DNA of 64,000 nt from Longibacter salinarum. Lineage in GTDB: Bacteria > Bacteroidota > Rhodothermia > Rhodothermales > Salinibacteraceae. Numbering within the stretch: position 1 is the stretch's first letter; every line of letters starts with the position of its first letter. Positions 1 to 64,000 of the stretch are shown here, piece by piece. The position numbers were made by a program, and so were the translations under genes. The notes beneath the pieces were generated by a model. The model had not been told where the DNA came from. It did not search any database and worked only from the letters and a program-made list of their open reading frames with translations. Location of the stretch: assembly GCF_002554795.1 (NCBI RefSeq), contig NZ_PDEQ01000002.1, positions 558,001-622,000 on the forward strand, written 5' to 3'.

Positions 1-1
1 G

Positions 2-1117
2 TCCGAGCGGTCTACGTCGGTTGAGTCGATCGTCACGCTTGACGGCGATCAGGAAGAAGCCGGACCGGGCGAGTCCATCGTCATGACGCTGGAGGATGAG
101 ATTGACGTGAGCCGGGGCTCGATGATCGTTCGGGCGCGCAACCGTCCGGAGGTGACCCGTTCCATCGATGCCGATCTGTGTTGGATGGACGAAGAGGCGA
201 TGCGGACCGACCGTCCGTACATCATCCAGCATACGACGCGCCGTACGCAGGCGTACGTGTCCAAGGTGGTGTATCGCATGAACATCAACTCGCTCCACCG
301 CGAGGAGGCCGATACCTTCCGCTTGAACGAACTCGGACGCGTCGAACTGGAAACGGCGGATCCGCTCTTCATCGATCCGTACAAGGTGAACCGCTCAACC
401 GGCGCGTTCATCCTGATCGATCCCGACACGAATGCTACGGTTGGAGCTGGAATGATCCGTGGTGTAGCCGAGAACGTGGCGCCGTACGGAACGGAGTCCG
501 AAACGGGCATGGAGCGAGCGACCTCGCCGAATGTCGTCTGGGAAGAGCTGAACGTCCCGCGCGAAGAGCGCGAGTCTCGCAATGGCCATAAGGCAGCCGT
601 CATGTGGCTGACCGGTCTCTCCGGTTCCGGCAAATCGACCATTGCGAAGGAACTGGAGCGCCGCCTCTACGACCTCGGATGCCAGACCATGATGCTTGAT
701 GGCGACAATGTGCGCCACGGCCTCTCCGGCGATCTTGGCTTCTCCGCTCGCGACCGGAAGGAAAACATCCGGCGCGTTGGTGAGGTCGCACGCCTCTTCT
801 TTGAGCAAGGCAATGTGACGCTGTGCACCTTCGTTTCGCCGTACCAGGAGGATCGGGACCGTGTCCGGGAATTGCTTCCCGACGACCGGTTCTTCGAAGT
901 CCACGTCGACTGCGACATCGAGGTTTGCAAAGAGCGCGATCCGAAAGGCCTCTACGCCAAAGCCGAGAGCGGTGAGATCGCGAACTTTACGGGTGTGACG
1001 GCTCCGTACGAAGAGCCCGAATCGCCTGAGGTCGTGGTCCACAGCGACACGGATGATGTCGAAGCCTGCGTTGACCAGCTGGTTGAAGCGCTGAAGCAAC
1101 GTGGCATCATCGAGTAA
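2..1117 (+). CDS. cysNC: Bifunctional sulfate adenylyltransferase subunit 1 / APS kinase (CysN-CysC), 5' end outside window
   Basis: The frame is open from the first bases of the window, so the N-terminal GTPase part lies upstream. What remains is the C-terminal beta-barrel of CysN (EDEIDVSRGSMIV is typical) followed, from about nt 595, by a complete APS kinase domain. That domain has the P-loop GLSGSGKST near nt 614-640, the motif DGDNVRHGL, and a KGLYAKAESGEI segment near the C-terminus. The CysN half, with CysD, forms APS from sulfate and ATP. The CysC half phosphorylates APS to PAPS in the cytoplasm. A cysD gene would be expected just upstream, outside the window. PAPS is also the donor for the sulfotransferase at 13887, so this gene may feed polysaccharide sulfation as well as assimilation; that link is inference. 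Confidence 0.93.
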   Translation, partial: SERSTSVESIVTLDGDQEEAGPGESIVMTLEDEIDVSRGSMIVRARNRPEVTRSIDADLCWMDEEAMRTDRPYIIQHTTRRTQAYVSKVVYRMNINSLHREEADTFRLNELGRVELETADPLFIDPYKVNRSTGAFILIDPDTNATVGAGMIRGVAENVAPYGTESETGMERATSPNVVWEELNVPREERESRNGHKAAVMWLTGLSGSGKSTIAKELERRLYDLGCQTMMLDGDNVRHGLSGDLGFSARDRKENIRRVGEVARLFFEQGNVTLCTFVSPYQEDRDRVRELLPDDRFFEVHVDCDIEVCKERDPKGLYAKAESGEIANFTGVTAPYEEPESPEVVVHSDTDDVEACVDQLVEALKQRGIIE

Positions 1118-1138
1118 GCTTGTTTCCCGCAGTTGGGT

Positions 1139-1183
1139 GCAGCCCGGACCCGCTTTCGTAGCGGTCGTCCGGGCTGTGCTGTT
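1139..1183 (+). terminator. Hairpin terminator after cysNC
   Basis: A long stem pairs AGCCCGGAC (1141-1149) with GTCCGGGCT (1167-1175). An inner stem CCGCT/AGCGG closes a TTCGT loop. The run after it is only weakly T-rich (GTGCTGTTT). It sits 21 bases after the cysNC stop and before rfbB, so it probably separates sulfate activation from the polysaccharide operon. Confidence 0.7.
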
Positions 1184-1219
1184 TCCCCGCACCCTCTCCA
1201 CGCATTGACTCTGTCTCGC

Positions 1220-2275
1220 ATGTCTGAGCCCATCATCGTCACCGGCGGCGCCGGATTTATCGGTTCTGCCGTCGTTCGTCAGCTTATTCGCGATACGAAT
1301 GCTGAAGTCGTTACGGTCGATCGGCTGACGTACGCTGGCCATCGTGCCAATCTCGGCCCGGTTCTGAACAGTCCGCGGCATACGCTCGTCGTGGAAGATA
1401 TCGCGGATGCCGGAGCCATGAAGGATGTGTTCGAGGAATTTCAGCCGGGCGCGGTCATGCATCTGGCCGCGGAGTCGCACGTGGACCGATCGATCGATGG
1501 GCCGGCTGCGTTCATCGAGACGAACATTCTCGGGACGTACACGCTCCTCGAGGCTGCACGGCACCACTGGCGCTCGCTTGACGATGATGCCGCGGATGCC
1601 TTCCGTTTCCTCCACGTGTCGACCGACGAGGTGTACGGTGAACTCGGGGACGAGGGCGCGTTCCACGAAACGACGCCCTACGATCCCAGCTCGCCGTATT
1701 CTGCGAGTAAGGCCTCGGCCGACCATCTGGCCCGTGCGTGGCACCGAACGTACGGTTTGCCGGTCCTGGTAACGAACTGTTCGAATAACTACGGCCCGTA
1801 TCAGTACCCGGAAAAGCTGATTCCGGTGATTCTGCTCAAAGCGCTCGCCGGCGATGCCATTCCCGTTTATGGTACCGGCGAAAATGTTCGGGACTGGTTG
1901 TACGTTGAAGATCACGCAACTGCGCTTCGCGCCGTCCTCGAAAAGGGGGAGCTGGGTGAGACGTACAACATCGGGGGACGCGCCGAACGCCAGAATATTG
2001 AAGTTGTCCACGCGGTCTGCGACGTTCTCGAAGAGCTACATCCCAGAAGCGGCGACGACTATCGGTCGCTCATTTCCTTCGTAGAAGACCGCCCGGGCCA
2101 TGACTGGCGCTACGCGATCGATTGCTCTAAGATCGAGCGCGAGCTGGGCTGGACGCCGTCGACGACGTTCGAGGACGGCATCCGGCAGACAGTCAAATGG
2201 TATCTTGAGCACCTCGACTGGGTGGATGAAGTGCTAGATGGTTACGATCTGTCGAGGCTCGGGACGGATGCGTAG
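1220..2275 (+). CDS. rfbB: dTDP-glucose 4,6-dehydratase
   Basis: This is the second step of dTDP-L-rhamnose synthesis: NAD-dependent dehydration of dTDP-glucose to dTDP-4-dehydro-6-deoxyglucose. The protein is 351 aa, normal for the family. It has the Rossmann motif TGGAGFIGS at residues 8-16, STDEVYGE near 134 and the catalytic YSASK near 160, followed by the family signature [15 protein letters not shown]. The ATG at 1220 is preferred over upstream codons in the same frame because the glycine motif then starts at residue 8 and the extra upstream residues fall in the terminator. It opens an rfb cluster that continues, after a broken flippase gene, with rfbC, rfbD and rfbA. Confidence 0.95.
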
Positions 2276-2374
2276 CTGCTCAGCGATCTGATTATACGTT
2301 CCGAATCGGTTTCTCAATGTTGACTTTTCCGTCAGAGTCAGGCCCCCTTCCGATAAGCGGTTAAGCCACGCTAT

Positions 2375-2815
2375 ATGAATTCGTCCACCGACTCAGAGCC
2401 GTCTTTATTTGACAACAAGAGTCTCAAGAAAGAGTCGGTAACGGGAGGACTTGTCAGCCTGGCTGGACAGGCGGGGATTTTCGTTTTGCGACTGGGGTCG
2501 CTCGCGGTTCTCGTTCGTCTCGTGGAGTCGGAAGGGTTTGGGCTTGTAGCGATGGCGATGACCGTGATCACGCTACTCACAGATCTTGGCCTAACGAAAG
2601 CAACAGTGCGGCGGTCGATAGACTTCTCATCGCTGTTTCGCATCGAGGTCATGTCTCATGCCGATGCGGTAGTGATAGCGGTTTCGGCCGCTGTGCTCGG
2701 ATATAAGCTACCTCACGGCGTGGGCTCTTTTGCCCGGAGGCGTATCGTATTTGAAATGCGTTTCGGATCTTATCCGGTCAGGCGTGCAGCGATAGAACAG
2801 ACTCATTTCGGATAG
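2375..2815 (+). pseudogene. Remnant of a Wzx-type polysaccharide flippase
   Basis: The 146-residue reading frame begins like a WzxC-type lipopolysaccharide flippase: a polar start, then GGLVSLAGQAGIFVLRLGSL and a segment resembling LARLLTPEDFGLVAMV. From about residue 85 the sequence resembles a region that normally lies much further along these proteins (RIEVMSHADAVVIAVSAAVL, close to the usual RIEVLSxxxAVxxA). A MRFGSYPV segment then resembles the next conserved LRFGGY motif before the stop. Intact family members are about 450-500 aa with 12 or more membrane helices. This looks like a flippase gene with internal deletions and a lost 3' end. It sits between rfbB and rfbC, and an intact flippase of another type is present at 12469. 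Confidence 0.7.
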
Positions 2816-2930
2816 ATGGAGTCGAAGTTTTCTGAAGCAACAACGATTCACACAAGGACCTTCCCGCGAGTGCTGACGTTCGCGATTTCGGTTTCATTTT
2901 CTGGTCTTCGGATTCTGCTCAAGTCATGTC

Positions 2931-3491
2931 ATGACGGTCGAGGAAACTGCTCTTCCCGGTGTCCTGCACATTCAAACAGATGTGTACGAGGACGAACGCG
3001 GCGCATTTATGGAAACGTTTCATGCAGAGCGTTATGCCGAGGCGGGAATCGATGCAACGTTCGTTCAGGATAATGTCTCCCGCTCGGAAGAGGGCGTCCT
3101 CAGGGGCCTGCATCTGCAGAATCCACATCCACAGGGAAAACTCGTCTACGTGCTGCAGGGCACGGTGTACGACGTCGTCGTAGACGTGCGGCCCTCGTCG
3201 AACACCTTTGGGGAGTGGATGGGCACGACGCTCGACGCATGGTCCGGCCAGCTATACGTGCCGGAAGGGTTTGCTCATGGATTCGTCGTCACCGAGGGAC
3301 CGGCTCTCTTCGCGTACAAGTGTACGGATGTTTATGACCCGAACGCAGAGCTTTCCGTGCTGTGGAACGACCCGGATCTTGACATCGAATGGCCGGTCGA
3401 TACACCGATCGTGTCGGGGAAGGATGCCGCTGCTCCTCGCCTTCGTGATATTGACCCCGATCGGCTTATGTTAGCTGAGTCTGTTCAATAA
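2931..3491 (+). CDS. rfbC: dTDP-4-dehydrorhamnose 3,5-epimerase
   Basis: Catalyses the double epimerisation of dTDP-4-dehydro-6-deoxyglucose in dTDP-L-rhamnose synthesis. The 186-residue protein has normal length and shows the cupin core of the family: DERGAFMETF near the start, then LRGLHLQNPHPQGKLVYV, which contains the catalytic His near residue 61, then GFAHGF. The ATG at 2931 gives the expected N-terminus. It is separated from rfbB by the flippase remnant and followed 32 bases later by rfbD. Confidence 0.95.
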   Translation: MTVEETALPGVLHIQTDVYEDERGAFMETFHAERYAEAGIDATFVQDNVSRSEEGVLRGLHLQNPHPQGKLVYVLQGTVYDVVVDVRPSSNTFGEWMGTTLDAWSGQLYVPEGFAHGFVVTEGPALFAYKCTDVYDPNAELSVLWNDPDLDIEWPVDTPIVSGKDAAAPRLRDIDPDRLMLAESVQ

Positions 3492-3529
3492 CGCACTCGA
3501 ATCTGTCTCTCAAAGCAATTCACTTGCCC

Positions 3530-4423
3530 GTGGATGATCGTCCCATTTTGTTAATCGGTGCCGGTGGGCAGCTAGGACAGGCCCTCAAGTCGACTTTGGG
3601 CGAGCTCGGTATCGTCGTGACTGCAACCCGTGAGGACGCCGATCTCTCGGACCTTGACACGGTGCGCGCCCTGATCCGAGAGACAACGCCCCGCCTGCTC
3701 GTCAATGCCGCAGCCTACACGGCTGTTGATGACGCGGAGACCGACGCAGAGCGAGCGCGACTGGTCAATGCCATTGCGCCGGGTGTTATGGCAGAGGAAG
3801 CCGAGCGATGCGGCGCCGGCATGGTTCACTACTCGACGGATTACGTTTTTGACGGCACGCAGGACCGTCCTTATCGCGAAGACGACCCGACAAATCCGAC
3901 CTCTGTGTACGGCCAGACGAAGCTCGAAGGAGAAGAGCGCGTCGCTGCGTCTGCGTCTACGCACTGGATTTTGCGCACCAGTTGGCTCTACGGTCCGAAC
4001 GGAAGCAACTTTGTCCGAACCATGCTTCAACTCGGTACAGAGCGCGACCAGCTTCAGGTTGTAGATGACCAGATCGGGTGCCCGACATCGACGCTGTGGT
4101 TGGCCGATGCGACGCGAGACCTACTGCGTTTCGTAAATGAACACGAGGATCCGTCCGCGACAGCAGGCATCTACCATGCCGTGGCCCGAGGGCAGACGAG
4201 CTGGTACGGGTTTGCACAGGCCATTTTTCAGAACGCTGGGATGGAGGTGGACGTCGATCCGGTGGATACATCTGCCTTTCCTCGTCCTGCGCCACGCCCC
4301 GCATATTCCGTATTAGACACAGCGAAGCTGCGACAAACGTTCGGCATTATCCCACCGTCTTGGACCCGGCAGCTGGCCGACACAGCACCTCATCTCACGG
4401 TCGGCCGTTCGTCGGGTAGCTAA
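3530..4423 (+). CDS. rfbD: dTDP-4-dehydrorhamnose reductase
   Basis: Last step to dTDP-L-rhamnose: NAD(P)H-dependent reduction of the 4-keto group. The SDR-type sequence starts ILLIGAGGQLGQAL, carries STDYVFDG and YGQTKLEGE (catalytic Tyr-Lys pair), and ends with the family-like segment RPAYSVLDTAKL. There is no ATG at a sensible place. Either the GTG at 3530 or the TTG at 3524 can start it; GTG was chosen as the stronger codon, and the difference is two residues. The length of about 297 aa is typical. Confidence 0.93.
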   Translation: MDDRPILLIGAGGQLGQALKSTLGELGIVVTATREDADLSDLDTVRALIRETTPRLLVNAAAYTAVDDAETDAERARLVNAIAPGVMAEEAERCGAGMVHYSTDYVFDGTQDRPYREDDPTNPTSVYGQTKLEGEERVAASASTHWILRTSWLYGPNGSNFVRTMLQLGTERDQLQVVDDQIGCPTSTLWLADATRDLLRFVNEHEDPSATAGIYHAVARGQTSWYGFAQAIFQNAGMEVDVDPVDTSAFPRPAPRPAYSVLDTAKLRQTFGIIPPSWTRQLADTAPHLTVGRSSGS

Positions 4424-4486
4424 ATGTACGTGGCCGTCTCGTGCGTCCTCGCGACTTTCATTCGTCATTGACGACATCTAAGCTGA

Positions 4487-5356
4487 ATGTCACGTAAAGG
4501 AATTATTCTCGCTGGCGGTGCCGGTACTCGACTGAATCCTGCAACGCAGGCTGTCAGCAAGCAACTTTTGCCGGTGTACGACAAGCCAATGGTGTACTAT
4601 CCGCTGTCGACGCTGATGCTCGCCGGAATTCGGGACGTGCTCGTCATCTCGACCCCGCGCGATACGTCTCGGTTCGAAGATCTGCTCGGGAGTGGTGAGC
4701 AATGGGGGATGAACCTGTCGTATGTCGTTCAGGACGAGCCTCGCGGGATTGCAGAAGCGTTTATTCTGGGAGAGTCGTTTATTGGTGATGATCCGGTGGC
4801 ACTGATCCTGGGTGATAACGTATTTTACGGGAGCGGATTGCAACGCATGCTCGTCGAGGCCGGTCGTCGGAACGAGGGAGCAACGGTGTTTGCTTACTAC
4901 GTAAAAAATCCTGAGCGCTACGGAGTTGTGGACTTCGACGACGAGGGACGTGCCATCAGCATCGAGGAGAAACCGGAGCATCCGGCGTCACATTATGCCG
5001 TGACCGGACTGTACTTCTACGACAACGAGGTGGTTGATATCGCCCGTTCACTTTCGCCGTCGGATCGTGGCGAGCTGGAAATCACGGACGTCAACGCCCG
5101 GTACCTATCTGAAGGGCGGTTGCATGTTCAAACCATGGGGCGTGGATTTGCGTGGCTCGACACGGGGACGCACGAGTCCCTTTTGCAGGCGTCTAATTTC
5201 GTTCAGACCATCGAAGCGCGGCAGGGGCTGAAAATCAGTTGCCCGGAAGAGATCGCGTGGAGGAAAGGGTGGATCGATACCGACGATTTAGAGCGTATCG
5301 GGCAGAGCATGTCCAACAACACCTACGGTCAGTATCTGATGGATCTCGCTGAGTAG
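4487..5356 (+). CDS. rfbA: Glucose-1-phosphate thymidylyltransferase
   Basis: First step of the dTDP-rhamnose route: joins glucose-1-phosphate and dTTP to dTDP-glucose. The 289-residue protein has the nucleotidyltransferase signature [20 protein letters not shown] at the N-terminus, then [26 protein letters not shown] and [20 protein letters not shown]. All are typical of short RmlA enzymes. It completes the rfbBCDA set, although the order is unusual because rfbA comes last and a dead flippase interrupts the set. Confidence 0.96.
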
Positions 5357-5690
5357 ATGAGGCTCATTCAAGCTGCTTTGAGCGACAGGGTAGGTCGAAA
5401 ATTTGAGAAAGTTGAAAGGTGGTGGTACGAGTCGTTCGCTATTTTCCGTTACAAGACGTACCAAACATAGGCGTCAAACGTAAGAATTCTGCTTTTGCAG
5501 TCTTGACGGCCCGGTCTGGTCGTAATCCAAGCCGATACGTCCAGATACGTATCCTCATCGTTCACATCCTTCTGTGGTTTTCTGGCCTGTGTCGCTCAGG
5601 TTCGGTCTTGTCCACGCTAGCGTCCGCCGGTTGCGCTCAGGCTCAGCGTCCGTGCGTCCCGGATCCCCTGTATCGTTCCTCTGCCCGACT
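5357..5690. other. Intergenic stretch between rfbA and the export gene
   Basis: 334 bases without a convincing gene, clear hairpin terminator or recognisable promoter. The frame of the following gene is open upstream of its ATG, but the extra residues look random and precede the signal peptide, so they are not counted as coding. Confidence 0.5.
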
Positions 5691-8600
5691 ATGCTGATTC
5701 GTATCTCCATTGCCTTTTTTCTTGTGTGTGCTGTAGGATGGGCGTTCCCCTCGGGGGCTGTCGCTCAGCAGCAGCCGGTGCCGGAGGCCATACAGAGGGA
5801 GCTGGATCGTCGAAATATGACGGTTCAGGAGGCCCGAATGCGAGCTCAGCAACTTGGGATTGATCTGAATAATCCGCAGCAAGCGATTCGGAGGGCGCGT
5901 GAGCTCGGCATTCCCGAGTCGCAGATCCAGGCGATTATTCAGGCTGTACAACCTGAGGACCTACAGGAGCAGCCGCAGCTTGGCACGACGCGTGACACGT
6001 CGAAAGTGCCTGCTTACCCCGTGCTTGCGGGTACGCCGGAGATTACGCCCGATAGCATCGGCAAGGGCCAGCTGCCAAGGCAGATCGACGTGTCCGTCCC
6101 CCTCAGGAGTAGTGCACTCATCTCCACGGTCCGTCCGTTCTTCCTGACGGCGGGAGGCGATACGAGCGCCGTGGAAAACCGGATGCGTCGGAGTGGCTCT
6201 GTGCTCGACGGCGTGTGGGGAGGGACGGTCACTGTGCCGCGAGATTCCTCAGCTGGGACGTGGACGCTGTTCGTCGAAGCATCGACGATGGATACTACGG
6301 TTACGCTTTCGACTGGCCGCACGCTCACGATCTTTCCGAAGGGGCAACTGCCGAAGCAGGATTCGTTGGCTGCTGGAAGAGACTCGCTGGAGTACTTCGG
6401 TTACGACGCGTTCAACACCATCCCGCAGGCTTTTCTACCTTCCTCAAGAGGTCCTGTGGACCCGGGGTACGTCGTGGGTCCGAGCGATGAACTTCGTCTG
6501 ACTGTTTGGGGAGGCGCCGAATTTCAGTATGAGTTGATGGTCGACGACCAGGGAAGAGTGACGGTGCCAAACGTTGGGCAGTTTACCGTCGCCGGCCGTC
6601 GGCTGGAAGACCTTCGTCGGGAGATGAAGATGTGGCTTTCTCGAAGCTATGCAGGCCTGACAAGTGATCCTCCGTCCGTATTCATGGATCTGACGGTTAC
6701 GCGCGTTCAGCCAGTGAAGGCGTTCGTGCTGGGAGAAGTTGCACAGCCGGGTGGGTACACGTTGAGCGCATCTTCAACCGTGTTCAACGCGCTCTACAGT
6801 GTGGGCGGACCGAAACGAAGTGGATCGCTTCGTAACATCAAGGTGATCCGTGAAGGTGAGGTCATCGCCACGGTTGATCTGTATGATTACTTGCTGGAAG
6901 GGTATAGCACAGCGAACGTTACGCTGCAGAACAACGACTACGTGTTTGTCCCGCCGCGAGGCGAAACGGTCGCTATTACGGGCTCGGTTGAACGCCCCGC
7001 GTACTACGAGTTGAGTGAAGAGGAGACCTTCCGCGATCTTCTCGACTACTCCGGTGGACTGGAGGCGGAGGCCTACGTCAAGCGCTTTACCGTGAACCGG
7101 ATCGTGCCGTACGACGAGCGCGAAGACCCGTCAGTGGCTCGCGAAGTGGTTGATTACGACCTGCAGGCGGCGCGTGAAGGACGGATCGACGTGCCGATGT
7201 CCGATGGGGACCGCGTACGCGTCTATAGCATCCGTGAGGCGGACGACCGTGTGATTGCGACACGAATTGATGCCGTCAAGGTCAGCGGGGCCGTCTTTCA
7301 GCCGGGTCGCTACGAACTCGGCACGGACGTTCGTACGGTTCGTGATCTGGTTGAGAATGCCGACGGTTTGACGGGCGATGCATATCTCGACCGTGCTTCC
7401 CTCGTCCGCGTTCAGGACAACCTGAAGTCTTCCGTGCAGTCCGTTAACCTTGCAGAGGCGATGGAGGACGTACCGACGGAGAACATCGTCCTGCAACCGG
7501 GTGATAGTTTGCACGTCGCGTCGATCCGCGAGATGGAGTCTGATCGATTCGTACGGATCAGCGGGCAGGTACGCAAGCCCGGCGATTACGTTTATCGGGA
7601 CGACATGACAATTCGCGACCTTCTATTTCTTGGAGGAGGACTGGCGGACGACGAGTATTTGAAAGAGGTATTTCTCGGGCGTGCGGACCTGTATCGCGTA
7701 TCCGACGACGGAAGCGAGGAACGTGTGATTCCGTTTCATCTCGGGGACGCCCTCGAGGGAGAAGGACTTGGAGCTATGGACCTCAAGCCTGAAGATGAGA
7801 TCCGAATTTACCCTGCTCGCGTCACGCGTCTGGAAGACCGCTTCGTCCAGATCGAAGGCGCTATTAAAGAGCCCGGGGAGTATCCGTACCGAGACAATCT
7901 TACGTTGAAAGATGTCATTTTGCAGGCGAATGGGTTCGAAGAAGGGGCCTCGCTCCATGAAGTCGAGGTGACACGCATGGTTCGCGTGAAGGACGAGACG
8001 GGAGAGCGTGCTCGGACGATCCGAATCCCCTTGACCCGGTCAGCATCTTCTGTGGACGACGCGGAATTCGAGGTGCGAACACAAGCCGACACGGCACAGG
8101 TGCTCCGCCATGCGAGCGAATTCGAGTTGCAGCATCGCGATCGTGTGTTCGTCCGAACGGATCCCTCCTTTCAGCCGCAGGAAACGGTGATGGTTCGAGG
8201 GGAGGTGCGATACCCCGGGGAGTATACGTTACTTCGTGACAACGAGCGGTTGAGCAATATTTTGAAGCGGGCGGGAGGCGTTCTCTCTACGGGGTACCTT
8301 AGCGGCGGTCGTCTCATCCGCGGAAATGAACAAGTGATCGTGGAAATGGACGATGCCATTAACGGGGATGCGGATGATGACGTGATTCTCCAGCCTGATG
8401 ATGAAATCGTGTTGCCTCCTCGTCCGAACACAATCACAATAAGAGGGAATGTCGCGAACGAAGGCCTCGTCCGTTTCGAGCCTGGTCGTCGCGTAGAATA
8501 TTACCTCGAACGTGCTGGCGGATTACGTGACGATACAGAAGCCGTTTTCCTCACACAGGCGTCCGGAGCAACGTTCCGGGTTCGAACCGGTTGGTTCCGG

Positions 8601-8762
8601 CGAACGCCGCAGGTGGACGACGGTGCCATTATCCGGGTCGTGAAGGAGCCAGAGAAGAAGGAAAAAGAGCCCATTGACATTGGCAACACCATTCGAGACG
8701 TGACTGGAATTCTGTCCAGCGCCTTGACGATCATCGTGCTTGCATCGAGGGCATTCGACTAA
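5691..8762 (+). CDS. Outer-membrane polysaccharide export protein with seven SLBB repeats (Wza-like)
   Basis: Probable channel for export of the polymer across the outer membrane. With the ATG at 5691 the protein is 1023 aa and begins with a clear signal peptide (FFLVCAVGWAFPSGAVAQ). A polysaccharide-export domain starts near residue 259 (GYVVGPSDELRLTVWGG). Seven SLBB-type segments follow, each with a G-V-x-x-P-G-x-Y core: near residues 345, 427, 530, 621, 720, 834 and 915. A short hydrophobic segment (ALTIIVLASRAFD) ends the chain. E. coli Wza is under 400 aa with few SLBB units, so this is a long form, of the kind seen in Bacteroidota and relatives. It lies just upstream of fcl, which starts 25 bases after its stop. 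Confidence 0.9.
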   Translation: MLIRISIAFFLVCAVGWAFPSGAVAQQQPVPEAIQRELDRRNMTVQEARMRAQQLGIDLNNPQQAIRRARELGIPESQIQAIIQAVQPEDLQEQPQLGTTRDTSKVPAYPVLAGTPEITPDSIGKGQLPRQIDVSVPLRSSALISTVRPFFLTAGGDTSAVENRMRRSGSVLDGVWGGTVTVPRDSSAGTWTLFVEASTMDTTVTLSTGRTLTIFPKGQLPKQDSLAAGRDSLEYFGYDAFNTIPQAFLPSSRGPVDPGYVVGPSDELRLTVWGGAEFQYELMVDDQGRVTVPNVGQFTVAGRRLEDLRREMKMWLSRSYAGLTSDPPSVFMDLTVTRVQPVKAFVLGEVAQPGGYTLSASSTVFNALYSVGGPKRSGSLRNIKVIREGEVIATVDLYDYLLEGYSTANVTLQNNDYVFVPPRGETVAITGSVERPAYYELSEEETFRDLLDYSGGLEAEAYVKRFTVNRIVPYDEREDPSVAREVVDYDLQAAREGRIDVPMSDGDRVRVYSIREADDRVIATRIDAVKVSGAVFQPGRYELGTDVRTVRDLVENADGLTGDAYLDRASLVRVQDNLKSSVQSVNLAEAMEDVPTENIVLQPGDSLHVASIREMESDRFVRISGQVRKPGDYVYRDDMTIRDLLFLGGGLADDEYLKEVFLGRADLYRVSDDGSEERVIPFHLGDALEGEGLGAMDLKPEDEIRIYPARVTRLEDRFVQIEGAIKEPGEYPYRDNLTLKDVILQANGFEEGASLHEVEVTRMVRVKDETGERARTIRIPLTRSASSVDDAEFEVRTQADTAQVLRHASEFELQHRDRVFVRTDPSFQPQETVMVRGEVRYPGEYTLLRDNERLSNILKRAGGVLSTGYLSGGRLIRGNEQVIVEMDDAINGDADDDVILQPDDEIVLPPRPNTITIRGNVANEGLVRFEPGRRVEYYLERAGGLRDDTEAVFLTQASGATFRVRTGWFRRTPQVDDGAIIRVVKEPEKKEKEPIDIGNTIRDVTGILSSALTIIVLASRAFD

Positions 8763-8787
8763 ACAGACATATATTAGCCGGCAGCTC

Positions 8788-9759
8788 ATGCGTTTGTCCG
8801 ATCCATCTGCAAAAATCTATATCGCCGGTCATCGCGGGATGGTCGGTTCGGCCGTGGGGGCCGCCCTAAAAAAGGCTGGCTATACCAACCTCATCGGGCG
8901 AACCAGCTCGGAGCTTGATCTTCGTGATCAGGCGGCCACGCGCGCATTCATGGCGGAGGAGCGCCCCGATGTTGTCGTGGTTGCTGCGGCGAAAGTCGGC
9001 GGAATACTTGCGAACGATACGTACCCGGCTGATTTCCTGTATGACAATCTCGCGATCGAGATGAACCTGATCGAGGCCGCCCATCGCGTGGGTGTCGATC
9101 GGTTGCTCTTCCTCGGCAGCACGTGCATTTATCCGAAGCACGCGCCTCAGCCGATGAAAGAGGAGCACCTTCTTACGGGAGAGCTCGAGCCCACGAACGA
9201 GTGGTACGCGATCGCGAAGATCTCCGGACACAAGCTCTGTGAGGCGTACCATCGTCAGCACGGCGATGACATGATCACGCTCATGCCAACCAATCTTTAC
9301 GGGCCGGACGACAACTTCGATCTGGAGACGAGTCACGTTTTGCCGGCGCTCATCCGTAAGTTTCACGAGGCGCCGGATGCCGATGACATGGTTACGCTCT
9401 GGGGCACCGGAACGCCGCGCCGCGAGTTTCTCCATAGTCGAGACCTGGCAGACGCCGTACGTTTCGTGCTCGAAACACCAGAAAGCCAGCTACGCGATGT
9501 GGCTCCCGACGGCATGCTGAACATCGGCGTGGGGGAAGACATCTCGATCAATGAGCTGGCTGACGTGATCCGGGATGTCGTATCGAGTGAGGCAGACATT
9601 AAACACGACACGTCGAAGCCCGACGGAACGCCACGGAAGCTACTGGACGTCAGCCGGATGAGCGAGCTCGGATGGAACGCGAGCATCGGTTTGCGTGAAG
9701 GCATCCGTGACGTGTATGACTGGTATCTTGATCACGAAAAAGACATTGTACGCGTCTAA
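8788..9759 (+). CDS. fcl: GDP-L-fucose synthase
   Basis: Converts GDP-4-keto-6-deoxy-D-mannose to GDP-L-fucose by epimerisation and NADPH reduction. The 323-residue SDR enzyme has AGHRGMVGSAV at the N-terminus, the family signature FLGSTCIYPKHAPQPMKEE, the catalytic YAIAK near residue 140, and GTGTPRREFLHSRDLADA. The ATG at 8788 places the glycine motif near residue 11. Upstream codons in the same frame overlap the end of the export gene. It pairs with gmd immediately downstream. Confidence 0.96.
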   Translation: MRLSDPSAKIYIAGHRGMVGSAVGAALKKAGYTNLIGRTSSELDLRDQAATRAFMAEERPDVVVVAAAKVGGILANDTYPADFLYDNLAIEMNLIEAAHRVGVDRLLFLGSTCIYPKHAPQPMKEEHLLTGELEPTNEWYAIAKISGHKLCEAYHRQHGDDMITLMPTNLYGPDDNFDLETSHVLPALIRKFHEAPDADDMVTLWGTGTPRREFLHSRDLADAVRFVLETPESQLRDVAPDGMLNIGVGEDISINELADVIRDVVSSEADIKHDTSKPDGTPRKLLDVSRMSELGWNASIGLREGIRDVYDWYLDHEKDIVRV

Positions 9760-9990
9760 CGCCGGTACATTGTCCGCGTTTGAACCCCTGCACTTTTGCT
9801 GCCTGATCGTCACACTTGATTTGTTTAGCTCCAGCTAGTCGAGTTCGTGGGAAGAAACGCATGAAGACTCACCGATGGAGACCGTAAACCGTCTTAAATC
9901 GCAACTTTGGAACATACCTTGAGTTGCGACGAGGAGGGCTCCTACTCCACGAAGTTAAAGGTTACCATTTCCGCACACGCACGTCGCTCC

Positions 9991-11100
9991 ATGAGCAAGA
10001 AAGAAATCACCAGCAAGATTCCGGACAATCGACCCGCGGATCGGAAGCGAGCACTTATCACGGGTATCACCGGCCAGGACGGCTCCTATCTTGCCGAACT
10101 GCTGCTCGAGAAAGGGTATGAAGTTCATGGCATCAAGCGCCGGGCGAGCCAGTTTAACACGGATCGTGTCGATCATTTGTATCAGGACCCGCACAAGGAA
10201 GAGGTCCGGTTCTTCCTGCATTACGGCGACATGACGGATGCGACGAACCTCATTCGTATCGTACAGGAGACAAAGCCGCACGAAATCTACAACCTCGCGG
10301 CGCAGAGTCACGTGCAGGTGAGCTTCGACTCGCCGGAGTATACCGCTAACGTCGATGCGCTCGGGACGCTACGTCTGCTGGAGGCGATCCGCATTCTCGA
10401 CATGGAAGAAGAGACGCGGTTTTACCAGGCATCTACGTCCGAACTGTACGGCAAAGTGCAGGAGACGCCGCAGAGCGAGACGACGCCGTTCTACCCGCGC
10501 AGCCCGTACGCCGCAGCGAAACTGTACGCGTACTGGATCACCGTGAACTACCGCGAAGCGTACGACATGTACGCGTGTAACGGCATCCTCTTCAACCACG
10601 AGAGCCCGCGCCGCGGCGAGACATTCGTGACGCGCAAGATCACCCGTGCCGTGGCTCGCATAAAGCTCGGCCAGCAAGAGAAAGTGTATCTGGGTAACCT
10701 GGACGCCAAGCGCGACTGGGGCCACGCAAAGGACTACGTGGAAGGCATGTGGCTGATGCTCCAGCAGGAGAAAGCGCGCGACCTCGTGCTGGCGACGGGG
10801 ACGACAACCTCCGTCCGCGACTTCGTCGATATGGCCTTTCAGGCGGCGGAGATCAACGTGGTTTGGGAAGGAGAAGACCGCGACGAGAAGGGCTACGATG
10901 CCGAGACCGGCGAGTGCATTGTCGAGGTTGATCCGCGATACTACCGCCCGACAGAGGTAGATCTGCTGCTGGGGGACGCGGCGAAGGCTCGAGAGACGCT
11001 CGGCTGGGAGCCTCGATATGACCTCGAGGAGATGGCAGAGGAGATGGTTCAGTCCGATATGACGGGAGCCCAGAAAAAGGCTGCTGTCGAAAATGTGTAG
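9991..11100 (+). CDS. gmd: GDP-mannose 4,6-dehydratase
   Basis: Makes GDP-4-keto-6-deoxymannose from GDP-mannose, the substrate of fcl. The 369-residue protein has [15 protein letters not shown] near residue 25, [16 protein letters not shown], the [11 protein letters not shown] segment, the catalytic YAAAK near 173, and [17 protein letters not shown]. The ATG at 9991 was chosen because the preceding in-frame residues are not family-like. A 230-base gap separates it from fcl. No manA, manB or manC gene is present in the window, so GDP-mannose must be supplied elsewhere. Confidence 0.96.
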
Positions 11101-11128
11101 CCGACGTGGAAGACGAAGCCTTTTTCTG
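11071..11128. terminator. A/T-rich inverted repeat over the 3' end of gmd
   Basis: CAGAAAAAGGCT (11071-11082) and AGCCTTTTTCTG (11117-11128) form a perfect 12-bp inverted repeat spanning the gmd stop codon. The T run is inside the stem and the 34-base loop is long. It could act as a terminator or attenuator before wzz, but its form is not classical. Confidence 0.4.
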
Positions 11129-11178
11129 CGTTCCGCCAAGAGCCGTGCCACCTTCCGAAGCTTGAAACTACGAGACCG

Positions 11179-12414
11179 ATGAGTGAGCTTCCTTCCTCTG
11201 ATCGTGCGATCCGTGCAGAGTCGCATGCTAATGCGTCGGATTCAGCCGAAGATGCTTCGTCGGAGGACGTGTCACTGCTGGATCTCCTGCTCGTTTTGGT
11301 CGAGAAGCGCTCATTAATCGTTCGCACGGCATTAGTTGCCGTACTCCTCGGAAGCACGTACGCATTTCTCGCATCAGACAGCTACGTCTCAACGGCAAAA
11401 CTGAGCCGAGAGTCTGAGCAATCCGGAGGTGGTCTTTCGCAGCTCGGCGGGCTCGGCGCGCTCAGTGGAGGGCTCGGGATCAATCTGGGCACGCTCTCGG
11501 GGGGCGGCATGAACTCGGCGGCGTTTCAAGAGGTGTTGGAGAGCCGAGAGGTCCGTTTGTCAGTGGCGAGAGACACGTTCTGGTTTCCGGACGCACAAAA
11601 GAGGATGACATTTGTCGAATACGTCGACCAACCGGCGGGACTCCTTCAGCGCATCATTGACGCTGTGATGAGGGGCGACGATGCCGCTGATACGACAGGC
11701 ACCAACGCTACTGCGGTCGATGGGGGGATCCGGAAAATGACGGAGCAAGAAGGAGATGCCGTGGAGATGATATCGCAGTTGATGTCGTCGTCCATTAATC
11801 AAGACTCCGGCTTGATGACAGTGTCTGTACAGGCGGGAGACCCAGTTCTATCGGCCGAAGTGGCATCTAGCTTTATCCGACATCTAACGGATCGTGTCCG
11901 CGAACTTCGGACCGCGAAGGTGCGTGAGCGAGTCGCGTTTGTGGAAAGCCGGTTTCAAGAGGTGGGGGCGGAGTTGAATGAGGCAGAAGACGACCTTGCT
12001 CAGTTCCTTGAGCAGAACCAGAACCCAACGACAGCCACGCTCAAGTTTCAAGAAGACCGGCTTCGCCGCCAGGTTAATTTCAAGCAGCAGCTTTATAGCG
12101 ACCTGCGTGGACAACTCACGCAGGCGCGTTTGGACCTACAGCGCCAGCAACCGGTGGTCACAGTAGTGGAGAAACCGGTGCCCCCTCTCCAGAAGAGCGG
12201 CCCGAACCGCTTGCTTTTCATTATTCTAAGTGGAGTTGTCGGTGTATTGCTCGGATGCGGGATTGCCATCACACTCACACTTGTGCAAGTTTTTCGTCAT
12301 GACAAGCATCAGCAGGAAAAGCTAGATCGCCTCTCCGAACTTTTGCTGCCCATCTCGCCATTTTCTGGTGCGTCTTCATCCACGGAAGAGCAGCGTACCG
12401 AGGAGCATTCCTGA
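11179..12414 (+). CDS. Wzz-type chain-length determinant / polysaccharide co-polymerase
   Basis: Likely controls polymer length in a Wzx/Wzy pathway. The 411-residue protein has the Wzz layout: a cytoplasmic N-terminus, a first membrane helix near residues 47-66 (VRTALVAVLLGSTYAFLA), a periplasmic part with a Gly-Leu-rich segment, then coiled coil (about residues 250-320), a PxxP stretch (VEKPVPPLQKSGPN) and a second helix near 345-375. No tyrosine-kinase domain is attached or encoded nearby. It sits directly upstream of the flippase gene. Confidence 0.82.
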   Translation: MSELPSSDRAIRAESHANASDSAEDASSEDVSLLDLLLVLVEKRSLIVRTALVAVLLGSTYAFLASDSYVSTAKLSRESEQSGGGLSQLGGLGALSGGLGINLGTLSGGGMNSAAFQEVLESREVRLSVARDTFWFPDAQKRMTFVEYVDQPAGLLQRIIDAVMRGDDAADTTGTNATAVDGGIRKMTEQEGDAVEMISQLMSSSINQDSGLMTVSVQAGDPVLSAEVASSFIRHLTDRVRELRTAKVRERVAFVESRFQEVGAELNEAEDDLAQFLEQNQNPTTATLKFQEDRLRRQVNFKQQLYSDLRGQLTQARLDLQRQQPVVTVVEKPVPPLQKSGPNRLLFIILSGVVGVLLGCGIAITLTLVQVFRHDKHQQEKLDRLSELLLPISPFSGASSSTEEQRTEEHS

Positions 12415-12468
12415 TGAGGAGTGAGATTCAGTCACCAATTCCTGTGCCTTCCATTTTATTGGCTGCCG

Positions 12469-13818
12469 ATGTGCCTGAGCGAGCGACGCTCGATTAAAGA
12501 ACGAGTGCTTAATTGTTTGAACCAGAACGAAAGCATCCTTCTCAAGGGGAGCGCCAGTAGCTTTATAGTCCAATCGTTTGGCGCGCTGCTTGCTCTGTTC
12601 CTCCAAGTGACACTCGCACGTGTTCTCGGTGTCGAAAGCTACGGGACATACACCTACGTCTGGGCATGGATAAACATCGCCGTCCTCGTGGGAACGTTTG
12701 GTTTCAAGACGGCATCAGTCAAGTTCATTGCACAGTACGAGTCGTTAGCGCAGTCGCGACGCCTGGCTCAATACCTTCGGTTTAGCCGACGCGTGATTCT
12801 CTTGGTTTCGGTCGGGACGGGTCTTACCGTCGTCGTCAGCGGGTACATTCTCGCGGGGAGTGACGATGAGTTGCTGTCTTCGCTCCTCGTCGCAGCGATA
12901 CTTGTCCTAATTCTCACGCGCGTGAGAGTCGCCGCGGCAGAGCTACGAGGACTTCAGCACGTGGTACAAGCGCTGGTCCCGGAAAAAATATTGTATCCGC
13001 TCTGCTTCGCCGGACTGGTTTTACTGGCTTCTTGGCAAGGCATTGGTCTGGACGCACCTGCTGCGTTTGGCATAAACATCTGCGCATCACTGTTCGTTCT
13101 AGGTGTTCTTTTACAGCGGATCCGCACCGAGATGCCGACAGCGCTTCGTGGCGTCTCTCCCCGACCAGCGCTTGCGGCGCGAAAGAAACGGTGGATAGTC
13201 ACCGCCCGTGATATGCTCATGATTGGCGGCTTCAACGTAATTCTGTTTCGTGCGGATGTGCTGATGATCGGAATGCTGATCAGCCCCACGGAGTCTGGCC
13301 TGTACAATGTGGCAAGTCGAATCGCCACAGTTCTCGTTTTTGTCTTATCGTCGGTCAACGCCATTATGGCCCCGTTGGCCTCGAAGCTGTACAGTCAAAA
13401 AAAATTCGACGAGTTACAGCGGGTTGTTGATCTCGCAGCTCGTGTATCGTTCGTCTTCTCCGGGATCGTCGCCGTTGCTATCTTTCTGGTTCGCTTCGAG
13501 CTTCTGGGGATATTTGGCGACGAGTTCCGCGCGTCCGCTTCGGCGTTGTGGCCGCTGCTTGTGGGGCAGGTCGTCAACTCGTTCTCAGGACCTGCGATCA
13601 TGCTTCTAAATATGACCGACCGCCAAGGAGTCTCTGCTCGAATTCTCGGAGTGACGGCGATCATGAACGTTATTCTAAACTTCGGGTTCATTCAAATGGT
13701 CGGTTTTCAGGGAGCCGCCTTCGCCACCATGATCACTATGGTGTTGTGGAATGCAGTTGCCGTGTACTGCGTGCGGCGGGAGATCGACATTCGATCGACG
13801 GCGTTGCCCCGAGTTTAA
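12469..13818 (+). CDS. Wzx-type oligosaccharide flippase
   Basis: Predicted to move lipid-linked repeat units across the inner membrane. The protein has about 12-14 hydrophobic segments and the conserved beginning LLKGSASSFIVQSFGALLAL followed by LARVLGVESYGTYTY, typical of the MATE/MOP polysaccharide transporters. The start is uncertain. The ATG at 12469 is used here; GTG codons at 12421 and 12505 are possible. The first strongly family-like residues begin after 12505. A separate short ATG frame overlaps the wzz stop (TGATG at 12412-12416) but ends after 27 codons. It is the intact flippase of the locus, unlike the remnant at 2375. Confidence 0.85.
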   Translation: MCLSERRSIKERVLNCLNQNESILLKGSASSFIVQSFGALLALFLQVTLARVLGVESYGTYTYVWAWINIAVLVGTFGFKTASVKFIAQYESLAQSRRLAQYLRFSRRVILLVSVGTGLTVVVSGYILAGSDDELLSSLLVAAILVLILTRVRVAAAELRGLQHVVQALVPEKILYPLCFAGLVLLASWQGIGLDAPAAFGINICASLFVLGVLLQRIRTEMPTALRGVSPRPALAARKKRWIVTARDMLMIGGFNVILFRADVLMIGMLISPTESGLYNVASRIATVLVFVLSSVNAIMAPLASKLYSQKKFDELQRVVDLAARVSFVFSGIVAVAIFLVRFELLGIFGDEFRASASALWPLLVGQVVNSFSGPAIMLLNMTDRQGVSARILGVTAIMNVILNFGFIQMVGFQGAAFATMITMVLWNAVAVYCVRREIDIRSTALPRV

Positions 13819-13886
13819 CACTACCGTGGAGCAGGGCGTGATACGACGGAGACAGATCAAGCGAATATCATACTGGCAATAAAAAA

Positions 13887-14843
13887 ATGGAATCCATCCG
13901 TCCGGTATTCGTGTTCTCGCTGCCGAGGTCTGGATCGACGCTGCTGCAACGAGTTCTCAAAACACACAGCCGTATTGCGACGACACCAGAACCGTGGCTT
14001 CTTCTTCCGCTACTCAGCATGATGAGGGAAGGCGTGTTCGCCGATTACAACCACTCTGTCGCTCGGCGTGCCATTGCCGACTTTCAGCAACGGGTTGGTG
14101 GGGGCAAAGAAGGGTTTGATGAAGAGTTGCGAGCCTTTGTATTGCGGCTTTATAGAAGAGCGGCTGGGGAGAGTGCTACGTATTTCTTGGATAAGACTCC
14201 GCGGTACCATCTTATTGCCTCAGATATCCTTGACTTATTTCCGTCTTCACGCGCCGTGATTCTTTGGCGTAATCCACTCGCCATCATGGCCTCCATGATT
14301 GAGACATGGGGAAACAGTGAGTGGAACCTATACCGATATAACGTCGATTTCTATCGAGGGCTTCCAGCACTCGTAGATCTCGCGGCGGATGAGCGCTCCA
14401 ACGTGTTTTCGGTTCGATATGAAGACCTCGTTACCCGGCAGGAAGAGACGTTGAAGCAGTTGTGCGACCATCTTGATGTGGCGTACGAAGAGCTAGACAT
14501 GAGGCCGCCAAGCCTGAATGGGGTGGTGGGAGACCCCTCACAGGACCAATACGACTCAATTTCAGCAGCCTCCTTGGAAAAATGGAGGGCAGTGTTGACA
14601 AATCCGCTTCGGAAGAGACGCGCCCGATCATACTTGAACTGGCTTGGAAGCGAGCGGCTTCGCATCATGGGGTATTCGTACGAAGATCTTACCAGGGTGA
14701 TAAACGACTCCCCTTTGACCTTGGAGTATTTGGGTGGAGATCTCATAGGGGCCCTCAAAAGCGTGGTATGGCCGTTTGGCGAATATGAGATATACAAGCA
14801 CAAGCTGCAATCTTCGAATGATAGTATGATCCACCATGGATAA
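13887..14843 (+). CDS. Sulfotransferase (PAPS-dependent family)
   Basis: Probably transfers sulfate from PAPS to a sugar of the polysaccharide. The 318-residue protein starts with the 5'-phosphosulfate-binding loop FSLPRSGSTLLQRVLKTHS at residues 9-27, a strong family mark. It continues with PEPWLLLPL and later DKTPRYH and SVRYEDLV segments found in bacterial sulfotransferases. The acceptor cannot be read from sequence. Its place between the flippase and the glycosyltransferases, and the PAPS-making cysNC at the head of the window, support a role in making a sulfated glycan. It overlaps the next gene by 8 bases. Confidence 0.87.
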   Translation: MESIRPVFVFSLPRSGSTLLQRVLKTHSRIATTPEPWLLLPLLSMMREGVFADYNHSVARRAIADFQQRVGGGKEGFDEELRAFVLRLYRRAAGESATYFLDKTPRYHLIASDILDLFPSSRAVILWRNPLAIMASMIETWGNSEWNLYRYNVDFYRGLPALVDLAADERSNVFSVRYEDLVTRQEETLKQLCDHLDVAYEELDMRPPSLNGVVGDPSQDQYDSISAASLEKWRAVLTNPLRKRRARSYLNWLGSERLRIMGYSYEDLTRVINDSPLTLEYLGGDLIGALKSVVWPFGEYEIYKHKLQSSNDSMIHHG

Positions 14844-15783
14844 ATCTACAGAGCAACACTCCGGTACGCTTCATCTGGTTGTTGCTATTACCTGCCATAA
14901 TCGACGAGAGAAGACGACTGCCTGCCTGCGTCGCCTTTCGCAAATTGGACTTGACCTTGAGGATGCTGAAGCCGTCGATTTGGACGTAGTCCTCGTAGAT
15001 GATAACAGCTCGGACGGGACTGCCGCAGCCGTGCGCAATGAGTTTCCGGATGTGGCGTTGCTCGAAGGAGACGGATCCCTTTTCTGGAATGGTGGCATGC
15101 GCATCGCGATGTCGCACGCAATAGACATGGATCCTGAATATATCCTCCTTCTGAATGACGACACGGAGTTGTTTGAGGATAGTGTTAAACGCCTGATCGA
15201 AGATCATCGTCGGATTAAGGAACGCCGGGGGTGCCCCATCGTGATCGTTGGATCCACCCGTGACCCGGATTCAGGCGAGTTGACCTACGGCGGGTGGCGG
15301 CGAACCGGAGGCATTAACCCGCTTCGCACCGCGATTGTCCATCCCACGGAGGAGCCAAAGATCTGCGATACATTCAATGCAAACTGCGCATTGATTAGCC
15401 GTGAGGTTCTCGACCGGGTGGGCAACCTGGATGCGGCTTACACCCACGGATTTGGCGATTACGATTACGGATTCCGGGTTCAGAAGCAGGGCGGCGAGGT
15501 GTGGGTCGGCTCAGGAGTTCACGGAGAGTGCGAACGGGACCATGGCCCTCGTCCATGGTTTGAGCCGAAATTGTCTTGGTGGGAGAGAATTTCTGCCCTT
15601 CGCGACGTAAAGGCAGAACCTCTCGGAGAGCGTCTTACGTATGCGCGCCGCCACGCTGGGGCCCGTTGGCCACTCTCATGGCTCTCGCCGTATATCCGGG
15701 TCTCTCTCTCGCACATCTTCCCAGACCGGTTTCGCCCGCCCGCAGGACCCGGCGAACGCTCGTCCGAGTCCTCTACACCGTGA
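14836..15783 (+). CDS. Family 2 glycosyltransferase
   Basis: A cytoplasmic, possibly membrane-associated enzyme adding a sugar to the repeat unit. The 315-residue protein has the GT-A fold beginning HLVVAITCHNRREKTTACL, the nucleotide-binding LDVVLVDDNSSDGTAAAV, the DxD-like LLNDDTELF near residue 108, and GFGDYDYGFRVQKQGGEVWV. This resembles rhamnosyltransferase-type GT2 proteins. Sugar and linkage are not predictable. It starts inside the 3' end of the sulfotransferase gene, which suggests translational coupling. Confidence 0.88.
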   Translation: MDKSTEQHSGTLHLVVAITCHNRREKTTACLRRLSQIGLDLEDAEAVDLDVVLVDDNSSDGTAAAVRNEFPDVALLEGDGSLFWNGGMRIAMSHAIDMDPEYILLLNDDTELFEDSVKRLIEDHRRIKERRGCPIVIVGSTRDPDSGELTYGGWRRTGGINPLRTAIVHPTEEPKICDTFNANCALISREVLDRVGNLDAAYTHGFGDYDYGFRVQKQGGEVWVGSGVHGECERDHGPRPWFEPKLSWWERISALRDVKAEPLGERLTYARRHAGARWPLSWLSPYIRVSLSHIFPDRFRPPAGPGERSSESSTP

Positions 15784-15831
15784 TACACAACCGTTCGCGA
15801 CGATTGTCCATCAGCGCCTAACCGTTCCTTT

Positions 15832-16944
15832 ATGGCAACAATCGTTCACCTAACGTCCGTCCACCGCCCGACCGACACCCGCGTATTTCGGAAGGAGTGT
15901 CGCACGATGGCGCGCGCCGGGCATGACGTCTATTTAATCGCACCGACAGGTCAGGACAAGATGAAAGACGGCGTCCAAATTCTTGCAGTCGACCCACCCC
16001 GGAATCGCTGGGTGCGGTTCACGTCAACCAGCACGTCTGTCACCCGTCGCGCCAGGCAAATACCTGCCGATGCCTACCATGTTCACGATCCTGAGCTGCT
16101 TCCGTGGTGCGCGGTTCAACTGCGAGACGCGCCCGTCGTGTACGACATGCATGAAGACATTGTCGCGCAGATTCACACCAAAGATTGGGTCCCCGACGCT
16201 GTGCGTTCGGCCTTGAGTACAATTGTGGGAATGAGCCTTCGTGTTTTCCTGAAAGACCGTCCGGTGATCTTTGCAGAGGCCTCCTATGCGGAGACGTATG
16301 ACTGGCTTGATCATACCGTCACGGTGCAGAACATGCCTGTGGTCTCCGAACTGACAGATATCGATGAGCCGGAGTTTGACACGCCGATGCTCGGGTATAT
16401 CGGCGGCGTTCGGAAGGATCGAGGGAGTGTCGTTACGCTCGAGGCTCTTCACCATCTCCAGAAACGTGGCTACAAGATCGGCTGGCAGTGCATCGGTCCT
16501 GCGACAGAGAGTCACCAGGCGGAGCTGGATCGAATACAGGCGGACCGGAACATCGGAGGCATCGATTTTCTCGGGTATCTTCCGCCGGAGGAGGGATGGT
16601 CACACATGTCCCGTTGCCACATCGGCATCGCTATGCTAGAGAAGACCCCGAACTTCGTTGGCTCCTATCCGACGAAGTTGTTTGAATATATGGCACTTGG
16701 GCTCCCGGTTCTTACGTCCGACATCCCGATGTATCGACGTGTGGTGGAGCAGGCAGACTGTGGCCTTGTCGCTGACCCGTTAAACCCTGAAGCTGTGGCA
16801 GAAGCGATCGCTTATATGTTGGACCACCCGAACGAGGCGCAGGCGATGGGAGAACGCGGGCGCCAGGCCGTCCAGGAACGGTACAGCTGGGAGCGAGAGG
16901 CCGATCGCCTTCTCGAATTTTACACCGACACGGTTTTGAGCTAA
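15832..16944 (+). CDS. Family 4 glycosyltransferase
   Basis: A retaining GT-B glycosyltransferase of 370 aa. The N-terminal half has VHLTSVHRPTDTRVFRKECR and DAYHVHDPELLPWCAVQL. The C-terminal half has the GT4 signature FVGSYPTKLFEYMALGLPVL with a sugar-nucleotide-binding region. Its start ATG lies 48 bases after the GT2 gene. The donor is unknown; UDP-sugars and GDP-fucose are both made by the locus. Confidence 0.9.
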   Translation: MATIVHLTSVHRPTDTRVFRKECRTMARAGHDVYLIAPTGQDKMKDGVQILAVDPPRNRWVRFTSTSTSVTRRARQIPADAYHVHDPELLPWCAVQLRDAPVVYDMHEDIVAQIHTKDWVPDAVRSALSTIVGMSLRVFLKDRPVIFAEASYAETYDWLDHTVTVQNMPVVSELTDIDEPEFDTPMLGYIGGVRKDRGSVVTLEALHHLQKRGYKIGWQCIGPATESHQAELDRIQADRNIGGIDFLGYLPPEEGWSHMSRCHIGIAMLEKTPNFVGSYPTKLFEYMALGLPVLTSDIPMYRRVVEQADCGLVADPLNPEAVAEAIAYMLDHPNEAQAMGERGRQAVQERYSWEREADRLLEFYTDTVLS

Positions 16945-16958
16945 GGCATATCTCTTCT

Positions 16959-18197
16959 GTGGCAAACTTCGGCAACATAAATGTAGATCGGTGGCTAGTC
17001 GCGTTGCCGATCCTCATCCCTATCTTTGCACCACGAAGCGCTGTGTACTCATCCCCGTTCGTCGTTTACGGGACGATCGGGGCTGTAATAGGACTGGGCT
17101 TTGTCGCGGTTACCTCAGAAAAGCAGGGAATTGGGAAGCGCGTTCTCACGGTCTGGGGATGGCTTTTCGTGATCGCGCTTCTGACCGCCGTCTCACAGCT
17201 TTTAAACTCCGGAGGATTGGAACTGAGTGGGGTCACCCGTATTGCCAGGCCCTTCCTTTACATGGTCGTCATCGCCTACGGGTATAAGATCGGCGTTGCG
17301 AAAACAGATGACACCATCACCTTAAGTATACTCTGGGCAGCGTACGTTGTCCTGGCCGGGCAAATAATCGTTGGTGCGACGCAATTTCTCGGTATTCGCG
17401 TCTTTGACTTGATTTACACCTCATCGAAATCAAGCCCCTATTATGGACTGCTTCGGCTGTCTGGAACGCTTGCGAACCCGAACTTCTACGGCTGGGTGAT
17501 GCTCCAGCTTGTGACCATCATAACGTTGCTCAACCGACGAGCGACTGCGTACCCGTTGGTGTTGATTGCGGCAGTGATGGCCGTTATGTCCGGATCCCGT
17601 ACGGCGACGCTTATTCTACCGTTCGTTATCGTATTGACGCAATCGTTTCGGCGGAGCCCGCGCGTTAGAATCGTAAGGCTCATCGGTGTTGCGCTCCTTG
17701 TCGGTGTAATCTCGACGTCGTTATTTATAGCTGTTTCCCAGTACCTACCGTACGTGGGATCGATTCGGCAACTTTTCGTTACCGGTTCGCTTACAGCCAT
17801 CGGTTCACTCAACGCCCGATTCATCCATTGGGAGATGGTCGCCGATATCTTCCGGCAGGGTGATATATGGACATGGCTGTTCGGGCTCAGTGACCGTTCC
17901 TTTACACAGACGTTGGATAACGACTATCTCTACGTCCTTTTCCGAAACGGAATCGTCGGTCTCCTATTCCATATATCATTTGCCATATATCTATTTCGAC
18001 TATGCTACCAGCAGCGGAGAAATAAGATCGCCCAGATTTGCATCGTCTATATTCTCTCGGCACTGGTAATGGGAACCGTGGCGGAGACACTCGCCGGTTG
18101 GTTACTCCCCATTTGGCTTCTATATCTGATCGGGATCATGATCGGTCAGAATCAGCACCGAAGAACGGAGCATGCTCACATCACGTCGTCTGAATAG
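16959..18197 (+). CDS. Wzy-like O-antigen polymerase / ligase family membrane protein
   Basis: Predicted polymerase (Wzy) or O-antigen-ligase family protein. The 412 residues contain about ten to twelve hydrophobic helices and a GTLANPNFYGWVML segment, with the N-P-N-x-x-G element common in the family, followed by a large polar loop region (SLNARFIHWEMVADIF) and DNDYLYVLFRNGIVGL. The start is a GTG 14 bases after the previous stop. Base composition is more AT-rich than in the neighbours, as is common for wzy genes. Given Wzx and Wzz nearby, Wzy is the better guess than WaaL. Confidence 0.8.
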   Translation: MANFGNINVDRWLVALPILIPIFAPRSAVYSSPFVVYGTIGAVIGLGFVAVTSEKQGIGKRVLTVWGWLFVIALLTAVSQLLNSGGLELSGVTRIARPFLYMVVIAYGYKIGVAKTDDTITLSILWAAYVVLAGQIIVGATQFLGIRVFDLIYTSSKSSPYYGLLRLSGTLANPNFYGWVMLQLVTIITLLNRRATAYPLVLIAAVMAVMSGSRTATLILPFVIVLTQSFRRSPRVRIVRLIGVALLVGVISTSLFIAVSQYLPYVGSIRQLFVTGSLTAIGSLNARFIHWEMVADIFRQGDIWTWLFGLSDRSFTQTLDNDYLYVLFRNGIVGLLFHISFAIYLFRLCYQQRRNKIAQICIVYILSALVMGTVAETLAGWLLPIWLLYLIGIMIGQNQHRRTEHAHITSSE

Positions 18198-18499
18198 AAT
18201 TTATTCACAGATGCCGTTCCGCGAAGCGGCTCATGTTGTGTGAAAGAATTACTGCTCTTTGCACGATCGTATGGTTACCCCTAGAAAACACAGTGGGTAT
18301 TTGTCGGCTCTAATCATGTTGAGGCTGAACGACACCTATCGGGACACGGAGGTGCGTAATGTCCATCGTTGATTCACCCGCCTCAGTGGAAAAAGGGGCC
18401 TATGCTCCCGACTTTAGAAAGCCACTAGCGACCAATGGGCTCGTTCTAGGGGGCGAACAGGTGTTGTCCGTCATGTTAGTTTGCACTTTTTATTAGTCT
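18198..18499. other. Non-coding stretch after wzy
   Basis: About 300 bases with many stops in all frames and AT-rich patches. No gene, terminator with a T tract, or recognisable promoter was seen. It runs directly into the decayed epimerase. Confidence 0.4.
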
Positions 18500-19303
18500 G
18501 TGAACGTTCTGGTCACTGGGTCGTCTCTTCTTATTGGCATACATCTCGTACTGGAGTTACATCAACGTAGTGCGAGAGGGTTGGGATGGATCGCAAGGAC
18601 CGATTTGAACACAGTCGACCGGGTTTGTTTGTAAACGAAATCCTAAATGGATCGTCCATCACAGAGGAAGGTATATGTGAAGCGGGCACTGTGTGCCATG
18701 TTGATAGGACGTGAAAGATCACGTGTTTTACAGCACGGTTGTTGTACATGGCACGGAGCCAGAGCCTAAATTGGAGTCTTCGCCGTAGTCTCTTGAGTTT
18801 CCATATACGGCCAAGAGGCAGAGCACGTGCAGCAGGCGTTCAGTAGTGATGTGCCAGACGCTCGGATCCTCATTCTTCACGTATCTTCGATCCACGTCCG
18901 CCTCCCACGATCGCGAACGATCGTTCATCGTGTGGTTGAGTCGATTTACAAGCCGCATTGCATGACGATTGCTTACGACAATGCTCGCAAACTGACGTTA
19001 TTACGTCGATAATCGAATTTCTACATATCGGTTTGTGGTCGACTGGATGTTCCCGAGCATGCGGACTACATCTACGTCGACGGACCAATCATTTCAACGA
19101 TCCGACGGATCAGTTCGGTTTACTACGAAATGTGTCGGACGCCACCGTTCTGGTCGCTTCCAGTCGGCATAGCAGAAACGGTTGCGACGATCTTCGACAT
19201 TTCCTCGGACCTTACTAGGATTGCCTTTACCATCAGGGCGGCTCATATGCGGAAACTTTGTACATCTGCTGTTCTTGACCTCGTGGAGGTCCGAACGATC
19301 TGA
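18500..19303 (+). pseudogene. Decayed NAD-dependent epimerase/dehydratase, five in-frame stops
   Basis: Reading one frame from the GTG at 18500 gives a recognisable SDR-type NDP-sugar epimerase from end to end. The start VNVLVTGSS..LIG..LVLEL matches the Rossmann beta-alpha unit. The centre has VSIYGQEAEHVQQAF and DARILILHVSSIH, which fit the usual VSSxxxYG and ILRPSSIxG segments. The end has TPPFWSLPVGIAETVATIFD and MRKLCTSAVLD, matching the conserved end of this family. Five internal stop codons interrupt it (around 18632, 18641, 18758, 18782 and 19010) and no frameshift is needed. The catalytic YxxxK and the exact GxxGxxG are gone. The gene therefore seems inactivated by base changes. Weak similarity may run on past the final stop to about 19370. 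Confidence 0.78.
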
Positions 19304-19486
19304 TTCTACGAGCCAGCGTCCAACGAGTGCGCTGGCCGTTCTAGCAGTACAACTTGTCCGATGCTTCGCCCGCACGCACATTGCGGTCGCGGTTGGCTGC
19401 CGCATGGCTTAGGCGCGGTAAATGCGGTAAATCACGACTCAGCATCTCGCCTCAATCTCTTCTGGAACCCGGTGTCCGACTCTACC

Positions 19487-20716
19487 ATGCGCGTTCTCTT
19501 GCTTTCACAGTACTTTCCGCCAGAGACCGGTGGTACATCGAATCGGATGCTTTCCGTCGCGCAGGGATTTCAGCGAAACGGGCATGAGGTAGTGGTGGTC
19601 GCGGAAAAGCCGAATCACCCCGAAGGCATCATCCGACCGGAGTACCGTGGGGGGCTTTTCGAGGAACGAGAATACGAGGGCATCCCTGTGATCTACACAT
19701 GGGTACGGGCCCGGCCGGAAAAGACCTTCATCAGTCGGATTTTATTCTACGTCTCGTTCATGATTACATCGGTTCTCGGAGCACTAAAGGCGCGGGGATC
19801 GTTCGATGTAGTGATCGCATCGTCGCCTCCGTTGTTCGTCGGGCTTTCCGGCTGGGCGGCGGCACGTCTCAAGGGCGCCCGCTTCGTATTCGATGTCCGT
19901 GACATCTGGCCCGAGGTTGCCGTTGCGATGGGGGAATTGACCAATCCGGTCATGATCCGCGTGGCTGAGGAGATCGAAGCGTTCATTTATAGCCAGGCAG
20001 ACGGTATCACCGCCGTTACGGATAGCTTTTGTGAGCACATTTCGAGAGTAGTAGGTTCGGGGACCCCAACCCAGCGCGTAATGAATGGAACGGTTCCTGA
20101 TGTATTTGATCGACCGGAGGCCAGAAAACCGATGCGTGAAGCGCTCGGCGTGGAAGACGATACGTTTGTGGTCGCGTATGCCGGTAACGTTGGTCTTGCG
20201 CAGGGACTTCCGCACATTATCAATGCAGCGGACCATCTCGCCGACCGAGACGATATCGAGATTCACATTGTTGGAAGCGGGCCCGTGAAGGAAGAGCTCG
20301 TCACGCTTGCACGAGAGAAAGAACGGGGCAACGTTCGCTTCTTCGACCGAGTCCCGCTGGAGGAGGCGGCTGCCCATATGGCCGCTTCTGATGCGCTCCT
20401 CGTTCCGCTCGGTGATAATCCCATTTACCGTCAGTTTATCCCATCTAAGCTATTCGATAGCATGGCGGCCGGTCGTCCGGTGTTGCTCTCTGTGGATGGA
20501 GAGGCCCGGGACCTGCTGGATGAGGCCAACGCTGGTCTGTCATACCCTGCAGAGAATGCTCATGCGCTCGCCGATGCGATTTGCGAACTTGCAGATGACC
20601 GGGAGCGGGCCAAAGACATGGGGCAGGCCGGCCGGCAGTTTTCTCGTTCCGAATGCACACGTAGAGAACAGGCAGATCGCCTTGTCAACTTCGTCGAGCA
20701 GATCGTTGCTGGATAA
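19487..20716 (+). CDS. Family 4 glycosyltransferase (WbuB/WcaI-like)
   Basis: A 409-residue GT-B enzyme. It starts MRVLLLSQYFPPETGGTSNR, then HEVVVVAEKPNHPEG, and later FVFDVRDIWPEVAVAMGEL and FIPSKLFDSMAAGRPVLLSV. This combination is typical of the WbuB/WcaI group, which includes L-fucosamine transferases. The ATG at 19487 is the natural start; earlier in-frame codons belong to the tail of the decayed epimerase region. It is followed 51 bases later by wecB. The donor sugar here is not known. Confidence 0.9.
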   Translation: MRVLLLSQYFPPETGGTSNRMLSVAQGFQRNGHEVVVVAEKPNHPEGIIRPEYRGGLFEEREYEGIPVIYTWVRARPEKTFISRILFYVSFMITSVLGALKARGSFDVVIASSPPLFVGLSGWAAARLKGARFVFDVRDIWPEVAVAMGELTNPVMIRVAEEIEAFIYSQADGITAVTDSFCEHISRVVGSGTPTQRVMNGTVPDVFDRPEARKPMREALGVEDDTFVVAYAGNVGLAQGLPHIINAADHLADRDDIEIHIVGSGPVKEELVTLAREKERGNVRFFDRVPLEEAAAHMAASDALLVPLGDNPIYRQFIPSKLFDSMAAGRPVLLSVDGEARDLLDEANAGLSYPAENAHALADAICELADDRERAKDMGQAGRQFSRSECTRREQADRLVNFVEQIVAG

Positions 20717-20767
20717 GTTCGTGTTCTCCTCCGTCTACAACTCTTTTCTCTGCTTCTCTATTCAGGC

Positions 20768-21865
20768 ATGAAAATCATCAATGTCGTCGGCGCCCGCCCG
20801 AACTTCATGAAGGTGGCTCCGATCCATCGCGCACTTGAACGTCACGACACCCTGTCGTCGCTGATTGTCCACACCGGTCAGCACTACGACGAGGAGATGA
20901 GCGATATTTTCTTCGAACAGCTCGAAATGCCCAGGCCGGACCGCTATCTGGGAGTAGGAAGCGCCTCCCATGCTGTTCAAACGGCGCGTATCATGACGGC
21001 GTTCGAGGAGGTGGTGAAGGAGGTTCAGCCGGATTTGGTAAATGTCGTTGGCGATGTCAACTCGACCGTCGCCTGCAGTCTCGTGGCAACGAAGATGCAC
21101 ATTCCGGTCGCGCATGTCGAGGCCGGGCTTCGAAGCGGCGATCGGCGGATGCCAGAAGAGATCAACCGGATTGTCACGGACCGCATCGCGGATCTGCTGT
21201 TCGTTACCGAGCCGAGCGGTGTTGAAAACCTAAGGAGTGAAGGTGTAGAGGATGAGCGGATTGCCTTCGTGGGCAACGTGATGATCGACTCCCTGATGTC
21301 GTTTCGGGAAAAAGCTCGCGCCACTGGTATTGTCGAAGAACTCGACCTGGCCAGCGACGACTACGTACTGATGACCATGCATCGCCCGTCCAACGTGGAT
21401 CACAGAGAGGGTGTCGAAACCTTACTTGAGCTCTTGCGCCTCCTCGCTGAGCATACCAGCGTCGTATTTCCGATGCACCCGCGTACTCGTAACCGATTCG
21501 AACAGTTCGGGCTCGACGACGAGCTTGATTCTATTGACCGGCTGGTCGTCCTACCGCCTCAGGGATATCTGCAGTTCTTGGCGCTGATGGAAGAGGCTTC
21601 GGTGGTGGTGACCGACTCGGGCGGCATTCAAGAAGAGACGACATTTCTGAAAGTGCCGTGCATTACCCTCCGCGAAAATACAGAGCGGCCCGTGACGATT
21701 GACGAGGGAACCAACGAGCTTATGGACATCGATCCTGCAGCTGTCGTCGATCGTGTCTTAGAGCGTCAAGACGAAGACACTCGCGGGAAGACGCCGCGCA
21801 ACTGGGATGGCCAGGCCGCGGACCGGATCGTCAAACGTCTCTACGGCTTTCTCGCCAGCGAGTAA
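20768..21865 (+). CDS. wecB: UDP-N-acetylglucosamine 2-epimerase (non-hydrolysing)
   Basis: Interconverts UDP-GlcNAc and UDP-ManNAc in the cytoplasm. The 365-residue protein has the full family pattern: NVVGARPNFMKVAPIHRAL at the start, VHTGQHYDEEMSDIFFEQL, VVGDVNSTVACSLVATK, HVEAGLRSGDRRMPEEINR, and VTDSGGIQEETTFLKVPCIT near the C-terminus. The length is typical. With the dehydrogenase at 25479 it should supply UDP-ManNAc uronic acid or a related sugar for the polymer. Confidence 0.95.
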   Translation: MKIINVVGARPNFMKVAPIHRALERHDTLSSLIVHTGQHYDEEMSDIFFEQLEMPRPDRYLGVGSASHAVQTARIMTAFEEVVKEVQPDLVNVVGDVNSTVACSLVATKMHIPVAHVEAGLRSGDRRMPEEINRIVTDRIADLLFVTEPSGVENLRSEGVEDERIAFVGNVMIDSLMSFREKARATGIVEELDLASDDYVLMTMHRPSNVDHREGVETLLELLRLLAEHTSVVFPMHPRTRNRFEQFGLDDELDSIDRLVVLPPQGYLQFLALMEEASVVVTDSGGIQEETTFLKVPCITLRENTERPVTIDEGTNELMDIDPAAVVDRVLERQDEDTRGKTPRNWDGQAADRIVKRLYGFLASE

Positions 21866-21920
21866 CTCTTCGTTGTCCTCGTCTGCCTTCTGACACTCCG
21901 TTTCGATAACCACCTTTTTT

Positions 21921-22901
21921 ATGCACTACCTCATTACGGGAGGCGCCGGCTTTATTGGTAGTCACCTTGCCGACGCACTTCTCGATGCCGATCACTCGGT
22001 TCTCGCTTACGACAACCTCTCGACGGGGCGACGGGGCAACATTGCCCATCTCGAACAAAACCCCCGCTTTTCTCTTGCTGTGGGCGACGTTCTGGATCGG
22101 TCTCGGCTCGATGAAGCAATCTCCAAGGCAGATGTTGTGATTCATCTGGCGGCTGCTGTGGGGGTGAAGCGCGTAATGGAGAAGCCGGTGGAGACGATCA
22201 AGACGAACGTCGGCGGTACGGAAACGGTACTGGAATTGGCTCACCAGCACGATAAGAAGATCGCTATTGCGTCGACCTCTGAAGTGTATGGCAAGGCGAT
22301 GCAGAAAGACGAGGAACTCGACGCGCTCAGTGAGACGGATGATTGGACGCTCGGTACCACGTCAAAACGCCGCTGGGCCTACGCCTGCTCGAAAGCCATG
22401 GACGAGTTTCTGGCCAAGGCCTATGCAGACGAACACGGACTCGACGTGATCTCGCTCCGGTTCTTCAATACGGTTGGCCCGCGGCAGAGTGGCCGATACG
22501 GGATGGTCATCCCGAACTTCGTCCGTCAAGCTCTTGCAGGGGAAGACATTCGCGTGTTCGGCGATGGGAAGCAGACCCGTTGCTTTACGCACGTATTCGA
22601 CGCTGTGGAGGCGGTGCAGCGGCTCCTTGCCTCCGATGACGACCTCCGCGGTGAGGTGTTTAACGTTGGTTCGCGCCACGAAATCTCGATTCGCAATCTG
22701 GCCGAACGTGTTCGTACACTCACCGACTCGGACTCGAACATCGTCTACGTTCCGTATGAAGAAGTCTACGGCGCTGGGTTTGAAGACATGCGACGTCGTA
22801 CACCGGACGTGACCAAGCTGCGGGAGACGATTGACTTCATCCCAGGGCGACCGACAGACGAAATACTCCAGGACGTTATCGCAGCCGTACGTGAGGCGTG
22901 A
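21921..22901 (+). CDS. NAD-dependent NDP-sugar epimerase/dehydratase
   Basis: An SDR-superfamily enzyme of 326 aa acting on a nucleotide sugar. It has [17 protein letters not shown] at residues 4-20, VIHLAAAVGVKRVMEKP, STSEVYG, the catalytic YACSK near 154 and RFFNTVGPRQSGRYGMVIP. The pattern is closest to GalE/UXS-like proteins found in surface-polysaccharide loci. The C-terminal segment GAGFEDMRRRTPDVTKLRE is also typical of these. The exact product (4-epimer or decarboxylated sugar) cannot be told from sequence. It starts 55 bases after wecB. Confidence 0.88.
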   Translation: MHYLITGGAGFIGSHLADALLDADHSVLAYDNLSTGRRGNIAHLEQNPRFSLAVGDVLDRSRLDEAISKADVVIHLAAAVGVKRVMEKPVETIKTNVGGTETVLELAHQHDKKIAIASTSEVYGKAMQKDEELDALSETDDWTLGTTSKRRWAYACSKAMDEFLAKAYADEHGLDVISLRFFNTVGPRQSGRYGMVIPNFVRQALAGEDIRVFGDGKQTRCFTHVFDAVEAVQRLLASDDDLRGEVFNVGSRHEISIRNLAERVRTLTDSDSNIVYVPYEEVYGAGFEDMRRRTPDVTKLRETIDFIPGRPTDEILQDVIAAVREA

Positions 22902-23432
22902 AAATGGGTCACGGGGCTGGTTCATCCTGCGAGAAATTCCCAGCATTAATGTCGCTAATCCCGTAATTCCGCTTGGCTAGACATCCCGGGACGGAAGTTT
23001 TTATTTAGGGATGTTGTTACGGGGCGTAGTTTATGCGCGGCTACGTTGATGCACGTCGGCTTTCTTGTCGCCCCACTGGGTTCTGATCAGGCTTTACGTG
23101 TTCTAACGTTTGAAGCCGTCGACATTAACGATCCGGAGGATGCACGACGCCGCGGGGCCCATCATTTTAAGTCACTGTCTTCGAGTTCATTTTCTGCCGA
23201 GTTCAAAAACGTGGAATCATGAATCGTATTTATATGTTTTCGTGTGATTAAAAGATGAAAGGGTCAAGGTTTGCTTAAGAAAGGTGGGCTTTGGGTATCT
23301 AAGCATGCACTTTGGTTATACTAAATCACACCAGCCCGGGTGAGTATTGCCCGTTTCTCTTGTCTCAAGATCAAGAGCGAATCACAAACTTGTTTTCGTG
23401 GCATGATTAGCGCCGTTTTATCGTCTTAGCCT
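22902..23432. other. Long AT-rich gap before the initiating transferase gene
   Basis: 531 bases without a credible gene. The second half (about 23180-23330) is AT-rich and may hold the promoter of the transferase gene. No exact TAnnTTTG box with a good upstream element was found. No hairpin with a T run was seen either. Confidence 0.4.
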
Positions 23433-25289
23433 ATGCTTGAGGTTTTAACAAACACATTCAAGGGTCCGCTACTGAGTGGGGCTATTGCGTTTGCTACCGT
23501 TGTAGCGTGTACGCCGCTCGTTATCTGGTTCGCCCGTACGTTGGGATGGGTCGCGCATCCGCGCGAGGACCGGTGGCATGAGTCGTCAACGGCGCTTATG
23601 GGCGGCATTGCCCTATATGTTGGTGCAACCGCAGCCGTCTTCGTAACGGCACCCGTAGCCGATGTATGGATTCTCTGGTGCGGAGCGACGTTGATGTTCG
23701 TTACCGGACTCATTGACGACATGTGGCAAATCCGGCCGGCGGCGAAGCTTGCTGCGCAGGTGCTCGCGACGAGTGTTCTTCTGTACGCTGGCTATTCCTT
23801 CGGCCAAGACTGGGCGTTCTGGTTGTCGTTGCCTCTCACACTCGTATGGGTGGTCGGGGTGACGAATGCGATCAACTTGCTGGACAATATGGATGGGCTG
23901 TCTGCGGGTATCGCGGGGATTGCTGCGGCTATCATGGTTATCTATGCTGCTATGGCGGGGAGTTCGCTCGCTATCACGATCGGTGCGCCGGTCGTTGGTG
24001 CTGCGCTGGGATTCCTGGTGTATAACTTTAAGCCGGCGAAAATCTTCATGGGGGACTGTGGGAGTCTCTTCCTCGGCTATGTTCTCGCCGCACTCGGACT
24101 CATTATCCAGGCCCAATCTGTGACGGCGGGTCCGGTCGCAGTGTCCCTCGTGCCGCTTGCTGTCCTGGCGGTTCCGATTTTTGACACAACTCTCGTAACG
24201 TTAGTCCGCAAGCTATCCGGACGACCGATCTCCCAGGGCGGACGCGACCACTCGTCACACCGGTTGGTATTCTTGGGTCTTTCTGAGCGTCACGCCGTCC
24301 TTATGTTGTACGGGCTTAGCTTGCTTTCCGGTATCGCAGCACTTACCGCTCTCTATGCAGGTGAGCGGCTGTTTTTTGCCTTGACTGCATTCGTTATTGT
24401 CGCACTGATCGTCCTGGGAATACAGCTTGGACGGGCCAACGTTTATGGTGACGTGTCGGGTGACGGTGCCCCACCACGTGGTGTTCGTCCGCTGCATGTG
24501 TTGCATCGTCTGATGGGGCACCATTGGAAAGCGCTGTTCGGTATCCTGGCCGATGCGGTCCTCGTTGGTGCAGTTTTCGTCGTTGCTCACTCGCTCCGTT
24601 TCGAATCTGGGGTACCGCCCGCACACGCGGATCGAATGGTTCAGGTGCTTCCGCTCGTGGTGAGCATCAAAATCGCGGTCTTTTATGCATTTGGCCTGTA
24701 TCGAGGCATCTGGCGGTATGCCGGAACGCCCGAACTTCTACGTACCGGTTTCGCAACGCTTGCGGCGACGGCCGGTACAGGGGGCATGATCGCCCTCATG
24801 TTTGGGGCTGATCTCGTATCGCGCGGTGTTCTTGTTATTGACTGGATGATGGTAACCATCGCTGTAACCGGGGTCCGCTTTGGATTTCGTGGGCTACGTC
24901 AGTACCTTGCAGCAAAGCGAGCAGCGGGGGCGGCGACCCTTCTGTATGGTGCTGCGGGCGACGGAACTATGGCCGTACGCATGATCAGGCACAACGACCA
25001 ATTCGACCTCCGCCCCGTCGGATTTGTCGACGACGATGCGTTGAAAATCGGACTGACCGTGCAGGGATTGCCGGTCCTCGGTGGGTTCGAAGACATAGAA
25101 CAGATCTGCAAGAATCACGACATCAAAGTGCTTCTCATCACAGCCGACCTGCCGCCGTATCGCCTGAGAGAGGTGGTGGATATCATGGAACGTCTGAACG
25201 TGAGTTGTAAGAGGCTACACGTGGACTTTGAATCAGTTGACGTGCGTAGCACAGCCCCTGCTCGTCCGAATCTCCCTATATCCGCCTAG
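23433..25289 (+). CDS. WecA/MraY-type phospho-GlcNAc transferase fused to a FlaA1-like N-terminal half
   Basis: Residues 1-330 are a polytopic polyprenyl-phosphate sugar-1-phosphate transferase. It has GLIDDMWQI with the DD pair at 95-96, NAINLLDNMDGLSAG at 145-159, FMGDCGSLFLGY at 205-216, and GGRDHSSHRL at 269-278, the family His motif. This part should start repeat-unit assembly on undecaprenyl phosphate. From about residue 355 a second part follows: four membrane helices and a nucleotide-binding region near 505-605 (TLLYGAAGDGTMAVRMI, VGFVDDD). It matches the front of FlaA1/CapD proteins, but the chain ends at 618, before the SDR catalytic domain. The function of the added half is unknown. 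It could regulate or scaffold the transferase. Confidence 0.87.
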   Translation: MLEVLTNTFKGPLLSGAIAFATVVACTPLVIWFARTLGWVAHPREDRWHESSTALMGGIALYVGATAAVFVTAPVADVWILWCGATLMFVTGLIDDMWQIRPAAKLAAQVLATSVLLYAGYSFGQDWAFWLSLPLTLVWVVGVTNAINLLDNMDGLSAGIAGIAAAIMVIYAAMAGSSLAITIGAPVVGAALGFLVYNFKPAKIFMGDCGSLFLGYVLAALGLIIQAQSVTAGPVAVSLVPLAVLAVPIFDTTLVTLVRKLSGRPISQGGRDHSSHRLVFLGLSERHAVLMLYGLSLLSGIAALTALYAGERLFFALTAFVIVALIVLGIQLGRANVYGDVSGDGAPPRGVRPLHVLHRLMGHHWKALFGILADAVLVGAVFVVAHSLRFESGVPPAHADRMVQVLPLVVSIKIAVFYAFGLYRGIWRYAGTPELLRTGFATLAATAGTGGMIALMFGADLVSRGVLVIDWMMVTIAVTGVRFGFRGLRQYLAAKRAAGAATLLYGAAGDGTMAVRMIRHNDQFDLRPVGFVDDDALKIGLTVQGLPVLGGFEDIEQICKNHDIKVLLITADLPPYRLREVVDIMERLNVSCKRLHVDFESVDVRSTAPARPNLPISA

Positions 25290-25478
25290 ATCATGGGGCT
25301 GGTTGGTGTATACCAATCCGGGAACTGGCTACACCGTGGGGCTACTTCTCTCTTCGCTGCCACGGAACGTATTTGCACATAGCGTATTGTGAGCGTCCCC
25401 TTCTTTGGATGCTTCTGTAACAGAGTTGCGTCCAACAGTATCTCCTTCTACTTTCCGATTCTGCACGTCGTTAGCACA

Positions 25479-26996
25479 ATGTCTTCGTCTCATTCTGCCT
25501 CATCTATGCACTCCAACGGATCTATACCCTCCGGTGAGTCTTCGGTCAATGGACTTTCTAACGATGAGTCCCGTCGTAAACCAGAATCCCTGTCTCCGGC
25601 AGCTTTGAATTTACTGGGGCAGATCGATAATGGCGAGGCAACCATCGGTGTTATCGGCCTTGGATACGTTGGGCTACCACTGGCTGTTGAATATGCATCT
25701 GCAGGCTTTAAGACTGTCGGTATCGACTTGGATGAAAGCCGCGTCGATCGACTCAACCGCGGTGATAACTACATCGATGATCTTGACGACGACCAGGTGC
25801 GAGGTCTGGTCGAAAGCGATCTCTTGTCCGCGTCAACGAACTTTGACGCGTGTGGAGACATCGACGTATTCTTTATCTGTGTGCCCACGCCCGTCACGGC
25901 GAGCAAAGACCCTGACACGGGATACATCGAATCGGCAACAGCTTCTATTGCAGAACATCTGCGTCCCGGCCAGCTCGTCATCCTGAAGAGCACAACCTAC
26001 CCCGATACGACCGAAGGCATCGTCAAGCCCATCCTTGAAGAACAGGGAGATCCGCGAGGTCTTACGCTCGGCTCAGACTACTTTCTCGCGTTTAGCCCGG
26101 AGCGGATTGACCCAGGGAACGAGGAGTGGACGACGGCGAACACGCCTGTTGTTGTGGGGGGGACGACACCGACGTGCGGCCATGTGTCTCAGATTGCGCT
26201 CGAGGAGATCATCGAGCATGTCTATTCGGTTTCCAACCCGAAGGTTGCCGAAATGGAGAAGCTGCTGGAAAACATCTTCCGCTCCGTCAACATCGCGCTC
26301 GTGAACGAGTTGGCCCGCCTCTGTGATCGGATTGGCGGAATATCGATGTGGGAGGTCATTCAGGCGGCGGCAACGAAACCGTTCGGATTCATGCCGTTCT
26401 ACCCGGGCCCCGGTCTCGGCGGCCATTGTATTCCGATTGATCCCCACTACCTCTCCTGGTTGGCGCGTAAATACGACTTCGAAACGAGCTTCATCACGCT
26501 ATCCGCTCGTATTAACGAGAGCATGCCGTTTTACGTGGCCGAGGCCATAATCGGTGCTGTTGCAGATCAGCCGATTCGACTTCGTGACGCGAACATTCTC
26601 ATTCTCGGAGTAGCATTTAAGGGCAATGTTGATGACACGCGTCACTCTCCAGCAGAGACAATCATAAAGCTGCTGGAAGAGAAAAACGTGGGCTCAATCC
26701 GGTTCGCCGATCCACATGTCGATGAGTACCACGTACGGTATCGAGACGGCTCGTCGCGAGCGATCGAAAAGGTCGAGTGCACGCCCGAAACCGTGGCCGA
26801 GCATGATGTCGTGGTAGTTGTAACGGACCATGATGCATTTGATGTAGAGATGATTGCGACATCAGCTCGCTCGATCGTGGATACGCGCAATATGCTCGCG
26901 GACATCACGGACCCGGATCTTCGTGAACGGATCCATCTCCTCGGAGGCGGAGACTCCACCATGACGGCGCTGGAGCCGATTGCAGACGACGCGTAA
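25479..26996 (+). CDS. UDP-N-acetyl-hexosamine dehydrogenase (WecC/WbpA-like)
   Basis: An NAD-dependent four-electron oxidation of UDP-ManNAc (or UDP-GlcNAc) to the uronic acid. With the ATG at 25479 the protein is 505 aa. A polar Ser-rich extension of about 50 residues precedes the NAD site GVIGLGYVGLPLAVEYAS near 57-74. Further marks are FSPERIDPGN, the catalytic PGPGLGGHCIPIDPHYL with Cys near 316, and AFKGNVDDTRHSPA. The PGNEEW segment and the presence of wecB point to ManNAc or GlcNAc rather than glucose as the sugar. Earlier in-frame starts add unlikely residues. It is the last enzyme of the polysaccharide locus. Confidence 0.9.
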   Translation: MSSSHSASSMHSNGSIPSGESSVNGLSNDESRRKPESLSPAALNLLGQIDNGEATIGVIGLGYVGLPLAVEYASAGFKTVGIDLDESRVDRLNRGDNYIDDLDDDQVRGLVESDLLSASTNFDACGDIDVFFICVPTPVTASKDPDTGYIESATASIAEHLRPGQLVILKSTTYPDTTEGIVKPILEEQGDPRGLTLGSDYFLAFSPERIDPGNEEWTTANTPVVVGGTTPTCGHVSQIALEEIIEHVYSVSNPKVAEMEKLLENIFRSVNIALVNELARLCDRIGGISMWEVIQAAATKPFGFMPFYPGPGLGGHCIPIDPHYLSWLARKYDFETSFITLSARINESMPFYVAEAIIGAVADQPIRLRDANILILGVAFKGNVDDTRHSPAETIIKLLEEKNVGSIRFADPHVDEYHVRYRDGSSRAIEKVECTPETVAEHDVVVVVTDHDAFDVEMIATSARSIVDTRNMLADITDPDLRERIHLLGGGDSTMTALEPIADDA

Positions 26997-27137
26997 TCAG
27001 ACACCACCACGATCCGGGAAGTAGCCTCTATTGCTCGCATTGCGTATTTGACGGTTTCTCACCTTGCTGAGGCTGGCTTGACTCGGTGATACGGATCAAG
27101 CGTCCTTCCTTTTTCCCCTCTGACTTTTTGCCTAGCC

Positions 27138-27305
27138 ATGACTTCTCTTCTTGCTCTCACGATTGTACAGCAGTCGGCGACATCGGCGTTCATCCCCGAA
27201 GCCACCGGCACGGGGCTCGAGTGGATGACGATAAGCGCCGTGATCGTACCGATGATTCTGCTCGTGGCTCTTCTCTATGCCGGCACCCAATCCACGGTGC
27301 GCTAA
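27138..27305 (+). CDS. Small single-span membrane protein, function unknown
   Basis: A 55-residue frame starts at an ATG at 27138 and stops at 27303-27305. It has a short front part (MTSLLALTIVQQSATSAF), a Gly/Glu linker, and one clear hydrophobic helix near residues 31-49 (MTISAVIVPMILLVALLYAG). No family was recognised. Codon use is in keeping with neighbouring genes, and a strong terminator follows about 90 bases later, which supports a real transcript end. It could be a small membrane protein co-transcribed with wecC or an independent one. Confidence 0.5.
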   Translation: MTSLLALTIVQQSATSAFIPEATGTGLEWMTISAVIVPMILLVALLYAGTQSTVR

Positions 27306-27393
27306 CCGGAGACCCTATTGGGTCGCTCATGATGTCTGCAGCGGTGCCGTTTCTGGGCATCGTTCCCGAGAGACCACGACGAGCAACAAAAAA

Positions 27394-27428
27394 GCGCCCG
27401 TGCTCTGATAGAGAGCGCGGGCGCTTTC
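27394..27428. terminator. Bidirectional terminator between convergent genes
   Basis: A 13-bp stem pairs GCGCCCGTGCTCT (27394-27406) with AGAGCGCGGGCGC (27412-27424), one wobble, around a 5-base loop. A run of A lies on the left and TTTCGTTT on the right, so it can end transcripts from both sides: the polysaccharide locus and the TPR gene. Confidence 0.88.
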
Positions 27429-27484
27429 GTTTGTCTACACCGGCAGAGCGTTAGCGAGCCGGCGGGTATTGCTCAGGTAAAGCG

Positions 27485-28372
27485 TTACTCACACTCGTTT
27501 TCGAGATAGTGCTCTGAGCGGGCTTTGTAGTCACCGAACGCTGCCTGTTCAAACTCAGCGCAGGCCGCTTCCTTGTTGCCGTTCTTGAGTTGCGACTCGG
27601 CGATCACGAAGTGAAACTTCGCAGCCGAGGTTCGGCTACCGCGATGCATCTCGAGGCCCTGCTGTGCGGTGGCAATTGCCTCCTGGGCGTTGCCGTTTGC
27701 ATACTGCGCAGTCGCGCGGTAGAACAAAGACTTCGCGCTGGGGTCCACGTAGTTGCGCATCTCGTCAAGTGCTGCCAGCGCTTCCTGTGCGGCCCTTGGA
27801 CCAGGATTTTGCACGTTCAGCGCCTTCGATGCGCGGGAGACGAACTCTTGGCGGATACGCTCGCGAGCCGTGTTGGCCGTACGGCGATCGCCATTCTCCT
27901 CAGCAACCGAAATGGCTTTCTGAAGCGTCTGGATCGCTTCCGTCGTTTTACCTTCCTGGTTGATTTGAGCGAGGCCCATACCGTAAAGCATGTAGGCGTC
28001 GTCGGGAGCATATTCTGCACCTTTCCTAAAGTGCATCTGCGCCTCTTCATAGTTCTTGTCCTTGAGCGCCTTGTTGCCCCATTGCTTCGGTAGCGCCACC
28101 ATCTTCTGCTTGATTTGAGAAGCAGCGCCGGACTGTTCGGCTTCGTTGGCGAGTTGGAGCGACTGTTCAAGTTTTGGGTACGCCTCTTGAGCGTTGCCTT
28201 GCTTGGCCGCCTGCATCGCCGCCGCATATGTCTTCTTTAATTCCTCGACTTTCGCCTGGCTTCCGTCCTGAGCCAGGACGGGGGTTGCCACAAGGGCAAG
28301 AGCGAGAGCGAGGACCGGAACGAGTACACGGCGACTCAGGCTCCGTGCGATATGTCGAACATTCACGTTCAT
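27485..28372 (-). CDS. Secreted TPR-repeat protein
   Basis: A 295-residue protein with a clear signal peptide (residues 1-35, LVPVLALALALVATPVLAQ). Tetratricopeptide-like helices follow: KAAMQAAKQG-type pairs near 45-85, YEEAQMHFRKGAEYAPDDAY near 110-130, then TTEAIQTLQKAISVAEENGD and further units to the C-terminus. It probably acts in the periplasm or at the envelope as a protein-interaction scaffold. The ATG at 28372 was chosen because it gives a clean signal peptide; the frame is open further upstream. No partner is suggested by the neighbours. Confidence 0.8.
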   Translation of the reverse strand: MNVNVRHIARSLSRRVLVPVLALALALVATPVLAQDGSQAKVEELKKTYAAAMQAAKQGNAQEAYPKLEQSLQLANEAEQSGAASQIKQKMVALPKQWGNKALKDKNYEEAQMHFRKGAEYAPDDAYMLYGMGLAQINQEGKTTEAIQTLQKAISVAEENGDRRTANTARERIRQEFVSRASKALNVQNPGPRAAQEALAALDEMRNYVDPSAKSLFYRATAQYANGNAQEAIATAQQGLEMHRGSRTSAAKFHFVIAESQLKNGNKEAACAEFEQAAFGDYKARSEHYLENECE

Positions 28373-28709
28373 AGGTGGGATGGCGCTGGGAGTAAATACA
28401 ATGATAATCAGGGTGATGGGTCGCAGGCGTGGCAGCGCTGCAAGGAGACCCTGATTCGTAGCGATTAAGTCACGTCGGGGTTCCGGAACCAAGAGGGTGT
28501 AAGCCCCTGGAGTGGATCCGACGGTAAGAACGGTTGAAGGTTGACGAATCGTACATCGTCGCCTTCGTCCGGATCAAGCCCCCGGTCCAATTTGAACCGG
28601 GGGGATCCAGAGAATCATATGGGATGGAGCGCGAGGTGGCGACTCGGTTAAGGCACCACAGAGGGGCCTGCGATAACACCACTTGTATCCATCCGTCTAT
28701 CGGAATCTA
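28373..28709. other. Intergenic stretch between the TPR and OmpA-like genes
   Basis: 337 bases between two - strand genes. It holds the strong hairpin listed separately (28571-28609) and presumably the promoter of the TPR gene. No coding signal was seen. Confidence 0.5.
28571..28609. other. Strong hairpin downstream of the OmpA-like gene
   Basis: The run CCCCCGGT (28580-28587) pairs with ACCGGGGG around a short AT-rich loop, and outer GGATC/GATCC arms add to it. No T run follows on either side, so it is a doubtful terminator. It may act as an RNA 3' end stabiliser of the upstream - strand gene. Confidence 0.45.
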
Positions 28710-29393
28710 CTAGTTACCCGCGTCTCGTTTGACTTCCTCGCGGTATTCTTCGCTCGCGAAGATAGCAACCTCCACACGGCGGTTTTGCTGACGGCCGGCT
28801 TCCGTATCGTTCGTTGCAACGGGCTCGGTCTCACCGCGACCTTCAGTGCGCAGGCGATCAGCAGAGATTCCTTGATTGATCAGGAAGTCCGCTGCGGATT
28901 CTGCACGCCGCTCGGAAAGACCCATGTTGTAATCTGCCGAGCCTTTCGAATCGGTGTGACCGACCACGAGAATCTCCGTCTCAGGGTAGTCCTGCATGCT
29001 GCTTGCGAAGTCGCGAAGGTCTTGGCGCGCGCCACTACGTAAGGCGGAAGAGTCAAAGTCGAAGAGAAGACCGCTATCAAACGTTACGACGATACCCTCT
29101 CCGATCCGTTCAACGTCTGCGTTGGCAAGTTCCTGTTCGAGTTCTTCGGCCTTTTTGTCCATACGCTGACCGATAATTGCACCGGCAGCGCCTCCAACGA
29201 CGGCACCGATGATGGCGCCCTCGGCTGTTCCACCAACGGCTTTACCGACGGCTGCACCAGCGGCACCACCCGCTCCCGAACCGATGATAGCACCCTTTTC
29301 CGTGTTGCTCAGGCTTTTGCACCCGGTCATGGTGACCAGGGCGAGTGCCAGAACGAGAATAGCGGAAAGGGGCGTTCGTTTCAGTCGTTGCAT
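28710..29393 (-). CDS. OmpA-family lipoprotein with glycine-zipper domain
   Basis: A 227-residue envelope lipoprotein. The signal sequence ends in a lipobox (LVTMTGC). A glycine-zipper segment follows (AIIGSGAGGAAGAAVGKAVGG and GAVVGGAAGAIIG, residues about 33-72), then the C-terminal OmpA peptidoglycan-binding domain with VTFDSGLLFDFDSSAL, VVGHTDSKGSADYNMGLSERRA and GRGETEPVATNDTEAGRQQNRRVEV. It probably anchors the outer membrane to peptidoglycan. The ATG at 29393 gives a proper signal peptide; an upstream in-frame Met does not. Confidence 0.93.
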   Translation of the reverse strand: MQRLKRTPLSAILVLALALVTMTGCKSLSNTEKGAIIGSGAGGAAGAAVGKAVGGTAEGAIIGAVVGGAAGAIIGQRMDKKAEELEQELANADVERIGEGIVVTFDSGLLFDFDSSALRSGARQDLRDFASSMQDYPETEILVVGHTDSKGSADYNMGLSERRAESAADFLINQGISADRLRTEGRGETEPVATNDTEAGRQQNRRVEVAIFASEEYREEVKRDAGN

Positions 29394-30084
29394 AATGCTG
29401 TGCAGAATAATGAATAAGTCTGGGTGAGACCGAAGCATTCGTTGTGTCAACCGAACTTCGGCTATTGCTAGATAGCCTTACGTATGTAGAAGATCCATCT
29501 GTTCGCTGCGAAGAGGATCGGTACATTTCCGCCGTATACGCCCGTGTGCGGTCTTCATCCTACACGGTACCTACGCTGCACCCGTGCTCACATCTGAATG
29601 AGTCGCGTCGAGCGAATCGCGCCGAACTTATGATCCCGGAAACTTCGGTAATCTTACTGCACCCCTCCATTTTACAACGCACGTGCCAACGTTTGGCTGT
29701 CGGAGCACGCAGTACCGTTGCGGTAAGTCTAATTACCATCAGGATCATTCTGAAATCGGCCGGGAGCGGACTCTGGAGGGGTTGCTGGGCGATACTCGAC
29801 ACTTTTATCATCGTGTGAATGCTGGCTTAGCCGTGACTTGTACCCGAAGATATGCTTGACAGTTTGGCGGGAACGTATACTCTGGCAGACACAGCCGTCA
29901 GAAAACTGTCTACTGAGACATACGCCGGCGGAAGGATACACACAGGGATCACGTTTCCCGTTGGCATTCGTGCGGTCACCCGGCGTATTCTGTACGGCAA
30001 TCCGGTTGTGGCCCAGCAAGTGGCTCGCACCGGCCCGATTGCAACGGCAGCAACTCACGATCCTCACTCCTACCACCCAATCCT
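29394..30084. other. Intergenic stretch between divergent genes
   Basis: 691 bases between the OmpA-like gene (- strand) and the nucleotidyltransferase gene (+ strand). It must carry both promoters. No coding signal, hairpin terminator or repeat was seen. Confidence 0.45.
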
Positions 30085-31092
30085 ATGAAGCTGATCGTTC
30101 CAATGGCCGGTCGTGGCACTCGCGTTCGGCCGCACTCGCATGTTACGCCCAAACCGCTTCTCACGGTAAAGGGCCGCACGATCGTCGAACGGATCGTCGA
30201 CACGTTCTCTCGTGTCCTACCCGAGGTGCCAGACGAAGGCGTTTTCGTGCTCGGACCGGACTTCGGTCAGGACATACGAGATCAGTTGACGCAGATCTGC
30301 GAGGCGCGTGATATGACGGCTGAGTTTGCCGTGCAGGAGAGCGCCGAAGGGACGGCACACGCGGTCGGATGTGCGGGTGAACATCTCAAGGGAGAGGGAA
30401 TCGTCGTATTCGCCGATACGCTCTTCCGCATTGACGACGACGTCGACCTGGGCGATTCAGATGTGGTCGTTTGGGTCAAGCACGTCGATGATCCGAGTCG
30501 CTTTGGTGTCGCGGTTCGCGGAGAGGGAGGGGACCGGGTTACGCGTCTGGTGGAAAAACCCGATGAGCCGATCTCGAACGAAGCCATCATCGGGATCTAC
30601 TACGTCAAGCAGCTCGCGGATCTGCAGACCGAGATCCGGTACCTGATCGACAACGAGATTCGGGGCAAAGGTGGGGAGTTGCAGTTGACCGATGCTTTCG
30701 ATCGCATGCTCCAGAATGGAAAACGCTTTACGACGGAGGGGGTCGACGCATGGATGGACTGCGGAACGATTCCCGCACTGCTGGAAACGACGAAGCGGAT
30801 TCTCCACCAGGAGGAAGGCGACCTCCATCAGGGAACCGTGAAAGACAGCATCATTCACGACCCGGTATACATTGGACCTGGGGCAACGATCGACGGCGCG
30901 GTCGTTGGACCGAACGTATCGGTGGAAGCAGGCGCGACAGTCCGGGATGCCGTGGTGCGCGATAGCATCGTGTATCCCAATGCTCACGTCGAGGTGAGCG
31001 TGTTGTCAGACTCGATTGTTGGACGTCACGCCGTCGTCGAGGCGATGACCGGCACAGTGAATATCGGTGACCATTCTGAGGTTACCGGCTGA
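30085..31092 (+). CDS. Sugar-phosphate nucleotidyltransferase with left-handed beta-helix tail
   Basis: A 335-residue NDP-sugar pyrophosphorylase-like protein. The N-terminal catalytic half has MKLIVPMAGRGTRVRPHSHV and PKPLLTVKGR, then ESAEGTAHAVGCA and VEKPDEP. The C-terminal part from about residue 255 has hexapeptide repeats (IIHDPVYIGPGATIDGAVVG), which form a beta-helix. It likely makes UDP- or dTDP-glucose or a related nucleotide sugar. The substrate is not certain. A strong terminator follows 25 bases after its stop. Confidence 0.88.
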   Translation: MKLIVPMAGRGTRVRPHSHVTPKPLLTVKGRTIVERIVDTFSRVLPEVPDEGVFVLGPDFGQDIRDQLTQICEARDMTAEFAVQESAEGTAHAVGCAGEHLKGEGIVVFADTLFRIDDDVDLGDSDVVVWVKHVDDPSRFGVAVRGEGGDRVTRLVEKPDEPISNEAIIGIYYVKQLADLQTEIRYLIDNEIRGKGGELQLTDAFDRMLQNGKRFTTEGVDAWMDCGTIPALLETTKRILHQEEGDLHQGTVKDSIIHDPVYIGPGATIDGAVVGPNVSVEAGATVRDAVVRDSIVYPNAHVEVSVLSDSIVGRHAVVEAMTGTVNIGDHSEVTG

Positions 31093-31116
31093 GTCTTGAA
31101 GACATTGTAGCATGGG

Positions 31117-31167
31117 AACGACCCGAATCGGCGTGTACGACCACGCTGCGTCGGGTCGTTTTATTTT
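31117..31167 (+). terminator. Rho-independent terminator
   Basis: AACGACCCGA (31117-31126) pairs with TCGGGTCGTT (31151-31160), with an inner GCGTG/CACGC stem, followed by TTATTTT. It closes the nucleotidyltransferase transcript ahead of mutS2. Confidence 0.88.
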
Positions 31168-31316
31168 GCTCGGAATCTGGCGTTTTGAGACGAACACCGT
31201 GTGTGTTTCCCGACCACATCCACCTGTGGCGGAGCAAGCAGACCGGCAGATCGTTCGTATGCAGCAGAATTTGATCCTTCTACGAACACGAATCGCTTTT
31301 TTAGCGCCGTTCCCCG

Positions 31317-33824
31317 ATGGAAACCTATCCAGCTTCGATTGAAGAGAAGCTTGGCTTCGACATTCTTCGTCAGCGCCTGTCCGACAGAATGATGAGTCCT
31401 CTCGGGCAGGAACGGCTTGACCGCATGCAGCCGGCCAGAACAATGGGCTGGCTCGAAGATGAACTCGTGCGCGTTGAGGAGCTGCAGGCGGCGTTTCAGT
31501 ACGACGAAAACGTTCCGCTGAATCACATCTTCGACCTTCGCCAGGTGATGAAGCGGGCAGCGCCGGAAGATGCGTATGTCGACCCGGAAGATTTGCGGCG
31601 CGTGCGTCTGGTCCTCATTACGCTCCGACGCTTGAAATCGTACTTCGACCGACGCCGCTCCGATTATCCGAGTCTGGCGTCTGCGGTGGAGCGAATCACT
31701 CCGCTCAAGGATGTCGAGACGCATATCAGCACGGTCATTGCCGAGGAGGGAGGGGTCCGCGACGATGCGTCGGAGGAGTTGGGACGACTGCGGCGTCAGA
31801 TTAAGAAGCGACGCAACGAGCTCCGGGGGGCTTTAGATAGCGCCCTGCGCGAAGCGATGAATCAGGGCTGGGCGACGGAAGAGCAGGCGACGATCCGCGG
31901 GGGGCGGATGGTGATCCCCGTCCGGGCGGAGGCGAAGCGAAAGGTGGACGGCTTCATTCACGACACCTCCGCGACGGGGCAGACGGTGTACATCGAGCCG
32001 TCGGCCTGTATGCGGCTCAACAATGAGGTGAATGAGCTCAAGAGTGACGAGCGGCGAGAAGTGCAGCGGATTCTACGCAAGGTGACGTCTCATCTCAGTC
32101 GTCATAGTCAGGAGATGCGACACAACCTGAAAGCACTCGCGCAGTTCGACTTGCTTCAGGCGAAAGCAGGTCTGGCAAATCACCTCGAAGCGGTTGTCCC
32201 GAAATTGAATGATGACGGGATTATCGATGTGAAAGACGGTCGCAATCCGGTCCTTCAGCTTCACTTTGAAGCGGAGAAAAAAGGTCAGGGAGCGTCAAAT
32301 CCCGTTGTGGCGGATGATGAAGACGGACCGAGGGAGGTTGTGCCGCTCGACTTGCGTCTCGGCGATGAATTCAACACGCTGGTGATTACAGGGCCCAATG
32401 CCGGCGGTAAGACTGTCGCAATGAAAACGGTCGGTCTGCTGTCGTTGATGCTGGCGTATGGCATGCCGATTCCCGTAGCGCCGCACTCCCGCTTCTCGCT
32501 CTTCCACCAGCTGATGGTGGACATCGGCGATGAGCAGTCGATTGAAGAAGACCTTTCAACGTTCAGTTCGCACGTGTCGAACCTCAGGCACATGCTGAAG
32601 AACGCAGGTTCGAATACGCTCGTCCTGATCGATGAGGCCGGTACGGGGACGGACCCAGACGAGGGGGGCGCGCTCGCTCAAGCCGTGCTCGAACACCTCA
32701 CGTCTGTGGAAGCGAGTACCATCGTGACGACGCACCACGGCACCCTCAAGGTATATGCCCATGAGGCCGACCGCGTAGAAAACGGGTCGATGGAGTTCGA
32801 TCAAAATACCCTGCGTCCGACGTATCGATATCAGCAGGGGGTACCCGGTTCATCGTATGCCTTCGAGATTGCCCAGCGAATGGGGCTTGAGACACGGGTT
32901 CTCGATCGTGCTCGTGACCTTGCCGGTGAGCAGAAGACGGCAATGGAAAACCTGATCACGACGTTCGAGCGACGGAATCAGGAGCTCGAAGAAACGCTCG
33001 ACAAGGCCAAGTCGGAGAAGCGAAACGCCGAAAAAGAGAAAGAGCGTTTCGAGCAGAAATGGCGCAAAATCGAGAAGGAGCGCGACTCGTTTCGGCAGCA
33101 GGCACTTGAAGAAGCGGAGCGGATTGTTCAAGACGCGAATGCTCGGATAGAGCAGACGATCAAGGAGATCAAAGAGTCGGAGGCCGAACGCGAGGCTACG
33201 AAGGACGCCCGCGAGAAACTTGAAGCCTACAAGAAGGACCTGCGAGAGGATGTTGACGAAGCTCGCGGCGCGAGCGAAAAACCTTCGGAGAAACCATCCA
33301 AGAGTGATCGGTCCAGTGCCACCCGCCCGACATCCGGAGATGGCGCGTCACGTTCTTCCACCCCGAAGGAAAAAGGCGGTCCGATTCGGGAGGGCGATCG
33401 CGTCGTGCTCGACAACGGCTCGACGACGATGGATGTCCAGGAGGTTGAGGATGATGAAGCGGTTGTTGTCATGGGAGCGATGCACATGCGAGTGGACCTC
33501 GACCGGCTTACGAAAGTCGGCGGTCCGCGGAAGGAGCCTGAAACAGGGTACGGGGCCGACATTTCGATGACGGCCCTTGAGGCAAGCCCGACGATCGACG
33601 TCCGAGGCGAACGCGTGGAGCAGGCGCGTCAGCGGATTCAACACTTTATCGATGACGCTATTGCAGCTGGACTCAATACCGTCGAGATCCTCCACGGAAA
33701 AGGTACAGGAGCACTCCGGCAGGCAATTCACGACGATCTGCGTTCCCGCTCCGACGTGAAGGACGTTCGCAAAGCTCCGATCGAACAGGGCGGGGCAGGC
33801 GTCACGCTGGCGGATCTGGCGTAG
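31317..33824 (+). CDS. mutS2: Endonuclease MutS2
   Basis: A MutS-family ATPase with an Smr nuclease domain. It is linked to suppression of recombination and, in some bacteria, to rescue of collided ribosomes. The 835-residue protein shows the MutS2 core, Walker A TGPNAGGKTVAMK near residue 357, Walker B LVLIDEAGTGTDP near 436, a long charged coiled coil near 540-650, and an acidic/Ser-rich linker. The C-terminal Smr domain carries TIDVRGERVEQA and HGKGTGALRQAIHD. Length and order are normal for the family. Confidence 0.96.
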   Translation: METYPASIEEKLGFDILRQRLSDRMMSPLGQERLDRMQPARTMGWLEDELVRVEELQAAFQYDENVPLNHIFDLRQVMKRAAPEDAYVDPEDLRRVRLVLITLRRLKSYFDRRRSDYPSLASAVERITPLKDVETHISTVIAEEGGVRDDASEELGRLRRQIKKRRNELRGALDSALREAMNQGWATEEQATIRGGRMVIPVRAEAKRKVDGFIHDTSATGQTVYIEPSACMRLNNEVNELKSDERREVQRILRKVTSHLSRHSQEMRHNLKALAQFDLLQAKAGLANHLEAVVPKLNDDGIIDVKDGRNPVLQLHFEAEKKGQGASNPVVADDEDGPREVVPLDLRLGDEFNTLVITGPNAGGKTVAMKTVGLLSLMLAYGMPIPVAPHSRFSLFHQLMVDIGDEQSIEEDLSTFSSHVSNLRHMLKNAGSNTLVLIDEAGTGTDPDEGGALAQAVLEHLTSVEASTIVTTHHGTLKVYAHEADRVENGSMEFDQNTLRPTYRYQQGVPGSSYAFEIAQRMGLETRVLDRARDLAGEQKTAMENLITTFERRNQELEETLDKAKSEKRNAEKEKERFEQKWRKIEKERDSFRQQALEEAERIVQDANARIEQTIKEIKESEAEREATKDAREKLEAYKKDLREDVDEARGASEKPSEKPSKSDRSSATRPTSGDGASRSSTPKEKGGPIREGDRVVLDNGSTTMDVQEVEDDEAVVVMGAMHMRVDLDRLTKVGGPRKEPETGYGADISMTALEASPTIDVRGERVEQARQRIQHFIDDAIAAGLNTVEILHGKGTGALRQAIHDDLRSRSDVKDVRKAPIEQGGAGVTLADLA

Positions 33825-33854
33825 CACGGCTGGCGGGCCACACGCGCATACGAA

Positions 33855-34817
33855 TTACCGGGCTCGATGCGGCACGTCCTCCCCGTCAAAATAGGCGAGT
33901 AGTGACTCGACGCACATCTGACCCATGCGGATGCGAGCCTCGACCGTTGCGCTGGCGAGATGGGGAGCGAGCACGACGCGGTCGTGATTCATGAGGCCCG
34001 GGTGGACATCGGGTTCTTCCTCAAATACATCGAGGCCGGCACCAGCGATCATGCCGGCATCTAGCGCTTCGACGAGATCAGCCTCTTTGATCACCGGCCC
34101 GCGTGCCGTGTTAATCAGAAGAGCTTCTGGTCTCATCATATTCAGCGCCTCCAAGTCGAGAAGGTGATGGCTGTCTTCATTGTGCGGACAGTGAAGTGAG
34201 ACCACATCGCTCGATGTAAGAACGGTTTCGAGAGAAGCGGGCGTTGCCCCGGATTCACGGATCACCGTAGGGTTGGCAGGCGATCGGTTATAAAAGATGA
34301 CGTCCATGCCGAAGCCCAATGCCCGGCGGGCGACCGCCGCCCCAATTCTCCCGAGACCAATGATCCCGAGCGTTTTGCCAGCGAGTTCCATGCCCAGAAT
34401 CGTTCTCGTTTCCCACCGCTCGAAGTGACCCTCTCGTACGAATGCGTCCGCTTCCAGAACGCGGCGTCCAACAGCAAGAAGCAGCGCCCACGTAAAATCA
34501 GCTGTCGCGTCCGTGAGTACACCCGGTGTGTGTGTTACTGTGATGTCGGCTTCTGCGGCGGCATTGAGGTCTACGTTGTCAAGTCCTACCCCATACTGGG
34601 CGATCACCTCAAGGCCAGGGCAGCCGGCGACAACATCAGCGGTGATGGGGTCGGCAACCGTTGTTATTATGGCACGTGCGTCTCCAATACGATCGATCAA
34701 CGACTGCTCGCTGAGTCCATCGCCAGACGGTGGTGAGCCGACGGTAACATCGTGATGCGAAGCGAGGCCTTCGAGTGCACCGTCGACGAGAGGACGAGTA
34801 ACGACAATTTGGGCCAT
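33855..34817 (-). CDS. D-2-hydroxyacid dehydrogenase
   Basis: An NAD(P)-dependent dehydrogenase of 320 aa, from the family containing phosphoglycerate dehydrogenase and glyoxylate/hydroxypyruvate reductases. The Rossmann part has LGIIGLGRIGAAVARRAL. Active-site segments are NTARGPVIKEADLVEAL with Arg, GLDVFEEEP with Glu and APHLASAT with His. It lacks the C-terminal ACT domain of long SerA forms. The short length suggests a glyoxylate/hydroxypyruvate reductase or short SerA; the substrate is not decidable. It converges on mutS2 with 30 bases between stops. Confidence 0.88.
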   Translation of the reverse strand: MAQIVVTRPLVDGALEGLASHHDVTVGSPPSGDGLSEQSLIDRIGDARAIITTVADPITADVVAGCPGLEVIAQYGVGLDNVDLNAAAEADITVTHTPGVLTDATADFTWALLLAVGRRVLEADAFVREGHFERWETRTILGMELAGKTLGIIGLGRIGAAVARRALGFGMDVIFYNRSPANPTVIRESGATPASLETVLTSSDVVSLHCPHNEDSHHLLDLEALNMMRPEALLINTARGPVIKEADLVEALDAGMIAGAGLDVFEEEPDVHPGLMNHDRVVLAPHLASATVEARIRMGQMCVESLLAYFDGEDVPHRAR

Positions 34818-35369
34818 GACAGAAGTGGGAGAGGCGTGGATGGGAGGACGAAATTGATCCGCGTTCGTTTACTATAGAGCGGGCGGCGGGTTTGAATGTC
34901 AAAGCGGCGAGGTAAAGGCCGATGCTTAGCTACCGGACACTTTCACTGGTACCCACGTCACTTCCACATTCCCCGGCGCGGCTGCGCCGACATGGACGGG
35001 AGTATGTGGGTATGGGAGTGTGAGAGTGCGTCATTTCTCGACGATAACGCCTCGTTTCCGAGACGTGTGGGGCTGACGCGGTCCGTTTCTCGAAGTCGCA
35101 CGGAACCATTCCGTGGTGGAACCAAACTGTCCGGTACCTAGGGCCGATGCTTGAGCTGTTTCCCGTACGCGCCGATGTTTGTTGTCGCTGGGACCGAAGC
35201 AGGCGTCCAACAGGGTGGACACGGGTCGTATACGATAGTGGACGGTCCAGGGGACGACCGTTCGTAACGAGCTCAAAAAGCTGATGGCCCTACTTTTGTG
35301 TAATGGTTAAACGAGCCGTATCCTCTTCTTCCACGTCATTCTTTTTCTCTTTCGGACCACCCTCACTGT
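34818..35369. other. Divergent intergenic stretch with the dispersed repeat
   Basis: 552 bases between the dehydrogenase (- strand) and the DUF4783 gene (+ strand). Copy A of the dispersed repeat (34913-35144) fills the middle. The remainder must include both promoters, but no clear box was recognised. Confidence 0.6.
34913..35144 (+). repeat. Dispersed MITE-like repeat, copy A
   Basis: About 232 bases matching, in the same block order, the reverse complement of 57138-57380. Shared blocks include CGGACACTTTCA (34934-34945), GAGTGCGTCATTTCTCGAC (35024-35042, one mismatch), AACGCCTC..TTTCC.AGACGT (35046-35066), GTCCGTTTCTC (35081-35091) and GGTACCTAGGGC (35133-35144). In this copy TACCGGAC (34931-34938) and GTCCGGTA (35129-35136) are perfect terminal inverted repeats. 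GGCCGATGCTT occurs on both flanks (34918 and 35142). It has no transposase. Confidence 0.8.
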
Positions 35370-35819
35370 ATGCGTTTCCTCAAAGTGATGGTCTGCATGC
35401 TGGTTTTTGCTGCAATGGGGAGTACGGTGGCGAGTGCCCAGGAGGCAGATACGTCATCTGAATCTGCTGACAGCACGTCCGGCGTACCAGAACAGGTGAT
35501 AACTCGAGTCTCGAACTCGTTTCAAAACGGAGATGCTGATCTGCTTCTCGAACAGACCGCAGACCGAATCGAGGTCAGCTTGCCAGGAACGAGGGCATAT
35601 TATAGCCGGTCGCAGGCTATGTACGTTCTACGAGCATTTTTTCAGGAGCATGACCCCACTCGCTTCGAGATCGAGGACGTGTCGAAGGCTGGTGCAAGTT
35701 ATTTTGTGACCGGTCGGTTCTGGTATTCACGGAGTGAGCAGCCGATGCATGTCTACACTCGGTTTGTAAGCCGCAGTGGCCACAAGCTGTACGAGATCCG
35801 CGTTGAGCCGCTCCGGTAG
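35370..35819 (+). CDS. DUF4783-like secreted protein
   Basis: A 149-residue protein with a signal peptide ending near residue 23 (FAAMGSTVASAQ), followed by an acidic Ser/Thr-rich linker and a compact domain of NTF2-like appearance (VITRVSNSFQNGDADLLLEQ, then a YSRSQAMYVLRAFFQEHDP segment). It matches my memory of the DUF4783 family found in Bacteroidota and Rhodothermota. No enzymatic role is known. It lies 51 bases upstream of the large kinase gene, so the two may be co-transcribed. Confidence 0.8.
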   Translation: MRFLKVMVCMLVFAAMGSTVASAQEADTSSESADSTSGVPEQVITRVSNSFQNGDADLLLEQTADRIEVSLPGTRAYYSRSQAMYVLRAFFQEHDPTRFEIEDVSKAGASYFVTGRFWYSRSEQPMHVYTRFVSRSGHKLYEIRVEPLR

Positions 35820-35870
35820 CTGTCGGTCTGCGCCTGTTCGCGCAAACGCTCTGCGACTCTTGCCTCCATC

Positions 35871-38800
35871 ATGCGCTCTCGTTTTTCCCGGTTCTGGCGA
35901 CGATATGGCCTCTTCTTCGGTGTTGGCCTGGCGCTCATCGTTGCCCTTGCCTTGACATGGCAACTTCGTCGGGTTACGGAAGCAACCGTACGCACGTCCG
36001 AATCGCAGTGGCAAGAGCGAATTGCCACCGAGGCGCTCGCCACGATCGAAGAAGACTTCGAGCAACGGCACAGCCGGCTTGTTCGACGTGCTCGTTCGAT
36101 GGCGCGAGATTCGACGGTCATTCGGGCATTGTCCGCATGGAACGTCGCCGGTGAACGCCCAACCCGTCTGCTACGCCGGGTGAGTTCGCTTCGTTTAGAG
36201 GAGCGCACGGGCGTCGAGGTTCGATCCGCGTCCGGAGCTCTTCTTGCCTGGCAGGGGGCATCGATTCCGGCGCGTGAATCCATCGCGTTCTCGACGCCAT
36301 CACGGATCGTTTCGCCTCGGACGACGATAGCAACCGACAGTGACGTGCGGCGGGCCCTTGCCGTTTGGTGGCCGGTGGAGCACGAGGGGCTCGTTATAGG
36401 TGCCGTTCGTGCGGTCGAGCTCATCCAGTTTCATCCGCCCGTTCAAAACCGATACATTGAGACGTTTGACCTCGAGTCGCAGTGGCGGACACTCACGGAC
36501 GAAGCGATCGAGATTACGTACGGCGATCTCGCAACAGCCCGGACGGACACGTCGAACCGTGCACAGCACACTCTGAAAGGTGTGAGTGGAGAGTCCCTGG
36601 CTGTGGTGACGGTCCGGCCTCCGTCGGGGGATCGCCTCATCGAAGTCCAGACAGCGATTTTCGATGACCTGATTGTGCTGTGGATTTGCCTCCTGGTGTT
36701 TTGCTCGGTCGCAGGATGTTGGGTAGCGTATCAGGCACAAGGGAGGTCAACGGAGAACGCAGATGGTGATCGAGCCGCGCTACGTCTTCTGTGGTTTTTC
36801 CTGGCTGCAGTCGGATGGGTCGGTTTGCGGTACGTGATGGTTGATTTGGATGTGCCGGGGCGGTGGATGGAAATGTCATCGCGACTGGCGGCGTTGTTCG
36901 ATCCGACGCATCTAGCCTCTACTCTTGGATGGGGCGCTCTGCAGTCAACCGGCGATCTTCTCGTCACCGCTATCTTCGCGATCGTAAGTGCGACAGCTTT
37001 TCTTCACCTCGCATCCCGAACGCGTCCCGAGACCGATTCACTCGCAGAGCTTGCCGAACGTCTCAGCGAAACCGAATCGGATGACCCGCGACCGCTACGT
37101 TTCTTTCTGACGATCGCTGCGGCTACCGGTCTGATCATGGGCCTTGTGGTGATGCTCTCGAACGTTGTCCGGCGGGCGGTCCTCGATAGCACACTCGATT
37201 ATTTCTCGCGGACGGGGGTCCTTCCAGAGCCGCTTGTGATGATCGTGCTCTGCTCGCTTTTTCTGCTCGCCGTATCCGCCGTTCTCGCGGGGACAGCCGT
37301 CGCTTGGATGGCGACTCGTGTGGCAATTGAGCATCGGCCCTCGCGTTGGCCCCGTGGGTTGACGATCATCGGCATCACCTTCGTCGTTACGGGCGTAATT
37401 GCCGGGTTTTATGTACTTCCGGTTGCCAGTCCGGCCGTGCCGATTCCCGTTGTGATGACATTTGCGGGGATTGTCCTGGTTGCCGCAACGCTGGGAGTTC
37501 TCTGGCCGCACGGTGGAGTCGGGCAGCTCACGTTGAGAGGGCTTCTTCCGTCCGTTCTGGCGCTCACGTTGTTGCTGTACCCCATGCTATATATGGGCAT
37601 GGATACGCAGCGCCGGGATCGGATGCGTGGGGCCGCGATGTCGTTCGAGGAAGGGCGAGATCCCCGTGTTCTGTATTCAATCGAGCAGATGCTCAAATCG
37701 TCTCGACAGGAGCTGTCTGCTTCATTCTCGGATCGAATTCGGACGCCCGGTGGTGCCGCCGCGCCTTTGCAGGTAACCACAGCTTCTCGCGAATCCGACC
37801 GGCCTCCAGCCACCACGATCGATTCGGTTGCCACTCGGCTCGTGCAGCGGTCCCTGCTTGCGTCTCTTACGACGTACGAGGCGAGTCTGATTTATGTCGA
37901 TGAGGCCGGGACTCCACAGTGGCGGTATACCGCATCGGGGGTCCGGGCGCGCCGGACATCGCCTCGGCCCAGCGACCTCAGTGCCTTTCAGCGGCTGCGG
38001 AGCCTTTATCGCATTCAGTCGCCTTCCGGCCCACTGGTTGAACAGCTTGAGGGTATGGCAGGTGACAAGCGTACGCCTAATCTGCTTTACGCCGGCTTGA
38101 TTCCGGTCGAGCCTTCAGCAGACGGTGACGAGGAAGGTCCGGGGGCAAGCGGCTGGATCCTCGTTCGAGCCGAACCTAGATCTCTCTTACCGGGGGCTGG
38201 AACGGGCGTACCGGCGGTTCTGCTTCCGGACGGATCGTACTCCGATCTCTATGCTGAGCTGTCCCTCGCCGAATTTCGTGACGGCGCTCTGGTTCGCAGC
38301 CTTGGACGCGATTTCGGTCGAGCGCGCCTTCAGGCTCAACTCCGGTCATCGCTGGATGCGGACTCGCTTCAGTGGAAGAGCGAATCCGTTCGAGGGGCCC
38401 GTTATCTCACCTTATACCGAAACGCATCGGCGGCTCCAACGCGAGAAGGCGGGACGCAGACAGCGGAAGAGCGCACCATTGCCGTTCGGATTCCCTCGGT
38501 GCTCGCATTTGATCATCTGTACTACATCTTGCGGCTGACGATCGCCGGGCTGTTCGTCACCTTCTTGTTCTACCTTTTGGGGCTATATGGTCGCTATCAG
38601 CGTGGCCTTCTCCCCGCACCGACAGTCCGATTTCGAGACAAGGTTCTCAGCGCGTTTCTCGCCGTGGGCGTCGTGTCGATGATCGCGGTCGGTGTTGTCG
38701 GTGTACAGGTTGTGACGAGTGAAAATGAGCGGGTCATTCAACGTCGACTCCATGATCATCTGAATCGGGTCGAGGAGACGCTTGCCCTCGAAGCGCGACC

Positions 38801-40121
38801 GGGAGAGATGATGTATCGGGTGGCGGAACGGATCGATCTCGACTCTCTCGCGGCCCGGGTTGGACTCGATCTCCGTTTGTACGACGGCGCCGAACTTCAG
38901 GGTACCAGTCGTGCCCGATTGGTCCGTGATCGGCTCGTAGATGACCGTCTCCCGGTCGACGTTTATCGAGCGCTGTACGATGATCGCTATCGTTTTGCGA
39001 CGGCTCCCAGCTATGTCGGAAGCTTCCGGTACGTTGTTGGATATCAGGCGCTTCCGGGAGAGGATGGGTCGCCGCGATACGTGCTGGCGGTGCCGACACT
39101 CGCTCAGCAGGAGCGCATCGAAGAGGAGCAGGCCCGAACGCTCGCGTATCTGTTTGGTGCGCTCCTCATCCTGGTCGTGGTGGTGATGTTGACGGCACTA
39201 TTGCTCGCAAATGCTCTTGCACGCCCGATTGCCCAGCTTCGCGAGGGGCTGGAAGCTGTTGGCGAGGGTCGATTCGCCCGAGCTCTTCCCGTGAACACAC
39301 GCGACGAGATTGGTGATCTCGTTCGGACGTTCAACGAAATGCGGGAGCAATTGCGAGAGAGCCGGCGGAAGCTAGCCAAGCAGGAACGCGAACTCGCCTG
39401 GCGTGAAATGGCGCGGCAGGTAGCACACGAGATCAAAAACCCGCTGACGCCGATGAAATTGTCGATTCAGCACCTTCGACGTGCGTACAAGCGGGAGCAT
39501 CTATCGGATGATTCGACATCGAACGACGGTGGATTTGCACAGATGTTCGAGCGGATCACTGGGACACTTATCGAGCAGATTGAAGCACTTGCACGCATCG
39601 CAAATGAGTTTTCGTCGTTTGCCCGCCTACCAACTCGGGTCCCCGAGCCTCTAGATTTGAATGAGGTCATTCGCGAGGCAACCCGGTTGATGAGGGAAGA
39701 AGATAACGATGTAGATCTCATTTTGGACCTACACCATGCCCCTCTGGTCGTTGAGGCCGACCGAGAAGAGTTGCGGCGGATCTTTATCAACTTGATCAAG
39801 AATGCCATTCAAGCCATTCCTCAGCACCGCGAAGGGGAAATCGTACTTTCTACGCTACCAACGCAGGGGGAAGGGGACGCATTACCGTCCGTCAAGTGCA
39901 CGATTGAAGACAATGGGACAGGAATTCCGGAGTCGCTACGAGACAAAATCTTCCAGCCAAACTTCTCAACGAAGACGAGTGGAACCGGGCTCGGGTTGGC
40001 GATCGCGCGCAAAAGCATCGAAGAGCTAGACGGCCAGATCGACTTCTCGACGGTTGAAGGTGAAGGGACAACATTCCGGATTCGCCTTCCCCTTTCCGAA
40101 GAGGCGCCGGTAGAAGCCTAG
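35871..40121 (+). CDS. Very large NtrY-like membrane sensor histidine kinase
   Basis: A 1416-residue sensor kinase. It has one N-terminal membrane helix, an extracytoplasmic part, a block of about eight helices (near residues 265-590), a second extracytoplasmic region, further helices near 880 and 925, and another extracytoplasmic part. A last helix leads to a HAMP domain near 1110-1165. The HisKA box EMARQVAHEIKNPLTPMKL has its phospho-acceptor His near 1186. The ATPase domain has INLIKNAIQAIP, DNGTGIPESLRDKIFQPNF and TKTSGTGLGLAIAR. The kinase core is of the NtrY type. No response regulator lies beside it. The sensed signal is unknown. Confidence 0.92.
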   Translation: MRSRFSRFWRRYGLFFGVGLALIVALALTWQLRRVTEATVRTSESQWQERIATEALATIEEDFEQRHSRLVRRARSMARDSTVIRALSAWNVAGERPTRLLRRVSSLRLEERTGVEVRSASGALLAWQGASIPARESIAFSTPSRIVSPRTTIATDSDVRRALAVWWPVEHEGLVIGAVRAVELIQFHPPVQNRYIETFDLESQWRTLTDEAIEITYGDLATARTDTSNRAQHTLKGVSGESLAVVTVRPPSGDRLIEVQTAIFDDLIVLWICLLVFCSVAGCWVAYQAQGRSTENADGDRAALRLLWFFLAAVGWVGLRYVMVDLDVPGRWMEMSSRLAALFDPTHLASTLGWGALQSTGDLLVTAIFAIVSATAFLHLASRTRPETDSLAELAERLSETESDDPRPLRFFLTIAAATGLIMGLVVMLSNVVRRAVLDSTLDYFSRTGVLPEPLVMIVLCSLFLLAVSAVLAGTAVAWMATRVAIEHRPSRWPRGLTIIGITFVVTGVIAGFYVLPVASPAVPIPVVMTFAGIVLVAATLGVLWPHGGVGQLTLRGLLPSVLALTLLLYPMLYMGMDTQRRDRMRGAAMSFEEGRDPRVLYSIEQMLKSSRQELSASFSDRIRTPGGAAAPLQVTTASRESDRPPATTIDSVATRLVQRSLLASLTTYEASLIYVDEAGTPQWRYTASGVRARRTSPRPSDLSAFQRLRSLYRIQSPSGPLVEQLEGMAGDKRTPNLLYAGLIPVEPSADGDEEGPGASGWILVRAEPRSLLPGAGTGVPAVLLPDGSYSDLYAELSLAEFRDGALVRSLGRDFGRARLQAQLRSSLDADSLQWKSESVRGARYLTLYRNASAAPTREGGTQTAEERTIAVRIPSVLAFDHLYYILRLTIAGLFVTFLFYLLGLYGRYQRGLLPAPTVRFRDKVLSAFLAVGVVSMIAVGVVGVQVVTSENERVIQRRLHDHLNRVEETLALEARPGEMMYRVAERIDLDSLAARVGLDLRLYDGAELQGTSRARLVRDRLVDDRLPVDVYRALYDDRYRFATAPSYVGSFRYVVGYQALPGEDGSPRYVLAVPTLAQQERIEEEQARTLAYLFGALLILVVVVMLTALLLANALARPIAQLREGLEAVGEGRFARALPVNTRDEIGDLVRTFNEMREQLRESRRKLAKQERELAWREMARQVAHEIKNPLTPMKLSIQHLRRAYKREHLSDDSTSNDGGFAQMFERITGTLIEQIEALARIANEFSSFARLPTRVPEPLDLNEVIREATRLMREEDNDVDLILDLHHAPLVVEADREELRRIFINLIKNAIQAIPQHREGEIVLSTLPTQGEGDALPSVKCTIEDNGTGIPESLRDKIFQPNFSTKTSGTGLGLAIARKSIEELDGQIDFSTVEGEGTTFRIRLPLSEEAPVEA

Positions 40122-40975
40122 CCAGGCTTGACGATGCATGTCGCTCCCCCCATGCTATGGATTCGGGGAGTTCGAGTCTGCGTATTGTGAAAGCATGCCG
40201 ACGTATATGTAAGGTATTACATTCAATATTTCGCTCTGTATTCGTGCTTTCCTCAGGGTGTCATGCAATTAAGTGATACCATCAATATTCCCTTGTCACA
40301 TATAGTGAAGGGTTGACTGCGGTCTTTCAGTGTGGGGGAATTCACGTCGTCTCAATTTGGTTACATTTTGTTTCAGTTGTCTTGGAGGGAGGCAACTCGA
40401 TTTCAGTTAAAGGTGGGCATCAGGCGTGCTGCACCGTCCTTTAATGCGGTATATTTATGATTTTATCCGCGAAGAGATGATTATTGTCTGTTATTTGTAA
40501 CGGGAAATGCTGGCGAGTGCCATCTTCTATATTCCTGAATCGAGGTTTTTGTAAAGATCCTGTTCACGGATCGGCTCGATTCAGTTGATTTTCTTCATCA
40601 GCTGTCTAAATTGTCATTCGTGTGAAAGTGGCTGTCGGTCTGCAGATGTCGTCTGAACCAAATCACTTTAGAGTGCCTCCCGAAGCGGATGGGAGCGCAC
40701 TTCGTGTGGTTGGTTTTGATTTTACTCGACCCTGCTTAAGTGCTGCTATCGCATCCCCTGACACCCTTTTCGTATTCTCAAACGAGAATATTATTTGTTT
40801 GGATTGGATGCGCGATTGTAGCGCGTGATCTGTCACGCTTTCACAGTGTTCGCAGGGCTACGGAAACTGGCTCGACGGCGTTGAGGAAGGCCTTGTGCCG
40901 GTTCCTCACCGATTCGTGGAGTGGTTCGGCTCTGCCAACCGCCGCACTGGATATTACCCATCCCACTGTTTTGGC
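40122..40975. other. Long AT-rich stretch without a convincing gene
   Basis: About 850 bases. The part from about 40190 to 40620 is plainly more AT-rich than the rest of the window, with runs such as TATATTTATGATTTTAT. No open frame has family-like content, no hairpin with a T run was found, and no repeat relation to other gaps was seen. It may hold the promoter of the acetyltransferase gene or be decayed foreign DNA. Confidence 0.45.
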
Positions 40976-41563
40976 GTGCGCGACTCTCTCTCCCTCGACC
41001 CTGTTCGATTATACCACGCAGGCGCGATTCAGCGTCTGGCATCTCACCCGAAGATTGCAGAGACAACAAATATCCCCCAGCCGTACCCCAAGGACGGAGC
41101 GGCGAGCTGGATTATTTCTGCAATGCCGCGGCAGATGGCGGGGGTTGAGTACTCGTTTGCCATCATGCGCGAAGACGATGATACCCTCGTCGGGGTCACG
41201 TCACTGATGAACGTGGGGCAGGGCGAGGCCGAATTGGGATACTGGATCGGATATCCGTACTGGGGAAACGGATATGCAACGAAAGCAAATCGGCTCGTGC
41301 TTGAGTTTGCCTTCGAGTCGGTGTGTCTGGATACAATTTACGCCCGACCGCTCCTCCGCAATGCTGCATCCTGCCGCGTGCTGGATAAGCTCGGGTTCGA
41401 TCTTGTTGACGTCGTCGAGAACGTTTTCCCGAAATGGGACAATACCGACTCGCTCGGAATGTACGAAATCGAAAAAGTGTACTGGTCGTCCCGTTGCAAC
41501 AGCGCCGAATCCAGGGAGGGATTTGACAACGTGTCATCGGCCGCTGCGACGATGGGGTCTTAG
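40976..41563 (+). CDS. GNAT-family acetyltransferase
   Basis: A RimJ/RimL-type N-acetyltransferase using acetyl-CoA. It has AIQRLASHPKIAETTNIPQP near the start, the core ELGYWIGYPYWGNGYATKAN with the acetyl-CoA-binding loop, then LVLEFAFESVCLDTIYARPL and NAASCRVLDKLGFDL. The start is uncertain: GTG 40976 fits the family best, while GTG 40895 would add 27 residues that match nothing. The final 25 residues also look unlike the family. Substrate unknown. Confidence 0.82.
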   Translation: MRDSLSLDPVRLYHAGAIQRLASHPKIAETTNIPQPYPKDGAASWIISAMPRQMAGVEYSFAIMREDDDTLVGVTSLMNVGQGEAELGYWIGYPYWGNGYATKANRLVLEFAFESVCLDTIYARPLLRNAASCRVLDKLGFDLVDVVENVFPKWDNTDSLGMYEIEKVYWSSRCNSAESREGFDNVSSAAATMGS

Positions 41564-41838
41564 GCCGCTGGTCGACGGCGGTGCGCGATCACCAACCCAG
41601 CAGATGTTCGTCCACGCGTGCACCGTCGTGCATGAACGAGCAGGCGTCGACTCCAGAAAATCGATAGGGCCGGGTGTGTCTGCTGGCGACGGCGAAACTC
41701 AAGCGATCTTAGAAGCCGGGCGTTGGAATTGATTGCTCGGGGTCAGATCCTGTATGCTGTTCCCTACCCGATGCTACCAGCGCTGTTTTGGTGTCGGTAT
41801 CGGAATAGCTCCACTTGTCCCCAACCTCAGGACCGAAG

Positions 41839-42324
41839 ATGTCGAATCCGCAGATTGACCGCCTCGAAGTGGGCGAAACCGCACCCGATTTCACCGCTCC
41901 GACCCAGGACGGGACGCCCCTTACCCTCAGCGATTATCGCGGTTCGTGGGTTGCCCTGTACTTTTACCCGAAGGACGACACTCCGGGTTGCACCAAGCAG
42001 GCGTGTAACCTGAGGGATGGCCTCTCCAAGCTCGAAGAGCACGGAGTGAAGGTGATCGGGGTATCAGAGGACGACGTTGAGTCGCACGAAAGCTTTGCCG
42101 AAAAGCACGACCTGCCATTTCCGATCATAGCGGATCCGGGTCACGACGTTCTCGATCCATATGGCGTTTACGGTGAGCGAAATATGTACGGCAATACGTT
42201 TCTAGGTACCGCACGTACGACCTACCTGATCGATCCTGATGGCGTCATTCGGCACGTGTTTAAGCGTCCGAAGACGAGCGCCCATACGGAAGAGATTCTG
42301 AAAAAGCTTGAGGGATTGAAGTAG
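41839..42324 (+). CDS. bcp: Thioredoxin-dependent peroxiredoxin (BCP/PrxQ)
   Basis: Reduces hydrogen peroxide and alkyl hydroperoxides in the cytoplasm. The 161-residue protein has YFYPKDDTPGCTKQACNLRD with peroxidatic Cys51 and resolving Cys56, spaced as in PrxQ enzymes of the atypical 2-Cys type. The ATG at 41839 is preferred over an upstream in-frame codon at 41815, which adds eight residues. It is followed by gatB after 137 bases. Confidence 0.95.
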   Translation: MSNPQIDRLEVGETAPDFTAPTQDGTPLTLSDYRGSWVALYFYPKDDTPGCTKQACNLRDGLSKLEEHGVKVIGVSEDDVESHESFAEKHDLPFPIIADPGHDVLDPYGVYGERNMYGNTFLGTARTTYLIDPDGVIRHVFKRPKTSAHTEEILKKLEGLK

Positions 42325-42461
42325 ACGGCTGGATGAACATTTTCGGTAGGGTTGAAGTAGGGGGCTAGCGCAGTTCCAGTTCGGAGGACGCGTCTTGGCT
42401 CCACCAATTGGATCCCTGCCGGCTTCCGTGCTACTCTCGATCGACCGCCTGACCTTGCTCC

Positions 42462-43988
42462 ATGGTTCACGACAAGTACGAGCCCGTGATTGGGCTGGAG
42501 GTCCACGTCCAGCTTGACACCGAGTCGAAAGTGTTCAGTCCAGATTCGACGGCTTTCGGCGCCGAACCGAATACGCAAGTCGATCCCATATCTCTCGGCC
42601 ATCCTGGCACGCTGCCCGTCCTGAATCGGCGCGTCGTGGAGTACGCGGTGCGATTGGGTCTTGCGACGCGATGCAAGATCTCGCGCCAATCGATTTTTGC
42701 CCGCAAGCACTATTTCTACCCGGACCTTCCGAAGGGATATCAGATCTCACAGTACGACACGCCAATCTGCTACGATGGCTTCGTAGAGATCGACCTCGAG
42801 GCAGAAGATGGAGAAACGAATGGTACCGGGGAGGCGCCCGATGCCCATCACGCGACAAAGCGAGTTGGGCTAACCCGAATTCACATCGAGGAGGACGCCG
42901 GAAAGTCAACGCATACGGATGATGGGTCGCTCGTCGATTACAATCGATGCGGCGTACCGTTGCTTGAGGTGGTCTCCGAACCGGATCTCCGTTCGCCACG
43001 CGAGGCCTATCTATACCTCAAAAACCTCCGCCAGCTGGTCCGCTATCTCGGAATTAGTGACGGAAATATGGAGGAGGGGTCGCTGCGATGCGATGCAAAT
43101 GTGAGCGTACGTCCATGTGGGCAGAATCGGTTTGGTACGCGCACCGAGCTGAAGAACCTGAACTCGATGCGTCATGTCGAACAGGCGCTGGAATATGAGA
43201 TTACGCGCCAGATCGCGAGTGTCGAGCGGGGAACGCCCGTTGAGCAGTGCACTCTGCTATGGGACGCGGATGCAGGCGAGACGCGGATGATGCGCTCGAA
43301 AGAAGATGCACAGGACTATCGCTATTTTCCCGACCCTGATCTTGTTGCCGTCGAGCTCGATGACGACGACATCCAGGCGGTCCGGGCGAGTCTTCCGGAG
43401 ATGCCGGACGAGAGACGCGAGCGGTTTGAGACCGATTTTGGTCTTCCCCCGTACGATGCCGGTGTTTTGACCGAGGAGCGTCAGGTGGCGGATTACTTCG
43501 AAGATGCCCTCCGCGCCCTGTTCAAGCGGACGAAGGGAGGCGATACTCGCACGCAGGCGAAGCTCGTGTCGAACTTCGTGATGACGGATGTGCTCCGCGT
43601 CGTCAACGAAGACAGTATCTCCGTTCGAGATCTTGCTGTTACGCCCCGACGCCTTGCGCAACTGATTTACCTTCGCGTGGAAGACAAGATCAGCTCCAGC
43701 GGAGCGCAGGAGGTTTTCGAAAAAATGCGTACCGATACGGACTCCTCTGCGGGCAAGATTGCAGACGAAAATGACCTGATCCAGGTGTCCGACCGTGACG
43801 CAATCGAGCCGGTCGTGGACGGCGTTCTGCAGGATAACGAGGACAAGGTCGACGCATATCTCGGTGGAAAGGAGGGGCTTTTAGGCTTCTTTATCGGTCA
43901 GGTCATGCGTACCTTCGACGGATCCCCCAATCCGGAAGTCGTCCGTGACGTACTGAAAGAAAAGCTGAACGGTCGCCGCTCTGATTGA
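42462..43988 (+). CDS. gatB: Asp-tRNA(Asn)/Glu-tRNA(Gln) amidotransferase subunit B
   Basis: Part of GatCAB, which amidates mischarged Glu-tRNA(Gln) or Asp-tRNA(Asn). The 508-residue protein begins YEPVIGLEVHVQLDTESKVF and continues with GHPGTLPVLNRRVVEYA, KHYFYPDLPKGYQISQYDTP, HIEEDAGKSTH, DYNRCGVPLLEVVSEPD and RSKEDAQDYRYFPDPDL. The C-terminal YqeY-like tail ends in a LLGFFIGQVMR segment. A typical insertion of acidic residues (EAEDGETNGTGEAPDAHH) is present. No gatA or gatC gene is adjacent. Confidence 0.97.
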   Translation: MVHDKYEPVIGLEVHVQLDTESKVFSPDSTAFGAEPNTQVDPISLGHPGTLPVLNRRVVEYAVRLGLATRCKISRQSIFARKHYFYPDLPKGYQISQYDTPICYDGFVEIDLEAEDGETNGTGEAPDAHHATKRVGLTRIHIEEDAGKSTHTDDGSLVDYNRCGVPLLEVVSEPDLRSPREAYLYLKNLRQLVRYLGISDGNMEEGSLRCDANVSVRPCGQNRFGTRTELKNLNSMRHVEQALEYEITRQIASVERGTPVEQCTLLWDADAGETRMMRSKEDAQDYRYFPDPDLVAVELDDDDIQAVRASLPEMPDERRERFETDFGLPPYDAGVLTEERQVADYFEDALRALFKRTKGGDTRTQAKLVSNFVMTDVLRVVNEDSISVRDLAVTPRRLAQLIYLRVEDKISSSGAQEVFEKMRTDTDSSAGKIADENDLIQVSDRDAIEPVVDGVLQDNEDKVDAYLGGKEGLLGFFIGQVMRTFDGSPNPEVVRDVLKEKLNGRRSD

Positions 43989-44089
43989 TGGTTCAGTCGT
44001 GATGATTCGGTCCGTACGTGGGCCGGCCCCAAAGATTGTTTTTCGCACCATCCCCTTGATCACTACGCCGCATCGGCGGCACCTTTTTC

Positions 44090-45574
44090 GTGAACCACTT
44101 TTCGATAACAAAGACCGGCGCTCCTACCGCCGGTGTTCCCCTCCCTCTCCCGATACGGTACCCGTTACTTGCTACCGTTGTCGTGATCGCGCTGGCGCTA
44201 TCGATTTCTGCCTGCGGCGAATCATCGTCTGCTTCCAAGCCGGTGCAGAGCGTGATTCAAGGTCACATTACCGTCGATGCGAACGTTAGCGGAGCAACGG
44301 ATTTTAGTGGATTCGAGATTCTGGTTGTTCGCCCGGACGGTCGGTCTCTGGATACTCTTGGGCGGGCGGAAACAGCGAGAGATGGCGCGTACTCGGCCGT
44401 GGTCACAGCACCGGAGCGTGGCATCTACCCGCTCGTCATACGCCGCCGGGGCAACGTGCTTCTGCGCACCGACTATGTTGTTGCAGACAAGGACACGGCG
44501 TCGATGAACATCGCCTTTCCGTTTACGGGCAACTACGTTCCCATTCGCTCGGTAGAAAACTCCGCTCTTGTTGCGTACCGCAACACGATGGGGCTTCATC
44601 GGCAGCGTCTCATGCAGCGTTTGCAGAACGACGCGTATTCGGAGAACAATGTCTCGATGAACGTTCGTCAAACGAGCAGTATTCTCTGGGGAATGCGAGA
44701 GAACTATTCCGGCACCTACGCCGCGCAGATCGCCTCGGTCGAGTCGCTCGCACTACTCGAGTCGTGGAATGACTCGCTCGTCGTCGTTCGGGCAGGACAG
44801 ATCGAGCCGGCCAATCCGCGGTTCGTGACCGCAGGACGCATCGCCCGCCGGGCAGAGGCGCGACGTAACGGGCAGGAGGCGGCCGTAAAGCTGCTGGGCG
44901 ACTTCAAAACGCGGGCCTCGACGGACGAGCAGCGAGCCGCTCTGCAAGCTGAACTCGTGCGGACGTACATCGATAGCCTCCAAGAAGAAGAAGCGCTTGC
45001 GGCTGCCGACGACCTCGCTGATGAGTTTGACGATTCCGAGTGGGCCGATTGGGCTGACCGAGCTCGCTACGAGGTGGAAAACCTGTTGCCTGGCAAGCCC
45101 GCTCCGGACATGGATGTGAGAACCGTTCAGGGCGAGTCGCTCCGCCTCGACGATTACGAGGGATATCTCGTCGTACTCGAGTTCTATCATCCGTCGGACG
45201 ATATGTATCAGCGGCAGATTCCGACGCGCAATGCGCTGTACGAAGCAACCCGAACCGATTCTGTCGCCTTCATCTCGGTGTCGCTCGAACCAGACTCTTT
45301 GTTGAATCGGGCATTCTTCGACGGCCGAACCCTTCCCGGCAAACATGTTATTGCGGGCGATGGGGGAGAAGACCCGATCGTCGAGTCGTACAACATTGGC
45401 ACGGTGCCCACGCGCTACCTCATCGATCGAGATGGTTCAATCGTTGATAAATACCCGGGGGCAACGTTCTTCTCTCTACAGGATGCCATCACCGAGCGAT
45501 TGAGCGCTCGTCCCAATCGACGAATTAGTCCCCAAACGCCCTCGGCAACCTCGTCTCCTCCGGCCTCGCGCTAA
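44090..45574 (+). CDS. Thioredoxin-fold (TlpA-like) lipoprotein lacking CxxC
   Basis: A 494-residue envelope lipoprotein. The signal region has a membrane helix ending in a lipobox-like LSISACG. A carboxypeptidase-regulatory-like beta domain follows (VIQGHITVDANVSG), then helical DUF-type sequence. The C-terminal thioredoxin-like domain starts near residue 340 (PGKPAPDMDVRTVQGESLRL). Where thiol reductases have W-C-x-x-C, this protein reads EFYHPSDDMYQRQ, without cysteine. YNIGTVPTRYLIDRDG, with the cis-Pro loop, is kept. It is thus unlikely to be a disulfide reductase. It starts 101 bases after gatB. Confidence 0.8.
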   Translation: MNHFSITKTGAPTAGVPLPLPIRYPLLATVVVIALALSISACGESSSASKPVQSVIQGHITVDANVSGATDFSGFEILVVRPDGRSLDTLGRAETARDGAYSAVVTAPERGIYPLVIRRRGNVLLRTDYVVADKDTASMNIAFPFTGNYVPIRSVENSALVAYRNTMGLHRQRLMQRLQNDAYSENNVSMNVRQTSSILWGMRENYSGTYAAQIASVESLALLESWNDSLVVVRAGQIEPANPRFVTAGRIARRAEARRNGQEAAVKLLGDFKTRASTDEQRAALQAELVRTYIDSLQEEEALAAADDLADEFDDSEWADWADRARYEVENLLPGKPAPDMDVRTVQGESLRLDDYEGYLVVLEFYHPSDDMYQRQIPTRNALYEATRTDSVAFISVSLEPDSLLNRAFFDGRTLPGKHVIAGDGGEDPIVESYNIGTVPTRYLIDRDGSIVDKYPGATFFSLQDAITERLSARPNRRISPQTPSATSSPPASR

Positions 45575-45690
45575 GCTCAATCGATAAGAACCTGTTTGGC
45601 GAACAGCCTTCGGCCACCCAACGGGACGGACCTCCCAACGGTCGGTCTTCGCGACGCTCGCCACACGAGGCTTGGTTAGTCTTTCGCACC

Positions 45691-45855
45691 ATGTCTAAAG
45701 CACCATTTCGAAAAGAGAAACGTCATGCCTCTGATCGGCATGAACGCCGGCGCGTACGTTTTCGCGATCCATCCGGCAAACAGGTTATGAACCCTTTACG
45801 AATCCGGTTCGATACGTACGGCCATGCCGGAGAAGTAACGATCGGGCCGCGGTAA
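45691..45855 (+). CDS. Small basic hypothetical protein
   Basis: A 54-residue frame from the ATG at 45691 to a stop at 45853-45855. It is rich in Arg, Lys and His in the first half (APFRKEKRHASDRHERRRVR) and ends DTYGHAGEVTIGPR. No family was recognised. Such a basic small protein could bind nucleic acid, but this is only a guess. It sits between the TlpA-like gene and the methyltransferase gene. It may be a chance frame. Confidence 0.35.
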   Translation: MSKAPFRKEKRHASDRHERRRVRFRDPSGKQVMNPLRIRFDTYGHAGEVTIGPR

Positions 45856-46010
45856 TCTCTTGATCTCCGGGTCCATTGTTTCGTAACTTATATTCTGTTT
45901 GACGCTCTTTTCGGCGATTCGCACGTGCATCCTTTTTCGAGATGCCGACCTGCTATTGGCGTGGGGGCACTTTCGCATTTACGACTTCCGAATCTGATTC
46001 TATTTGCAAC

Positions 46011-46565
46011 ATGGGTACACTCGCCTACATCAAGAACTTCATCCGGGACCGTGATGTCGCTGCCATCACACCGTCCTCGAAGTTTCTCGTTAAGCGCGTG
46101 TGCAAGTGGATTGATTTCGACACCCCGCGTCGGATCGTAGAATATGGGCCAGGTACCGGTGTATTCAGCAAGTACCTGCTCGAACACATGCATGAGGACT
46201 CCGAGTTGATTATGATCGAGGGGAACGCCTCGTTCGTTGAATCTCTGCGTGCATTTTCGGAGCCGGATCCTCGTGCGGTGGTTGTTCACGATCGAGCCGA
46301 GAACGTCCGTAAGATTTTGGACGATCGAGGGCTGGAATATGCCGACTATGTGCTTTCTGGTATTCCGTTTTCCTTTCTGGACGACGACGTCAAGCATCAG
46401 CTGATTAGCCGGACGAAAGATGTGCTAAAGGATGACGGGAAGTTTCTCGTCTACCAAAATTACAACCACATGGAGAAGCCGCTTCGGCGGCACTTCGACA
46501 CGGTAAAACGTGAATACGAGTTGCTGAATGTACCTCCGATGTTCGCGTACGAAGCACTGAAGTAG
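46011..46565 (+). CDS. SAM-dependent methyltransferase (PmtA-like phospholipid N-methyltransferase?)
   Basis: A 184-residue class I methyltransferase. The SAM-binding motif is VEYGPGTGVFSKYLLEHM near residues 43-60. SGIPFSFLDDDVKHQLI stands in the motif IV position, similar to phosphatidylethanolamine N-methyltransferases of the PmtA group. FLVYQNYNHMEKPLRRHFD follows. The rRNA adenine dimethylase fold is related, but the NxPF/Y motif of KsgA is not present. The ATG at 46011 gives a normal N-terminus (TLAYIKNFIRDRDVAAI). Phospholipid methylation is a reasonable guess, not proven. Confidence 0.75.
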   Translation: MGTLAYIKNFIRDRDVAAITPSSKFLVKRVCKWIDFDTPRRIVEYGPGTGVFSKYLLEHMHEDSELIMIEGNASFVESLRAFSEPDPRAVVVHDRAENVRKILDDRGLEYADYVLSGIPFSFLDDDVKHQLISRTKDVLKDDGKFLVYQNYNHMEKPLRRHFDTVKREYELLNVPPMFAYEALK

Positions 46566-46668
46566 CAGGATCGACGGATCCTCCGGTCGTACGGTCGGGG
46601 GCTTCACCAACTACCGCCCTCTCACGGGGACGTCTCGATAACCGTTCGACGATTGCCTTCTACTACTT

Positions 46669-47439
46669 ATGCTGATTGCCGGAAACTGGAAGATGAATAC
46701 CGACGTCGACAGCGGCACGGAGCTCGCCGCTGATATCGCCGCCGCTGTGAAAAAAAGCGACCTTGGGACGGTCGCCCTCGCCGTGTGTCCGCCATATGTT
46801 AGCCTGACGTCTGTCAGAGAGGCACTTGGCGAAACGAGCGTCGCCTTAGGAGCACAGAACGTGCATCATGAGGACGAGGGTGCGTTTACCGGTGAGGTGT
46901 CGGCGAAGATGTTGCTTTCAGCCGGCTGTAGTCACGTTATTGTCGGCCACTCCGAGCGAAGGGAATACTTTAGCGAGTCGAACCAGGATATTCAGCAGAA
47001 GGTTGCTCAGGCACGAGCGAACGGCCTCGTACCCATCCTCTGCGTGGGGGAAACGAAAGCGGAGCGAGACGCGGGGGACGCAAAGAACGTTGTTGAACAG
47101 CAATTGCGCGGTGGGCTGGCCGGCGTAGACTTCGGCGCTCCCGACGACCTTGTGATTGCGTATGAACCAGTGTGGGCGATCGGGACGGGGGACACCGCGA
47201 CGCCGGATCAGGCGAATGAAATGCACGCGTTTATCCGTGGCCTCCTCGATGATTTGTACAGCAGCGCGTTTGCCGATGACGTGCACATCCTGTATGGCGG
47301 CAGTATGAAGCCACATAACGCCGAGGAATTGTTGAGCCAGCCGGATGTGGACGGTGGGCTGGTCGGTGGCGCAAGCCTGGACGCCGAGAGCTTCATTGCA
47401 ATCGCAGAGCACGGCGCGTCCATTCAGGCCGGTGCCTGA
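46669..47439 (+). CDS. tpiA: Triose-phosphate isomerase
   Basis: Interconverts dihydroxyacetone phosphate and glyceraldehyde 3-phosphate in glycolysis. The 256-residue protein shows AGNWKMN with Asn6 and Lys8, VIVGHSERREYF with catalytic His near 94, AYEPVWAIGTG with catalytic Glu near 166, and LYGGSMKPHNAEELL followed by VGGASLDAESF. Length and motifs are classical. A strong terminator follows. Confidence 0.98.
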   Translation: MLIAGNWKMNTDVDSGTELAADIAAAVKKSDLGTVALAVCPPYVSLTSVREALGETSVALGAQNVHHEDEGAFTGEVSAKMLLSAGCSHVIVGHSERREYFSESNQDIQQKVAQARANGLVPILCVGETKAERDAGDAKNVVEQQLRGGLAGVDFGAPDDLVIAYEPVWAIGTGDTATPDQANEMHAFIRGLLDDLYSSAFADDVHILYGGSMKPHNAEELLSQPDVDGGLVGGASLDAESFIAIAEHGASIQAGA

Positions 47440-47869
47440 CACGACATTCTCGGTGTAGTATCGATAACGTATTGGGTTCTGTGACCCGTGCGCCGTTTCG
47501 GTTCGTAACCGAAGCGGCGCTCTTTGATTCAGCCAATGGGATGGACAGTTCTGAATAGGGCCAGGCTTATGGTTCGGAGGTGTGGTTGGAAATCGTGTGG
47601 CCGAATTGAGATGGGTTGAGAACATTGCACAACGCCGTGATTGTAGCAGAAGACTCACGGTTCGATTGAACCTTGCATTACGACGTTTTATACAGGCGTT
47701 ACAGGACCGAACGTATACAGCGGAATCGTGTCCAGTTGTTTTGATGGCGGACCTCGGCTCCTGCTGCATACTTGATAATACGTCCGGCATGGTCCGTGAT
47801 GTGACTGTTTGCGCCGACAGGAACTCGGCTCCGATGTATTTACAATTTCGTTCAGACTGACAGACTTCT
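47440..47869. other. Intergenic stretch between tpiA and fabH
   Basis: 430 bases. The tpiA terminator lies at 47490-47525. The rest has no convincing gene, and no promoter box could be fixed. Confidence 0.5.
47490..47525 (+). terminator. Rho-independent terminator of tpiA
   Basis: A 14-bp stem, GCGCCGTTTCGGTT (47490-47503) with AACCGAAGCGGCGC (47507-47520), one wobble, closes a CGT loop and is followed by TCTTTG. Confidence 0.88.
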
Positions 47870-48925
47870 ATGCCGTACGCGAGCATTACCGGCTGGGGCC
47901 ATTACGCTCCCGACAACGTCGTGACGAATGACGACCTGGCCCAGCACATGGAGACCAGCGATGAATGGATTCGCTCGCGCTCAGGGATTCGAGAGCGGCG
48001 ATTTGCTGAAGAGGGGGAAACGACGGCGACGATGTCGATCGAGAGTGGAAAGCGAGCGCTTGAGCGCGCCAATCTTTCACCCGAGGAGTTGGATCTGATT
48101 CTCGTCGCGTCGTCATCGCCGGACTACCTGACGCCTCCAGTGTCGAGTCAGGTTCAGGAAGGGCTCGGTGCGAAGCACGTGGGTGCCATGCAACTCACCG
48201 TTGGCTGCACGGGATGGGTGTACGCGATGGTAACAGCAGAACAATTCATCCGGACGGGGGCCTACGAAAACATTCTGGTTGTCGGCACGGAGTTGACCAG
48301 CCGTTGGCTCAGCTGGGAGAATCGTGGCACCGCGGTGCTTTTCGGCGACGGGTCGGGGGCGGTCGTCGTCCAGGCTTCTGATGAGCCGGCGGGCATCCTT
48401 GGTCACGTACTTGGTTCGGATGGCAGTGGGGCAGAAGACATTATTTTACCCGGTGGAGGCGTGGCGCAGCCTCTCACACATGAGCGGCTTGATGCGAATG
48501 AGTACAACATCAAGATGAACGGGAGGGAGGTCTTCCGTTTCGCCACGCGCATCATGGGAACGGCGCTGGAAGAAGCTTTGCATCGTGCAGAGCGGACGGT
48601 CGATGATATTGACCTTTTCGTACCTCATCAGGCTAATGCGCGCATCATCGAGTATGCGGCGAAGGACGCCGGCCTGCCTCGTGATAAGGTCGTTGTGAAC
48701 GTCGATCGCTACGGTAATACGTCTGCAGCGAGCGTGCCCATCGCGCTGTCCGAGGCATTTGACGAGGGCAGAGCTCAACCAGGAGATACGATTGCTGTGG
48801 TCGCATTCGGTGCCGGGTTGACGTGGGCGTCTGCGATTGTACAGCTGTCCGCGTCCTTTCCTGCGCTTCAGGAAGTGGCGGAACACCCGGCTGAAACACG
48901 AGCCCGGACCAAAGTTCGGATGTAG
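47870..48925 (+). CDS. fabH: 3-oxoacyl-ACP synthase III
   Basis: Condenses acetyl-CoA (or branched acyl-CoA) with malonyl-ACP to start fatty acid synthesis. The 351-residue protein has the thiolase-fold start SITGWGHYAPDNVVTN, SDEWIRSRSGIRERR, the active-site Cys113 in LTVGCTGWVYAM, His253 in VPHQANARIIEYAA and Asn283 in VDRYGNTSAASVPIAL. A Thr follows the Cys where Ser is common. The C-terminal tail of about 20 residues (EVAEHPAETRARTKVRM) extends past the usual end. It is followed by a hairpin terminator. Confidence 0.95.
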   Translation: MPYASITGWGHYAPDNVVTNDDLAQHMETSDEWIRSRSGIRERRFAEEGETTATMSIESGKRALERANLSPEELDLILVASSSPDYLTPPVSSQVQEGLGAKHVGAMQLTVGCTGWVYAMVTAEQFIRTGAYENILVVGTELTSRWLSWENRGTAVLFGDGSGAVVVQASDEPAGILGHVLGSDGSGAEDIILPGGGVAQPLTHERLDANEYNIKMNGREVFRFATRIMGTALEEALHRAERTVDDIDLFVPHQANARIIEYAAKDAGLPRDKVVVNVDRYGNTSAASVPIALSEAFDEGRAQPGDTIAVVAFGAGLTWASAIVQLSASFPALQEVAEHPAETRARTKVRM

Positions 48926-48997
48926 CGACTACAGCGAGCCGCGGACGGACCTTGTGCAGCGGATCATTCAGTTGACCTTTACGCCCTGAACCTTCGG

Positions 48998-49034
48998 CCC
49001 TTGTCATCTCCAGATGGCAAGGGTGATTTGTTTC
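48998..49034 (+). terminator. Terminator of fabH
   Basis: CCCTTGTCATCT (48998-49009) pairs with AGATGGCAAGGG (49012-49023), one wobble, followed by a T-rich run TGATTTGTTTCTT. Confidence 0.78.
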
Positions 49035-49059
49035 TTGAGAAGCGAGTGCCGTTTAGAGG

Positions 49060-49080
49060 CGACCTGTCAGCGACAGGTCG
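49060..49080. other. Perfect 9-bp hairpin in the susC leader
   Basis: CGACCTGTC and GACAGGTCG with a three-base AGC loop. It is near the fabH terminator but has no T run. It could be an operator or a second RNA hairpin. Confidence 0.5.
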
Positions 49081-49747
49081 TTGAAGCCCGTGTTAAGAAA
49101 AGAAAACAATGTCGACGAATATTTCGAATCGTCGCCCGGAATAGCCTGTATCGTCCGATAAGACCGGTTTTCTTCGAATTCGGTATAGGCGTGACTCGGT
49201 GCCGATAGGGGGAAAGGGCAAAAATCTTTTGATGTTGTGTTAAGGGGGCGTTACGTTGAAATAGGTGTTGGACACGACAGGACCGGGAACTATATCCCAA
49301 AGTTGTAACGCGAGGTGCTTGTAGTTGCGTTACGCGAACCTGTCGAGCTCTGAATCCTGCGCTTGTGGCGATTCCCCGCGGTGGTTTTCCTCGCCGCGGT
49401 GATTGCCGGCACGGCCGGAAAGGAGCACTCCGACATACTCAGGTTTTTTCACAGGGCCAAGACGCGTGATTACTACACTGATTGCACTCCCAGGTGCTTT
49501 TCACTCGTTGTTTCGCTGGTCCTTCCAGCGCTTTATCTCGGCGACGTCTTTGCCGGGACAAGAGCGCGGTTGGCGCACGTCGTACGTTGCCTGTTTAGGT
49601 GGCTGTAGCGCCTTCTAGTACTGCCGTCCCTCGCTTCCTCCGCAGATTTGTACTCTTGCGTCCGTCGTTCGACCGCGATTGGCACGTTTTACAAGACTTC
49701 TGCGCGAAGCGCTCAATGCATCGCACGTCTTACGCGGTGCATTCTAT

Positions 49748-49794
49748 GAACTCCGATCCATTGTGGGGGCGTAAATTTGTTTGATTCGGAGTTC
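49748..49794 (+). promoter_or_regulatory. Putative promoter and operator of susC
   Basis: TAAATTTG at 49772-49779 is a perfect match to the Bacteroidota-type -7 consensus TAnnTTTG. It lies between the arms of a perfect 9-bp inverted repeat, GAACTCCGA (49748-49756) and TCGGAGTTC (49786-49794), a layout expected for an operator. A good upstream TTG element at the usual spacing was not found. The susC ATG follows 39 bases after the right arm. Confidence 0.45.
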
Positions 49795-49832
49795 ACTCGT
49801 TCCGACTCCTCGTTTAGTGAGACTTCTAGATT

Positions 49833-52800
49833 ATGTTACGAAAGCTACTTACCGCAGCCTTTGTGCTGTCGTTGGTGGCGCCTGGATGGGCACTGGCTCA
49901 AGATACCGGTACCATTCAAGGCGTTGTCACCGATAGTACAGCCGGCGCGTCCATCCCAGGGGCAAACGTCGTCATCAGAAGCATCAGCATGGGTGCCGCG
50001 ACAGGTGCAGACGGATCTTACGAGATCTCGTCCGTTCCTGCCGGTGAATACTCGGTTACGGCGTCGTTCGTCGGCTACGTGGCCAAATCTCAAGAGGTCG
50101 CCGTGGAAGCAGGAGAAACGGTGACGCTTGACTTCGCACTCGCACCGCAAACCGTTGAAATGGGCGACGTCGTTGTGACGGCGCTCGGTGTTGAGCGAGA
50201 CCGTCGTTCCGTCGGTGCCTCCGTTCAGCAGGTGACCGGTGAGGAACTTGCGCAGGTCGAAAACGAGAACTTCGTTTCGTCCCTCGCGGGTCGTGTGTCC
50301 GGCGCCTCGATCAAGACGTCGAGTACGATGGGCGGTTCGGCGAACATCACCCTCCGCGGCTTCAACTCGCTGACCGGTGATAACCAGCCGCTGATCGTGA
50401 TCGACGGTATTCCGATCGATAACAGCACGCAGCGGACCGATGTCGGCCAGGAAAGAGGTTTTGGTGGTTTCGACTACGGGAACGCCGCGTCGATCATCAA
50501 TCCCAACAACATCCAGTCGCTCTCCGTCCTGAAAGGGCCGGCTGCCGCGGCTTTGTACGGATCGCGTGGTGCAAACGGCGTGATTCAGATCACGACGAAA
50601 TCTGGCGAAGACTCTGACGGACTCGGAGTGAGCTTCTCTTCCGGTGTCCAGGTCCAGCGCGCGTACCAGTTTATGGATTACCAGAACTCGTACGGCGGTG
50701 GTGCTGCTGGGAGCACGTTCCGTACGCTCCAGGGTAATGACTTCGTCCTGGATGGAAGCAGTGACCAGTATGTTGCCGACTACGCAACGGATGAGTCCTG
50801 GGGCCCACGCCTTGATGGACGTAACGTGCGCCAGTGGTACAGCTGGGACGACGTGAACGATCTGAACGGTGTCGCCACGCCATGGGAAGCCCACCCGGAC
50901 AACGTGAAGGATTTCCTTCAGACGGGAACGCGGTACTCCAATGACCTCGCGGTGTCTGACGGTGCAGAGTCGTACAACTACCGTCTGTACATGGGCAACG
51001 TGAACATGAAGGGCGTCATGCCGAACAGTGAAATGGATCGGTATCGCTTTGGGGTCAACGGTACGGTTGACGTATCCGAGAGTCTGACGGCGAATGCTGT
51101 TGCTGAGTACAACTACCAGGAGGCTCAGGGCCGCTCGGGAACGGGTTACGGCTTTGCAGAAAACGCCTTCGCTCAGTTTAACACCTTCGGTCAGCGTCAA
51201 CTTGATCTCGGACCGGACAGCTACATGCGCGACTACCTGCGCCCGGGCCGCCAGCAGCGCGGTTGGAACTGGGCCGGTGTTCAAGGTGCGCAGCAGGGGA
51301 CGTTCCAGTATACGGATAACCCCTACGTCGGTCGGTACGAGAACCTTCAGACCGATGACTCGCAGCGCTTCTTTGGTAAGGCGCAGCTGAACTACGACAT
51401 TGCCGAGGGCATCGGCAGTAGCTTCATGGTCACGAATGACCATCGAACGGAGCGTCGTGGTGAGCGCGTCTCGCTGGTTTCTTCCGAGCAGTCGAGCTAC
51501 ACGGAAGATGTCATCGAAGCTCAGGAAATCAACACCGAGCTGAAGTTCGATTACGAAACGCAGTTCGCCAATGACTTCGACCTCGATGCCTTTGTTGCGG
51601 GTCGAATTCGCTGGGAAACGTTTGAGCGGAACCGCCAGGCGACCTCCAACGGGCTTGCTGCTCCGCAGCTTTACACGGTTGAAAACTCGGTCGGTCGTCC
51701 GGAGATTACGGACTACTTCCAGCAGAATGCCGTGTACTCCTCGTACGGATCGGTCAACGTTGGATACAACGACCTGGTCTACATGACGGGTACGCTGCGT
51801 AATGACTGGTCCTCGACGCTGCCCGAAGACAACAACTCGTACCTCTATCCGTCGATTCAGACGTCGTTCGTCTTCTCCTCTCTCGAGGCTCTCGAAGATC
51901 AGGACGTTCTGTCGTACGGTAAGCTGCGTGCGAGCTGGGCGCGTGTCGGTGATGACACCGGCCCGTATCAGCTCGACGTTGTCTACCCGGTCGAAATCCC
52001 GTACGCCGGTCAGTCGATTCAGCGCGTTGATCGCGTTCTGAACAACGCCAATCTTGAGCCCGAAATTACGACGGGTGTTGAGGTCGGACTGGACCTTGAG
52101 TTCTTCAACAACCGTGCATCGCTTGCTACGACGTACTACCGCGATGTCACGCGTAACCAGATTCTCTCGACGGATGTCTCGCCGGCCTCTGGCTTTGGTG
52201 GAACGGTCGTGAATGCTGGTGAGGTGCTCAACACGGGTGTTGAGGCGCAGCTTGGTGTCACGCCGGTTCGTACCGAAGAGGTGAACTGGGATATCAACGT
52301 GAACTGGGCACTCAATAACAACGAGATCGTCGAACTCGCAGAAGGGATCAACACCTATGTGATCGGCGACGGTGTCTTCGCTCCTCCCACGGTTGCACAG
52401 GTGGGCGAGTCGTACGGTACGGTGTTCGGATCGAGTTTCATCCGCGACGCCAACGGCCAGATCGTCTACAACCGTTCGGGTGTCCCGGTCGCATCGGGTG
52501 AGAGCAAGTCGCTTGGATCCTTCCTTCCGGACTGGACCGCAGGCGCATCGACAAACCTGAGCTACAAAGGCGCGTCGCTGAGCGTTCTCGTCGAAGGACA
52601 GAAAGGGGGCAAGATTTGGTCGCTCTCCAACGCCTTCGGCACCTACAGTGGTCTCCTCCAGGAAACTGTTGAAGGTAACCAGCGCGAAACCGGCGTCATT
52701 CCGAGCGGTGTTGTGCTGCCGAGTGGCGTGGATCGTGCCGATGCAGCTACCACGGAAGGAATTCCGTTTGGCGAAGCTGTCGGACGCATTAGCGCCGCCG

Positions 52801-53096
52801 GTTTCTGGAAGAATCAGTTCTTCGGCCCGCTTGGCGATAACTTCCTGTACGACGCTTCCTACATCAAGCTGCAGGAAGTCGTCCTCGCCTATAACTTCCC
52901 GAGCCGTTGGTTTGCAAACACTCCGATTCAGCGTTTGAATGTCGCTGTGACGGGACGTAACCTGGCGATCCTTTATAAGAAGGCGCCGAACATCGATCCG
53001 TCGCTGACAATGTCGACCGGAAACTTCCAGGGCTTTGAAGCCGGGCAGATTCCGCCGCAGCGTCAGCTTGGCATGCGCTTCAACCTCACGTTCTAG
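49833..53096 (+). CDS. SusC/RagA-type TonB-dependent outer-membrane transporter
   Basis: A 1087-residue outer-membrane beta-barrel that imports oligosaccharides or peptides together with a SusD lipoprotein. After a signal peptide (LSLVAPGWALAQ) it has the carboxypeptidase-regulatory-like domain (TIQGVVTDSTAGASIPGANV, about residues 26-105). The plug domain follows with the SusC signature RGFNSLTGDNQPLIVIDGIP and LKGPAAAALYGSRGANGVI. The barrel ends in GMRFNLTF with a terminal Phe. There is no N-terminal STN domain, so no direct anti-sigma link is expected. The substrate is not known; no polysaccharide-degrading enzyme is nearby. Confidence 0.95.
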   Translation: MLRKLLTAAFVLSLVAPGWALAQDTGTIQGVVTDSTAGASIPGANVVIRSISMGAATGADGSYEISSVPAGEYSVTASFVGYVAKSQEVAVEAGETVTLDFALAPQTVEMGDVVVTALGVERDRRSVGASVQQVTGEELAQVENENFVSSLAGRVSGASIKTSSTMGGSANITLRGFNSLTGDNQPLIVIDGIPIDNSTQRTDVGQERGFGGFDYGNAASIINPNNIQSLSVLKGPAAAALYGSRGANGVIQITTKSGEDSDGLGVSFSSGVQVQRAYQFMDYQNSYGGGAAGSTFRTLQGNDFVLDGSSDQYVADYATDESWGPRLDGRNVRQWYSWDDVNDLNGVATPWEAHPDNVKDFLQTGTRYSNDLAVSDGAESYNYRLYMGNVNMKGVMPNSEMDRYRFGVNGTVDVSESLTANAVAEYNYQEAQGRSGTGYGFAENAFAQFNTFGQRQLDLGPDSYMRDYLRPGRQQRGWNWAGVQGAQQGTFQYTDNPYVGRYENLQTDDSQRFFGKAQLNYDIAEGIGSSFMVTNDHRTERRGERVSLVSSEQSSYTEDVIEAQEINTELKFDYETQFANDFDLDAFVAGRIRWETFERNRQATSNGLAAPQLYTVENSVGRPEITDYFQQNAVYSSYGSVNVGYNDLVYMTGTLRNDWSSTLPEDNNSYLYPSIQTSFVFSSLEALEDQDVLSYGKLRASWARVGDDTGPYQLDVVYPVEIPYAGQSIQRVDRVLNNANLEPEITTGVEVGLDLEFFNNRASLATTYYRDVTRNQILSTDVSPASGFGGTVVNAGEVLNTGVEAQLGVTPVRTEEVNWDINVNWALNNNEIVELAEGINTYVIGDGVFAPPTVAQVGESYGTVFGSSFIRDANGQIVYNRSGVPVASGESKSLGSFLPDWTAGASTNLSYKGASLSVLVEGQKGGKIWSLSNAFGTYSGLLQETVEGNQRETGVIPSGVVLPSGVDRADAATTEGIPFGEAVGRISAAGFWKNQFFGPLGDNFLYDASYIKLQEVVLAYNFPSRWFANTPIQRLNVAVTGRNLAILYKKAPNIDPSLTMSTGNFQGFEAGQIPPQRQLGMRFNLTF

Positions 53097-53113
53097 GAAC
53101 GTTGAGTGCCTCG

Positions 53114-53139
53114 CTCCCGGCGGCTCCGGTCGCCGGGAG
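53114..53139 (+). other. Intercistronic hairpin between susC and susD-like gene
   Basis: CTCCCGGCG (53114-53122) pairs perfectly with CGCCGGGAG (53131-53139) around an 8-base loop. It has no T run, and lies 18 bases after the susC stop. It may shape relative mRNA levels of the two genes. Confidence 0.65.
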
Positions 53140-53198
53140 ACCGAGAGGCCCTGAAGCTGGATTGGACCGTTCTGCACATTACACGCAAGATCACTGAT

Positions 53199-54725
53199 AT
53201 GAGACGTTTTACGACTCCCTTACATCTCATCATCGGGGCGCTTGTCCTGGCCGTTACGGTCAGCGCATGCGACCTAACGAAGATGAATGAGAACCCAAAC
53301 GCCTCCACTTCTCCTGATGTGGATGCGCTCATGGCCAATGCCATGAGGGATTTCTCGAATTTCTACTACGACGATGAATTCACGATGCGCGGGTCGAACC
53401 TGCTCGCGCAGTACACGACCCAGAACTTTTACCCGACGGAGAGCACGTACGCTGCCTTCCCTCGGCCCTGGGACGAGATTTATTACCCGCTCAACGACCT
53501 GAAAACGGTTATTGAGTTGAACCGCGAGGACCCGACGATTTCGGCAAGCCCCGATAACTACATCGCGGTCTCGCAGATTTCGCAATCCTTCATGTTCCAC
53601 GTCCTCACGGATTACTACGGGGATGTTCCGTTCAATGAAGCGCTGGCTGGGCAGGAGAACTTCGCTCCGGCGTACACGCCGCAGTCGGAGATTTATCCCT
53701 CCCTTCTCGATTCGCTGGATACGGCGATTGGGAATATCGACGCAAGCGCACCTGGACCGGGAGGTGATGTCATCTTTGGTGGTGACATGGAGAAATGGGA
53801 GCGGTTCGCCAACTCCCTGAAGCTCCGCATTGCAATGCGTATGGAAAGTCAGAACGGCGCCTCGGGTGTCCTTGACACCCAGTCGGTTTATGACAACGCA
53901 ATGCAGAGCAATGATGACAACGCGTACTTTCAGTTCACGACGTCGGCCGAGCATCGTAGCGACATTTACGAGAACCGGTTCGTTGCCGGACGAGACGACT
54001 TCGACGCCTCGGATCGCTTCGTGAACGCGCTGCAGCAGTACAGCACGACCGATCCGCGCGCTGAGGTCTACTTCCAGACGGATATCAACGGTGGATACAC
54101 CGGCTTCCCGTACGGACTCCAGCAGCCTGCTGCTCAGGATCTGTACTCAAGCAACCTCCCGTCGGAGACCTTCTCGCGCCCCGGAGACCGTTTTTCCGCG
54201 GATGCTGCAGAAGGTCTCTGGATGAACTACGATGAGACGCTCTTCATCAAAGCGGAAGCGATCGATAAGGGCTACATCAGCGGCAATCGGGACGCAGTGT
54301 TTGAAGATGCTATTCGCGCAAGCATTGCGCGCTGGGATCTCGACCCGAACTCTGCGCAGGCAGATGCCTACATCGCTGAAGTCATGAGCGATGTCAGTAA
54401 CAATGGCTTTGACCAGGTGCTCGGTGAGCAGAAGTGGATTGCCTTCTACTTCCAGGGTGTCCAGGGCTGGAGCACGTGGCGCCGTCTCGACTTCGAAGGC
54501 TGGATTCTCCCGCCCACGGGTGGAAACCAGGGTGCATACGCGACAGCAGGCGAGAGCGGCGTGCCGCTGCGCTACGACTACCCGCAGAGCGAGTTCTCCC
54601 TCAACGGAGACAATGTCACCGAAGCTGCGACGTCCCAGTTCGGAGGTACGCAATCGGAGACGCCAATCGGGCGCATCTGGTGGGATACCAATCCGCCGCC
54701 GTCTGAGGTAAACGTCCCTAACTAA
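53199..54725 (+). CDS. SusD/RagB-family nutrient-binding outer-membrane lipoprotein
   Basis: The surface-exposed partner of the SusC transporter. The 508-residue protein has a signal peptide ending in a lipobox (LAVTVSAC) and the NENPNASTSPDVDALMANAM start typical of the SusD_RagB-like 2 group. TPR-like helical sequence follows (SQSFMFHVLTDYYGDVPFNEAL, ANSLKLRIAMRM), and the C-terminal part has EQKWIAFYFQGVQGWSTWRR. The ATG at 53199 is chosen for the signal peptide. It lies 102 bases after susC, with a hairpin between. Confidence 0.94.
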   Translation: MRRFTTPLHLIIGALVLAVTVSACDLTKMNENPNASTSPDVDALMANAMRDFSNFYYDDEFTMRGSNLLAQYTTQNFYPTESTYAAFPRPWDEIYYPLNDLKTVIELNREDPTISASPDNYIAVSQISQSFMFHVLTDYYGDVPFNEALAGQENFAPAYTPQSEIYPSLLDSLDTAIGNIDASAPGPGGDVIFGGDMEKWERFANSLKLRIAMRMESQNGASGVLDTQSVYDNAMQSNDDNAYFQFTTSAEHRSDIYENRFVAGRDDFDASDRFVNALQQYSTTDPRAEVYFQTDINGGYTGFPYGLQQPAAQDLYSSNLPSETFSRPGDRFSADAAEGLWMNYDETLFIKAEAIDKGYISGNRDAVFEDAIRASIARWDLDPNSAQADAYIAEVMSDVSNNGFDQVLGEQKWIAFYFQGVQGWSTWRRLDFEGWILPPTGGNQGAYATAGESGVPLRYDYPQSEFSLNGDNVTEAATSQFGGTQSETPIGRIWWDTNPPPSEVNVPN

Positions 54726-54754
54726 TAGGGCGAACTCCCTCTAGCTCAGTTGTC

Positions 54755-54787
54755 GCGGCGCGTGCGTCGTGAGTACGCACGCGCCGC
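54755..54787 (+). other. Perfect 13-bp intercistronic hairpin
   Basis: GCGGCGCGTGCGT (54755-54767) pairs with ACGCACGCGCCGC (54775-54787) around a 7-base loop. It lies between the SusD-like gene and the FAS1 gene. The stem is strong enough for a terminator, but the following ATCGGTCTATCCTT is only mildly T-rich, so partial termination or mRNA processing is likely. Confidence 0.7.
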
Positions 54788-54819
54788 ATCGGTCTATCCT
54801 TGTAATTGCAATCATACCT

Positions 54820-56085
54820 ATGAACGTTCAACTACGAACGCCGCTTCTACTACTATTGGCCGTCGCCTTCGTGGCGGCTGGCTGCGACCAGAGCGAGCAG
54901 CGGCTCGACTTTGAAACCGGAGATTCTTATATCACCACGCAGGTCTCCTCTGCAGGCGGCGATGCAACCAAGTCTGAGGTTGTAACGCCCGACACCGTAA
55001 CATATCGCGTCCAGGGATATACGGTTGACAAAACGTACACCTGGACAGTGAATGGCACGGAGCCGCCAGTGGCAGCGCACCCCGGTGCAACGGAAACCCA
55101 CGTGTGGGAATCCCGCAACGGTGAGTTCGTCACGGTCATCTATTCTGATGCCGACCCGATCGCCACCGGTAGCGCGCTTAACGCGATTTCGATGGATGCG
55201 ACCGGAGATGACATTAACGCAAATGTCGACTCGATTACGGCAAGCGTATCGGCAAATGTCGCTGAGCAGGTGAACCGCTTTGGCGTGTTCGCTACTCTGA
55301 GCGGTGCTGTTGGTGCAACCGATGTGGATAGTCTCCTCACCGATGCACCGGATGCGACGCTCTTTGCTCCGGACAATAATGCCTTTGACGCACTTGACAC
55401 CGCGCCGACGAATGCTGTCGATGCGGACGAGCCGGTCGACTCGGGCATGCTTGCTGACTTCCTGAAGTATCACGCCCTCGGCACGAGTGCCGAAGCGGCC
55501 GATCTGGCATCGCAGACGTATGAAACGCTGCTGCCCGGTGAAACCGCCGGCTCGCAGGCGACCATCACGGTCGACGCCAGTGGCCCCGTCACGATCAACG
55601 GAAACGCCACCGTCACCCAGACGGATGTCATGTCGACGAATGGAGTTCTCCACAAGATCGATGGAGTGCTCGTTCCCCCGATTGCTTCGATTGACTTCAC
55701 CGATCAGACGGTGATGGATGACTCGGTCGAAACAGCACCAGGTAGCGGCATCTACACACCGGCCGATTCCGTGACCGTGCAGGGCGCGTTCCTGCCGGAA
55801 GGTGGCTTCGTCGTGCTGCACGATAGCACGCAGCTCGCCGCCGGTAACACGCTGGGAAGTATCGTCGGCGTTTCCGATTACGTCGAAGCTGGCATCAGCA
55901 CCGATGTTACGGTGCCGATCGATAATGTGTCGAGCACGGCGGTCGTTGGCGCCATGGCGCACCAGGACACCAACGATAACCAGCAGTACGACTTCCAGAT
56001 ATCGGGTGGTACTGCAGACGGTCCGTACACGCGCGATGGAGCAGCTGTGATCGACAACGCGGAGATCGCACCTCCAGCCAACTAA
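54820..56085 (+). CDS. Lipoprotein with FAS1 domain and DUF7282-like C-terminal domain
   Basis: A 421-residue, acidic, probably surface lipoprotein (lipobox LAVAFVAAGC). Residues about 30-110 form a beta-rich domain with a TVTYRVQGYTVDKTYTW segment. Residues about 145-290 are a fasciclin (FAS1) domain: LSGAVGATDVDSLLTDAPDA, TLFAPDNNAFDALD, LKYHALGTS and GVLHKIDGVLVPP. The C-terminal 130 residues (DSVTVQGAFLPEGGFVVLHD, AGISTDVTVPID) recall the DUF7282 domain known to me from haloarchaeal surface proteins. It may bind or hold surface material with the SusCD pair; role unknown. Confidence 0.83.
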   Translation: MNVQLRTPLLLLLAVAFVAAGCDQSEQRLDFETGDSYITTQVSSAGGDATKSEVVTPDTVTYRVQGYTVDKTYTWTVNGTEPPVAAHPGATETHVWESRNGEFVTVIYSDADPIATGSALNAISMDATGDDINANVDSITASVSANVAEQVNRFGVFATLSGAVGATDVDSLLTDAPDATLFAPDNNAFDALDTAPTNAVDADEPVDSGMLADFLKYHALGTSAEAADLASQTYETLLPGETAGSQATITVDASGPVTINGNATVTQTDVMSTNGVLHKIDGVLVPPIASIDFTDQTVMDDSVETAPGSGIYTPADSVTVQGAFLPEGGFVVLHDSTQLAAGNTLGSIVGVSDYVEAGISTDVTVPIDNVSSTAVVGAMAHQDTNDNQQYDFQISGGTADGPYTRDGAAVIDNAEIAPPAN

Positions 56086-56525
56086 CGAGACATCGCATCG
56101 TGGCGAAAGCCGCGGCGATAGTTATCAAACGAGAGCCGATCCCAGCGATGGGGTCGGCTCTTTTTTATGTCAACCTGGTCCGATTCGGCTGTAACGCCGG
56201 ACATCCTGGCCTCACCTATAAATTGGAATCACGTATCTGCGACGCAGTGCAAATATGATCAGCCCTCAGGATACGGTTGGGCTGACATCGACGGAGCTGC
56301 TGCCGTCACGTGAGCATGTGAGGTGTCAAACCGGGTGCCGATCCCGTATTATATTGACGATCGATGGAAAAAGACTATCAACGCAAATAGAAACGCCCAG
56401 CGGCTGACAACAGAGCCATTGGGCGTCTTGAGGAAGCGTATTTCGTCGACGTGTTTCTCGACGAACCGTTTTATCGACATCCGGGAGCAAAGCACGCGTC
56501 CCAGACACCTTGTACTCGCGAACAA
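56086..56525. other. Intergenic stretch after the FAS1 gene
   Basis: 440 bases. It holds the terminator at 56132-56166 and otherwise no coding signal; the opposite-strand FmdB-like gene ends at 56526. Confidence 0.5.
56132..56166 (+). terminator. Rho-independent terminator of the susCD-FAS1 unit
   Basis: AGAGCCGATCCC (56132-56143) pairs with GGGGTCGGCTCT (56150-56161), one wobble, followed by a run of T (56161-56166). A classical terminator and the only T-tract hairpin in this operon. Confidence 0.92.
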
Positions 56526-56810
56526 TTACTCAGATGCGGATGCCTCCGTTGAGGCCGTTTCAGATGTCTCGGTCTCACTGGATGACTCAGTCGCCGATGG
56601 ACTTGTAGACGATTTGTCGCCCCCGTTCGATCCGTCCTTGTAGTCTGTAATGTAGAAACCGTCTCCCTTGAAGATAAGTCCGGCGCTGCCTGCAATAATT
56701 CGTTCTACAGGCTGCCCGGTTTCCGGGCATTCTTCGAGCGGTTCATCCGTGATCCGCTGCTTAATTTCGAACTTTGTACCATCCTCGCGGCGGTATACGT
56801 ACGTAGGCAT
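56526..56810 (-). CDS. FmdB-family small protein with degenerate zinc ribbon
   Basis: A 94-residue cytoplasmic protein. It begins MPTYVYRREDGTKFEIKQ, matching the FmdB start MPTYxYxCxxCGxxFE, but the first CxxC is replaced by REDG. The second pair is reduced to one Cys (EECPETGQPV). The rest, RIIAGSAGLIFKGDGFYITD, is conserved. A Ser/Thr/Glu-rich tail of about 35 residues follows. The ATG at 56810 is the family start. Zinc binding in the usual way is unlikely; the role is unknown. Confidence 0.87.
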   Translation of the reverse strand: MPTYVYRREDGTKFEIKQRITDEPLEECPETGQPVERIIAGSAGLIFKGDGFYITDYKDGSNGGDKSSTSPSATESSSETETSETASTEASASE

Positions 56811-57137
56811 GCTGAAGGGGGGAGATCGGTGAAACGGACATATTTCATCGGACACGCGGTTGAAGCGCGAAATCCATCACGTCCCTCTCGCAAAGGATGT
56901 TCCATGCGAAGACCGAGTTCTTAGACTGCCTATATGGCAGAAAACATTCGGGGATCAACTGAAGGCTATTGGAACTCCATTTGGACTGTTTCCGGCTGCG
57001 TGGGGGGCGCGCGGCCTTCTGCACCAGAGGCACTAGCCTGGCCTCGCTGCATCTCCTAAGGCCACGCTACGCCTGCTTCGCATGCCGTGTCAGAGATCGT
57101 CTCGTTCGCGCTCGACGCACAAGCAACTGTTGTAATC
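56811..57137. other. Intergenic stretch upstream of the FmdB-like gene
   Basis: 327 bases with no coding signal, running to the edge of repeat copy B. It should carry the promoter of the FmdB-like gene on the - strand. Confidence 0.45.
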
Positions 57138-57380
57138 GCCCTAGCTACCGAACCGTTTTGATTTCAAACCGGAATGTCTCCATATGTTGGAATGTCTCCA
57201 TATGTTATTGAGAAACGGACGTCGTATGTCTCATACGTCTTGGAAAAGAGGCGTTGTCGAGAAATAACGCACTCACACACTCCAATGCCAACATACGCCC
57301 GTGCATTTCGGAGCAGCCGAGCTGGAAATGCCGAAATGACACACGCTCTAATGAAAGTGTCCGTTCGATACTAGCCTTTA
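57138..57380 (-). repeat. Dispersed MITE-like repeat, copy B
   Basis: The reverse complement of this stretch matches 34913-35144 in at least six ordered blocks, for example TGAAAGTGTCCG (57352-57363), GTCGAGAAAT (57256-57265), ACGTCTTGGAAAAGAGGCGTT (57235-57255), GAGAAACGGAC (57210-57220) and GCCCTAGCTACC (57138-57149). One end coincides with the TAA stop of the transporter gene (57378-57380). It is about 10 bases longer than copy A, partly through an 18-bp tandem duplication at 57171-57206. Confidence 0.78.
57171..57206. repeat. Perfect 18-bp tandem duplication
   Basis: GGAATGTCTCCATATGTT occurs twice head to tail, at 57171-57188 and 57189-57206, within repeat copy B. Copy A has no such duplication, so it appears to be a recent local event. 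Confidence 0.9.
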
Positions 57381-59669
57381 CGCAAGAGCGCTTTCGAGGC
57401 CGGAGTCTCGGACGAAGAGGCACGTAGATTCGGTCGTTTCGACGAGGGCCCTTGAGAATGCGAAGTCGATGTTCGGATCCAGTCCGAAGATGCTGAGGTC
57501 AGACTGCGGTGCATCGCGAACGTGATCACGGAAGTCGCCCGAGCGGACCACAATCTCGGGGTCGGGGATGCGGCCTAGATCCGTCAGCGTGTCCAGGAAC
57601 TCTTGGGCTCGTGCTTCCTCTTTGGGATCGTTCGTCACCGTGAGCACACGTAGACGTGCGTCCCAGTTTTGCGACAGCTTGTACCCGGTGAGAAGGGCCA
57701 GATCCAGGTTGCCGATATCCATCGAGATATTCCATTCGGGACTGCGGTCCCGAATCCAAACGTTGATGGTCTGCTGTTGCCCGAGTGCGGCCCGCGGGTG
57801 GGGGGCATAGAGCATCGTCCCAACCTTCTCACGATCCGCCTCACGGATAATGCGTCGATAGTCCTCCTCCCGGTTCGGCTCCGGCATGCGAAGAAAGACG
57901 ACGTTGGGTCGAAAGAAAGCCCCCCGGAGAGCCTGCATGCCCGCGCTGAGGCCGTCCGCAAATCCACCTGCATCGAGAACGGTGTGGGAAGCGAACACGC
58001 CGCGTTCTCGGAAGGCGCGGGTGAGTGGTTCCAGCGATTGATTGAGATGGTCGCTGTCTTCGTCGGTGATCCCGACGATCTTTACGGAGCCCTGAGGCTT
58101 GGTGACGTGTTCGAGCATCAGAAAGGTGCCTCGGAGGTCGCTCGCATTTTCCACGGGAACGAGCAGGTTGGGCTTCCAGGCACGTTCTTGCATCGTCGGC
58201 AGCTCTGCCACTTTCTTCGCCGCCCATTCCGCTACGGAGACGAACATCCCACTGCGAACGTCCTCGAACGGTGCATCGAGATGTCTCCGCGCCAGCCATC
58301 CGTAGACCGCTATGGTCGCCACGACAGCGATCAGGCTCACGGTCGGGTTGATGATAAACATAGCGAAAAGGGATCCCAGCAGGCCGAGGAGCGACACCCA
58401 GCGAGGAATGCGGAGCTTCGGTCGGAAGCTGACGAGGTCGAGACTCTGCTCGATCAGGACGGCCGCATTAATCATCGCGTACGTGACCAGGAAAAACATC
58501 GTGATGAGCGGAGCGACGGCATTGAGGTCGCGAACCAGAAGCGAGAGAACGATAATGCCGCCGGTAACCCACATCGCGTTCCTCGGCTCGCCATTGTCCG
58601 CGCGACGCGACAGCCAGCTACTCGCTGGGACGACCTCGTGCGCCCCCATGGCCTGCAGGATACGGCCCGCTCCGACGAAGGACGCCAGGGCGGAGGAGAA
58701 GGTTGCGCCCAGAAGCCCTGCAAGCACGGCCGGACTCCAAAATGCCTTTTCCGCCATGACCATGTAGTTCGTCTTCAACTCTTCCGGTGTCGCGGACTTG
58801 GCGAGCCAGATGGCAAGAAATACGTAGATAATGAATGCCACGCCGATCGCAGCAAGCGTGCCGATCGGGATGGCTTTGCGGGGCTCCTTTAAGTCACCGC
58901 TCATGTTCGCCCCGGCCATGATTCCGGTGGTCGCGGGGAAGAAGACGGCAAAGACGATCCAAAATCCCGAACCGTCCCCGGCGGCCGTAGCGAAGTCGCC
59001 CCAGAGTTTTATCTCGCCAAGATCGTACTGCATTGAGCCGGTGCCTGCCGCCAGACCGATCGAGACGAGCGATGCCGCGATGATAGCCATAATCAGGTAC
59101 TGGACGCGGATGGCGAAGTCGGCGCTAACATATGCAATGCCGTAGAGCGTGACGAAAACCGCGGCGTCCACGAGCATAGCGCTATGCCCCGGGAAAATCG
59201 CGAGCCAGCCTTCGCGAAAGCCGAAAATGTACATCGTCACCGCCAGTGCCTGCGAAAGGTAGCGCGGGATCCCCACGCTCCCGCCGACCTCAAGACCGAG
59301 CGACTGCGCGATGACCGCGTACGCTCCACCGGCCCCAATTCGGATGTTCGTCGTGATGGACGACATCGAGAGGGCCGTGCAGAGCGTGATACCGAACCCG
59401 AGGAAGATGATCATCAGCCCGCCGAGAAGCCCGGCATTGCCGATCACCCAGCCTTCCCGGAGGTACATGATGACGCCGAGGATCGTCAGGAGCGTCGGTG
59501 TGAAGACGCCGCCGAACGTCCCAAACTTCTTGCGACCCTTCGTCGGTGTGCTTTCAACGGACGCCTGGACATCCTCTCCGACCGAGATGCCCTCACGACG
59601 ATCGGACGTAGAGGCATTTGAAGCGGTTTGCTCGGACGAGACGGAGCCAGCTGCGTTGGACTCGTTCAT
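57378..59669 (-). CDS. SLC12-like cation-chloride cotransporter / APC-superfamily permease
   Basis: A 763-residue inner-membrane transporter. A Ser/Thr-rich cytoplasmic start of about 45 residues precedes a core of about 12 helices, which begins KKFGTFGGVFTPTLLTILGV and MYLREGWVIGNAGLLGG. This start is characteristic of cation-chloride cotransporters. GAGGAYAVIAQSLGLEVGGS and FPATTGIMAGANMSGDLKEP follow. A C-terminal soluble region of about 260 residues, as in bacterial SLC12-like proteins, ends the chain. In a halophile it could move K+, Na+ and Cl-. An amino-acid substrate cannot be excluded. The ATG at 59669 is preferred over an upstream in-frame Met. Confidence 0.87.
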   Translation of the reverse strand: MNESNAAGSVSSEQTASNASTSDRREGISVGEDVQASVESTPTKGRKKFGTFGGVFTPTLLTILGVIMYLREGWVIGNAGLLGGLMIIFLGFGITLCTALSMSSITTNIRIGAGGAYAVIAQSLGLEVGGSVGIPRYLSQALAVTMYIFGFREGWLAIFPGHSAMLVDAAVFVTLYGIAYVSADFAIRVQYLIMAIIAASLVSIGLAAGTGSMQYDLGEIKLWGDFATAAGDGSGFWIVFAVFFPATTGIMAGANMSGDLKEPRKAIPIGTLAAIGVAFIIYVFLAIWLAKSATPEELKTNYMVMAEKAFWSPAVLAGLLGATFSSALASFVGAGRILQAMGAHEVVPASSWLSRRADNGEPRNAMWVTGGIIVLSLLVRDLNAVAPLITMFFLVTYAMINAAVLIEQSLDLVSFRPKLRIPRWVSLLGLLGSLFAMFIINPTVSLIAVVATIAVYGWLARRHLDAPFEDVRSGMFVSVAEWAAKKVAELPTMQERAWKPNLLVPVENASDLRGTFLMLEHVTKPQGSVKIVGITDEDSDHLNQSLEPLTRAFRERGVFASHTVLDAGGFADGLSAGMQALRGAFFRPNVVFLRMPEPNREEDYRRIIREADREKVGTMLYAPHPRAALGQQQTINVWIRDRSPEWNISMDIGNLDLALLTGYKLSQNWDARLRVLTVTNDPKEEARAQEFLDTLTDLGRIPDPEIVVRSGDFRDHVRDAPQSDLSIFGLDPNIDFAFSRALVETTESTCLFVRDSGLESALA

Positions 59670-59824
59670 GAGACGAGTAGGTTCGGGAGAAACAGCGCGA
59701 TGTATTCGCGAGACAAAGTTTCTCCAACATATGAATGAACACGGTGACGTGTCCAACGACCGGGGAGAAGTGAGAGCCCGGTTTTGTTACTACAACGAGA
59801 TTGGGATTCTCCAGCGGGGAAACG

Positions 59825-59845
59825 GGATAACAGGCGTTGTTATCC
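59825..59845. other. 8-bp hairpin between rlmN and the transporter gene
   Basis: GGATAACA (59825-59832) and TGTTATCC (59838-59845) with a 5-base loop. On the - strand it lies about 30 bases after the rlmN stop and is followed by CGTTTCCCC, a weak terminator sign. It may instead be an operator in front of the transporter. Confidence 0.45.
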
Positions 59846-59875
59846 GTGATTTGAATACAGTCCAGGATTGTGCGT

Positions 59876-60976
59876 TTACTCTTTATTGGCAAGCTGTCCG
59901 CACGCGGCGTCGATATCCTGACCCCGACTCCGACGCACCGTAACGGTCACGCCTTCGCTAATGAGAACCTGAATGAAGTCATCGAGCCGATCTTCGGGCG
60001 TTCGACCGAAGCCGAGTCCATCGACCGGGTTGTACATGATGAGGTTGACCTTGCTCGGCACCCACCGCGTGATCTCTGCGAGCTTTCGGGCATCCTCTTT
60101 GGAGTCGTTGACCCCGTCGAACATGCAGTATTCGTACGTGATCGGGCGGCCGGTATGAGCTGCGTAATACTCGATCGCTTCTTTCAGCGCCGGCAGACTC
60201 GTTTTCTCCGCCTCGTTGATGGGCATGATGGAGCTTCGCTTCTCGTTCGTCGGCGCGTGTAGCGAGACGGCGAGGTGGAAGCGCCGCTCGTCATCGGCGA
60301 TGTCCTTGATCCGACGTGCGAGCCCGACCGTTGACACCGTAATCCGACGCGGCGAAAGGTCGAGGCCTTTCTCGTGCGTCAAAATATCGATGCTCGTCAT
60401 GACGCCGTCGTAGTTGAGAAGAGGTTCGCCCATGCCCATGTAGACGACATTCGAAATGGGTTTGCCAAAATGCTCGAGCGCAGCGTCGTTCATCAGCCGC
60501 ACCTGATCGACGATCCCGCCGGCAGAAATGTTTTCCTGAAAGCCCATCTGGCCCGTCGCACAGAAGGTGCAACCCATCGCGCAGCCAACCTGGCTGGACA
60601 CACAGACGGTCAGACGTCGAGCGTCTCCACGCTCATCAATGTCCGGAATGAGTACCGTCTCCGCCCGGTTACCCGAGGGAAGACGGAAAAGCGCCTTCAT
60701 CGTACCGTCGCCCCCTTTCTGCATCGTGTCCACGTCGAAGCTGTGGATCGTCGCATGCTTCTCCAGAGCCGCACGAAAATCTTTGGGGAGGCTCGTCATT
60801 TCTTCGAAGCTCGCCGCGCCCTTTCCGTACATCCAGTGGAAGAGCTGTCGGCCGCGGTACGCCGGCTGACCGATGGAGGTGACGAACGCCTCCAGGTCAT
60901 CCGTGCCCATCGCTTTCAGGTTCACGCGTCCGTCGTCGGCTTTTGCGTGGTGGGGAATGTGGTCGAGGTCGATCAT
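59876..60976 (-). CDS. rlmN: Dual-specificity RNA methyltransferase RlmN
   Basis: A radical-SAM enzyme that makes 2-methyladenosine at A2503 of 23S rRNA and at A37 of some tRNAs. The 366-residue protein has SQVGCAMGCTFCATGQMGF with the cluster cysteines at 132, 136 and 139, YMGMGEPLLNYDGV, RRITVSTVGL and LAVSLHAPTNEKRSSIMP. The resolving Cys is near the C-terminus (DIDAACGQLA). The ATG at 60976 is used; a TTG 21 bases upstream (60997) is possible. Confidence 0.96.
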   Translation of the reverse strand: MIDLDHIPHHAKADDGRVNLKAMGTDDLEAFVTSIGQPAYRGRQLFHWMYGKGAASFEEMTSLPKDFRAALEKHATIHSFDVDTMQKGGDGTMKALFRLPSGNRAETVLIPDIDERGDARRLTVCVSSQVGCAMGCTFCATGQMGFQENISAGGIVDQVRLMNDAALEHFGKPISNVVYMGMGEPLLNYDGVMTSIDILTHEKGLDLSPRRITVSTVGLARRIKDIADDERRFHLAVSLHAPTNEKRSSIMPINEAEKTSLPALKEAIEYYAAHTGRPITYEYCMFDGVNDSKEDARKLAEITRWVPSKVNLIMYNPVDGLGFGRTPEDRLDDFIQVLISEGVTVTVRRSRGQDIDAACGQLANKE

Positions 60977-61137
60977 CCGGCGTGCTTCCGTTTGCAAAAG
61001 AGGTCGGGCCGAATCGGCGTTTTATCAGGCCCGCGTAGATAATATGTACGTGAGATGACGCGAAAACGTTTGACGTCCGGGACTTTACCCACTCGTGAAA
61101 GAGGCGATCGCGCTCCACGCGTCAGATCCCAGTGGGG

Positions 61138-61920
61138 TCAGTCCGAAAAGAACGGGCGGCGCACAGTCCAGACGGCGACGCCGATCATCAGGACGGCGAA
61201 GCCCAGACTGACCGAGATACTTGTCAGAGGTGAGGCGAGCGTACCGGGAGCAGAGGCGAGGCCGTACATGCCGTGGCGAATACCGCTGACTGCGTACGAC
61301 ACCGGGTTGATCCACACGAGCCACTGTAGAACCGGCGCGGCGCCTTCGTAAGGAAACATGGCACCGGACAGGAACCAGAGCGGCAGCAGGAAGAGATTCA
61401 TCACGGCATGGAAACCGCGCGTGGTATCCATGCGCCATGCGATTGTGAACCCTAGGGCGGTGAACGAGAGGCCCGTGAGCAGGCAGATAGCGAGGATGAG
61501 AATTACGCCGGCTACGTTTGGATAAATCCCAATAAACGGTAGTGCAAGAAGGATAAGAAGTGCCTGCACTGTTGAAAGAATGGTACCGCCGAGCGCATTC
61601 CCAAAGACGAGTGCCGTACGAGGCGTTGGCGCGACCATCACGGCCTGGAGGAATCCGGATGTCCGTTCCTCGACAATGGAGATGGTGGAAAAGATCGCTG
61701 TAAACAGAAGAACCAGGGCGATCACGCCAGGGAACAGAAACTCCACGTAGTCAACGCCTGCTGTCGAGCCGGGCATCTGAAACGTGTCCTGAAATCCGAG
61801 CCCAAGTAGTAGCCAGAAGGCAATCGGCTGGGTGAACGCGCCGAGAAGCCGGCTACGGTCGCGGACGAACTTCAGAATCTCGCGGCCAGTTAGGGCAAAG
61901 ACGGTAGTGAGGGCCTGCAT
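61138..61920 (-). CDS. ABC-2 type transporter permease
   Basis: The membrane subunit of a two-gene ABC exporter. The 260-residue protein has six hydrophobic helices and the family segments RSRLLGAFTQPIAFWLLLGL, EERTSGFLQAVMVAPTPR and LPLWFLSGAMFPYEGAAPVL. It ends soon after SISVSLGFAVLMIGVAVW. The ATG at 61920 gives the normal N-terminus. It lies 49 bases downstream of the ATPase gene on the same strand. The substrate is unknown; the family includes DrrB-like drug or lipid exporters and cytochrome-related exporters. Confidence 0.9.
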   Translation of the reverse strand: MQALTTVFALTGREILKFVRDRSRLLGAFTQPIAFWLLLGLGFQDTFQMPGSTAGVDYVEFLFPGVIALVLLFTAIFSTISIVEERTSGFLQAVMVAPTPRTALVFGNALGGTILSTVQALLILLALPFIGIYPNVAGVILILAICLLTGLSFTALGFTIAWRMDTTRGFHAVMNLFLLPLWFLSGAMFPYEGAAPVLQWLVWINPVSYAVSGIRHGMYGLASAPGTLASPLTSISVSLGFAVLMIGVAVWTVRRPFFSD

Positions 61921-61969
61921 GCGGTGATACGATTTCAGGGCAAGAGAGCGAGGCGCCGCGGTGGACGAT

Positions 61970-62920
61970 TCAGGAGTTGCGCAGCACTCCCTTCGGCTCG
62001 TCGTCCGGCTGTACACCGGCCCGTGAAACGAACACATCTTCCAGTGTTGGCTGCCGGACGGTGGCGCTTCGAATGTGATCTCCGAGCGCCTCGTACAGTG
62101 AGCTGAGAAGCTGCGGTGCGTCTTCGTGGGCGATCTGGAGTGATTCGCCGGCTATGTCCGCTCGAATCCCGAACTGTGACTCGATATGGTCGCGCAGGGC
62201 GGAGGGATCATCGCTTTCAATCCACAACATTTCCCCACCGAGCTCGGCCTTGAGGGCATCCGGTGACCCGTTGGCGACGAGGCGCCCGTTTGCGAGAATA
62301 GCCACCTGATCGCATCGCTCCGCTTCTTCCATCAGGTGAGTGGCAACGAGAAGCGTCGTGCCTTCGTCTTCGCGAAGACGATCGATCGCCTGCCAGAAGG
62401 TGCGCCGTGCCATCGGGTCGAGTCCCGTGGTCGGTTCATCAAGGAGGAGGAGCTCGGGACGGTGCAGCAGTCCGCGAGCGAGATCGACGCGACGCTGCAG
62501 GCCCCCCGAAAGCGTATCGACGCGGTCGTCAGCTCGGTCGTAGACGTCGAAGAGGGTGAGCAAATGTTTGATGCGCTCCTGAAGAGCCTCGCCACGAAGA
62601 CCGTAGAGTGCACCCTGGAATCGCAGGTTTTCGCGGACCGATAGGTTCTCGTCCAGCGCGTAATCCTGAAAGACAGACCCGAGCCGTGCACGAACAGCGG
62701 AGGGTTCATCTGTTGTCGAGAGGCCGAAGACGCTGGCCTGTCCCTCCGAGGGAGGCATCAGGGTTGACAGGATGCGAAAGAGCGTTGTTTTGCCACTTCC
62801 ATTTGGGCCGAGCAGCCCGTGCAATGCACCCTCCTCGATGTGAAGCGAGAGATCGGACAGGGCCTCATGTGAGCCGTAACGGTGGCTCAGGCCCTCGATG
62901 GCGACGGCGGGAGCGGGCAT
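61970..62920 (-). CDS. ABC transporter ATP-binding protein
   Basis: The ATPase partner of the permease at 61138. The 316-residue protein has Walker A GLLGPNGSGKTTLFRIL near residues 35-51, a Q-loop (VFQDYALDENLSVREN), the signature LSGGLQRRVDLARGL, Walker B LLLLDEPTTGLD and the H-loop VATHLMEEAE. The C-terminal 90 residues are a DrrA-like accessory part ending PTLEDVFVSRAG. Its place just after the heme O synthase gene suggests, but does not prove, a role linked to respiratory-chain assembly. Confidence 0.95.
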   Translation of the reverse strand: MPAPAVAIEGLSHRYGSHEALSDLSLHIEEGALHGLLGPNGSGKTTLFRILSTLMPPSEGQASVFGLSTTDEPSAVRARLGSVFQDYALDENLSVRENLRFQGALYGLRGEALQERIKHLLTLFDVYDRADDRVDTLSGGLQRRVDLARGLLHRPELLLLDEPTTGLDPMARRTFWQAIDRLREDEGTTLLVATHLMEEAERCDQVAILANGRLVANGSPDALKAELGGEMLWIESDDPSALRDHIESQFGIRADIAGESLQIAHEDAPQLLSSLYEALGDHIRSATVRQPTLEDVFVSRAGVQPDDEPKGVLRNS

Positions 62921-63101
62921 ATGGGGAAGCGAAGAAGCGGTGGGGGCAGAGAAGCCAGCGAAGCGTAACGATCAAAACGGACCGTCCGGTCGTGAGGTTC
63001 ATGCTGACCTTTCCAATGTTTCGACTACATAGAAGCGATTGGACTGGACGGCACGTCGCATCATGTTCTGCCAGGATGGAATGCATGCAGGCAGGTGCAG
63101 C

Positions 63102-64000
63102 TTATGCAACCAGCCAGTCGATGCCGATGGCGGCGACGAGAACGGGGATGTAGACGATCGACGCTTTGAGGACCCGGCGAGCGGCCTGTCCGGTTTTGGC
63201 TCGGGCGAAATCGATCGTCGTCCACAGAAACCAGATACCCAGCGGTGCAGCGACGGCGAGATAGAGCCAGCCGGCGGTGCTGTAAACGAATGGGGTGACA
63301 CTCGCAACGCAGAGGAGAACCGTAGAGCCGATCATCTGCACGGCGGTTGATGTGCCGCCTGGCTCGAGGACCGGGAGCATGGCGTAATTCCCTCGTGCAT
63401 AGTCCTTTCGATACATCCAGGCGAGCGAAAGGAAGTGGGGCATTTGCCAGAAAGCAAGGATGGCAAATATTGCCCAGCCGCCGGCGCCGAGGTCACCGGT
63501 TGCGGCCGTGTAGCCGCCGAGCGCCGGCAGAGCTCCAGGGATGGTACCGATCACTGTATTCCACTTGGTGGTTCGCTTCAATGGCGTGTAGACGTACACG
63601 TAGAGAACCGCTGTCACCATCGCCAGGAGAGCCGTGAGCGGGTTCACGATGGGGCAGATGATGGCCACGCCCACGCAGACCATTGTTATGCCAACGGGCC
63701 GGGCGGCGGATGCAGAAATTCGGCCATCGGGAATGGGACGGTTCGCCGTCCGTTTCATCTGAGCGTCGTAGCGCTCCTCGATCACATGGTTTAGCATGCC
63801 GACTCCCCCCGCGCAGAGGGCGGTACCTACGAGTGTGACGCCGAGGATGAGGAGGTCGACGGAGTCCGGTGATCCAAGGAGGAAGCCAGCAAGCGCTGAG
63901 ACCGTGACGAGGAACGAGATCTCCGGCTTCGTCAGCTCCAGGTAATCCCGCAGCACGTCTTGCCATGTTCGCTCTTCCGTGGCAACGGCCGAGTGAACGG
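63102..64000 (-). CDS. ctaB: Protoheme IX farnesyltransferase (heme O synthase), 5' end outside window
   Basis: Adds a farnesyl group to protoheme to give heme O for terminal oxidases. A UbiA-type membrane protein with about eight helices. It begins DYLELTKPEISFLVTVSALA and has NHVIEERYDAQMKRTANRPI, the prenyl-diphosphate-binding motif, and YTPLKRTTKWNTVIGTIPGA. A GTG at 63956 could start it, but the frame stays open to the window edge with plausible residues (VATEERTWQD), so the true start is probably outside. Cytochrome oxidase genes are expected beyond the edge. Confidence 0.94.
   Translation of the reverse strand, partial: VHSAVATEERTWQDVLRDYLELTKPEISFLVTVSALAGFLLGSPDSVDLLILGVTLVGTALCAGGVGMLNHVIEERYDAQMKRTANRPIPDGRISASAARPVGITMVCVGVAIICPIVNPLTALLAMVTAVLYVYVYTPLKRTTKWNTVIGTIPGALPALGGYTAATGDLGAGGWAIFAILAFWQMPHFLSLAWMYRKDYARGNYAMLPVLEPGGTSTAVQMIGSTVLLCVASVTPFVYSTAGWLYLAVAAPLGIWFLWTTIDFARAKTGQAARRVLKASIVYIPVLVAAIGIDWLVA

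Follow-up and report, generated by a model that had tools for sequence, protein, structure and literature searches.

A new MITE family in Longibacter salinarum that shares its ends with an IS4-related IS and is often inserted in heptad arrays

The repeat found twice in the 64,000-nucleotide stretch of DNA analyzed here (the window) is a MITE. It belongs to a family dispersed through a genome of 4.4 Mb in 22 contigs, and we consider it very probable that this family is mobilized in trans by a resident IS of the IS4 family, that each insertion creates a 9-bp duplication, and that heptad arrays collect both MITE and IS in a single register. The repeat is a new MITE family of an IS4-related system, and MITEs of this kind are already known.

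Two copies in the window and the family to which they belong

The original prediction described a pair of related, transposase-free repeats in inverted orientation, shaped like a MITE or another mobile intergenic element. When 34913-35144 and reverse-complemented 57138-57380 were aligned with MAFFT, they proved collinear over the full length, including CGGACACTTTCA and GTCCGTTTCTC, which confirmed the pair and its orientation; by BLAST, copy B was 77% identical to copy A over the aligned core (E 3e-27). The features of the two copies are as follows.

34926-35141, + strand: copy A of the MITE (216 bp), from a young subfamily; 96 to 100% identical to five other copies in the genome
34926-34945, + strand: left terminal inverted repeat of copy A, TTAGCTACCGGACACTTTCA
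35122-35141, + strand: right terminal inverted repeat of copy A, CCAAACTGTCCGGTACCTAG
34917-34925: left target-site duplication of copy A, GGCCGATGC (an 11-bp match counting TT)
35142-35150: right target-site duplication of copy A, GGCCGATGC
57141-57371, - strand: copy B of the MITE, an old and diverged member of about 231 bp

Copy A is real, but its bounds had to be moved inward from 34913-35144 when the element ends were set by comparing copies together with their flanks. Terminal inverted repeats are present as predicted, but 8 bp was too short an estimate: they extend over 17 nt at 88% complementarity, and the ends are conserved in the family alignment. The sequence GGCCGATGCTT, correctly noted on both flanks of copy A, is the 9-bp target-site duplication plus the matching TT. 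Copy A is flanked by divergent ORFs (33855-34817, - strand; 35370-35819, + strand). Neither a sigma-70-type promoter consensus nor a terminator consensus was found around it, and the suggested effect of the copies on expression is hypothetical. Copy B does adjoin the end of a transporter gene, but without touching the stop codon, starting about 6 bases past that of the ORF at 57378-59756. It contains an internal duplication of CATATGGAGACATTCC, and its target duplication is gone (0/9 bases match).

Copies of the repeat are plentiful. A BLAST search of the genome with copy A gave 48 matches along an identity gradient from 67 to 100%, which clearly disposes of the possibility that there are no further copies. 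Six places, including copy A, matched at 96 to 100% (the others, as contig:position, are C2:8517, C11:106132, C12:58913, C1:266590, and C7:129630); these five further places and the E value of copy B also rule out chance likeness on the level of shuffled intergenic DNA. Because the five are so nearly identical to copy A, movement has been recent. An iterated profile search over the fetched loci resolved about 47 elements, 34 of which are full-length without large inserts and measure 203 to 231 bp, with a modal length of 216 bp. They have the structure [C/T]TAGCTACCGGACA(C/G)TTT...AAACTGTCCGGTA(G/C)CTAG.

Target-site duplications were counted in the 43 copies for which both flanks were available. 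A perfect 9-bp duplication was found in 17 copies, and at least 8 of 9 bases matched in 23, whereas with shuffled partners the number of perfect duplications averaged 0.84 and never exceeded 6; the longest duplication length still matched by 17 copies was 9 bp. Indels among the copies are not multiples of three, and a shared open frame is therefore not expected; the copies have no coding capacity. The identification as a MITE is borne out by the many dispersed copies, the matched terminal inverted repeats, the 9-bp duplications, the absence of any coding potential, and the existence of a partner IS that shares the ends.

Other repeats were seen alongside this family. In several copies of the MITE, one central site is occupied by an insert with CTGAATCCAAATGATCGT and TCATTTGGATTTGG at its borders (locus L073, 735-1190; L074, 354-915; L077, 955-1299; and C2:33714-34288), and some of these inserts hold a ACCTGTTTGGCGG element, making them nested mobile elements. 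A second and commoner repeat family of the genome has the ends ACCTGTTTGGCGGATGG and ACCTGTTTGGCGGACAG, often paired about 180 to 200 bp apart, with 121 end matches in the genome and at least one in the window (45769-45785, - strand). It looks like another MITE family.

The partner IS and its relatives

Apart from the ends of MITEs, a search for the tip TAGSTACCGGACASTTT returned ten ends, each no more than about 700 bases from the end of a contig and with TAGCTACCGGACAGTTT at the contig break; the tip of the partner IS is CTAGCTACCGGACAGTTT. Interior sequence divides these ends into five left and five right. We take the two groups for the left and right half of a single IS whose copies were collapsed during assembly, which would imply about five copies. 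The assembly is broken at the IS at C2:1, the end of C4, C5:1, C9:1, C10:1, both ends of C11, C12:1, and both ends of C16. The small contigs C17 to C22, considered as the middle of the IS, read as N, and the assembly lacks this part. Translation of the left half gives MSNSRRLQDSIERAICQQLPPLRKTRRRNLTRFCAGLYEAEHVHLPKIADRC..., and that of the right half gives a 225-aa end of a DDE transposase. The right ends match PF01609 (DDE_Tnp_1) and NCBIfam IS4-family models, the 225-aa fragment scoring 85.6 bits against NF033591, below the full-length cutoff. MITE and IS share only their ends, roughly 18 bp, which rules out derivation of the MITE from the IS by simple internal deletion.

The search for a full IS with the same ends, in which the genome itself yielded the ten ends, was successful in a genome of another genus of the same family (G021). 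The homologous IS found there is intact, measures 1,216 bp, has identical tips, and is flanked by the 9-bp duplication GTCGGACGG. Its transposase of 388 aa scored 158.9 bits against NF033591 (cutoff, 152) and has the spacing D(61)D(108)E, inside the IS4-family range. In the Y(2)R(3)E(6)K motif, the Y, R, and E are kept and the K is replaced by Q, so that IS4 membership rests on the NCBIfam model, the DDE spacing, and the duplication length; "IS4-related" is the safer wording for the partner IS. A distant homologue of the IS transposase, at 41% identity, is present on a Salinibacter ruber plasmid, and among the named organisms searched, IS4 relatives were found in Anaerolineae only.

The MITE itself was found by DNA similarity in none of 99 other genomes, including the same-genus genome G001 (83% complete), and G001 has neither the partner IS nor its tips. 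The tip is present in ten other genomes of the family. In three of them (G017, G024, and G007) the elements between such tips are different MITEs, about 190 to 290 bp long and unrelated in their interiors, and 8 of 12 same-tip MITEs of other genomes have perfect 9-bp duplications. These different MITEs with the same tips indicate one end-recognition system serving several MITE families. G017 and G024, which belong to the genus that includes G021, have a separate MITE family of about 230 to 290 bp, which shares these tips and contains long palindromes in its interior (L163 to L171). The same-tip MITE of G007 (L172 to L174) has internal stretches such as GTCATTCCGCACCCCGATGCGGAATCTCC, which apparently belong to a further type of repeat located within it.

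On this evidence the MITE would be non-autonomous, with the DDE transposase of the resident IS recognizing its TAGCTACCGGACA ends in trans. We infer from the shared ends that this transposase, of which the assembled genome shows the 225-aa end, is the mover. Insertion would proceed through a 9-bp staggered cut that is then duplicated, and the chemistry is probably cut-and-paste. In the simplest view, the repeat is a selfish element that mostly lands where harm is small, no host function having been demonstrated. Many of the short repeats dispersed through these genomes may plausibly have arisen in this way.

Insertion into heptad arrays

Many MITE flanks consist of tandem arrays, such as GTTCAGGGTTCAAGGTTCAGGG. 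Among 42 reconstructed empty sites, 52% lay in arrays with a 7-bp period (periodicity score of at least 0.6); the corresponding shares were 0.19% for 20,000 random positions and 0.76% when the control was drawn from a crude intergenic mask. Periods other than 7 and 14 were seen at no more than 5% of the empty sites. The array sites extend beyond GTTCA to AATCCTC-like and ACACCTA-like heptads. About half of the MITE copies lie outside heptad arrays, and these include copies A and B, at whose sites arrays are absent.

Within the arrays, insertion follows a fixed register. In all 19 MITE insertions with GTTCA or TGAAC inside the duplication, the second of the 9 bases is the first of GTTCA (nGTTCAnnG, or the complement of this), and the IS flanks are in the nGTTCAnnG register in 10 of 10 cases. 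Insertions outside GTTCA arrays, in this genome and in relatives, shared a consensus, though a weak one: G/C at both position 1 and position 9, and T4/A6 (about 0.39 each after symmetrizing). Since nGTTCAnnG satisfies this consensus of insertions made elsewhere, sequence recognition is favored over survival bias and is probably what causes the array preference. The transposase would prefer a 9-mer of the form S..T-S-A..S, and the intergenic GTTCAnn arrays would present tandem nGTTCAnnG 9-mers, where IS and MITE would both collect in one register.

The shared target bears on the identity of the mover. It is unlikely that the MITE was moved by a different transposase with the same end specificity, perhaps one since lost, and that the resident IS is only its cousin. 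The MITE interiors are unrelated to the IS, identities from 67 to 100% point to several bursts over a long time, and the middle of the IS is unassembled, all of which would suit such a history. However, IS and MITE have ends, array target, and register in common, and both have very similar copies in this one genome, which together indicate recent joint activity; the sole further PF01609 locus found, at C1:21777, is known by its domain match alone. We therefore retain mobilization by the resident IS.

Less likely again is that the array preference reflects selection, the elements inserting widely and surviving in dispensable intergenic repeats. The arrays are intergenic, and insertions there are probably harmless. 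The enrichment nevertheless holds against intergenic positions, and selection gives no reason to expect that, with seven registers available, the same one would be used in 29 of 29 cases.

Genomes of relatives were informative about the age of the arrays. GTTCAnn triplet matches number 332 in the present genome, and 115 in G001, and none was found in 25 further genomes of the family. No element is present in the intergenic region of G001 orthologous to that of copy A, nor at two array loci of G001 orthologous to sites of MITE copies; at the orthologue of the C7:129631 locus, the same gene end is followed by a GTTCA array without the MITE. These comparisons indicate that the arrays are older than the insertions. 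At the other of the two array loci (G001, C17:4400-4670, L192; compared with L015, 1430-1960), the heptad is GGAATGC in G001 and GTTCAGG, plus a MITE, in the present genome. The array unit therefore changes between species, as if the period were kept while the sequence changes.

These observations make it highly unlikely that the heptad arrays are products of the transposons, arising by slippage or as footprints of insertion and excision, and not a pre-existing target. MITE, IS, and arrays do coincide in the present genome, and no other genus of the family has GTTCA arrays. Against this, the array matches of G001 occur in a genome with neither the MITE nor an IS of this kind, other genomes with same-tip MITEs have no arrays, and the array period of 7 differs from the duplication of 9. 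A natural test of how transposons choose their targets is provided by a genome of the genus with arrays and element, one with arrays alone, and other genera with related elements alone.

Intergenic arrays specific to a genus can serve as places of insertion at which genes are spared. We tentatively suggest that an IS4-related system may have become specialized on genus-specific, fast-changing 7-bp intergenic arrays in one fixed register, which would be a bacterial form of safe-haven targeting to simple tandem repeats. If this is true, host repeat arrays shape where transposons accumulate. The literature searched gave no matching report of MITEs in Salinibacter or of IS insertion into heptad arrays.

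Least probable of the explanations is a structured RNA or regulatory element acting in place (an attenuator, noncoding RNA, or terminator), for although both window copies adjoin genes and copy A alone folds with a z of -3.67 against shuffles, no Rfam family matched in the window, indels occur throughout the repeat, the consensus fold of 28 copies reached only -3.77 kcal/mol, and the compensatory changes looked for were not borne out (two-sided change in 2 of 24 pairs). The mean z over 34 copies moved from -2.0 to -0.6 once the 20-nt ends were removed, indicating that fold stability comes from the inverted repeats; a conserved structured RNA was rejected.

Comparison with known systems

The hallmarks of the IS4 family include the spacing D(60-110)D(100-150)E, and its subgroup IS10 has CT ends, 9-bp repeats, and lengths of 1,200 to 1,350 bp (PMC2266710). 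The 5'-CT ends of the partner IS, the 9-bp duplication, and the 1,216-bp homologue agree with this subgroup, and the DDE spacing falls in the range of the family; in contrast, the YREK lysine is replaced by Q, and NCBIfam places the partner in transpos_IS4_2. By CT ends, duplication, and size, the partner IS resembles subgroup IS10. With regard to target choice, the T-N-A center is all that the IS10 hot spot and the present 9-mer have in common.

Some IS elements insert into REP/BIME sequences, which are abundant palindromic intergenic repeats. The use of an abundant intergenic repeat as a target is shared with the present system. Their target is the palindromic REP, whereas the IS and the MITE described here share a 7-bp tandem array as target and a single register within it. 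REPINs are likewise short, dispersed, non-autonomous intergenic repeats, built on REP palindromes of 20 to 40 nt and mobilized by the RAYT tyrosine transposase. The present MITE resembles them in being short, dispersed, intergenic, and non-autonomous; unlike them, it has no single REP palindrome, its partner is of the DDE type, and its duplication is 9 bp. Membership in the REP/BIME/REPIN class was rejected, as structure and partner differ.

The closest fit is with bacterial MITEs, which are short, gene-free, and intergenic, occur in many copies, are bounded by terminal inverted repeats, duplicate their target, and share their ends with a partner IS. What sets the present MITE apart from them is its register-specific preference for heptad arrays and a sequence confined, among the relatives searched, to this species.
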